From: Verrucomicrobiota bacterium
Lineage (GTDB): Bacteria; Verrucomicrobiota; Verrucomicrobiia; Chthoniobacterales; UBA10450
Direction: 5' to 3'
Assembly (NCBI GenBank): GCA_003221295.1
Contig: QHRA01000185.1
Location: 1 to 34,351 of the forward strand
Length of the DNA stretch: 34,351 bases
The notes under the pieces are model-generated. The model did no database searches and was not told the DNA's origin. It was given only the letters and a program-made list of their open reading frames with translations. Made by a program: the position numbers and the translations under genes. Below are positions 1 through 34,351 of this stretch, piece by piece (within the stretch, counting starts at the first letter, position 1; each line of letters starts with the position of its first letter).

Positions 1-1
1 C

Positions 2-379
2 GGCGGGGTGTGGGCGAATTATTCCTGGGGAAGGTTCTGGGGTTGGGACCCGAAGGAAACCTGGGCTCTGATCGCGCTGCTCTGTTACATCACCACTCTG
101 CACGGACGGCTCGCCGGTTGGTGGACCGAATTCGGTCTCGTCGTCGCGAGCGTGGTTTGTTTTCTCGCGGTCTTGATGGCGTGGTACGGCGTTAACTTCG
201 TCCTTGGAAAAGGATTGCACAGTTACGGCTTCGGCATCGGCGGCGAAACCTACGTTGGAACTTTCGTCATCGCCGATCTGCTCTTTGTCGCATTCGCGAT
301 CTGGCGTCATCGTTCAAGCAAACGCTTCCCGATCACGCGGGAGGAACCTGTAGCGGCAGCCGTGTCGGCTGCAGATTGA
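2..379 (+). CDS. CcsA/ResC-type cytochrome c biogenesis protein, C-terminal part
   Basis: This is the 3' end of a gene that begins before the window; the frame is already open at base 2, so the GTG at 8 is internal. The translation opens with the WWD-type heme-handling motif of the CcsA/CcmC/CcmF family (WGRFWGWDPKETW), followed by at least three hydrophobic membrane segments and a short charged tail. In this family the tryptophan-rich loop lies on the outer face of the cytoplasmic membrane and presents heme for covalent attachment to apocytochrome c (System II). A c-type cytochrome with two heme motifs is encoded at 6.2 kb, which fits a cell that makes such proteins. Family membership is clear; CcsA versus CcmC or CcmF cannot be settled from the C-terminal piece alone. 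Confidence 0.88.
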   Translation, partial: GGVWANYSWGRFWGWDPKETWALIALLCYITTLHGRLAGWWTEFGLVVASVVCFLAVLMAWYGVNFVLGKGLHSYGFGIGGETYVGTFVIADLLFVAFAIWRHRSSKRFPITREEPVAAAVSAAD

Positions 380-423
380 AAACGATGCAGGCGACGCGCC
401 TGCCACAACAGCAGATCGCTTCG

Positions 424-1320
424 CTACACCGGCACAGCGTATTTGTCGGGAACGAATGCTCGACCGGCCCGGGCGGCATAAACCTGCGTGAACTCAGCGC
501 CAAAGAGCAAGATTTGCGATGAGTAGTAAATCCAAAGCAGGAGCGTGATTAACGAGCTCGCGGCTCCATAAGCGGACGCCGCCGTTCCGCTACCCAGATA
601 AAGGCCGAGCGCCCATTTCCCGATCGCAAAAAATATCGCCGTCATGACCGCGCCGATCCAGACGTCGCGCCATTGAATTTTCACGTCCGGCAGAAATTTG
701 AAAATAGAGGCAAAAAGCAGAACGACGACCGCGAGATCGAAGGTTGAATAAACGACGAGTGCGATGACGATTCCGCCGGGAAGCATTGCCTGGACGTAGT
801 GACTAAAGCTTTTGAGGAGGCTTTCGAGCACGAGCGAAACCAGCAGTAAAAAACAAACGCCGGCGACCATGGCGAAGGAGAGAAAACGCGAACGTATGAA
901 TCCCATGATGCCGACGCCAGGTTTGGTCTTTACGCCCCAAATGGTGTTGAGCGCATCTTGCAACTGGCCAAAGACGCCGCTGGCGCCGAAAAGGGCCAGC
1001 AAAATTCCAATGACTGTCGCCAGCACACCCTTGTTCGGTTGCGACGCTTTCTGGGCGATACCCTGGACTACATCGATGGCGCTCTTATCCAAAAAGTAGC
1101 TCATTTGTTCCGTCACTTTTTGCCAGGCCCCGGCGGGATCGTTGCGGAAAAGGAAACCGACGATTGCCAGGAGCAAGAGAACCAGTGGCGCGAGCGAGAA
1201 CACAGTGTAGTAGGCGAGTGCAGCTCCCAGCTGAGGTACTTTGTCGTCCAGCCATTCCGAAAACGTTTGTTTCAGCAGGCTGATTGAATTGGCGACAAAT
1301 GATCCATGTTTCCCAGACAT
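424..1320 (-). CDS. YihY/virulence factor BrkB family membrane protein
   Basis: The 298-residue protein has the layout of the YihY/BrkB family. A short cytoplasmic N-terminus leads into a first membrane segment with the family-like LGAALAYYTVFSLAPLVLL stretch, several more hydrophobic helices follow, and the late segment ASSLITLLLWIYYSSQILLFGAEFTQVYA is characteristic. The start is well supported: AAGGAGGA sits just upstream of the ATG. The gene follows the PHP gene by 18 bases on the same strand, so they are probably cotranscribed. It was once misnamed ribonuclease BN; the family is now regarded as inner-membrane proteins of uncertain function, perhaps transport. It converges on the CcsA gene. 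Confidence 0.9.
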   Translation of the reverse strand: MSGKHGSFVANSISLLKQTFSEWLDDKVPQLGAALAYYTVFSLAPLVLLLLAIVGFLFRNDPAGAWQKVTEQMSYFLDKSAIDVVQGIAQKASQPNKGVLATVIGILLALFGASGVFGQLQDALNTIWGVKTKPGVGIMGFIRSRFLSFAMVAGVCFLLLVSLVLESLLKSFSHYVQAMLPGGIVIALVVYSTFDLAVVVLLFASIFKFLPDVKIQWRDVWIGAVMTAIFFAIGKWALGLYLGSGTAASAYGAASSLITLLLWIYYSSQILLFGAEFTQVYAARAGRAFVPDKYAVPV

Positions 1321-1338
1321 GACGATTCCTCCTTGTCG

Positions 1339-2526
1339 CTAATTCGCGGAAGGCCGCTGGCGCAGATGCGAAGGAATGCGTGTGCGCGTTAATTTCGCGA
1401 CATTGCGGCAAGAGTCAGCACTCCTTGCCGAACATTTATCGTTTCGGTTCGTGCGCGTGCGGCGAGCTTCTGCGACCCGCACCTTGTCGATCCAGGCGCG
1501 AAGTTCCTTTAACGGCATAAAATTCACGATCCGTTCCGGCGGAATTTTTGCCGCCAACGCCGCAGCGAGGGCGAGATCGATGAATTCCAATTGCCATGGA
1601 TGGTGCGCGTCTGTGCCCATGGAAATTCGGGTTCCGCAACGTTTGGCGATTTTAAGCAGACTTATGTTCAGATCCTGCCGATCGGGGTAAGCGTCGATTT
1701 CCACCGCTTTATCGAGACGGGTCGCCTCGCGGAAGACCGTTTCCCAATCCGCGCGCAAACCGGAACGATAATTGTAAATCCGGCCGCGGGGGTGGCCGAG
1801 AATCTGAATATGCGGATTGCCAAGGGCGGCGAGATAACGTTCGGTCTGGTCGTCCTTGCGCCGCAGCGCGGAATGGAAAGAGCCGAGAACGATGTCAAGC
1901 GAGCGCAACGCCGCGGGCTCCATATCGCCTTCGCCCAAGGGATTGAGATTCATTTCGATAGAATGCAAAACGCTCAGGCTCTTAGCGCTTGTCCGCATCT
2001 CGCTATTAACAGCTTCAATCTCAGCTGACTGTCTCTTCAGCTTCGCTTCATTAATTCCATTAGCGATCGACAAGCCCTTGGAATGATCGGTAATAGCGAT
2101 GAATTCGTAGCCGCGCGCGACGGCCGCATCCGCCATCGCACGAATATCGCCGGAGCCATCGCTCCAATTTGTGTGCATTTGCAAATCGCCACGAAGACGC
2201 GTTCCCCACGACGCCACTTTGGCCAGCCGAACGCGGCTTTCGGTGAGGGTGAGAAATTCTTTCCGCAGCGGCGGCGGACGCGGCGGATGCTGCTTCCGCC
2301 GAATCCATTGGCGGATTTGTTTTTGAAGAAATGGTCCAATATGCGCCAGCTCTGTCAGCGGGCGCTTTTCTGCGACTAAATCGCGTCCCTCAACTTCCCA
2401 GAGAAACGCGCTTCGCGCGGCCCGGCGATAGGCGCGCTGCAAAACATAGGAAGCTTTGTTCGCTTCGCGCGAAAGGAGCTCGGCGATTTCGGCATTACTC
2501 GGCGGAAGATCGATGCGCGCTTGCAA
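1339..2526 (-). CDS. PHP-domain phosphoesterase related to the PolX C-terminal domain
   Basis: The 395-residue product carries a full PHP metal site in the order seen in the C-terminal half of bacterial family X DNA polymerases: QMHTNWSDG, AITDHS, HSIEMN, GSFHS, LGHPRG, EIDAYP and MGTDAHH. About 85 residues before it (NAEIAELLSREANKAS... LAHIGPFLQKQIRQWI) resemble a helix-hairpin-helix module, but no nucleotidyltransferase domain is present, so it is not a polymerase. PHP domains hydrolyse phosphoesters with a trinuclear metal centre. Unusually, the last roughly 45 residues form an Arg-rich tail outside the domain. The annotated start is TTG immediately after a stop codon and has no clear ribosome site, so the true start is uncertain. 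It is probably in an operon with the downstream BrkB gene. Confidence 0.82.
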   Translation of the reverse strand: MQARIDLPPSNAEIAELLSREANKASYVLQRAYRRAARSAFLWEVEGRDLVAEKRPLTELAHIGPFLQKQIRQWIRRKQHPPRPPPLRKEFLTLTESRVRLAKVASWGTRLRGDLQMHTNWSDGSGDIRAMADAAVARGYEFIAITDHSKGLSIANGINEAKLKRQSAEIEAVNSEMRTSAKSLSVLHSIEMNLNPLGEGDMEPAALRSLDIVLGSFHSALRRKDDQTERYLAALGNPHIQILGHPRGRIYNYRSGLRADWETVFREATRLDKAVEIDAYPDRQDLNISLLKIAKRCGTRISMGTDAHHPWQLEFIDLALAAALAAKIPPERIVNFMPLKELRAWIDKVRVAEARRTRTNRNDKCSARSADSCRNVAKLTRTRIPSHLRQRPSAN

Positions 2527-2620
2527 TTAAGACTGGAGGAAGTGCCGCGATGGAACCTCCATGGTAGATCCACCGCAGCTGTTTCCTTCCGCCCCCAGCT
2601 TCGGTAAGGAGAACCCCCAA

Positions 2621-3109
2621 TTATTGCGCCTTAACGTTAATTAAAGTTTTCGCCAGCTCCGTTAGTTTCTTGTCGGTGGCACCTTCTTCATCCAGCGTCT
2701 GTTGCAAAAGTTTCGCGCCTTCGCTGTCACCAAGTAATTCGGCATAAGTGCGGGCGCAGCCGTAGCCGGCTATCTCGTAATGCTCGACTCGCTGCGCCGC
2801 AGCGATAAGTCCGGCATCCCGCACTTCGTCTTCCGCGTCCTGTTCGATCATTTCCGAACCTTCCTCGATCAGGCCTTCCATGCCTTTGCACTTCGGGCCA
2901 CGAGTGCTCTGGTCGTGAGTCTCCAGGATTTTTTCGAGTCGATTAACGTGTTCTTCTGTCTGGTCGAGATGCAATCTAAATCCATCGGCAAGGCGTTCAT
3001 TGGTGGCAGCCTTCGCCATTTTCGGCAGGGCCTTGGTCAGTTGCTTCTCGGCGCTGTGAAGGTCTTTCAGTTCGTGAATGTAGAGATCTTTCAGTGTTTC
3101 TAGTTGCAT
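2621..3109 (-). CDS. YciE/YciF ferritin-like (DUF892) protein
   Basis: At 162 residues this matches the YciF/YciE family in length and sequence. It opens with ETLKDLYIHELKDLHSAEKQLTKALPKMAKAA, and its second helical half contains AQRVEHYEIAGYGCARTYAELLGD. The Glu and His residues in these helices (for example YIHEL, DLHSAE, RVEHYEI) are those that bind a di-iron centre in ferritin-like four-helix bundles. Members are stress-associated cytoplasmic proteins in many soil bacteria; the reaction is not firmly known. It lies between the PHP gene and the pyrophosphatase gene on the same strand, with gaps of about 76-94 bases, so it may have its own promoter. Confidence 0.9.
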   Translation of the reverse strand: MQLETLKDLYIHELKDLHSAEKQLTKALPKMAKAATNERLADGFRLHLDQTEEHVNRLEKILETHDQSTRGPKCKGMEGLIEEGSEMIEQDAEDEVRDAGLIAAAQRVEHYEIAGYGCARTYAELLGDSEGAKLLQQTLDEEGATDKKLTELAKTLINVKAQ

Positions 3110-3185
3110 AACGTGGGGATTTCGAATTTCAGCGACGATCTGGATTTGTTCTTTGTCAAAACAAGTCGGGAATCGTCCTTTGACT

Positions 3186-3722
3186 TTATTTGCGACGTTT
3201 GATTCGGCGTTTTTGTTTTCTCACTAACTGCGCTGCCCGTTTCGGACCGTGCCGCGCAATTGGTCGGAATTTCTTTCCGCGTTCCTGGTTATAGGAGATG
3301 AAAAAGTGTTCGATCTCCTTTAACAGTGCTGGGCTCACATCGGAGAGGGTTTTAACTTCGGCATGGGTTTGTGATTTCGCTGCCACCGCGATTAACCGAT
3401 CGTTGCGCTCCTTCTTACCATCCTCACTTTGTTCGGCTTCGATCACGCCGACGAGGCGCGATTCGATGAGACAACCACAGAAAGCGGGTTCATCCATTAA
3501 GACGAGCGCGTCGACCGGGTCGCCATCGTCGGCCGCGGTCCCGGGAATTGAGCCGAAATCGAACGGGAAAACCGTGCCATGCGGAAGGACGCTCTTGAGA
3601 ACGTAGGCTTTGCGCTTCATGTCGAAGGCAAACTTACTTCGGCATCCTTTCGGTGTGTCGATGACAACGTTCAAATTGCCCGATTTCGGATCAAACGGCG
3701 GCAATCTTCTGAGCAAATTCAT
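3186..3722 (-). CDS. ppa: Inorganic pyrophosphatase, family I
   Basis: The protein contains the family I pyrophosphatase signature DGDPVDAL, whose aspartates bind the catalytic metal ions, along with the preceding FPFDFGSIPGT region, which corresponds to the FPYNYGFIP segment of standard enzymes. It hydrolyses pyrophosphate to phosphate in the cytoplasm and so pulls biosynthetic reactions forward. The ORF track starts at a GTG (3782), but homology begins at the MNLLRRLPPFDP segment, so I place the start at the ATG at 3722 (178 residues). Neither start has a strong ribosome site. The C-terminus is very basic (RKQKRRIKRRK). This is a short, divergent subgroup often found beside stress genes; the YciF gene lies next to it. 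Confidence 0.85.
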   Translation of the reverse strand: MNLLRRLPPFDPKSGNLNVVIDTPKGCRSKFAFDMKRKAYVLKSVLPHGTVFPFDFGSIPGTAADDGDPVDALVLMDEPAFCGCLIESRLVGVIEAEQSEDGKKERNDRLIAVAAKSQTHAEVKTLSDVSPALLKEIEHFFISYNQERGKKFRPIARHGPKRAAQLVRKQKRRIKRRK

Positions 3723-3824
3723 TTGTGTCGTACGAATTCGCTGTTCCCGGTAAAATTGCGCGGCACATTTGCAACCTTTCACTAGCTATCAGTTCTGATG
3801 GTCCAGTGCGTTGCTGCACCGCCG

Positions 3825-4442
3825 CTAAGATCGTCTTCCAAAAGTAATGCGGCGGGAAAGGCGGGTATCGGCTTTCAGATAGCGTTTCATCAACTGCAAA
3901 GCCTCTTTGTTCTCCTTTGCGGTATTCGAAATAACGCAGTCGGAGGGGACCGCCAGTTCGTAATCGCGTATGTAGGCGTCGTTCGCGGTAAAGAGGACGC
4001 AAAAATTTCCAGCAATGCCGGTAATGATAAGGCGCCGCACGCCAAGGTATCGCAATAACGTTTCCAACGTGCTGGAGAAAAATCCGGAGTGCTTTGGCTT
4101 CAGGACAAAATAATCGTCCTGCTTCGGATAAAGCTTTTCGATGAGCGAGCGGGCTTTTCCCTCGCGGCAATGCTCGATCAAAGCACGAAAATCGGAGCGC
4201 CAGCGCCCGAAATTGTCATTCACATAGATCACCGGAACTCTTGCCGCTTTGGCTCGCCTTTTCAGTCGCGCAATTTTGTCAGCCAGATCCGGGATAAAAC
4301 GGGCCAATTGTTTGGCCTCGGGGAAATCGAGATCGTTAATTACGTCCACAATGATCAGGGCGACCTCCGATTTGTCGGGTGCGCTGCCATGCAGATCAGC
4401 GTTCCTATGGCGCTGAGACTTTCGTGGAGTTGTATGAGACAT
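3825..4442 (-). CDS. Isochorismatase-like cysteine hydrolase
   Basis: The 205-residue product has the catalytic triad arrangement of the isochorismatase superfamily: Asp33 in LIIVDVIND, Lys115 in FVLKPKHSGF and Cys148 in GIAGNFCVLFTA. The family includes nicotinamidases, N-carbamoyl amide hydrolases and isochorismatases, all cytoplasmic, using the cysteine as nucleophile. The substrate cannot be read from sequence. The first 25 residues are polar and probably disordered. The gene stands alone on the minus strand, about 100 bases upstream of the pyrophosphatase start. Confidence 0.87.
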   Translation of the reverse strand: MSHTTPRKSQRHRNADLHGSAPDKSEVALIIVDVINDLDFPEAKQLARFIPDLADKIARLKRRAKAARVPVIYVNDNFGRWRSDFRALIEHCREGKARSLIEKLYPKQDDYFVLKPKHSGFFSSTLETLLRYLGVRRLIITGIAGNFCVLFTANDAYIRDYELAVPSDCVISNTAKENKEALQLMKRYLKADTRLSRRITFGRRS

Positions 4443-4564
4443 GGATCGATGGCTGCCATCAATAAATCGCGCTTGATCTCGCGAACGAATGCAGCACTAC
4501 AAATTCCACGAAAAATTAAGCGCATTTTTTCCCTCGCGCGCGTTTTAGGGCAAGGAGAGAGAAA

Positions 4565-4681
4565 ATGCATTTACGAGATAAAATTAACCAAGCTGGTGCT
4601 ACCGGATATATTTTACTTTGGTTGCTCGGGATTCCGATTCCAATTCTGCTCATCATCTTTTTATTGCGCGGCTGTACCTAG
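4565..4681 (+). CDS. Small 38-residue membrane protein
   Basis: This gene is too short for the ORF track but is well supported. AAGGAGA ends six bases before the ATG. The product starts with a short charged segment (MHLRDKINQ) and continues into one membrane helix (GYILLWLLGIPIPILLIIFLL), ending RGCT before a TAG stop. Similar tiny proteins with a LLGIPIPILLI core are common unannotated small membrane proteins in soil bacteria; no function is established that I can name. The next plus-strand gene (DUF1360) follows 22 bases later and may share its transcript. The upstream minus-strand hydrolase gene is divergent from it. Confidence 0.72.
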   Translation: MHLRDKINQAGATGYILLWLLGIPIPILLIIFLLRGCT

Positions 4682-4703
4682 CCCGGGTGGGTTTTGATTC
4701 CAC

Positions 4704-4997
4704 GTGCAATGGTTCGTTCTAGTCTTGGGATCGTTAGCCACCTTTCGTTTAAGCCATCTCATCACGAAAGAACGCGGGCCGCTGGCCATTTTCGAGCGTT
4801 TTCGCAATGCGCTGCCAGGTGGACGCGGTTCAGCTCGAGAATGGGTGAACTGCATCTGGTGCTTTTCCCTGACGGCGAGCGCGCTTGTTTGCTTCGTCCT
4901 TTGGGCGGGCGGCCTTCGCCTGGACTGGACCTATTGGATCTTACACTGGCTAAGTTTCAGCTCGATCTCGCTCTTAGTTAACAAGGCCTGCAAATAG
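4704..4997 (+). CDS. DUF1360 family membrane protein
   Basis: The 97-residue frame (not the overlapping 4694-4981 frame) encodes a protein of the DUF1360 type. A first hydrophobic segment FVLVLGSLATFRLSHLITKE leads to a polar loop (FERFRNALPGGRGSAREWVNCIWCFS), then a second long hydrophobic region. The pattern ATxRLxxLI followed by a Cys-rich CxxC-like CIWC motif before the second helix is typical of this family, which occurs in phages and bacteria and has no known function. It follows the 38-residue membrane protein closely on the same strand. Confidence 0.7.
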   Translation: MQWFVLVLGSLATFRLSHLITKERGPLAIFERFRNALPGGRGSAREWVNCIWCFSLTASALVCFVLWAGGLRLDWTYWILHWLSFSSISLLVNKACK

Positions 4998-5116
4998 TGC
5001 TTGATGGATCGCAGCCGATTTCATAAATGCGAAACGGGGGTGTTTTCCTTTCATGTTGCCAACAACGCCTATCCGCTCCGACGAAATTGCCTGAGTCTCT
5101 TTGCGAAAAGAAGGGA

Positions 5117-5134
5117 GATGGTGCGCGATACTGG
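5117..5134 (-). repeat. tRNA-Val 3'-end fragment with CCA
   Basis: Read on the minus strand this gives CCAGTATCGCGCACCATC, identical over 18 bases to the repeat at 21124-21141. Its first 14 bases match the 3' end of the complete tRNA-Val (21448-21519). It includes CCA, which the complete gene lacks. The T loop is not preserved, so it is a small relic only. Confidence 0.55.
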
Positions 5135-5191
5135 CGATTGATGAGCCAACGCTCGAATCGTTGGGAATGTCGTAAGCGAGACAAACCGCAA

Positions 5192-5222
5192 AAAGCCGTC
5201 GCGAGGCATTCGCGGCGGCTTT
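5192..5222 (-). terminator. Strong hairpin terminator, probably bidirectional
   Basis: AAAGCCGTCGCGA pairs with TCGCGGCGGCTTT over 13 positions (one G-T pair) around a five-base loop. On the minus strand the stem runs into TTTTT, as expected for an intrinsic terminator serving the SufR-like gene; on the plus strand the T tract is shorter (TTTCTT). It sits between convergent genes. Confidence 0.7.
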
Positions 5223-5409
5223 CTTGCGTACATAAGAATGTCGATCGAAGATGGATGTCGGAACTCCTTTAGGGCGATACATAAGCCGATGTGCGACAGA
5301 AACGATAAGCCATTCGCGGCTTTGGGGAGGCGAGCCGCCGCAAGTTGAATCACGCTAGCTAAGCTCCACTTCGGGGAGCCGTCGGCTGCGGGCGTTGGCC
5401 GCCTCGAAG

Positions 5410-6039
5410 TCAGCTCACTTCAAAGCAACACGACGGCGGCTGCCCGTGCTCGCAGTGCTCTTTGACCGGAACGCCGATGATTTCCGTGAGCAGCGTCTCG
5501 ACGATCAGACAGGCGTCTGGGTAATACGCGGTGATCGCGACCAGCGGACAACTCTTGCCGCGAATAAACTTCTTCCCGTCGATCTGGTGAAGCACGACTG
5601 ATCCGCCCAATCTCTTAAGCAGGTCAAGTGCGACCAGGAGTCGTTCGTTCCGGCTCTTTTTCGTGAGCTGATCGCCATGTTCTTTCGCCAAAGATCGACC
5701 GACCTCGCGCATGCTCGCCCGAAGTTCCCGCGAACTGAGCCGCTTGGAGATGCTCGCCATAAGGTGATTAAGCAACAGTCCATATGCTTTCGGAAAGATC
5801 TGCTCGGCGTCGGCGGTAAGCCCATATGACGCGTGCGGCCTTCGAAGACCGGGTCGACTTCCTTCACGCTGAATCAGACCATCGCGTTCGAGGCTGATCA
5901 GGTGCGCTCGCACAGCATTGTCGGTCAATTTCAGGGCGGCGGCGAGTTCATTGACGGTGCACGATTCAACCCGAAGCAGAGCGAGGATCTGACCTCGCGT
6001 GCTATCGAGCATTCGCTCGCGCCATCGTTGTGGTTTCAT
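5410..6039 (-). CDS. SufR-like Fe-S-binding transcriptional regulator
   Basis: The 209-residue protein has an N-terminal winged helix-turn-helix (TRGQILALLRVESCTVNELAAALKLTDNAVRAHLISLERDGLI), a central helical region, and a C-terminal cysteine cluster. The cysteines fall at 164, 177, 196, 204 and 205 (SCPL...DACL...EHCEHG...SCCF). This domain order and the C-x12-C spacing match the SufR group, repressors that hold an Fe-S cluster and control iron-sulfur assembly genes. Here no suf genes are adjacent; the divergent neighbour is a di-heme cytochrome c, so the target may be redox-related instead. The start at 6039 gives a complete HTH. A terminator hairpin lies downstream. Confidence 0.78.
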   Translation of the reverse strand: MKPQRWRERMLDSTRGQILALLRVESCTVNELAAALKLTDNAVRAHLISLERDGLIQREGSRPGLRRPHASYGLTADAEQIFPKAYGLLLNHLMASISKRLSSRELRASMREVGRSLAKEHGDQLTKKSRNERLLVALDLLKRLGGSVVLHQIDGKKFIRGKSCPLVAITAYYPDACLIVETLLTEIIGVPVKEHCEHGQPPSCCFEVS

Positions 6040-6197
6040 ACAAAAGTTCAGTCCAGGGATTAAAGCAAAATATATATTGACTTATTGTGCAGGTTCGTTT
6101 TTTCTCGACTTAACATTTCGCCTCAGTTCGATCCTCGGAAGATTCGTACGTGGCATTTTTCCTCCCGAATATCGGCCTGTGGCGTGAGGAGGTTCAA

Positions 6198-7559
6198 ATG
6201 AAACGTCGGAAAACATTCGTCTTCTTCCACTCTTCCAATCGCCACAAATTTGTGACAGTTGCCTGCGTCAGCCTGGCCTTGGCGTTGCTATTTGTAATCA
6301 AGCTACTTCCGCTCCTCGCGCAAACAACCCCTGAAGTTGTGGGATATGATGACGCAATCAGCCACAACGCGCAGCAAATGCTCGCGGAAGGCAAACAGAC
6401 TTTCCGCTTCGATACTTTCGGCAGTGAAGCCTTTTGGGGCGACACGCTCAAACTGCACGAAGCCGTCGCGAAACTCTCCCCCAAAAAGGCGTTGGCACTG
6501 GGGTTAAAAGTGGATGCCGAAGCGCTGCCCGCCGATTTGGTCGAGCAAATAAAACAAGGCAAGGTCGATCTCGATGATCCGGCGACGACGCTCGCGTTGG
6601 TGAAACTGAACGCCGTCGTCGGTGTAAAAGCTTTCCTTACTCCAGACGGCAGCGGGATGAAATCGATCGGAATCAACTGCGCCTTGTGTCATTCCACGGT
6701 GGATGATTCGTTCGCTCCCGGAATTGGCCACCGGCTGGATGGATGGCCGAACCGCGATCTCGATGTAGGCGCAATCGTCGCTTCCGCGCCCGATTTGAGC
6801 GCATTCAAGAAATTGCTCGGAGTTCCCGAGCCAACAGTGCGCAAGGTGCTGAAGAGTTGGGGTCCGGGAAAATTCGACGCCCAACTAGTTTTGGACGGGA
6901 AAGCTTTTCGTCCGGATGGTAAGCCGGCCGCCACGCTCAATCCCGCTGCTTTTGGATTGGCCGGCGTCAATAATCACACGTGGACTGGTTCTTGGGGGAA
7001 CGTAACCTACTGGAATGCTTTTGTTTCCAATCTCGAAATGCACGGCAAGGGCACCTTCTTCGATCCGCGTCTTGACGATAAGAAGAAGTATCCCGTCGCC
7101 GCGAAGGCCGGTCTCGGTCATAAGCGTGACAGCGACGATCAGATAACCGGAAAACTTCCCGCGCTCCAATTCTATCAATTGGCGATGCCAGTGCCAAAGC
7201 CGCCGCCGGATAGTTTTAACAGCGAAGCGGCCACGCGTGGACAGGCGATCTTTAATAACAAGGCAAAGTGCGCCACCTGTCATGTGCCGCCGCTGTTCAC
7301 CGAGCCAGGTTGGAATCTGCATAGCGCACAAGAAATCGGCATCGATGATTTCCAGGCAAAACGATCGCCGGACAACCGTTACCGGACAGCCCCACTACGT
7401 GCGCTCTTCGATACGCAGAAAATTCATAAAGGAGGCTTCTATCACGACGGCCGATTCGCGACGCTGCCCGAGGTAGTCAACCACTACGACAAAGCGCTTA
7501 AATTGCAGTTAACCGAACAGGAGAAGAACGATCTGATCGAGTATTTGAGATCGATCTAG
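6198..7559 (+). CDS. Di-heme c-type cytochrome, cytochrome c peroxidase-like
   Basis: I place the start at 6198 because GAGGAGG lies five bases upstream; the track's start at 6150 lacks this. The 453-residue protein has a basic N-terminus and a membrane segment or signal (about residues 21-40, VTVACVSLALALLFVIKLLPLL). It then has two heme c attachment motifs: CALCH at about 161 and CATCH at about 358. The region after the second motif (PPLFTEPGW, then GGFYHDGRFATLPEVVNHYD and the ending EKNDLIEYLRSI) is typical of the di-heme peroxidase/MauG-like class. It would act on the outer side of the membrane in electron transfer or peroxide reduction. It opens the plus-strand gene series. Confidence 0.85.
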   Translation: MKRRKTFVFFHSSNRHKFVTVACVSLALALLFVIKLLPLLAQTTPEVVGYDDAISHNAQQMLAEGKQTFRFDTFGSEAFWGDTLKLHEAVAKLSPKKALALGLKVDAEALPADLVEQIKQGKVDLDDPATTLALVKLNAVVGVKAFLTPDGSGMKSIGINCALCHSTVDDSFAPGIGHRLDGWPNRDLDVGAIVASAPDLSAFKKLLGVPEPTVRKVLKSWGPGKFDAQLVLDGKAFRPDGKPAATLNPAAFGLAGVNNHTWTGSWGNVTYWNAFVSNLEMHGKGTFFDPRLDDKKKYPVAAKAGLGHKRDSDDQITGKLPALQFYQLAMPVPKPPPDSFNSEAATRGQAIFNNKAKCATCHVPPLFTEPGWNLHSAQEIGIDDFQAKRSPDNRYRTAPLRALFDTQKIHKGGFYHDGRFATLPEVVNHYDKALKLQLTEQEKNDLIEYLRSI

Positions 7560-7594
7560 TCAATCCGCAGAAAACCCCAAACGAAGGAAAAAAC

Positions 7595-8044
7595 ATGTCA
7601 TCACCCGCAAGTATCAAAGGTCATCCACTGCATCCCGTTTTGGTTGCGTTCCCAATCGGGCTTTGGATTTTTTCAATAATCAGCGATTTGATTTTCAAAC
7701 TAGGATATGGCGGCCCGATCTGGAATGATGTCGCGTTCTACACACTGGCTGGGGGCATCGTCGGCGCGCTCGTCGCGGCGCTACCAGGATTGATCGATCT
7801 AGTTAGTATCGAGAATTCAAAATCGAAATCGATCGGGATCTGGCACATGGTTATTAATTTGCTCGCGGTCGGTCTTTACTGCGTGAACTTTTGGCTGCGA
7901 ATGCACCGCACTCCCGGCGACAATCTTTCGATTACGCTTTCAGTGATCGGCGTTGTCTTTATCCTTATCTCCGGCTGGTTGGGAGGCGAACTCGTTTATG
8001 TTCGCGGCGTCGCAGTGAAGCAACCGCCGGATCAAAGCGTTTGA
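7595..8044 (+). CDS. DUF2231 family membrane protein
   Basis: The 149-residue protein begins with the DUF2231 hallmark IKGHPLHPVLVAFPIGLWIFSIISDL, in which the histidine pair and proline lie at the first membrane helix. Four hydrophobic segments follow. Members are integral membrane proteins often found next to cytochrome c or redox genes; the histidines have been proposed to bind heme or metal, which I cannot test here. It starts 35 bases after the cytochrome gene, supporting a shared transcript. Confidence 0.88.
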   Translation: MSSPASIKGHPLHPVLVAFPIGLWIFSIISDLIFKLGYGGPIWNDVAFYTLAGGIVGALVAALPGLIDLVSIENSKSKSIGIWHMVINLLAVGLYCVNFWLRMHRTPGDNLSITLSVIGVVFILISGWLGGELVYVRGVAVKQPPDQSV

Positions 8045-8144
8045 CGGAGCGGCCAAAGATTTTCCGGAGAGTTGATTGTTGATCTCTCCTTTATCGACAA
8101 ATCTTTGCGCCGGGCTTGCGTTTGAAAAAGGGAGGATGGCGGAC

Positions 8145-8954
8145 ATGAACGCGACCAAAAAGATCGTGCTTTTTGCCGCGACAATCCTTTGGTGCCTATC
8201 TGCGCTGGGCGTTGAGGTCACTGAGTTCCAAGGAGGCGCCCACGGGTTTCCAGCACTATTGAGTGCTGATGGAAAAAAACTCGCGGATGGAGATTTCTCG
8301 CAGTGGATTGAAGATGAGCGGCTGCACATCCGGATTATTTACAGATTCAAATCCGGCCAGCGCATTGAGGAGAACGCTGTATTCCGGCAGAAGCCCGAAT
8401 TGATCCAGGAACAATGGTCCTGGCGCGAAATCAAAGACGGACAACTGCAACGTGAGTTCAGCATCGATTTTAAATCGCAGATGGCGACCGCCGTAAAGCG
8501 CGACAAGGACGAAATGAAAAATTTGTCCGACAAAATCGACATACAGCCAGGTCGGACATTTGCCGGATTCGGTTTCACTTTAACGCTGCAAAATCTGCGG
8601 AAACGTCTCATCGACGGGGAACGAATCGAACTGCGAGCCGTTGGTTTTAATCCGAAGCCGAAAGCAGTCGCGGTCGAGCTGTCACACGGCGGAATTGACG
8701 AGATGAAAATGTCCAATCGGTTACTGGAAGGCGATCGCTTTGTCATTCATCCAAAAATTCCGGCCGTCGCCAAAGTATTTGTCAACGTGCCTGACACTCA
8801 GATCTGGTTAACGAAGCCGCCCGCCGGTTTCCTGCGCTGGGAAGGTCCGGTCGCTGAGCCTAACGACCCAATTATCAGAGTTGACCTCGTGCCCGGCGAC
8901 GAGAGCGGTCCGGCAAAGCCCGTCGAAAGAACTGGAGGTGAGCGTTCGCAATGA
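8145..8954 (+). CDS. Secreted hypothetical protein
   Basis: I choose the ATG at 8145 because GGAGG (8131-8135) is nine bases upstream; the earlier starts in the track are less likely. The 269-residue product has a signal-like N-terminus ([20 protein letters not shown]) and then a soluble, mostly beta-type sequence with regular alternation of charged and hydrophobic residues and no cysteines in the mature part. I do not recognise the family. It overlaps the next gene by four bases (ATGA), so it is translationally coupled to the SDR, suggesting a role in the same pathway. Confidence 0.72.
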
Positions 8955-9967
8955 GAGCGCAACGAATCCCGTCGCGGCGCACCGTGGTTATTACGGGTGC
9001 ATCCGCTGGTGTGGGCCGTGCTGCCGCCCTTGAATTTGCCCGCGAGGGCGCGCAAATCGGTCTCCTCGCCCGCGGCCGCGCCGGACTCGAAGCCGCCAAA
9101 AATGATGTGGAGCAACTTGGGGGCAGCGCGCTCGTGCTACCTGTCGATGTCGCCGATGCCGAGGCTGTGGATTCGGCAGCAATGGAAATCGAGCAACGGC
9201 TGGGACCGATCGATGTGTGGGTGAATAATGCGATGGCGTCGGTCTTTTCGCCGGTCAAACAAATGACGGCGGAGGAATTCAAACGAGTCACGGAAGTGAC
9301 GTATCTCGGTTATGTTTACGGTACGCTCGCGGCGCTGCGGCGAATGTTGCCGCGAAATCGCGGCATCGTCATTCAGGTTGGCTCGGCCCTGGCTTATCGC
9401 GGCATTCCTCTACAATCGGCGTATTGCGCGGCGAAGCATGCCGTACAGGGCTTCGTTGATTCGCTGCGCTGCGAATTGCTGCACGATCACAGTGGCGTGC
9501 GCGTGACAATGATTCAAATGCCCGCGCTCAACACTCCGCAATTCGGTTGGGTCAAAAGCCGGTTACCGCGCAAGGCGCGACCGATGCCACCAATTTTTCA
9601 ACCGGAAGTCGCGGCGCGAGCAGTCGTCTGGGCGTCACACAATTCAAGGCGTGAAATGTTTGTCGGAATGCCAACCGTCGAAGCGATCATTGGGGATCGG
9701 ATTATACCGAATCTTCTGGATCACTATCTCGCGCGAAATGGTTACGACAGCCAACAGCATGACGGTGCCGAGAAGCGGGATCGGCCGAACAATCTATTCG
9801 AACCATTGGATATGCAGCGCGATCATGGCGCGCACGGCGATTTTGATCAGCAAGCATTCGGTCGGAGCCTGCAACTTTGGGCAAGTCAAAACCGCGCCTG
9901 GCTTTTCCTAGGGGCAATTGCTCTTGGTGCAGTCGCACTCGCAGGGGCATTGTCGCGAAACGAATGA
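8951..9967 (+). CDS. Short-chain dehydrogenase/reductase with C-terminal membrane anchor
   Basis: The Rossmann nucleotide-binding motif TGASAGVG is at residues 15-22, the NNA motif at 92-94, and the catalytic Ser145, Tyr158 and Lys162 follow in the correct spacing (GSALAYRG...YCAAKH). This is a classical SDR catalytic set, so an NAD(P)-dependent oxidoreductase is expected. At 338 residues it is longer than usual: after the core there is a roughly 70-residue polar stretch and a final hydrophobic helix ([16 protein letters not shown]) that would anchor it to the membrane. It is coupled by ATGA overlaps to both neighbours. The substrate is unknown. Confidence 0.9.
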
Positions 9968-10788
9968 ACACAGTAAATATCAACGCCATTCGTTCTCATT
10001 ACGACAGATTATCGATTTTCTATTGGTTCCTCTGGGGCGAACACATCCATCACGGCTTTTGGCGAAACGGCGAATCGCCGGAGGAAGCGCAGGTTCACTT
10101 GATCGAAGAGCTTGCTAATCGCACTCGAATGCAGCGAGGCGACAAAGTGCTCGATGTTGGCTGCGGTCTTGGCGGATCATCGTTCTGGCTGGCGCGCAAA
10201 CTTAATTGCTCAGTTTTGGGAATCACGATCAGTCCCGTCCAGAAGCGTCTCGCAGAAAAGCGTGCGCGATCGTTGGGGTTAAGTAACCGCGTGCGCTTCG
10301 TTGTAGAAGACGCCAATGAATTGGATCTTGGGACGGAAAGCTTCGACGCGATCTGGAGCATTGAATGCAGCGAGCATTTGTTTGAGAAGGAGCGCTTTAT
10401 TCGAAACTGCGCGCGCATGCTTCGGCCGGGAGGGGTGCTGGCTTTGTGCACGTGGCTTACCGCAGAGCCATTTTCGCCCTCGGCAAACTCAACGCTGGTC
10501 GTAAAAATCTGTTCCGGAATGCTTTGTGCATCGCTCGGGACATTTAACGATTACATCAGTTGGATGAACGGCAGTGGTTTTGGAGAGATTCGCGCGGACG
10601 ATGTCACGCGGCAGGTCGAAAAAACCTGGGAGATTTGTCAGGACATTCTACATCGGCCAATGGTGCGCGCCGTTTTGCCATTGATGGGATCGCAGACACG
10701 AGAATTTATAACGGGATTCAGCGAAATGCGTCGAGCTTACCGCGAAGGTGCGATGCTGTACGGAATGTTTAGTGCGCGAAAAACATGA
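9964..10788 (+). CDS. SAM-dependent methyltransferase, tocopherol/sterol methyltransferase-like
   Basis: The correct start is the ATG at 9964, overlapping the SDR stop (ATGA), not the upstream 9877 start. The 274-residue protein has the class I SAM-binding motif [10 protein letters not shown] (about residues 62-71), an acidic post-motif region ([10 protein letters not shown]), and the catalytic-core stretch [20 protein letters not shown]. The early [21 protein letters not shown] segment is typical of gamma-tocopherol/sterol C-methyltransferase relatives that methylate lipid-like or quinone-like acceptors. The methyl acceptor cannot be read from sequence. Its stop overlaps the next start. Confidence 0.85.
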
Positions 10789-13112
10789 TAGCGCGCACTC
10801 TTCATCCGTTGGTCCAGTTAAGGCCGCGAGACGACATAATTTATGTCAGTCAGAATAGGACGGTTCTCGCGACGCAGCTGAACGGTTTCATCACCGAAGG
10901 ACCCGAACGCGGATTGTTTTTTCACCAAACGCGCCTTCTCTCGCGCTACCGTTATTTGGTCGAAGATAAACCGCCATTACCAGTCGCACTCTCCAACGTT
11001 GAGCAGCATTCCTGGCTCGGTTATTACATCGCTCTTTCACCGAACGCCAGCGAACAAGGCGATTGGGAAACGCTAGGGCCGGGCGGAAAGCTGGCGCAGC
11101 GACCAATCGAGTTGCGTGTCTCACGTTTTATCGGCGATGGGATGCACGAGGACTTGGCGCTTACAAACTTCACGCAAGAGAAAGTGACATTCACATTGGC
11201 TGTTGAGGTAGATGCTGATTTTGCGGACAGCGCCGAGACTAAACTGAAGGATCGTTTGCAGCGCGGCAAATTATCTAGCGAATGGCGACGTTCGATGGGT
11301 GATGACAAATGGGAACTCGCCTTTGATTATCGGGCCGAGCACAAGTTTGATCATCAAGGAAATCGCGGAACGGCGCATTTGCACCGCGGTATCATTGTCA
11401 AAATCGACAAATCCGATTCCGAGCCTTTGTGGAAGCGCGGTACAATCCGATTCCAAGTCGAGCTGGAGCCGCATGCTATCTGGCGTGCGGGTATCAACTT
11501 CATTCCTGTTCTTGAAGGCGAAGCAATGTCGCCGCTTTTCGCGCCGGCATTTACAGACACCGATAATCGTTTCGATTCGAGCAGGCGGATTTTTGTCGAT
11601 GAAGCGACAAGATTCGCTACGAGCGAAAGCGAAACGCTCGCGCCGATAGTTGCGACGACGCTCGAACGCGCGCGTGACGATCTGGCGGCGCTGCGCCTTC
11701 ACGATCTCGATCGAGGTGAGAGAGCGTGGACGATGGCAGCCGGACTTCCAATTTACCTCGCACTATTCGGAAGGGACACGCTCACGGCTTCGTGGCAGGC
11801 AGGTTTGCTTGGCCCAGAAATGATGCGTGGGACTTTGCCAGCAATCGCGGCTCTACAAGGTCGCGAGGAGAATGATTGGCGCGATGAGCAGCCAGGAAAA
11901 ATGATTCACCAAGTTGATACCGGACCTTTGCCAACCCTCAATTTTAATCCATTGGCACGGTATTATGGATCAATCACGACATCTGGATTCTATCCAGTGG
12001 TAGTTTCTGAGCTGTGGCATTGGACTGGGGACAAGGAACTCGTCCAGCAGTTCCTAGATCCCGCGCTTAAAGCCCTGCATTGGCTTGAAACTCATGGTGA
12101 TCTCGATCGCGACGGTTTTTACGAATACCAGACACGCTCCGAACAGGGCGTGCGGAATCAGGCTTGGAAGGATTCCAGCGATGCGATTGTTTATGAGGAT
12201 GGGTCACAAGTAGAAACACCGATCGCGACGTGCGAAGAACAAGGTTTTGTCTATCTGGCCAAGCTTCACATTTCTGAAGTTCTTTGGTGGCTGGATCGAA
12301 AAGATGAAGCCAAACGCTTTTATCGGGAGGCGGAGGAGCTGAAGAAACGCTTCAATGAGGCATTCTGGATGGAGGAGGAAGAATCGATCGCGTTGGGACT
12401 CGATCCGCAAAAACGGCAGATTCGCTCGGCCGCTTCGAATCCGGGCCATTGCATCGCGACGGCAATTGTCGATCAAAGTTTAGTAACGCGTACCGCTGAC
12501 AGGTTGATGCGCGATGATCTTTTCAGTGGATGGGGCATCCGGACACTTTCGTTAGAGCATCCCGCGTTCAATCCTTACAGTTATCACCTCGGATCAGTCT
12601 GGCCCGTTGAACAAGCGACATTTGCGCTCGGCTTTATGCGGTATGGGTTGCACGAATGCGTCGAGCGAGTTTGTCGCTCGCAATTCGAAGCCGCAGCAAT
12701 TTTTTCTGCTCGACGATTACCCGAACTTTTTAGTGGTCACCAGCGCGATGCAGAGCATCCATTTCCAGCTCATTACCCTGGAGCAAACTCACCGCAAGCA
12801 TGGTCTGCTTCCGCCGTATTCTGTCTTTTGCAATCGATGTTGGGGCTGTACCCGTACGCACCCCTTAATATGTTGGTGATCGACCCACAGTTACCGGAAT
12901 GGTTGCCAGATATTAAAATTTCCAACTTACGCGTCGGCGACGCGAGCGTGACAATCCGTTTTTTCCGAAAGCATAATGGCGCCAGCGACTACGAGATCAT
13001 CGATAAGCGAGGATCGCTGCACGTTTTGCGTCAGCCAACTCCGTGGTCGCTCACTTCAACCTTTGCCGAGCGCCTCAAGGATGCTTTGTTAGGTTTGCTC
13101 CCGGGTAAGTAG
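10785..13112 (+). CDS. Amylo-alpha-1,6-glucosidase / glycogen-debranching-like enzyme
   Basis: The 775-residue protein shows two parts. The first (about residues 15-215, FITEGPERGLFFHQTRLLSRYRY onward) is the beta-rich GDE_N_bis domain. The second is an (alpha/alpha)6-barrel glucosidase region with LPIYLALFGRDTLTASWQAGLL, then DRDGFYEYQTRS and NQAWKDSSDAI, motifs typical of this group; the acidic residues there are probable catalytic residues. Such enzymes act on alpha-1,6 or other alpha-glucosidic bonds, and many annotated members are of unproven specificity. Its start overlaps the methyltransferase stop (ATGA), making it the last gene of a coupled four-gene set. Confidence 0.87.
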   Translation: MIARTLHPLVQLRPRDDIIYVSQNRTVLATQLNGFITEGPERGLFFHQTRLLSRYRYLVEDKPPLPVALSNVEQHSWLGYYIALSPNASEQGDWETLGPGGKLAQRPIELRVSRFIGDGMHEDLALTNFTQEKVTFTLAVEVDADFADSAETKLKDRLQRGKLSSEWRRSMGDDKWELAFDYRAEHKFDHQGNRGTAHLHRGIIVKIDKSDSEPLWKRGTIRFQVELEPHAIWRAGINFIPVLEGEAMSPLFAPAFTDTDNRFDSSRRIFVDEATRFATSESETLAPIVATTLERARDDLAALRLHDLDRGERAWTMAAGLPIYLALFGRDTLTASWQAGLLGPEMMRGTLPAIAALQGREENDWRDEQPGKMIHQVDTGPLPTLNFNPLARYYGSITTSGFYPVVVSELWHWTGDKELVQQFLDPALKALHWLETHGDLDRDGFYEYQTRSEQGVRNQAWKDSSDAIVYEDGSQVETPIATCEEQGFVYLAKLHISEVLWWLDRKDEAKRFYREAEELKKRFNEAFWMEEEESIALGLDPQKRQIRSAASNPGHCIATAIVDQSLVTRTADRLMRDDLFSGWGIRTLSLEHPAFNPYSYHLGSVWPVEQATFALGFMRYGLHECVERVCRSQFEAAAIFSARRLPELFSGHQRDAEHPFPAHYPGANSPQAWSASAVFCLLQSMLGLYPYAPLNMLVIDPQLPEWLPDIKISNLRVGDASVTIRFFRKHNGASDYEIIDKRGSLHVLRQPTPWSLTSTFAERLKDALLGLLPGK

Positions 13113-13136
13113 ATAGGGCTCAAAGAAGAGAGAGGG

Positions 13137-13186
13137 TGCGCGATACTGGGGTTCGAACGAGTGACCCCTACCGTGTCAACGTGCTC
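13137..13186 (-). pseudogene. Degenerate tRNA-Val(GAC) copy, 3' two-thirds
   Basis: Aligned by eye with the intact tRNA-Val at 21448-21519, this stretch keeps the acceptor 3' strand, the T arm with TTCGAAC, the variable loop and the anticodon loop (TTGACAC on the minus strand). It has one inserted G and one C-to-G change in the T arm, a three-base loss near the anticodon stem, and no D arm. It cannot fold as a tRNA. It is followed by CC rather than CCA. Confidence 0.75.
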
Positions 13187-13227
13187 GTAGCCCCCCTTAA
13201 GCCTCCTGTGAGCAGCTAAAGGCCTAA

Positions 13228-13395
13228 TTAAAGGCTGATTCGGGCCACGTTTGCAGCGCGAGGAACATGAAGTTCAATCAAGGCTTGTTCGGTCTGCTCC
13301 GCGGATAGGTGATGTTCACGCACGACTGAAAAAATGGCGTGGCGACGTCGGCATCGCGGAATATCTCGCGTAATGTTATGAGATGCACAAATGAG
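13228..13395 (-). pseudogene. Possible C-terminal coding remnant
   Basis: On the minus strand an open frame of about 55 codons ends at TAA (13228-13230). Its latter part reads AIFSVVREHHLSAEQTEQAL, continuing to PRAANVARISL, a plausible helical protein sequence, but there is no good start codon and no family I recognise. It may be the tail of a lost gene or simply chance. Confidence 0.22.
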
Positions 13396-13442
13396 TTACC
13401 TGGTTAGCACCTGATTTCGTTCAAACGTTTTTTGCCGCAAGT

Positions 13443-13877
13443 TCAATCGCCGTTTCCCAGGAGAATGGCAGGTGTAGTTCGATAAAAGTTTCGTACCTTC
13501 TCCGAGATTTGCCGCGGCGTCATCTTGTCTGCGGTCTCAAAGCCCACAATCCTTTCGCTAAAATGCCGCTTCTGGAATTGTTTGCGTAGTTCCCCTTTCG
13601 CTTCGCCAGGGCCAAAGATAAAGACGGTGTCAGCACCATGAGCAGATAGAAAAACCTCCTCGTAGTAGTTAGCGAGGTGGCCCATGTATTCTCGTTCCCG
13701 CCGGTCAGAGGCCGGTACCATCTGCGTTTCATAGCGTTCGTTCGATGGTGAATCGCCCGAGCGCCGAAGCTGCTTTTCGACATTTGATTTGATCTGCCGT
13801 GTCCTTTCCCCGGCTGGCGAAAGGAAAACGATGTTTGCTTCCCGGTGGTCAATCCACATTCCTACTTGTGTTTTCAT
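13443..13877 (-). CDS. BaeRF-like (bacterial eRF1-type) hypothetical protein
   Basis: The 144-residue protein starts MKTQVGMWIDHREANIVFL and contains DTVFIFGPGEAKGELRKQF, a pattern shared with small proteins annotated as eRF1-domain or translational machinery proteins, related to the BaeRF/host-attachment group. The GPGEAK segment corresponds to the conserved loop of that fold. Function is unproven; ribosome-related roles are inferred for the superfamily only. Its start overlaps the stop of the upstream small gene by four bases (ATGA). Confidence 0.62.
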   Translation of the reverse strand: MKTQVGMWIDHREANIVFLSPAGERTRQIKSNVEKQLRRSGDSPSNERYETQMVPASDRREREYMGHLANYYEEVFLSAHGADTVFIFGPGEAKGELRKQFQKRHFSERIVGFETADKMTPRQISEKVRNFYRTTPAILLGNGD

Positions 13878-14089
13878 TGGCTCTTTCTATTTGAGGTCAA
13901 CCGCGTGACGGCTGCGGCAAAAGCTTCTTCGTCTACATGAGTAGAAGCGCCGCCTTCGCTCTCCCAGTCTTGCACCGCTTCGGCGTCGGTTTTCTCGTGC
14001 CAAGACTTAGAGAAACGGAACTCTCCCGAAGCAGACCCATGTCTGAAGAGCGCTGCGCCGATTTCGGTTAGTATCGATCGCGCATGCAA
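13874..14089 (-). CDS. Small hypothetical protein
   Basis: This frame of up to 71 codons ends in an ATGA overlap with the BaeRF-like gene, which supports it being translated. It is rich in acidic residues in its second half (TDAEAVQDWESEGGASTHVDEEAFAAA). The listed start is a TTG without an obvious ribosome site, so the true N-terminus is unclear. I do not recognise the family. Confidence 0.45.
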   Translation of the reverse strand: MHARSILTEIGAALFRHGSASGEFRFSKSWHEKTDAEAVQDWESEGGASTHVDEEAFAAAVTRLTSNRKSQ

Positions 14090-14185
14090 CCTATGACACT
14101 ATCGCACACGTTCACGAATTCCTCGCAGAGAATTATTTTTGATCTTCACTGCGCGGCTTGCGCATCGAATCGCCGGCCAGGGCTT

Positions 14186-15079
14186 TCAGCGCATCCGAAC
14201 GCCGCGATCACTCACGATGTTGATGTAAGCTTTCAACGCAATCGAGGGATTGTCTGCCTGCCAGGCGATGCATGACTCGGTCTTTACTGAGGGATTTAAT
14301 TCGCGGAAGACCACGCTATCATGAGGAAGCTTCTTCACCTGATCGGGTAACAATGCCACGCCCAAGCCGGCCGCGACGGATTGAATGACCGTTCGTTCGA
14401 TATCGGCATCTTGAAGGACTTTCGGGCTGAAGCCTACTTTTCGGCACGTCTGCGTGAGCCAGCGGCGATAACCTGGGAAACTAGCCTCTGACATGCCGAT
14501 AAAGAACATCGGTTTGAGTTCCTTAAGGTTGATGACCGATTTTTTTGCCAGAGGATTGTTTTTGGCGACAGCCACAACCGTTCCGTAGCACGCGATTGGC
14601 CGAAACTGTAATCCACGCTCTTCGATTGGCTCACGCAATCCAACGAACCCCAAATCGATCTTGCCATCTTGAAGTGCGTGAAATTGATCGCCGCAGGTCA
14701 TATCGAAAAGATTGATCGGAACCGTCGGGAACGACCGTTGAAAGGATGCCAGCGTGACCGGAAGGAGATCGTAAAACAAGTTTGCGACGTAGCCAATATT
14801 GAGCGGGGCCAATTCGTGGCGACTGAAGTGCCGCACGGACTCAACAATCTGCTCGCTGAGTTCAAGCACGCGTTTTGCATCGACCAGGAATGATTGTCCT
14901 TCCGGAGTCAAACTGACACGCGCCTTGGTCCGATCGAGCAGGCGCACGCCGATTTCTTCCTCGAGGTTTTTAATCTGTCGCGTCAGCGAAGGCTGCGCGA
15001 GGTGCAACTTTTCGGCACCCCTGGTAAAGCTGAGAGCCTCCGCCACTGCAACGAAGTAGCGCATGTGACGAAGCTCCAC
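14186..15079 (-). CDS. LysR-family transcriptional regulator
   Basis: The 297-residue length and N-terminal winged helix-turn-helix (MELRHMRYFVAVAEALSFTRGAEKLHLAQPSLTRQIKNLEEEIGVRLLDRT) are standard for LysR. The effector domain starts at about residue 90 (APLNIGYVANLFYDLLPVTL) and is of the two-lobed periplasmic-binding type, as in aromatic-catabolism regulators of the CbnR/CatM kind. It is divergent from the OsmC gene, separated by 157 bases that hold a T-N11-A dyad, so control of OsmC and of its own gene is likely. The inducer is unknown. Confidence 0.92.
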   Translation of the reverse strand: MELRHMRYFVAVAEALSFTRGAEKLHLAQPSLTRQIKNLEEEIGVRLLDRTKARVSLTPEGQSFLVDAKRVLELSEQIVESVRHFSRHELAPLNIGYVANLFYDLLPVTLASFQRSFPTVPINLFDMTCGDQFHALQDGKIDLGFVGLREPIEERGLQFRPIACYGTVVAVAKNNPLAKKSVINLKELKPMFFIGMSEASFPGYRRWLTQTCRKVGFSPKVLQDADIERTVIQSVAAGLGVALLPDQVKKLPHDSVVFRELNPSVKTESCIAWQADNPSIALKAYINIVSDRGVRMR

Positions 15080-15124
15080 GGCAATTTAATCAGAGGGTAA
15101 TCGCGGCTGGCCTTTCGCACTTCT

Positions 15125-15139
15125 ATAGCAGCAGGCTAT
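15125..15139. promoter_or_regulatory. Candidate LysR operator
   Basis: ATAGC-N5-GCTAT is a perfect five-base dyad with the T-N11-A spacing of LysR binding sites, placed in the divergent LysR/OsmC intergenic region, 46 bases upstream of the regulator's start. Confidence 0.5.
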
Positions 15140-15236
15140 TACTGTCAACGGAACAAGGTATTAGCCGATTTTCTGGCAAATCGTATGAAGAGAGACGGCT
15201 CAGGGCACTTTTGGGAAGTTACGGCCGTTCTCTATC

Positions 15237-15662
15237 ATGGATCGCAAAGCTTCAGTTATTTGGAATGGAACCCTGCGAGAAGGCACAGGCACGTTGAGCA
15301 CAGAAAGTGGCGTGCTAAATAAAACGCAATATTCGTTTCGCACGCGCTTCGCCCAAGGCATGGGGACTAACCCGGACGAATTGATCGCCGCATCCCTGGG
15401 AGGTTGTTTTTCCATGGCCCTGTCCAATGAGCTCGGCCTTTCCGGTTTCCATCCGCAGCGCATCGAAACTATCGCCACCGCTACCGTGGAAGACTTAGCC
15501 GCAGGCTGGACGCTCACGCGAATTCAGCTCGATGTGCGCGCCAATGTGCCGCTTGTTTCTCAAGCGCATTTTATGAAAGCGGCACTCGCGGCTAAGACCA
15601 AATGCCCCGTCGCTCGTTTGCTCAATACCACCATCAGCATGAGCGCGAGTCTAAACCCATGA
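15237..15662 (+). CDS. OsmC/Ohr-family peroxiredoxin-like protein
   Basis: The 141-residue protein has both redox cysteines of the OsmC family: Cys57 in LIAASLGGCFSMAL and Cys123 in KTKCPVARLL. It also has the N-terminal strand region with GMGTNPDEL. OsmC proteins reduce organic hydroperoxides in the cytoplasm. It is divergent from a LysR regulator and its stop codon overlaps the start of a histidine kinase (ATGA), an uncommon coupling that suggests the kinase is made in proportion to OsmC or senses a related stress. Confidence 0.92.
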   Translation: MDRKASVIWNGTLREGTGTLSTESGVLNKTQYSFRTRFAQGMGTNPDELIAASLGGCFSMALSNELGLSGFHPQRIETIATATVEDLAAGWTLTRIQLDVRANVPLVSQAHFMKAALAAKTKCPVARLLNTTISMSASLNP

Positions 15663-16930
15663 TATCAACCGAATCGGCGAGCCCAGCGAAACGATTGTCG
15701 AGTGTCGACAGAGAAAGTTCTCTGAAGCTTAGCTTGGAAGCATCAGAGCTTCGCTATCGGCGGCTGTTTGAAACTGCGCAGGACGGCATTCTGATACTTG
15801 ACGCGAATACCGGCAAGATAATCGATGTAAATCCCTTTCTGCTCGATCTGCTCGACTATCCATTCGAGAACATGATCGGCCGGCGACTCTGGGAGATTGG
15901 TCAGTTCAAGGACATTGCAGCGAATCAAGCCGCTTTCGAAACGCTGCAAAGGAATGAGTACATTCGCTACGAAAACCTTCCGCTCCGTAGCAAAGCAGGT
16001 AAGGAGATTCATGTCGAATTTATCAGTAACGTTTACTTCGTCGGATCCGATAAAGTGATCCAATGCAATATTCGCGATATCAGTGCGCGCTTGGTCGTTG
16101 ACGAGGCATCTCACGGTCGTCTTGCTGCGCTCGAACTTGCCAACCAAAGCAAAGACGATCTGCTGGCCGTGTTATCCCACGAGCTGCGAACTCCGCTCAC
16201 GGCCATTTCTTGCGCCGCCGATTTGCTCGAGCTCGGTCACGATGCCGCAGATCAACTCGACAAAACCGAGGTGCCGCCGCAGTTCGATCGGTCCGCCGTG
16301 GCCATGATTCGCCGGAACCTTCAGGCGATGGTGCGATTGATTAGCGAGCTGCTCGATCTAACCCACATGGCGAAGGGAGCTCTGCGGCTGAAGCTTGAGC
16401 GGATCGACGCGCACGAGGTGATTCGCTTGGCGCTCAAGAATCTGGAGAGCTGGCAGAAACTGACGAAGGTCGGGATCTACCTTCAGTTGGAAGCTCAGTG
16501 TCACCATATTCGGGCTGATGCGGGCAAGCTTGAACAAATTATGTCGAATCTCATCGGAAATGCGCTGAAGTTTACACCAATAGGCGGCAGGATTTTGATC
16601 GTCACCCGCAACGAGAGCGGCAAACTAGTCATTGAAGTAAGCGATAGCGGAATTGGGATTTCTGCGGAGGCGTTGGGGCGGATATTTTCGCCTTTCGAAC
16701 AAGGAGATTCTTCGATCCATCCGCGCTTCGGTGGCCTTGGGCTTGGACTTTCAATTGCACGCACTTTGACAGCGGCGCACGGCGGCACTCTGGAAGTGGA
16801 AAGCGAGGGCATAGGCAAGGGTGCCAACTTTACGCTGCGTTTCAAAGTAGATGATTCGGCTCCTCAAGCCCGCGAGGAAGAACCCCCTGTCGCAGCAAAG
16901 AAAGCCGGCTGGCACCTGTCGCGGGAGTAA
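15659..16930 (+). CDS. PAS-domain sensor histidine kinase
   Basis: I start the gene at 15659, where ATG overlaps the OsmC stop, rather than at the upstream 15602. The 424-residue protein has a PAS domain (about 30-140, LRYRRLFETAQDGILILDANTGKIIDVNP) and a HisKA domain with the phospho-accepting His174 in LSHELRTPL. The ATPase domain has an N box (NLIGNALKFTP), a G1 box (DSGIGIS), an F box (FSPFEQ) and a G2 box (GGLGLGLSIA). There is no membrane segment, so it is a cytoplasmic sensor. No receiver partner lies next to it; the only receiver in the window is at 24.4 kb. Confidence 0.9.
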   Translation: MISTESASPAKRLSSVDRESSLKLSLEASELRYRRLFETAQDGILILDANTGKIIDVNPFLLDLLDYPFENMIGRRLWEIGQFKDIAANQAAFETLQRNEYIRYENLPLRSKAGKEIHVEFISNVYFVGSDKVIQCNIRDISARLVVDEASHGRLAALELANQSKDDLLAVLSHELRTPLTAISCAADLLELGHDAADQLDKTEVPPQFDRSAVAMIRRNLQAMVRLISELLDLTHMAKGALRLKLERIDAHEVIRLALKNLESWQKLTKVGIYLQLEAQCHHIRADAGKLEQIMSNLIGNALKFTPIGGRILIVTRNESGKLVIEVSDSGIGISAEALGRIFSPFEQGDSSIHPRFGGLGLGLSIARTLTAAHGGTLEVESEGIGKGANFTLRFKVDDSAPQAREEEPPVAAKKAGWHLSRE

Positions 16931-16962
16931 CGGCAAAACTATGGAACCAACCATCGTACAAA

Positions 16963-17963
16963 ATGGCGCTCTCTTCGCCCTCCAACACAGACCGGCGAAA
17001 GGAAACCACCGTCGGTTCCGCGACTTGGCGAAAATGCAGCCCAGGCGCCTTTTTCCGGTTGCCACTCGATCGCATTAATTGGTTAACGAGTTCATTTCTC
17101 ATTGGGACCGCGGCTCTTACGTTGACCGCTCTGCCGCTTTACTTCTGGTTTTTCGGGCTTGATTGGTTTCAGGTTGTTCTATTCTTCGTCATGCTGAGCG
17201 CTATCGGATTTAGCGTCACTTTAGGTTATCATCGGCTTTTCTCGCACCTTACCTTCCAGGCCAGCTGGCCAATTCGGCTTTTTGTCCTCATCTTTGGTGC
17301 GGCCGCTTTCGAGAACTCGGTTTTGACATGGGCAAGCGAACATCGGCGCCATCATAAGCATGTGGATCATGACGAGGATCCGTACTGCATTTCGAAAGGT
17401 TTCTTCTACGCGCATATTGGCTGGCTACTTTTCAAGCTACGTAACGATCAGCCATACGACAACGTCGCCGACCTCCAGAAAGACAAGCTTGTCTGCTGGC
17501 AGGATCGGTACGTGCAATGGATCGCCGTAATCGTTAGTTTCATCCTGCCGGCAATGCTCGGTTTCCTATGGAACGGATGGCCCGGAGCATTCGGGGCATT
17601 CTTGGTTGCCGGCGTTGCGCGCATCGTTGTTCTGCAGCACTGCACGTTTCTGATTAACAGCGCATGTCACACCATCGGGCGACAGCCATATTCAACCAAA
17701 TACAGCGCGGGCGATTCCTTTTTCTCGCCCTTCTCCCTTTGGGCGAAGGTTATCACAACTATCACCATGAGTTTCAGTATGACTATCGCAATGGCGTCAA
17801 GCCATGGCAGATGGATCCAACCAAGTGGGTTATCTGGATGCTGTCGAAGCTAAGACTTGTCCGAGGTCTGCGCCGCGCTTCCGCGGATAAGATTCGATCG
17901 GCGCAGCGAGACATTGGAGAGCGAGCCGCCTCCGCTCTGGCTGAATGCAGCCCAGTTGCGTGA
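16963..17963 (+). pseudogene. Fatty acid desaturase, frameshifted
   Basis: Two frames together make one desaturase of the acyl-CoA delta-9 type. Frame one (16963 to about 17720) has the membrane segments and the first two histidine boxes, HRLFSH and HRRHHKHVDH. Frame two, which ends at 17963, holds the third box in LGEGYHNYHHEF and the downstream NGVKPWQMDPTKW. All three boxes are needed to bind the di-iron centre. The break lies at the CTTTTTC run at 17719-17723; adding one T would give a continuous GDSFFLALLPLGEGYHNYHH. Without correction, the product would read on to 17853 without the third box and be inactive. This may be a sequencing error in a homopolymer or a real mutation. The N-terminal start is uncertain. 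Confidence 0.85.
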
Positions 17964-18384
17964 GCAGGCGTCTTACCTTCGGGATTACAGCCTCGAAGTA
18001 GTGTAGTCGACCAGCGGTGAGCGAGCCGGATGCGTAGGACCGTCGCGCGCCACACGTTTAGACTCAATATCATTAGGTAATTGCATTTGCAGCTGTAGAT
18101 TGTGGCTTGAGCACCTAAACAAACGAAATGGAATCAACAGTCACGCAAAGGAGCGCAATTTATTTCAAGCGACACAAAGGCTCAAAAGGTCGAGCTGCGC
18201 TTTTTCGGCAGCTTCGCGCCTCACCCGCGAATCAGATCCGCGATGTGAAGCAGCAGACGTTCGGCAAGGCATATATCACGCAAGGCCTTCCTTCAGGACA
18301 ACTGTCGCTGAGAGGGTTCGCATCTTAGAACCCGCGGTGATGCGATCCGCAGGCGTGGTCAGGCACAGCGCTGCGGAAAGCCTA
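17964..18384. other. Intergenic region upstream of the AraC regulator
   Basis: I see no supported gene here. The track's long AraC frame runs back to 18100, but that stretch lacks family similarity, and the ribosome site and domain boundary favour a later start. It may hold the promoter of the AraC gene; no clear operator stands out. Confidence 0.5.
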
Positions 18385-19299
18385 ATGAGCAAACGAAGCG
18401 CATCTCGATCCTCTGACCAGGAAGTCATGCGATATCTTTCGCGCTCGCAGATTTTCAAAGATTACGAAGGTGCTTTCAGTGCAGCCATGGGTTTGCCGCT
18501 GAATATTCGAGGATACAATTCATGGTCGCCGTCGCATCATGGAAAAGAAGATCGCGACTCCTTTGCCTCAATTCTGGCTCGTTTCAACAAGGCTCGCGCC
18601 GCATGCTTACGGGCTCAAACCGACGCATCTCGGGAACCGGACTCGACCAAGCGCACCGTTACCTGGTTTGCGGGACTCTCCGAAAGTGCTGTGCCGGTGT
18701 ATGTAGGTGACCACATTCTCGGTTTTCTCGAGACAGGCGAAGTGATGCTCAAGAATCCGACCAAGAAACACTTCGCCAGCATTACCCGGCAACTCCGCGC
18801 GTGGGGCTACAAGGCGGATTGGAAGCAACTTGAGCGGGCTTATTTTCGGTCGTGCGTTTTATCGCCAGACCGATATCGCGCGATGTTGCGGCTCCTGAAT
18901 ATTTTTGCGCAACACCTTTCCATTCTGTCGAATCAACTGGTGGTCCGGCGCGAAAAAGACGAATCCGCCAACATGGCCCGAGCACGGCAATTCATCGAGA
19001 AGCATCAGGCAGAGCCGCTCTCCCTCGGGCGCGTAGCCCAGGCGGCTAATATCAGCCGGTATTACTTTTGCAAGATGTTCAAGAAAGCCACGGGAATGAA
19101 TTTCATCGACTATCTCTCGAGAGTCCGAGTAGAGAAATCGAAGACGCTTTTGCTCAATCCTAACTCGCGCATTAGCGAAGCTGCCTTCGCCAGCGGCTTT
19201 CAATCGATGACGAACTTCAATCGCGCGTTCCGGCGAATTGTCGGTCGCTCTCCCACGCAATTTCGCGAATTGTTACCGAAGCTGCGACGCTCGGTTTAG
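18385..19299 (+). CDS. AraC-family regulator with PocR-type sensory domain
   Basis: I place the start at the ATG at 18385 (GGAAAG four bases upstream), giving 304 residues. An alternative ATG lies at 18340. The N-terminal part (VMRYLSRSQIFKDYEGAFSAAMGLPLNI and later VPVYVGDHILGFLETGEVML) matches the PocR ligand-binding domain; it has one cysteine in ARAACLRAQ. The C-terminal 100 residues form the double helix-turn-helix of AraC proteins (PLSLGRVAQAANISRYYFCKMFKKATG and ISEAAFASGFQSMTNFNRAFRRIVGRSPTQFRE). It probably activates nearby or unlinked catabolic genes in response to a small organic ligand, which cannot be read from sequence. Confidence 0.87.
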   Translation: MSKRSASRSSDQEVMRYLSRSQIFKDYEGAFSAAMGLPLNIRGYNSWSPSHHGKEDRDSFASILARFNKARAACLRAQTDASREPDSTKRTVTWFAGLSESAVPVYVGDHILGFLETGEVMLKNPTKKHFASITRQLRAWGYKADWKQLERAYFRSCVLSPDRYRAMLRLLNIFAQHLSILSNQLVVRREKDESANMARARQFIEKHQAEPLSLGRVAQAANISRYYFCKMFKKATGMNFIDYLSRVRVEKSKTLLLNPNSRISEAAFASGFQSMTNFNRAFRRIVGRSPTQFRELLPKLRRSV

Positions 19300-19537
19300 A
19301 GGCTAGCGGCTCCAGTAGTTCCGCCCAGTCGATTCTGACGCGGAGTTGGTCAAGAACCTTGGCAGGGCTCTGCAGACTAATCCGCCCTACTCCGGCCACG
19401 ACAAGACAAAGATCAGCTGCCGCGGGTTTCATGACTGTCCTATTAATCAACTGCGCAGCGGCGACGAACTTAAGCCTACTCATCCACCGAGGCTAGCGCA
19501 CGAAGCTTTCCGCACGCTCGCCGTCAGTGTTAATGGA

Positions 19538-19996
19538 TTACGCCACTTTAACTTCGAGAGCTTTTGATTTTGCTTTCGTCGTTGTCGGGAGGTGAACTTT
19601 CAGTACTCCGTCGCGGAACTCCGCTGTCACCTTCGTGCTATCGGCATCTTCCGGCAGGGTGAAGCTGCGTCGGAAGTTACCAAAGGCGCGCTCGATACGA
19701 TGGAATTTTCTTTTCTGATCTTCTTTCTCGCTCTTGCGTTCTCCGGAAACGCAGAGGATGCCATCTTCGACTGTTACTCTAACGTCATCCTTCTTCATCT
19801 CAGGCAGGTCTGCCTTGAGCAGGTACTCGTGATTGTCCTGACTAATATCAACCTCCGGTGACCAATCTGCGACCGTCAGGCTGTGGGTCTCGCCAGTGCC
19901 TATTCTGTTCGGAAATCCGCCCAGGAAACGATTGAAGCGATTTTGCGTCGCTTCTTCCATCTCTCTAAGCTGATTCCATGTTATTAATGTATTCAT
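19538..19996 (-). CDS. Hsp20/alpha-crystallin small heat-shock protein
   Basis: The 152-residue product has an N-terminal arm and then an alpha-crystallin domain (about 45-145) with PEVDISQDNHEYLLKADLPEMKKDDVRVTVEDGILCVSGER. It has the conserved FRDGVLKVHLP that corresponds to the A-x-x-x-n-G-V-L motif. It acts as an ATP-independent holdase. AAAGG lies at a suitable distance upstream of the ATG. It stands alone, consistent with its own stress promoter, though I cannot see a clear heat-shock element. Confidence 0.93.
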   Translation of the reverse strand: MNTLITWNQLREMEEATQNRFNRFLGGFPNRIGTGETHSLTVADWSPEVDISQDNHEYLLKADLPEMKKDDVRVTVEDGILCVSGERKSEKEDQKRKFHRIERAFGNFRRSFTLPEDADSTKVTAEFRDGVLKVHLPTTTKAKSKALEVKVA

Positions 19997-20258
19997 TATA
20001 TTTACCTTTCTGGATTGAGTTAAAGCCAGCTCGATCCCTCACGCGCACCGCTTATTGTCAGACTCGACCCTAATCTTGTGCTCGACATCGGATCGTCGGG
20101 ATGGGGCGCACGTCCCGCTGGCGAGTGATGAGCCAGGTATTGGGCTCGATGTAGAACATGGTTTTAACGACATCGGCAAGAGTGAAGGCAGGGGTCGTAG
20201 GACAGCGCTCAGAAGAAGAAAACGGCGCCAGGAACGGGATAAAAAATTAGGAGAAATC

Positions 20259-20966
20259 TTATTCTTCGATGGCGCCGTCGATCTTTCGCAGGTGATCGCG
20301 AAATGTGTGACTGGGGTCGGCTGTTCGCTTCTGGAGGTAACGGGCGAAGTCCAGTTGTGCACGCAATGCGCGCCCAGCCTTAATTGCTTCTGCTTGTTGC
20401 CGCTCCCGCTCCCAAATGTTCCGGGCGGTTGCAAGTAACTGCTCGACATTTTCCGATCTGACGAAGAGGCAGCCGTCGTCATCTGCGAAAACGACATCAC
20501 TCGCTTGCACTTCAAAATCGCCGAAGCGCGCGCGCCGAAGCGCTGATTCGTCGCGCAGGTCGAGGCGCTGCGGGCCAGAGGGGCACGCGCCGTAACTGAA
20601 AACGGGAAAGCCGATCTCTCGAAGCTCGGGAGTATCGCGATGTGCGCCCCAGACCACGATCCCAGCTAAACCGGATACTTGCGCTTCCAGCGTGGTCAAA
20701 TCGCCGATGCAGCCTTCATCCATCCGGCCGCTATTATCGATTACCAAAACGTTGCCCGGTTGGCTATATTGCATCGCTTCCAGGAAAACATCTACGCTGC
20801 CGAAGTGTTGGACCGGTCGCGCGTCACCCGCAATTCGAGCGCCAGGAACCACAGGCTTAATGCCGGGAGGCGCAATTCGGAACGCAATCTTCAGGCGCAG
20901 TGCAGCGTCGGCAATGAGCGGGGTTGAAAGTTCACCAAAAACGGCGGAGCGAGATTGTTTCTTCAC
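20259..20966 (-). CDS. RraA-like protein (dimethylmenaquinone methyltransferase family)
   Basis: The 235-residue sequence has the RraA-fold pattern: STPLIADAAL near the N-terminus, then PGARIAGDARPVQ, GNVLVIDNSGRMDEGCIGDL, and GIVVWGAHRDTPELREIGFPVFSYG. The Arg-Asp pair in HRD and the Gly-rich loops form the metal and substrate site in related HMG/CHA aldolases and oxaloacetate decarboxylases. The name methyltransferase is historical and probably wrong. A GTG start is used. The product may be a small-molecule aldolase or decarboxylase, or an RNase E inhibitor relative; aldolase-type is more likely given the length. Confidence 0.82.
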   Translation of the reverse strand: MKKQSRSAVFGELSTPLIADAALRLKIAFRIAPPGIKPVVPGARIAGDARPVQHFGSVDVFLEAMQYSQPGNVLVIDNSGRMDEGCIGDLTTLEAQVSGLAGIVVWGAHRDTPELREIGFPVFSYGACPSGPQRLDLRDESALRRARFGDFEVQASDVVFADDDGCLFVRSENVEQLLATARNIWERERQQAEAIKAGRALRAQLDFARYLQKRTADPSHTFRDHLRKIDGAIEE

Positions 20967-21128
20967 TCGTCCAAAAAATCACGGGATTGGGGAAAGGAAA
21001 ATTAGAAATTAGCCTCCTTCGCTAAAGACTACGGCGTGCGAAGGAAGCCAGAGGGCAGAGGCCAGACGGCCGTAAAATTGGAACGACGGAACGGAATCTT
21101 CCAGTGCGTGAGCGGCGCCTTATGATGG

Positions 21129-21150
21129 TGCGCGATACTGGGTTCGAACC
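21129..21150 (-). repeat. Displaced tRNA-Val 3' end with CCA (22-bp direct repeat)
   Basis: This is identical over 22 bases to the 3' end of the intact tRNA-Val (21448-21469): TGCGCGATACTGGGTTCGAA plus CC on the plus strand. It lies 319 bases further along on the same strand. Unlike the intact gene it is followed by CCA on the minus strand. It sits just past the end of the GIY-YIG frame. Confidence 0.9.
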
Positions 21151-21194
21151 CCCGCCTGCATCCCTACGCGAAGCGTTGCGGGCGCGGAGTGACT

Positions 21195-21431
21195 CTAACT
21201 GGCCAAGCGCCCCTTCAAATAGGCTCGGCCCAATCCACTCTTGAGCTGCTACTCCCGGTGGCGGGCGTTGGCTTCGAAACGACATGCTTCGTAATACTCC
21301 AAGATCACCGGTCGATGCGCTGTAGCAGGGACGCGGCCAGCCTCGTGCTGGGCGAAGCGATCACGAAGATTAATCGTCGAGCCGACGTAAAAATCGCCGG
21401 CGCTGCATCGTAACACATAAGTGTAATACAT
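21195..21431 (-). pseudogene. GIY-YIG nuclease, interrupted by an amber codon
   Basis: The frame starts at 21431, 16 bases after the tRNA-Val gene, and encodes a single-domain GIY-YIG protein: MYYTYVLRCSAGDFYVGST contains the YYTYV and YVGS motifs, then RDRFAQHEAG and ILEYYEACRFEANARHRE. A TAG at 21249-21251 interrupts it, but the same frame continues as QLKSGLGRAYLKGRLAS to a second TAG at 21195. That is the expected end of such proteins, where the stop replaces the usual Lys (RE-K-QLKSG). Length with the stop ignored is about 78 residues, normal for small UPF0213-like members. These nucleases cut DNA using the Tyr/Arg/Glu site. The gene is likely a recently inactivated mobile nuclease. Confidence 0.85.
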
Positions 21432-21447
21432 TCGCGCGGCTCAAAAA

Positions 21448-21519
<72 letters not shown>

Positions 21520-21618
21520 GCGTCGCAGACGTGATAAGTGAATGGTGATAAGTGATCAGTCAAGATCGACGATGCGTTTGCGCTCGACCTGAGGAATCGC
21601 TTACGCTCGCATGACCTC

Positions 21619-21966
21619 GTGAGAACGTCACCTCTCGCCATCGTGCTCTTCATCATCGCTGCCTTTCTCGGTGCGCTTGGTCAGTTTTTCTACAAATCCG
21701 GCGCGGAAAAAACAGACAGAACGTTCGCCAGTTACATTATCAACGCGCGCCTTCTCGCTGGGGTAGCTTGCTACGTCGCGGTGATGGTGCTTTTCGTAGC
21801 CGCGTTCAAACGCGGCGGCGCATTGACGGTGCTGTACTCGATTTACGCCAGTACTTTTATTTTCGCCGCGATCATCGCCTGGTTCGCTTATGGCACACCG
21901 ATTCGCGCACCACATTTCGCCGGTTTCGCCCTGTTGATTGCAGGGATGTACCTGCTCGGACGTTGA
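21619..21966 (+). CDS. EamA/SMR-like four-helix membrane protein
   Basis: The 115-residue protein has four hydrophobic helices (LAIVLFIIAAFLGALGQFFYKSG; AGVACYVAVMVLFVAAF; LTVLYSIYASTFIFAAIIAWFAYG; HFAGFALLIAGMYLLG) of the half-size drug/metabolite transporter type. The layout resembles small multidrug resistance proteins and ArnE/F-like flippase subunits. A GTG start is used. Its stop overlaps the first base of the next start (TGATG), and the genes that follow all make phospholipids, so a lipid-linked or flippase-like role is possible, but this is inference. Confidence 0.75.
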   Translation: MRTSPLAIVLFIIAAFLGALGQFFYKSGAEKTDRTFASYIINARLLAGVACYVAVMVLFVAAFKRGGALTVLYSIYASTFIFAAIIAWFAYGTPIRAPHFAGFALLIAGMYLLGR

Positions 21967-22607
21967 TGGACTCCTATCAAATCGGGGATCGACGCCCGCT
22001 CGCGTCGCGCAGTTGGAAAATTTCAGAGCGGATCGCGCGCTGGCTGGCGCGCCGCGGCGCAACGCCGAACGCGATTTCCATTGCCGGAATGTTTTGTGGA
22101 ATTGCTGCTGGCATCATGTTCTTCGAAACCTCGCGCGTTTCGCATCTGTGGATTTTTTGGTTGGGCGGCGCGGTTCTCGTCCAATTGCGACTGCTCGCCA
22201 ACCTTTACGACGGCATGGTCGCGGTTCTGCGTCAGGTTGCGTCACCGGTCGGGGAGTTGTTCAACGAAATTCCCGATCGCGTGAGTGATGCTGGAACATT
22301 AATTGGCTTCGGTTATGCCGCCGGATCGGATCCGTTGCTTGGTTTCGTTGCCACCATTTTCGCGATCTTTCTCGCGTATTTGCGGGCACAGGGGAAAGTG
22401 GCAGGTGCGCACCAGGAATTTTGCGGGCCGATGGCGAAGCAACAACGTATGGCCACTGTCACTCTCACCGCCATCGCTTGCGCCATTATCCCCAATGCGA
22501 CTGAGTGGCAGGTTCCGATGTTCGCGCTCTGGCTAATTATTGCCGGCTGTATCATCACCGTTGTTCGCCGATTGCAACGAATCAGTGCGACGCTGCGACA
22601 TCGTTGA
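21966..22607 (+). CDS. CDP-alcohol phosphatidyltransferase family protein
   Basis: The start is ATG 21966, sharing a base with the previous stop; the track's longer start reads back through the upstream gene. The 213-residue protein has about six membrane helices and a CDP-alcohol phosphotransferase motif in the form YDGMVAVLRQVASPVGELFNEIPDRVSD. Compared with the consensus DGx2ARx8Gx3Dx3D, the first Asp, Gly, Ala and last Asp are present, but Arg is Val and the third Asp is Asn. The family transfers phosphatidyl groups from CDP-diacylglycerol to an alcohol in the inner membrane. The next gene, cdsA, supplies CDP-diacylglycerol. The alcohol is unknown. Confidence 0.85.
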   Translation: MDSYQIGDRRPLASRSWKISERIARWLARRGATPNAISIAGMFCGIAAGIMFFETSRVSHLWIFWLGGAVLVQLRLLANLYDGMVAVLRQVASPVGELFNEIPDRVSDAGTLIGFGYAAGSDPLLGFVATIFAIFLAYLRAQGKVAGAHQEFCGPMAKQQRMATVTLTAIACAIIPNATEWQVPMFALWLIIAGCIITVVRRLQRISATLRHR

Positions 22608-22608
22608 G

Positions 22609-23616
22609 ATGGATCCAATCGCACGGGAGAGACTCTTTGGATTTCGGCACGCGTTCGATTCGCCAGTGACGTTCTGGATCACGATCGCCGTCATCGCCGC
22701 ACTCTTAATCGCGTCCGTCATCATTTGGTACCTACACGCTCGCGGACGCACCAGCGACAAACTGCACGACGAACTGGTGAAGCGCGTTGTCTCCTGGGCG
22801 GTAATGACGCCGTTGCTGCTCGGCCCGGTTTTACTGGGGGCGGCATGGACGATTCTGGCAGTCGCGATTCTGAGCGTCCTTTGTTATCGCGAGTTCGCGC
22901 GTGCCACTGGGTTTTTTCGTTACCGCTCCCTCAGCATCGTGGTGGTGCTTGGCATCATTGCGACCACCTTCGCGATCGCGGATCATTGGTACGGATTCTT
23001 TGTCGCGATTCCACCACTCACCATTGTCCTGCTGGCGATGGTCGCGATTCTGCGCGATGAACCGCGTGGTTATACCCAGCGAGTTGGACTTGGGGTCATT
23101 GGTTTTTTGTTATTCGGCTATTGCCTCGGTCATCTTGGTTACATGGCGAACGACGCCGATTTTCGTCCCATCGTGATGCTAATCATTTTGACGGTCGAAT
23201 TGAACGATGTCTTTGCCTACATCGCCGGCAAAACTTTTGGTCACCGCAAAATCACGCCGCATACCAGCCCAAACAAAACACTGGGCGGTGCGATCGGCGC
23301 TCTGGTATTGACCACCACGCTTGTTTCGACCGTTGGTCATTTTGTTTTCGCTGGTTCGGGTGTCGATACACCTGTGAAATTGATCGGGCTAGGTTTGATC
23401 GTGAGCGTAGCCGGACAATTCGGCGATCTGATGGTCTCATCAATCAAGCGCGACATCGGGATCAAGGACATGGGAGCATCGATTCCGGGCCATGGCGGAT
23501 TGCTCGATCGTTTCGATAGCATGTTGCTGGTCGCGCCCGCGGTCTTTCATTATATCGCATTTTTTCGTGGCTTCGGGCTCGATCAGCCAACGCGGATTTT
23601 TACCGGCGGCTGTTAA
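22609..23616 (+). CDS. cdsA: Phosphatidate cytidylyltransferase
   Basis: The C-terminal signature SSIKRDIGIKDMGASIPGHGGLLDRFDS matches the CdsA pattern S-x-hydrophobic-K-R-x4-K-D-x-G/A...P-x-H-G-G...D-R-x-D. Seven to eight hydrophobic helices precede it. The enzyme makes CDP-diacylglycerol from phosphatidic acid and CTP in the inner membrane. The start at 22609 lies one base past the previous stop; 335 residues is slightly longer than the 270-300 usual, because of an N-terminal helix and linker. It is part of the lipid operon with the phosphatidyltransferase and PlsC genes. Confidence 0.93.
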   Translation: MDPIARERLFGFRHAFDSPVTFWITIAVIAALLIASVIIWYLHARGRTSDKLHDELVKRVVSWAVMTPLLLGPVLLGAAWTILAVAILSVLCYREFARATGFFRYRSLSIVVVLGIIATTFAIADHWYGFFVAIPPLTIVLLAMVAILRDEPRGYTQRVGLGVIGFLLFGYCLGHLGYMANDADFRPIVMLIILTVELNDVFAYIAGKTFGHRKITPHTSPNKTLGGAIGALVLTTTLVSTVGHFVFAGSGVDTPVKLIGLGLIVSVAGQFGDLMVSSIKRDIGIKDMGASIPGHGGLLDRFDSMLLVAPAVFHYIAFFRGFGLDQPTRIFTGGC

Positions 23617-23618
23617 CG

Positions 23619-24335
23619 ATGGAAGAGTGGCGCTTCGAACCAGCGCATGATTTCGGATTGAGCGCCGAACAGCGGAGGTTGAGCCTGCGCCGCGAAGTGG
23701 GATTGGAGAGTGCGATCTCCTGTTTTCTTTGGCGATCAATCACGCGGCTTTATCTGGCCATCGCGCATCGATTGAGAATTCGCGGGCGCGAAAATTTGCC
23801 GACGCACCCGCCGTTTGTCCTGGTGGCAAACCACGCCAGTCATCTCGATGCCATCATTCTGGGAGGAATTTTGCCCTTACGATTTGTCGGTGCGGTTTTC
23901 CCGATCGCGGCTGGAGACACATTTTTTACGAAACGGGCTTCGTCCATTTTCGCGACCGCGTTCATGAACGCATTGCCGATCTGGCGAAAAAGCTGCGGCG
24001 CGCATTTGCTGGAAGATTTGCGCGAACGGTTACTGAAAGGCAGCTCTGTTTACATTTTATTTCCGGAAGGAACGCGCACTCGCACCGGGGCGATGGCGAC
24101 TTTCAAACCCGGGCTGGGACGGCTGGTGGCGGGAACGAGCGTCCCGATCGTGCCTTGTTATTTGAATGGAACGTTTGCCGCGTTACCGGCATCGGGCACC
24201 GTGCCGCGCTGGACAAAAATTTGCGTCACGATTGGAAAACCGTTGTCGTTTTCGGAAACGACGAATGATCGCGCCAGCTGGGAATTGATTGCGGCGGCAA
24301 CGGAAAATGCGGTGCGCGTTTTAGAAAATGGGTAG
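23619..24335 (+). CDS. 1-acyl-glycerol-3-phosphate acyltransferase (PlsC-like)
   Basis: The 238-residue protein has the HX4D acyltransferase motif in VLVANHASHLDA and the glycerol-phosphate binding FPEGTRTRTGAM about 80 residues later, with an internal segment (GDTFFTKRASSIF) of the PlsC type. It would add the second acyl chain to lysophosphatidic acid at the membrane, giving the substrate for the CdsA encoded just upstream. The stop codon lies inside the left arm of a palindromic repeat (24330-24433), so the repeat probably defines the 3' end of this transcript. Confidence 0.9.
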   Translation: MEEWRFEPAHDFGLSAEQRRLSLRREVGLESAISCFLWRSITRLYLAIAHRLRIRGRENLPTHPPFVLVANHASHLDAIILGGILPLRFVGAVFPIAAGDTFFTKRASSIFATAFMNALPIWRKSCGAHLLEDLRERLLKGSSVYILFPEGTRTRTGAMATFKPGLGRLVAGTSVPIVPCYLNGTFAALPASGTVPRWTKICVTIGKPLSFSETTNDRASWELIAAATENAVRVLENG

Positions 24336-24433
24336 CGCGCGCATGCTGCGCGCATAGCCGGACATTCTGTCCGGCTTCTCCAAGAATCGCCCCGAGACGT
24401 GTCGATATGCGCGGAAAAATCCGCGCGCTACCC
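24330..24433. repeat. Palindromic repeat element with 11-bp terminal inverted repeats
   Basis: GGGTAGCGCGC (24330-24340) and its exact complement GCGCGCTACCC (24423-24433) bound a 104-base element with a central perfect hairpin (GCCGGACA-TTC-TGTCCGGC, 24357-24375) and smaller stems beside the ends. It lies between convergent genes, supplies the PlsC stop codon, and may act as a terminator for both strands. Confidence 0.8.
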
Positions 24434-24446
24434 GAACCGCGGCCGC

Positions 24447-24998
24447 TTACGCGGCCAATTTGATTGCGTCTTTGTGGCCGAGAATTTTTACCGTCTGTTG
24501 CAGTTGCTCGGTCTTGAGCGGCTTTTTCAAAACCGTGATTGGTCCCTTCGCCAGAATGCGATCGAGCATTTCGCTATCGGGGTAACCGGTAATGATAATG
24601 ACGGGACAATCGGGTTGATCCCGCTTGACGAAATCGTAAACGTCATCGGCCGGACCATCGGGAAGTTTGAGATCGAGAAAGACGAGATCGAATTTTTGTT
24701 TCTCCAGCGCGGCGATCGCTTCCTTGACGGTGCCAACGACGACGCGGCTGAAGCCGATTTTCTTGAGGAAGAGTTTAAACAGATTTTGCAAACTCTCGTC
24801 ATCATCGACGACGAGCACAGTGGGTTGTCCGGACTTTTCCTCCTTGAGGATATCTTTATCGAGCGCGTTTTTTTTGATTCGCCAACGACCACCGATTTGA
24901 ATGGCGGGCAGCTGTCCGCGCTGCACCAGATAATAAACCGTGGGAAGCGGAATTCGGAGATATTTGGCGGTTTCCTTAACGGTGAGCAGGTTATGCAT
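24447..24998 (-). CDS. Excisionase-type HTH fused to a response-regulator receiver
   Basis: The 183-residue protein starts with a MerR/excisionase-like helix-turn-helix (about 1-50, LLTVKETAKYLRIPLPTVYYLVQRGQLPAIQIGGRWRI). A CheY-like receiver follows (about 58-180) with acidic residues Asp65/Asp66, phospho-acceptor Asp109 in LVFLDLKLP, Thr in IIITGY and Lys in VLKKPLK. The order is reversed from ordinary response regulators, where the receiver is N-terminal. It probably binds DNA in response to phosphorylation, but no kinase lies beside it; the PAS kinase at 15.7 kb is an orphan that could be tested. The ATG follows a short AT-rich upstream region. Confidence 0.88.
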   Translation of the reverse strand: MHNLLTVKETAKYLRIPLPTVYYLVQRGQLPAIQIGGRWRIKKNALDKDILKEEKSGQPTVLVVDDDESLQNLFKLFLKKIGFSRVVVGTVKEAIAALEKQKFDLVFLDLKLPDGPADDVYDFVKRDQPDCPVIIITGYPDSEMLDRILAKGPITVLKKPLKTEQLQQTVKILGHKDAIKLAA

Positions 24999-25193
24999 GT
25001 GGACTATTCATCAACTTGCGCCTGCTCACGCAAGATTTATTCACGATTTAATCATTATAAAGACTAGAATCAAAGTCAAACCCTCTTTTGCGAGGGCCAA
25101 AGAATTCCTCCTCCGGGGGAAGCCGCCGATGGACCCCCACCCGCTTTCGCTGCTGGACAAGCGAAATGCCACGGTGAACTATTCGAATTCGCG

Positions 25194-25817
25194 ATGAGCG
25201 TTCTTTTTTTCAAGAGGTTCCTGAAACGACCGTTCCAAATCGCCTCGATCATGCCCAGCTCGCGGGCGCTGGTCGAGCGAGTGGCGAGCAAAATCGATTT
25301 TGATCGAGCGCGCGTGATCGCTGAGTACGGGCCGGGTGAAGGAGTGCATTCGCGTGCCCTGGCGCAACGGATGCGACCGAATGCACAGTTACTTTTATTT
25401 GAGCTTGATCCGCACTTTTCGCGCGACCTGGCCCGACAATTCACGGGCGACCCGCGCGTGCGAGTGATCAACGCCAACGCCGCGACCATTCGTTCGGAAC
25501 TGACGCAACGAGGTATCGCCTACTGCGATTACATTATCTCAGGAATTCCTTTCAGTATTTTGGAGATCGAAAAGAAACGCAATCTCCTGCGGCAAACGCA
25601 TGATGCTCTCGCCCCGGGCGGCGCGTTCATCATTTATCAAGTGACAAACGAACTGCGCCAGCACGCAACCGATTTTGCGCCTGAGTCCGAGTCCGAATAT
25701 TTCCTGCAAAATATTCCGCCAATGTTCATCACCGTTTTCCGTAAAGCGGGCGAGCTTAATGGAAATGGCGCGATCGATCCTGCCGAATCGCGGTTTTCCT
25801 CGAACTACGCGCGATGA
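25194..25817 (+). CDS. PmtA-like class I methyltransferase
   Basis: The 207-residue protein has the start typical of phospholipid N-methyltransferases (FFKRFLKRPFQIASIMPSSRALVERV), the SAM motif VIAEYGPGEGVHS, the acidic strand end LLFELDPH, and the segment IISGIPFSIL corresponding to the SGLPF motif. Such enzymes methylate phosphatidylethanolamine towards phosphatidylcholine at the inner membrane; rRNA dimethylases share the fold, so the substrate is not certain. Its stop overlaps the fumarase start (ATGA). Nearby phospholipid genes at 22-24 kb fit a lipid role. Confidence 0.75.
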   Translation: MSVLFFKRFLKRPFQIASIMPSSRALVERVASKIDFDRARVIAEYGPGEGVHSRALAQRMRPNAQLLLFELDPHFSRDLARQFTGDPRVRVINANAATIRSELTQRGIAYCDYIISGIPFSILEIEKKRNLLRQTHDALAPGGAFIIYQVTNELRQHATDFAPESESEYFLQNIPPMFITVFRKAGELNGNGAIDPAESRFSSNYAR

Positions 25818-27232
25818 AAAGCGTAGATACGCGCATCGAAAAAGATTCGATGGGCGAGATGGCCGTGCCGAAAGACGCCCTTTATGGCGCGTCGACCCAG
25901 CGTGCAGTCTTGAATTTTCCGGTGAGCGGTTATCGATTCAACCGCCCCTTCATTCGTGCGCTCGGCTTGATCAAATGGGGCGCGGCCCAGGCCAATCACG
26001 ATCTTGGTCTACTCGACGCCCATCGTTCCGCCCTCATCGTGCAGGCGGCGGAAGAGGTGATCGAGGGCAAACTCGACCAGCATTTCCCGCTCGACATTTT
26101 TCAGACTGGGTCCGGCACAAGCACAAACACGAACGCAAATGAGGTAATCGCCAATCGTTGCGCGCAACTGGCCGGCAAGCCGATCGGTTCGCGCGAGCCG
26201 GTCCACCCGAACGATCATGTCAACATGGGGCAGTCGAGTAACGACGTCATTCCGTCGGCGATTCACGTGAGCGCGGCGGAACAATTGCAAGACTGTTTGC
26301 TGCCGGCGCTGGAAAAATTAAGGAGTGCGCTTTCGGGCAAGGCGAAAGAATTTCACCACATCATCAAGATCGGCCGCACCCATCTGATGGACGCCACGCC
26401 GGTGCGGCTGGGCCAGGAATTCGCTGGTTACGCCCAGCAGGTGGCATATGGAAAAACGCGCGCCGAAAAAGCGATCGAGGTTTTGCGCGAGCTCGCGCTC
26501 GGCGGGACGGCAGTGGGCACGGGACTGAATCGGCATCCGGATTTTCCGGCGAAGGTGATGCGGCATTTGCATCAGCGCACCGGGATCGAATTTTTCGAAG
26601 CACGCGATCATTTCGAAGCACAAGGCGGCAAGGACGCCGTAGTGGAAGCGAGCGGTCAGTTAAAAACGATTGCCACCAGTCTATTCAAGATCGCCAACGA
26701 CATTCGTTGGCTCGGCAGCGGGCCCCGCTGCGGTATTAGCGAAATTCGATTACCGGCGACGCAACCGGGCAGCTCGATCATGCCCGGGAAAGTGAACCCG
26801 GTCTTGTGCGAATCGATGATGATGGTGTGCGCGCAGGTTTTTGGAAATGACGCTGTCGTCACCTGGGCGGGTGCGAATGGAAATTTCGAGCTGAACGTGA
26901 TGATGCCAGTGATGGCGCACAACATTCTGGAATCGATCCGGCTGCTCGGAAACGCGGCCGACGCTTTCACCGAAAAATGTGTGGTGGGGATTGAAGCGAA
27001 CGAAGAACGTTGTCGCGAACTGGTCGAGCTCTCGATGGCGATGGTGACGAGTCTGGCGCCGAAGATCGGCTACGATCGCGCAGCCGAGATCGCCAAGGAA
27101 AGCGCGCGAACCGGCAAAACGGTGCGAGAAATTTGCCGGGAGAAAAAGGTGCTGGGGGAAAACGAACTTGAGGGCACACTCGATCCGGTGGCGATGACGC
27201 AACCGGGCGGGACCGGATCTGGCGGCGGCTAA
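25814..27232 (+). CDS. fumC: Fumarate hydratase class II
   Basis: The 472-residue protein carries the superfamily signature GSSIMPGKVNP and the FumC segments FQTGSGTSTNTNANEVIANR, NMGQSSNDVIPSAIHV and GRTHLMDATPVRLGQEF, so it is the iron-free class II fumarase of the citric acid cycle (fumarate plus water to malate), active as a cytoplasmic tetramer. It begins inside the upstream methyltransferase stop (ATGA), an unusual pairing with a housekeeping enzyme. The end has a GTGSGGG tail. The related aspartase is excluded by the overall match to FumC motifs, though I judged this by eye. Confidence 0.95.
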   Translation: MKSVDTRIEKDSMGEMAVPKDALYGASTQRAVLNFPVSGYRFNRPFIRALGLIKWGAAQANHDLGLLDAHRSALIVQAAEEVIEGKLDQHFPLDIFQTGSGTSTNTNANEVIANRCAQLAGKPIGSREPVHPNDHVNMGQSSNDVIPSAIHVSAAEQLQDCLLPALEKLRSALSGKAKEFHHIIKIGRTHLMDATPVRLGQEFAGYAQQVAYGKTRAEKAIEVLRELALGGTAVGTGLNRHPDFPAKVMRHLHQRTGIEFFEARDHFEAQGGKDAVVEASGQLKTIATSLFKIANDIRWLGSGPRCGISEIRLPATQPGSSIMPGKVNPVLCESMMMVCAQVFGNDAVVTWAGANGNFELNVMMPVMAHNILESIRLLGNAADAFTEKCVVGIEANEERCRELVELSMAMVTSLAPKIGYDRAAEIAKESARTGKTVREICREKKVLGENELEGTLDPVAMTQPGGTGSGGG

Positions 27233-27235
27233 AAA

Positions 27236-27739
27236 ATGCGCGCGGGTTTGTGCTTGGCCGGCGTGATCGTTAGCCTGCTGACGATCTCATTGTTCGCCGC
27301 GGAGAAACCGATTGATGTTTCGGCGATCATTCCGAAAGCGGAGGCCGAGAAAATTCTGGGCGAGCCAGTGCGAAAGCCCAGTCCGCTGAATGTCAATGGC
27401 AAGGACGGCTATTATTCGAAATGCAATTACTACGGCACGAAATCCGTCCGCTCGCTTCTGTTGCGGCTTCGCCAGGCAACTGAAGGCAGTGTCGATGCAT
27501 TAACCGAATTTGATCAGATCGCGTCCAGTGGCGGGAAAATGAAAGTGATCGAGGGCCTGGGCGACAAAGCGGGCATGTTCAATGGCGCGCCAGAGAATGG
27601 ATTACCCCCTAACGTGATCATGCTTTACGTCGTCAAGGGAAGGTCATTCATCACCATCGGCATTGGCGGAATGGCAGATGAAGTCGCAGCGCTGGAAAAA
27701 GCGAAACAAGTCGCGGAGAAAATTCTGGCGCAATTGTAG
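27236..27739 (+). CDS. Secreted hypothetical protein
   Basis: A signal peptide (MRAGLCLAGVIVSLLTISLFAAE) is followed by a roughly 140-residue domain: VSAIIPKAEAEKILGEPVRKPSP, then YYSKCNYYGTKSVRSLLLRLRQA and VIEGLGDKAGMFNG. The pattern of an early helix ending in ILGEPV and a single conserved-looking Cys-Tyr region is seen in lipoprotein-like DUF3558-type proteins, but I cannot assign it. It starts three bases after fumC, so it is likely cotranscribed. Confidence 0.7.
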   Translation: MRAGLCLAGVIVSLLTISLFAAEKPIDVSAIIPKAEAEKILGEPVRKPSPLNVNGKDGYYSKCNYYGTKSVRSLLLRLRQATEGSVDALTEFDQIASSGGKMKVIEGLGDKAGMFNGAPENGLPPNVIMLYVVKGRSFITIGIGGMADEVAALEKAKQVAEKILAQL

Positions 27740-27795
27740 GTGGTAGCCGCGGAGTACTCGGATGACCATCGGTAAGAGGAGCCTCGAAAGGCTCA

Positions 27796-27872
27796 GTGGC
27801 TCGACGGAGTCTCGCCCTACTAACGCGTCCTCGCCTAGATTTCACTGGTAGGGCAACGCGCTGCGGAGCCGC
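27796..27872. repeat. Imperfect palindromic intergenic repeat
   Basis: Arms of about 27 bases face each other: GGCTCGACGGAGTCTCGCCC with TACTA at 27796-27822, and TGGTAGGGCAACGCGCTGCG with GAGCCGC at 27846-27872. They match after complementing in the GGCTC and GCCCTAC blocks. A separate small hairpin (GAGCCT-CGAA-AGGCTC, 27779-27794) lies just before. Confidence 0.6.
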
Positions 27873-27924
27873 AACGAAGCTCGATGGTTGTGTCCAACGC
27901 CCACGGGTTTAACGTCTCAGCGTC

Positions 27925-28302
27925 ATGGTAGCGAACGTTCACGGCCCGCAGTTTTCCGGCGGCGCCAACATCGCGATCAAATGCCCGGCCCACACGTACG
28001 AACAGACGGTTGCCTTTTATCGCGACACCCTGGCATTGCCTTTGATTGAAGAGGAAGCGGACGGTTGCATATTCCAGTTCGGGCCGAACCGGCTCTGGAT
28101 CGATCTGGTTCCGAACCTGAGCCAACCTGATGTCTGGCTCGAATTGGAAACGAATGACACTGAAGCGGCTGCATCATTTTTGAAAGTGAACGGCATCCCG
28201 CGCCGCGACGAAGTAGAGCAATTACGCGAGGATTTTGACGGCTTCTTCATCTCCGCGCCCAACGGCGTCATCCATCTTGTAATCGGTCACGAGGAGGCGT
28301 GA
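27925..28302 (+). CDS. VOC (glyoxalase/bleomycin-resistance) family protein
   Basis: The 125-residue protein has the paired beta-alpha-beta-beta-beta layout of the vicinal oxygen chelate fold: NIAIKCPAHTYEQTVAFYRDTLALPLIEEE at the first module and WLELETNDTEAAASFLKVNGIP then FDGFFISAPNGVIHLV in the second. Metal-binding residues are not unambiguous, and the substrate is unknown. It is followed by a palindromic repeat. Confidence 0.8.
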   Translation: MVANVHGPQFSGGANIAIKCPAHTYEQTVAFYRDTLALPLIEEEADGCIFQFGPNRLWIDLVPNLSQPDVWLELETNDTEAAASFLKVNGIPRRDEVEQLREDFDGFFISAPNGVIHLVIGHEEA

Positions 28303-28312
28303 CGGCGAGGCT

Positions 28313-28371
28313 GGAGGGACGACCGCCCTGTCGTCCCAAGAAGATTGGGACCCGACAGAGCACGTCCCTCC
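28313..28371. repeat. Palindromic intergenic repeat
   Basis: GGAGGGACGACCGCCCTGTC with GTCCCAA (28313-28339) and the facing TGGGACCCGACAGAGCACGT with CCCTCC (28346-28371) form a near-complete hairpin with a six-base loop. It lies between the convergent VOC gene and the GNAT relic, at the ends of both. Confidence 0.7.
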
Positions 28372-28372
28372 A

Positions 28373-28720
28373 TCAGATATGGCGTCCAAAGATCGTTAGG
28401 TCTCTGGGCGTTTCGTCAACGCGGGCGACGCCAGGGAGAAGGCCCCAGCGCTCAAAGCCGGCGGCGCGGAAAAGCGCGATGCTCGGCTGGTTGTGGCCAA
28501 AAATTAATCCGACAAGCGAGTGAATTCCCAGTTGCGGGCCGTGCGCGATCGCTTCCTGCAACAGTCTCTTGCCAACGCCGCGGCGCTGCCGCACGTCCGG
28601 GTGCAGCATCGATTCGCGTTTACCGAGTCTGCGCAATCGGCGATAGATCGGTTGATGGCGGTAATTCATCAGCGCTTCGGTAAGCGAAAGGCTCTCGTGA
28701 TAAAGTGCCGTAGTACTCAT
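28373..28720 (-). CDS. Chimeric acetyltransferase relic (GNAT C-half)
   Basis: The 115-residue frame joins two pieces that also occur in the neighbouring GNAT-methyltransferase fusion. Residues 1-43 (LTEALMNYRHQPIYRRL..., SMLHPDV) resemble the start of its methyltransferase domain (LMQYRQQPVHGEL..., SMLHLDV). Residues 44-115 (RQRRGVGKRLLQEAIAHGPQLGI onward, to FGRHI) match its GNAT half, including the acetyl-CoA-binding QRRGVG loop. The N-terminal GNAT substrate half is absent. It looks like the product of a deletion between two tandem fusion copies. It may be nonfunctional, or a truncated acetyltransferase. It begins 18 bases after the fusion gene stop on the same strand. Confidence 0.7.
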   Translation of the reverse strand: MSTTALYHESLSLTEALMNYRHQPIYRRLRRLGKRESMLHPDVRQRRGVGKRLLQEAIAHGPQLGIHSLVGLIFGHNQPSIALFRAAGFERWGLLPGVARVDETPRDLTIFGRHI

Positions 28721-28738
28721 TCTATGGCGCGTGCCGAT

Positions 28739-29968
28739 CTATAATTTGGTTCCGCGCCAGCGACCAATCCAGGTGCTCCAGCCATAGAACCCGAGCGGCT
28801 CCAGCAGGCCGGATGCAGCTAACGCCTCCACATCAGCGCGCGCTGCTGCAATTTTCTCACCCGGACCGTAGTAGTCATCGATGACCATCCAGCAGTCCGC
28901 CGCGAGTTTGTCGCGATAGCAGTCGATGTCGCGCCCTTTGGCCGCGTCGGCATCTAGGATGAGCAAACCAATCTCCTCGCGACCGAGCTTTTGATTCACG
29001 GCCGCGACTGTCGCCGGATCGCCCGAGCGGCCCGCAATTAGTGTAACCAGATCAGCAACGCGCGCCCTTGCGAGATTGCGCTTCAGGTCGCGCAGAATGT
29101 TGCCCGTGCCCAGATGCTCGTGTTCCAAAATCCCGCCTTGTTCGACTGTAATCAGTGTTTTCCGTTTGCCGGACTCGCGAATGCCGCGCGCGGCAGCGAT
29201 TGTCGCTCCGCCGAGACAAGCGCCAATCTCCAGAATCTGTCCCGAACATATCGTTGCGAAATGATAGATGAGGATGAGCACATCGAGATGGAGCATCGAG
29301 TATCGTTTCCGAATTTTGTCGAGCTCGCCGTGGACGGGCTGCTGTCGGTACTGCATGAGCGTGTGCATCAACTCGAAGACGTCATGTAACTGCGCATCCG
29401 GCCTCATGACTATGGCGCCAGGACGGTGCGTGTCGTGATGCCGGCCCATAATAACGAGATCGCGCTCGATGTTATCTGCGCGGGCAACACGGGGAAGAGA
29501 TCCCCAGCGGGCGAACCCCAACCGCTCGAACAATCGCACACTCGCTGCATTGTCTGCGAAGATCAGCCCCACCATTGCCCTGATGCCGAGGTGCGAGGCA
29601 TGCGTGATGGCGTGTTCAAGCAATCGTCGAGCGACACCGCGCCGTTGAAAGTTTTCATCAACGTACACGCTCAGCTCGACCGTGGCACGATAAGCGCAAC
29701 GCGGCAGAAATGGTTTGCAACTGAGCCAACCAGCCACGTGCCCCTCGATTTCCGCGACCCAAAGCGGAAAACCACTGCGTAACCAGGCGCCGCAATGATC
29801 GATTGTGACGAGTTCGAGTTGCGCGGTCGCGTTTCGCCTCGCGATCGCCGCATTGTAAATCTGGGTAATTGCGGCAAGATCAACGTCTCCTGCGTCGCGC
29901 ACGCGAATGTCGGAAGCGACGGTTTCGGAAACCCCATCCCAAATTCGGCAACATCGCTCCTCAAGCAT
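28739..29968 (-). CDS. GNAT acetyltransferase fused to a class I methyltransferase
   Basis: I choose the ATG at 29968 (AAGGTGAT upstream), eight bases inside the previous gene; the track start at 30070 would overlap it by over 100 bases. The 409-residue product has an N-terminal GNAT domain (about 20-180) like phosphinothricin-type acetyltransferases, with IRVRDAGDVDLAAITQIYN and the acetyl-CoA loop FQRRGVARRLLEHAI. A C-terminal Rossmann methyltransferase follows (about 200-409) with ILEIGACLGGATIAAA, LITVEQGG and GLLILDADAA. Such a fusion could modify one small molecule by acetyl and methyl transfer. The methyltransferase gene upstream on the same strand supports a small modification operon; substrates are unknown. 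Confidence 0.8.
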   Translation of the reverse strand: MLEERCCRIWDGVSETVASDIRVRDAGDVDLAAITQIYNAAIARRNATAQLELVTIDHCGAWLRSGFPLWVAEIEGHVAGWLSCKPFLPRCAYRATVELSVYVDENFQRRGVARRLLEHAITHASHLGIRAMVGLIFADNAASVRLFERLGFARWGSLPRVARADNIERDLVIMGRHHDTHRPGAIVMRPDAQLHDVFELMHTLMQYRQQPVHGELDKIRKRYSMLHLDVLILIYHFATICSGQILEIGACLGGATIAAARGIRESGKRKTLITVEQGGILEHEHLGTGNILRDLKRNLARARVADLVTLIAGRSGDPATVAAVNQKLGREEIGLLILDADAAKGRDIDCYRDKLAADCWMVIDDYYGPGEKIAAARADVEALAASGLLEPLGFYGWSTWIGRWRGTKL

Positions 29969-30689
29969 TCGCGGGATCACCTTTTTTGATCGTAAAGCCG
30001 ATGTACCCCCAGCGGCCCCATTCTTCATGCTCACTGCGCGATCGATCCAAGAGACCGGTTTTTTTGTCATGGGCGTATCTCTCGGTCACGAACTTTGCAA
30101 ACGCAGCGTTCATGTGCACGTCGTGCGAAACGAGTAGCCCGCCGTTGCTGAGCCGGCGCCAGAATTCACGAAATTCCCACCGCATGTGCCAATAGGTGTG
30201 CCCGCTGTCGTGCAGGAACATGTCGATTTTGGCCGGTAATTTTTCGGTGCGCACAATGTCTTCTACTCTTCCACGCAGCGGCACTAGCGAGTGACGCAGG
30301 TCATCAGGGACCAGGGCCCAGTGTTCGCAATTTTCGTCTGATTCGATGCTGTAAAGCCTGGCGTTGACCATGTTTGCATCTGCGAGCGCTTTCAGAATGA
30401 ATGTCGCCGATAAACCGACGAAGCCACCCGTTTCCACAATCACGCTCGGTCGATGCCAGCGGGTTAGCGCGTAGAGTGTGGCGCAATCGAGCGCTGCCAT
30501 CAGTCCGTGGCTGCCGTGCGCCGTGCGTCTGCGCATCACTTCAGCCATGAAATCGCTGGTCCGCATTTCGGCCGCGAAGCTGGCCACGTCATCCCAAACA
30601 TCATATAACGGCAGTGGCCACGACTCGAGCGGCGGCGTTCCTTTGCCGCGAGGGGACCAGATACGTGAAAGCAAATGTCTTTGGCTCAC
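29961..30689 (-). CDS. Class I SAM methyltransferase (Methyltransf_24-like)
   Basis: The 242-residue protein has SAM-binding VIVETGGFVGLSATFI, the acidic LYSIESDENCEHW, then KIDMFLHDSGHTYWHMRWEF and GGLLVSHDVHMNAAF, the DSGH/HD pattern of the Methyltransf_24 group found in sugar and polysaccharide modification loci. It is cytoplasmic, without signal or membrane segments. The next gene's start lies within its last codons, so the two are coupled. The acceptor is unknown. Confidence 0.78.
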   Translation of the reverse strand: MSQRHLLSRIWSPRGKGTPPLESWPLPLYDVWDDVASFAAEMRTSDFMAEVMRRRTAHGSHGLMAALDCATLYALTRWHRPSVIVETGGFVGLSATFILKALADANMVNARLYSIESDENCEHWALVPDDLRHSLVPLRGRVEDIVRTEKLPAKIDMFLHDSGHTYWHMRWEFREFWRRLSNGGLLVSHDVHMNAAFAKFVTERYAHDKKTGLLDRSRSEHEEWGRWGYIGFTIKKGDPANA

Positions 30690-30841
30690 GGGAATTGCGA
30701 CCTGAACGTTCGCTGCCGCTTTCGTGGAAGCGAATCTTTTATTTGGCGCGCGCAGTATAGGCCTGCAGTTTGTGCGCCCGGCTTTTTAACCCGCTTTCAG
30801 CACCCTGGTAGTTTCAGCGTCGGCTTCGAGTTCGAATTTGC

Positions 30842-31699
30842 TCACTGCAGGCTTCGACCACCGCTACAGAAGAGCACGTCCTCGAAGCTAGGCTGGAAAT
30901 CATCGCGCGATGTTTCGCCGATGTGAAACCGTGGACTGATGGCGTTTTGCAGAGCGCAAAATATTTCCAGATCGGCGCGACTATTGTGCTGCAGTTGGGT
31001 ACGAACCACCCCAGCAGCGAGCTCGGGCGTATTGCAGTCGCGCGAAAGATGGCCGAGAACGACGCGCTCAATTTTTCCCGGCAACAATTGTTCGATTACG
31101 CTAGCCGCCGCCGGATTGGAAAGATGACCGTGGCGCGACATGATCCGTTGCTTCACCGGCCAGGGCCGATGCGGATCGCTCTGCAAAAGCTTTTCGTCGT
31201 GGTTGGTTTCGATGACCAGGGTGTGTACTTGGCGCAGCCGTTCGATTAACATTTTGGTGGGATAGCCGAGATCGGTGATGAAACCGAGCCCGCGATTGCC
31301 GGCGTGGAAAGCATAGCCGACCGGCTCGACGGCATCGTGTGGGACGGGAAAACTTTGGACCAAAATATCGCAGATAGTGAATTCGGTACCGGTGCGAAAA
31401 ATTCGCCAGTTTTTGTGCTCGCCCAGCCCGAAGCAACGAATGGCCTCGGCCGTTTGCGCGTTGCAATAAATCGGAAAGGCAAATTTCCGGCAAAGCACCT
31501 CCAACCCGCAAACGTGATCGCCATGCTCATGAGTGAGAAGCAATCCATCGAGTTGTTCGGGGGCGACGCCGCATTGCTCAAGCCGGACGACGATCTGGCG
31601 CGCGCTCAGTCCGCCATCGATCAAAATCCGGCAGTGATCGGTGGAAACGAGAGCGCTATTCCCGGCGCTGCCGCTGCCGAGCATGGTCAAGCTGAACAC
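30842..31699 (-). CDS. WalJ/YycJ-like MBL-fold metallo-hydrolase
   Basis: The 285-residue protein has the metallo-beta-lactamase metal motif LLLTHEHGDHVCGL, an N-terminal MLGSGSAGNSALV strand-loop and downstream metal-site segments FITDLGYP, VIETNHDEKLL and VVLGHLSRDCNTPE, in the order of YycJ/WalJ proteins. These are cytoplasmic Zn/Mn-dependent phosphodiesterases, with proposed 5'-3' exonuclease or DNA-repair roles. There is no close partner gene. It is followed by about 150 bases before the next minus-strand gene start. Confidence 0.88.
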   Translation of the reverse strand: MFSLTMLGSGSAGNSALVSTDHCRILIDGGLSARQIVVRLEQCGVAPEQLDGLLLTHEHGDHVCGLEVLCRKFAFPIYCNAQTAEAIRCFGLGEHKNWRIFRTGTEFTICDILVQSFPVPHDAVEPVGYAFHAGNRGLGFITDLGYPTKMLIERLRQVHTLVIETNHDEKLLQSDPHRPWPVKQRIMSRHGHLSNPAAASVIEQLLPGKIERVVLGHLSRDCNTPELAAGVVRTQLQHNSRADLEIFCALQNAISPRFHIGETSRDDFQPSFEDVLFCSGGRSLQ

Positions 31700-31752
31700 G
31701 GCTGATGTTTAACGGAATGGAATCGTGTTCACAAATGGAAACAGCAAAAAAC

Positions 31753-31828
31753 TGGAGTGGTGGAGCAATGGAGTGCTGGAGTATTGATTTTTTACATCAC
31801 TCCAACACTCCACTGCTCCATTCCGGCA
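31753..31828. repeat. Long imperfect hairpin repeat (GGAGTG-rich)
   Basis: A 30-base arm built of repeated TGGAG/TGGAGTG units (TGGAGCAATGGAGTGCTGGA in its core, 31753-31782) faces a matching arm (31799-31828) across a 16-base AT-rich loop. About seven positions mismatch. It begins one base after the stop codon of the next minus-strand gene. Confidence 0.7.
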
Positions 31829-31829
31829 C

Positions 31830-32882
31830 TCACGTCTTCGATAGCCCGGTCCGGGCGCAATGGAGAATGATGCGGGCGAATGGAGTCGGAATGAATAGTT
31901 TCGCGTTTTCCTGCTCTTCGTAGCGATCAACGTTCTTTCGGCCGTCCCTCGTCCGGACGCGTTGATACATCTGCGTCTCGATCAGGATGACGTTGCCTTG
32001 CCGCTTTGATATTGCTTGCACCCGCACGGTATCGCTGGCCCGCATTCGTGCGTTAATGAAATTATAAGTGCTCCAGGTAGCCGCGGCGAGGGCCGCCGCA
32101 GATTTCCAGCGGCCTTTCGGATCTTCGTCAACAAGCTGAATGGCGACGACCTTATTGGCGGTGTCGGTCAGCAGATACAAGCGATTAAAGTGTCCTTCGA
32201 AGGCACCATCATAGCCTATGTAGTACATCGAGTTTTTTGGAAAACCTGGCGTCGCCACCGGTACTCTTGAGGAAACGCTGTGCGCGAGACTGAGAACGGT
32301 GGCAGCTTGTTCAGAATCCATCAGATAGGTGACGCCGTTGTAGATTTTTGTGCCGACGCCACTCAGATCGACCCCTTCACTACAGTGGGGCGACAAAAGT
32401 GATTGCAGCTCGCGCATGCTAATGTCGCCGCCTTGCATGCGGGAGTCGTAGCCTGGCTGGAGCGAAACTTGTAATTGTGTGCCAGGCGTTGTGGAACGAA
32501 CCGCAGCAGGCTTGGTTGGAACAATCGGCGGAGTCTCGGAAGCAGCATCCGGCAGCTCGGCCGTAGCGCCCTCAAACCGAGCGGCACCGATGGGGATGGT
32601 CTGCAATTCGCCCATATAATTTACGCGGACGGAAGTAGTATCGCTCGAGACGACCGGAAGTTTCATTCCCGCCGGCAAAACGGTTTCGCCATAAGCGATC
32701 TTTACCTTCACCGGCTGGGTCAACACCACGAAGCGGAGGGAGGACGGAGATGTTGAAGGGTTAGGAACCTGAACTGGGGGTGGTGCAGCAGCGATTGAAT
32801 TTCCGCTCAGGCCAAATACGGCGCCAGTAGCGGTCAACAGCAATGTTTTCCGCAACCTGCCGAGCATGATCGAACTGAGCAT
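31830..32882 (-). CDS. Secreted hypothetical protein
   Basis: The 350-residue protein has a signal-peptide-like N-terminus (RKTLLLTATGAVFGLSGNSIAAA), a Pro/Ser-rich linker, a short SH3-like strand region (FVVLTQPVKVKIAYGETVLPAGMKLPVVSSD), and a second half with ISMRELQSLLSPHCSEGVDLS and MYYIGYDGAFEGHFNRLYLLTD. I recognise no catalytic motif. The layout suggests an exported, perhaps envelope-associated protein. The 3' end abuts a long hairpin repeat. Confidence 0.72.
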   Translation of the reverse strand: MLSSIMLGRLRKTLLLTATGAVFGLSGNSIAAAPPPVQVPNPSTSPSSLRFVVLTQPVKVKIAYGETVLPAGMKLPVVSSDTTSVRVNYMGELQTIPIGAARFEGATAELPDAASETPPIVPTKPAAVRSTTPGTQLQVSLQPGYDSRMQGGDISMRELQSLLSPHCSEGVDLSGVGTKIYNGVTYLMDSEQAATVLSLAHSVSSRVPVATPGFPKNSMYYIGYDGAFEGHFNRLYLLTDTANKVVAIQLVDEDPKGRWKSAAALAAATWSTYNFINARMRASDTVRVQAISKRQGNVILIETQMYQRVRTRDGRKNVDRYEEQENAKLFIPTPFARIILHCARTGLSKT

Positions 32883-32944
32883 GCGCGATGTTTAGCGAAA
32901 CGGGATTGCGTGCACAAATAGAAACGCGGTTGCAAAAGGCGTAA

Positions 32945-33029
32945 GGCATCCCGAGCGCAGCCGAGGGATCCAGCTGCGAAACCTTAAAGGTAACTTCAAC
33001 GGGATCCCTCGACCTGGCTCGGGATGACC
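32945..33029. repeat. Palindromic ATCCCGAG-type repeat
   Basis: Facing arms at 32945-32971 and 33001-33029 share the blocks ATCCCGAGC and CGAGGGATCC with their complements, with a few mismatches and a roughly 29-base centre. Elements of this appearance are seen scattered in many bacterial genomes. It lies just past the 3' end of the gene ending at 33037. Confidence 0.7.
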
Positions 33030-33036
33030 CTTGAAA

Positions 33037-33729
33037 TCAGGTCCGCTCCATCAGCGCGAAAATGTGCGCTTTTTTGGCGGAATAATCCAGGGACCGAAAT
33101 TTGCGGATTTCATCAAGACGCCGGACACCGTTGAGGGTATCGAGATACTGGGTGTAGCTGGCGGCGAGCTCGCAAGTTTCGAGATAGCGGCCACGCAAAT
33201 TTTCATCGCGGAAGGCATCGGGACATTGCCGGCTGAAAAGATGAAAACGCAACCAGCGGCGATCGGTGCGGGAAACGCGCTGGGTTTTGCGAAAGAAAGC
33301 GACGAACAAGAGGAGGACGAGATAAGTATCGACCTGCGCCTGGAGCTCCAGATCGCGGGCAAATTCTTCCGAGGCGATCCGGCGCTGGCCGTTCTTAAAC
33401 TGAAGCGCGGCGTGGAGGGCGTGATTCAATTCCTCAACGAAAACGATTAGGGAGCGAATATTGGAATCGCTCAGGCCGCTCCGGGGATCGTGACGTTCGA
33501 GTTGATCAATGAGCCAGCGCGAATAATAGATCCCGACGTAGAGCTGATCGCCGGCGTGGCGGAGGAAAGTGCGCGCGATTTCGTTCAGTTCGCGGGCCGA
33601 GGCGCCAGCCAGTTTGCTGAGATGAACGGAACGGGCCCGATCAATGATGCAATCTTCGAGATTAATGCCGACCTGTGCGTAGGTGCGCTCGAGCAAGCGC
33701 TGGATTTGGCTGAAGAGCGTTTCGTTCAT
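33037..33729 (-). CDS. Hypothetical alpha-helical protein
   Basis: The 230-residue soluble protein is strongly helical by eye, with FVEELNHALHAAL in the middle and a Trp/Arg-rich region (RVSRTDRRWLRFHLFSRQC). No catalytic motif or membrane segment is clear. The pair with the next gene upstream probably works together, since the alternative frame of that gene ends in an ATGA overlap with this start. I cannot assign a function. Confidence 0.7.
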   Translation of the reverse strand: MNETLFSQIQRLLERTYAQVGINLEDCIIDRARSVHLSKLAGASARELNEIARTFLRHAGDQLYVGIYYSRWLIDQLERHDPRSGLSDSNIRSLIVFVEELNHALHAALQFKNGQRRIASEEFARDLELQAQVDTYLVLLLFVAFFRKTQRVSRTDRRWLRFHLFSRQCPDAFRDENLRGRYLETCELAASYTQYLDTLNGVRRLDEIRKFRSLDYSAKKAHIFALMERT

Positions 33730-33750
33730 ACCAACGATGGCCGGTCGCCT

Positions 33751-34344
33751 TCATCCAAATTGAGCAAACGATCGGCCAGTTGATTTCGCGTGAGAGGCAA
33801 CGAGGTGATAATTGCGTCGGCCAATATTTTCATAAAAGCCGATGTCAGGGGCGCCGCGCAGACTGCGCCGCTGGGTGTTCTCATGAAAAATTCCGCTGAC
33901 AAAGAGCGAATAATTACCGACGTGCGCACGCAACAAAAACGCTTCATCCGGTGTCGCGCGGGAAAGCGCGATTAGCATATCGGAGAGATATTGGCCCGGC
34001 GATCCGTCGGCCTCCGCTTGCGGCCCGCGCAGGAGATGCGCGCGGGAAAAATTCTCGAGGAGGGAACCGACATAATCGCACAGTTTGCGATCGCGGATTC
34101 CGGCGTCGCGCAAAACATATCGCGCCAGAACGTAGAAGTAAAACTGGGAGGAAATCCGGAGCTGGCTGTCATTGCACAGAATCGTCTCCACCAGGCGCGG
34201 CGAATCGATAACGGAATCGCGAGTTTCGGAATCAGCGAGCAGATCGACCAGGGAAACGGATTCGGATTGGGAACGTGCCAGGGTGCGCACGACAAAATCG
34301 AAATCCGCTGCGGTAAACCGCGCCCGACAATTCGCCTGAATCAT
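33751..34344 (-). CDS. Hypothetical protein, probable out-of-frame deletion near its end
   Basis: The 197-residue frame reads MIQANCRARFTAADFDFVVRTLARS, later QFYFYVLARYVLRDAGIRDRKLCDYVGSLLENFSRA and LRAHVGNYSLFVSGIFHENTQRRSL, a helical protein of unknown function that I associate with Verrucomicrobiota. It ends at 33751. The overlapping frame that ends at 33726 carries NQLADRLLNLDEGDRPSLV, which looks like the proper C-terminus and would overlap the next start by ATGA. So the annotated end may be a frameshift product. The start lies seven bases from the window edge and could be internal. Confidence 0.6.
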   Translation of the reverse strand: MIQANCRARFTAADFDFVVRTLARSQSESVSLVDLLADSETRDSVIDSPRLVETILCNDSQLRISSQFYFYVLARYVLRDAGIRDRKLCDYVGSLLENFSRAHLLRGPQAEADGSPGQYLSDMLIALSRATPDEAFLLRAHVGNYSLFVSGIFHENTQRRSLRGAPDIGFYENIGRRNYHLVASHAKSTGRSFAQFG

Positions 34345-34351
34345 CGAAAGC

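What the first reader, a model, noticed from the sequence alone, without database searches (positions are those of the whole stretch)
28373..29968. GNAT-methyltransferase fusion and a deletion-born chimera beside it
The short downstream gene has the fusion protein's methyltransferase start followed by its GNAT second half, an order that only arises if two fusion units stood in tandem and the middle was deleted. This is a visible record of gene-array contraction creating a new small open frame that still has an acetyl-CoA loop.
Basis: partly seen in the sequence, partly recalled or inferred. Interest (0 to 1): 0.6.

Follow-up and report, generated by a model that had tools for sequence, protein, structure and literature searches.

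The report
Chimeric gene scrap beside acetyltransferase-methyltransferase fusion
In a soil verrucomicrobial genome, a short gene joins the start of a methyltransferase to the second half of an acetyltransferase; it is a rare, probably decaying by-product of gene shuffling whose halves come from the genus's own separate genes and not from the fused gene beside it, so it is an ordinary if neatly documented event.

Summary
ORF 28373-28720(-) is the first 43 residues of a methyltransferase (MT) joined in frame to the second half of a GNAT acetyltransferase, next to a genuine GNAT-MT fusion gene (28739-29968). The sister genome AV101 has the same junction, so it is not an assembly error. No other genome among 213 of the order has it. 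In AV101 the frame is broken by a 1-bp insertion.

The interpretation needs correcting. Neither half comes from the neighbouring fusion. The GNAT half is 76-88% identical to the separate GNAT gene that genus-mates keep at this locus, against 59% for the fusion. The MT half is nearest a genus-mate's MT (68% against 46%). Trees reject sisterhood with the fusion (AU p 0.03 and 0.04). The order "downstream gene's start, upstream gene's end" does not require tandem units and a deletion. It is the new joint made by one short-junction tandem duplication of an ordinary GNAT-then-MT pair, as shown experimentally for nusG'-'sigH in Staphylococcus aureus. The product lacks GNAT strands 1-4 and the whole SAM site. 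I call it a decaying rearrangement scrap in a gene-turnover hotspot: a real event of a known kind.

The parts
28373..28720 (-). chimeric ORF, MT 5' part joined to GNAT 3' half (115 aa)
28592..28720 (-). MT-derived part (residues 1-43), nearest to the MT of genus-mate G005
28589..28591 (-). junction region; AV101 reads GACGTTCTGCAG|CGCCGCGGC, at most a few bp of shared sequence with the presumed parents
28376..28588 (-). GNAT-derived part (residues 45-115), 76-88% identical to genus-mates' GNAT (G007, G008, G004, G003, G010)
28739..29968 (-). GNAT-methyltransferase fusion gene (409 aa; GNAT about residues 20-178, MT about 196-405)
29961..30689 (-). second Methyltransf_24 gene (242 aa), overlaps the fusion start by 8 bp; absent from the other nine genus-mates searched
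28303..28372 (.). palindromic intergenic repeat between the chimera and the convergent gene; similar stretches elsewhere in the genome
30842..31699 (-). conserved left flank: MBL-fold hydrolase
27925..28302 (+). conserved right flank: glyoxalase-like gene (weak Pfam match)

Best explanation
The short ORF is a non-functional or decaying rearrangement product of the genus's resident GNAT gene and MT gene, which in genus-mates stand separately in the order GNAT then MT between the same two flanking genes. The likeliest single step is a short-junction tandem duplication running from GNAT codon ~108 to MT codon 43. Its new joint is exactly MT-start/GNAT-end, in frame and with little or no shared sequence at the joint. 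Full-length resident copies were then lost, most likely when a foreign-looking cassette (242-aa methyltransferase plus GNAT-MT fusion) replaced them. Shown: parentage of the halves (GNAT half strongly, MT half moderately), conserved synteny, shared junction, frameshift in one copy. Inferred: the duplication step, the order of events, acquisition of the cassette, lack of function.
For: GNAT half 76-88% identical to genus-mates' GNAT against 59% to the neighbour; MT half 68% to G005 against 46% to the neighbour, which ranks 20th. Both halves fall in the genus clades (GNAT 99/95, MT 99/99) and sisterhood with the fusion is rejected (AU p 0.0285 and 0.0443). The resident GNAT-then-MT pair lies between MBL and glyoxalase in genus-mates. 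A separate 110-bp duplicate of the MBL 3' end between GNAT and MT in G008 shows that duplications happen at this spot. Mechanistic precedent: short-junction tandem duplication gives downstream'-'upstream chimeras (nusG'-'sigH; PMC3486894). AV101 copy frameshifted. GNAT beta 1-4 and all MT motifs missing.
Against: No genome with the intermediate GNAT-[MT'-'GNAT]-MT was found. The MT half is only 43 aa, and its being outside the resident clade is not excluded (AU p 0.053). Over the whole chimera the window/AV101 comparison has somewhat fewer nonsynonymous changes than neutral (dN/dS 0.25 from 19 differences), so weak or past constraint is not excluded. In-genus ancestry of the fusion is not rejected either (AU p 0.09-0.26).
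Confidence: 0.6

Rival explanations
1. Array contraction, but of resident genes: GNAT-MT-GNAT-MT in tandem, deleted from inside MT1 to inside GNAT2.
For: Gives the same junction. G008's MBL 3' duplicate is what a duplicated MBL-GNAT(-MT) block would leave behind.
Against: Needs two events where one suffices. No tandem GNAT-MT arrays in the family. Resident GNAT 5' half and MT 3' part are gone from the locus.
Confidence: 0.15
2. Cassette-edge junction: the acquired block (242-aa MT, fusion, start of a further MT) was joined illegitimately into the resident GNAT gene, replacing its first half.
For: The low-divergence block shared by window and AV101 (1.7% against 9% outside) runs 28610-30734, and its low edge (28545-28635 within 2 lnL units) includes the MT/GNAT joint. 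MTs of this family do stand in tandem elsewhere (G102), and the 242-aa MT sits on the other side of the fusion in G081.
Against: The MT half groups with genus MTs, not foreign ones. Mosaic low-divergence blocks occur elsewhere between the two genomes (p167, 2.2%), so the coincidence may be chance.
Confidence: 0.2
3. Direct contraction of two GNAT-MT fusion genes.
For: The fusion is adjacent and the architecture fits.
Against: Identity and trees; no tandem fusion seen.
Confidence: 0.03
4. A new functional small protein under selection.
For: In-frame joint; window copy intact; dN/dS 0.25 over the whole ORF.
Against: Frameshift in AV101; half a GNAT fold; no SAM site; MT half 3 of 4 changes nonsynonymous.
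Confidence: 0.05

Closest known systems
Short-junction tandem duplication chimeras (S. aureus nusG'-'sigH and rplK'-'sigH, PMC3486894)
   Same: Start of the downstream gene fused in frame to the end of the upstream gene.
   Different: There the event was caught in the laboratory with an 8-bp repeat at one joint, intact flanking copies and an active product; here flanking copies are lost and no function is indicated.
Phosphinothricin N-acetyltransferase-like GNATs (PDB 1vhs, 3dr6/3dr8 YncA, ArsN1 models)
   Same: The fusion's GNAT domain matches across its length (1vhs E 2.5e-31; YncA rank 1 in the fold search).
   Different: Scores are well below the NCBIfam equivalog cut-offs (ArsN1a 97.8 against 170), so the substrate is unassigned; the chimera keeps only the second half.
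Methyltransf_24 (PF13578) class I methyltransferases
   Same: The fusion's C-terminal domain and the 242-aa gene pass the cut-off.
   Different: The chimera carries only the 43 residues that precede the SAM-binding region.

Membership tests
GNAT acetyltransferase (PF00583), chimera | complete domain with strands 1-4 plus the acetyl-CoA loop | tested here: not met
   Only profile positions 68-116 of 116 matched; beta 1-4 (residues 22-103 of the fusion model) absent.
GNAT acetyltransferase (PF00583), fusion | domain above the gathering score | tested here: met
   66.3 bits against 20.7; PDB matches.
Methyltransf_24 (PF13578), fusion | domain above the gathering score | tested here: met
   33.8 bits against 26.3; conserved EIGA..GG motif.
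Methyltransf_24 (PF13578), chimera | SAM-binding region | tested here: not met
   No Methyltransf_24 match in the chimera; it stops before the EIGA motif.
ArsN1 / phosphinothricin acetyltransferase equivalogs | NCBIfam equivalog cut-off | tested here: not met
   97.8 against 170 and 61.1 against 300 bits.
Chimera born by short-junction tandem duplication | downstream'-'upstream order of neighbouring genes | tested here: met
   Resident order is GNAT then MT; chimera is MT'-'GNAT.
Chimera born by short-junction tandem duplication | intact copies of both parents flank the joint | tested here: not met
   Neither full-length resident parent remains at the locus; the claim is therefore 'arose like one', not a proven member.
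Contraction of tandem fusion genes | halves closest to the fusion gene | tested here: not met

The most novel reading that the evidence does not exclude
The in-frame chimera of the window lineage is expressed as a newborn small protein (for example a CoA-binding or partner-binding fragment) with a selected role, lost again in AV101.
Probability: 0.05. Interest if true: 0.45.

Novelty: new member of a known kind. Interest (0 to 1): 0.25.

Why it matters
It gives a wild, comparative example of a chimeric reading frame made from two neighbouring genes, caught in one clade with one copy still open and the sister copy already broken. It also shows that adjacency to a look-alike fusion gene is misleading about parentage, and that 'reversed order' chimeras need only one duplication.

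Tried and rejected
Assembly artefact: rejected, the junction is in a second genome with 6% divergence across the chimera. Normal conserved family: rejected, 2 of 213 order genomes. Derivation from the adjacent fusion: rejected. Proof that the fusion entered by horizontal transfer: not reached, AU p 0.09-0.26, and base composition is flat across the region. Remnants of the missing halves of the resident GNAT and MT: none found beyond the matches to the fusion itself. Paper search for a Verrucomicrobia GNAT-methyltransferase fusion: one paper, not opened, not obviously relevant. My first split of the fusion's dN/dS by domain was out of frame for both parts and is not used.

Full report
What is there. 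The 115-aa ORF 28373-28720(-) matches the neighbouring fusion protein in inverted order: residues 1-43 to its MT start (44%), residues 45-114 to its GNAT second half (59%). The fusion (28739-29968, 409 aa) passes Pfam cut-offs for GNAT and Methyltransf_24. A model of it (mean pLDDT 77.5) shows a GNAT fold, a low-confidence linker at 180-195 and a methyltransferase-like domain; the GNAT part matches YncA/phosphinothricin acetyltransferase structures. A 242-aa methyltransferase gene precedes it and overlaps its start by 8 bp.

Where it lies. The window is contig C137 of a 2.98-Mb, 87%-complete draft genome; its closest named relative is a soil Verrucomicrobia MAG, AV101. In relatives throughout the family the interval between the MBL-fold gene and the convergent glyoxalase-like gene holds a GNAT gene, with or without an MT gene after it, or a GNAT-MT fusion. 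It is a turnover hotspot: GNAT alone (G004, G006, G020, G022, G029), GNAT then MT (G003, G008, G014, G071), fusion (many genomes of genus g4, and G017), fusion then the 242-type MT (G081), and 242-type MT, fusion, chimera (window, AV101).

Rarity. Searching the chimera through 213 genomes of the order finds matches to the GNAT half or the MT half in 66, but the joined architecture only in the window genome and G009/AV101.

Parentage. The GNAT half is 76-88% identical to the GNAT of genus-mates G007, G008, G004, G003 and G010 and 59% to the adjacent fusion. The MT half is 68% identical to the MT of G005 and 55-58% to those of G007 and G008; the adjacent fusion's MT (46%) ranks twentieth. Trees put both halves among genus genes (GNAT 99/95, MT 99/99) and the fusion with other genera. 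Holding chimera and fusion together is rejected for GNAT (p 0.0285) and MT (p 0.0443). The MT half is short, and placing it just outside the genus clade is only borderline (p 0.0527). At the joint AV101 reads GACGTTCTGCAG then CGCCGCGGC; GACGTTCTG matches genus MTs and CTGCAG matches G005, while the GNAT side is nearly identical to G008.

How the order arises. In genus-mates GNAT precedes MT. A single tandem duplication with one end inside GNAT and the other inside MT creates the joint MT'-'GNAT. This was shown in Staphylococcus aureus, where duplications produced nusG'-'sigH and rplK'-'sigH from the order sigH, then nusG/rplK (PMC3486894). So 'only two tandem units and a deletion' is too strong. 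Contraction of a resident array stays possible: G008 carries a 110-bp, 74%-identical copy of the MBL 3' end between its GNAT and MT, evidence that duplications occur here. A third possibility is that the joint is the edge of an imported cassette: the window/AV101 low-divergence block (1.7% against 9%) runs 28610-30734, with the low edge between 28545 and 28635 and the high edge between 30664 and 30894, so the joint at about 28590 lies within the uncertainty of the edge.

The fusion as newcomer. The fusion and the 242-aa MT are in two of eleven genus genomes, and relatives of both are common in genus g4. This suggests import, but tests that force the fusion into the genus clade do not reject it (p 0.26, 0.09, 0.17). 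I leave acquisition as likely, not shown.

Fate. In AV101 a 1-bp insertion shifts the frame in the GNAT half. Of four window/AV101 differences in the MT half three change the amino acid, by reading codons in the alignment; over the whole chimera dN/dS is 0.25 on 19 differences, too few to decide. The product would lack GNAT beta 1-4 and everything from the SAM motif on. I judge it a decaying scrap.

Verdict. It is a known kind of event, well documented here by comparison.

Noticed in passing
window 27925-31699 and syntenic loci (L034-L057, L115-L154): The interval between the MBL-fold gene and the glyoxalase-like gene is a gene-turnover hotspot across the family, with GNAT, GNAT+MT, fused and rearranged versions.
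   Followed up: partly
L118 (G081) 647-2523: The relative of the 242-aa methyltransferase sits downstream of the fusion here, whereas in the window it sits upstream: the same genes at the same locus in permuted order.
   Followed up: no
L040 (G008), about 4244-4350 on the minus strand: 110-bp duplicate of the 3' end of the MBL gene (74% identical) lies between the separate GNAT and MT genes.
   Followed up: partly
window 28610-30734 versus L034: Block of low divergence (1.7% against 9% outside) covering the 242-aa MT, the fusion and the MT part of the chimera; suggests recombination between strains.
   Followed up: partly
L045 (G005) 8073-8392: The resident GNAT gene of this genus-mate is broken by inserted sequence while its MT gene is intact.
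   Followed up: no
L143 (G102:C130) 2938-4306: Two Methyltransf_24-type genes in direct tandem at another locus.
   Followed up: no
L049 (G014), L136 (G071): GNAT and MT as separate genes whose matched stretches overlap by about 7 bp, a likely precursor state of the fused gene.
   Followed up: no
L040 (G008) 1250-2540: Fumarase homologue appears to lack about 33 residues in the middle and to change frame; may be an assembly fault.
   Followed up: no
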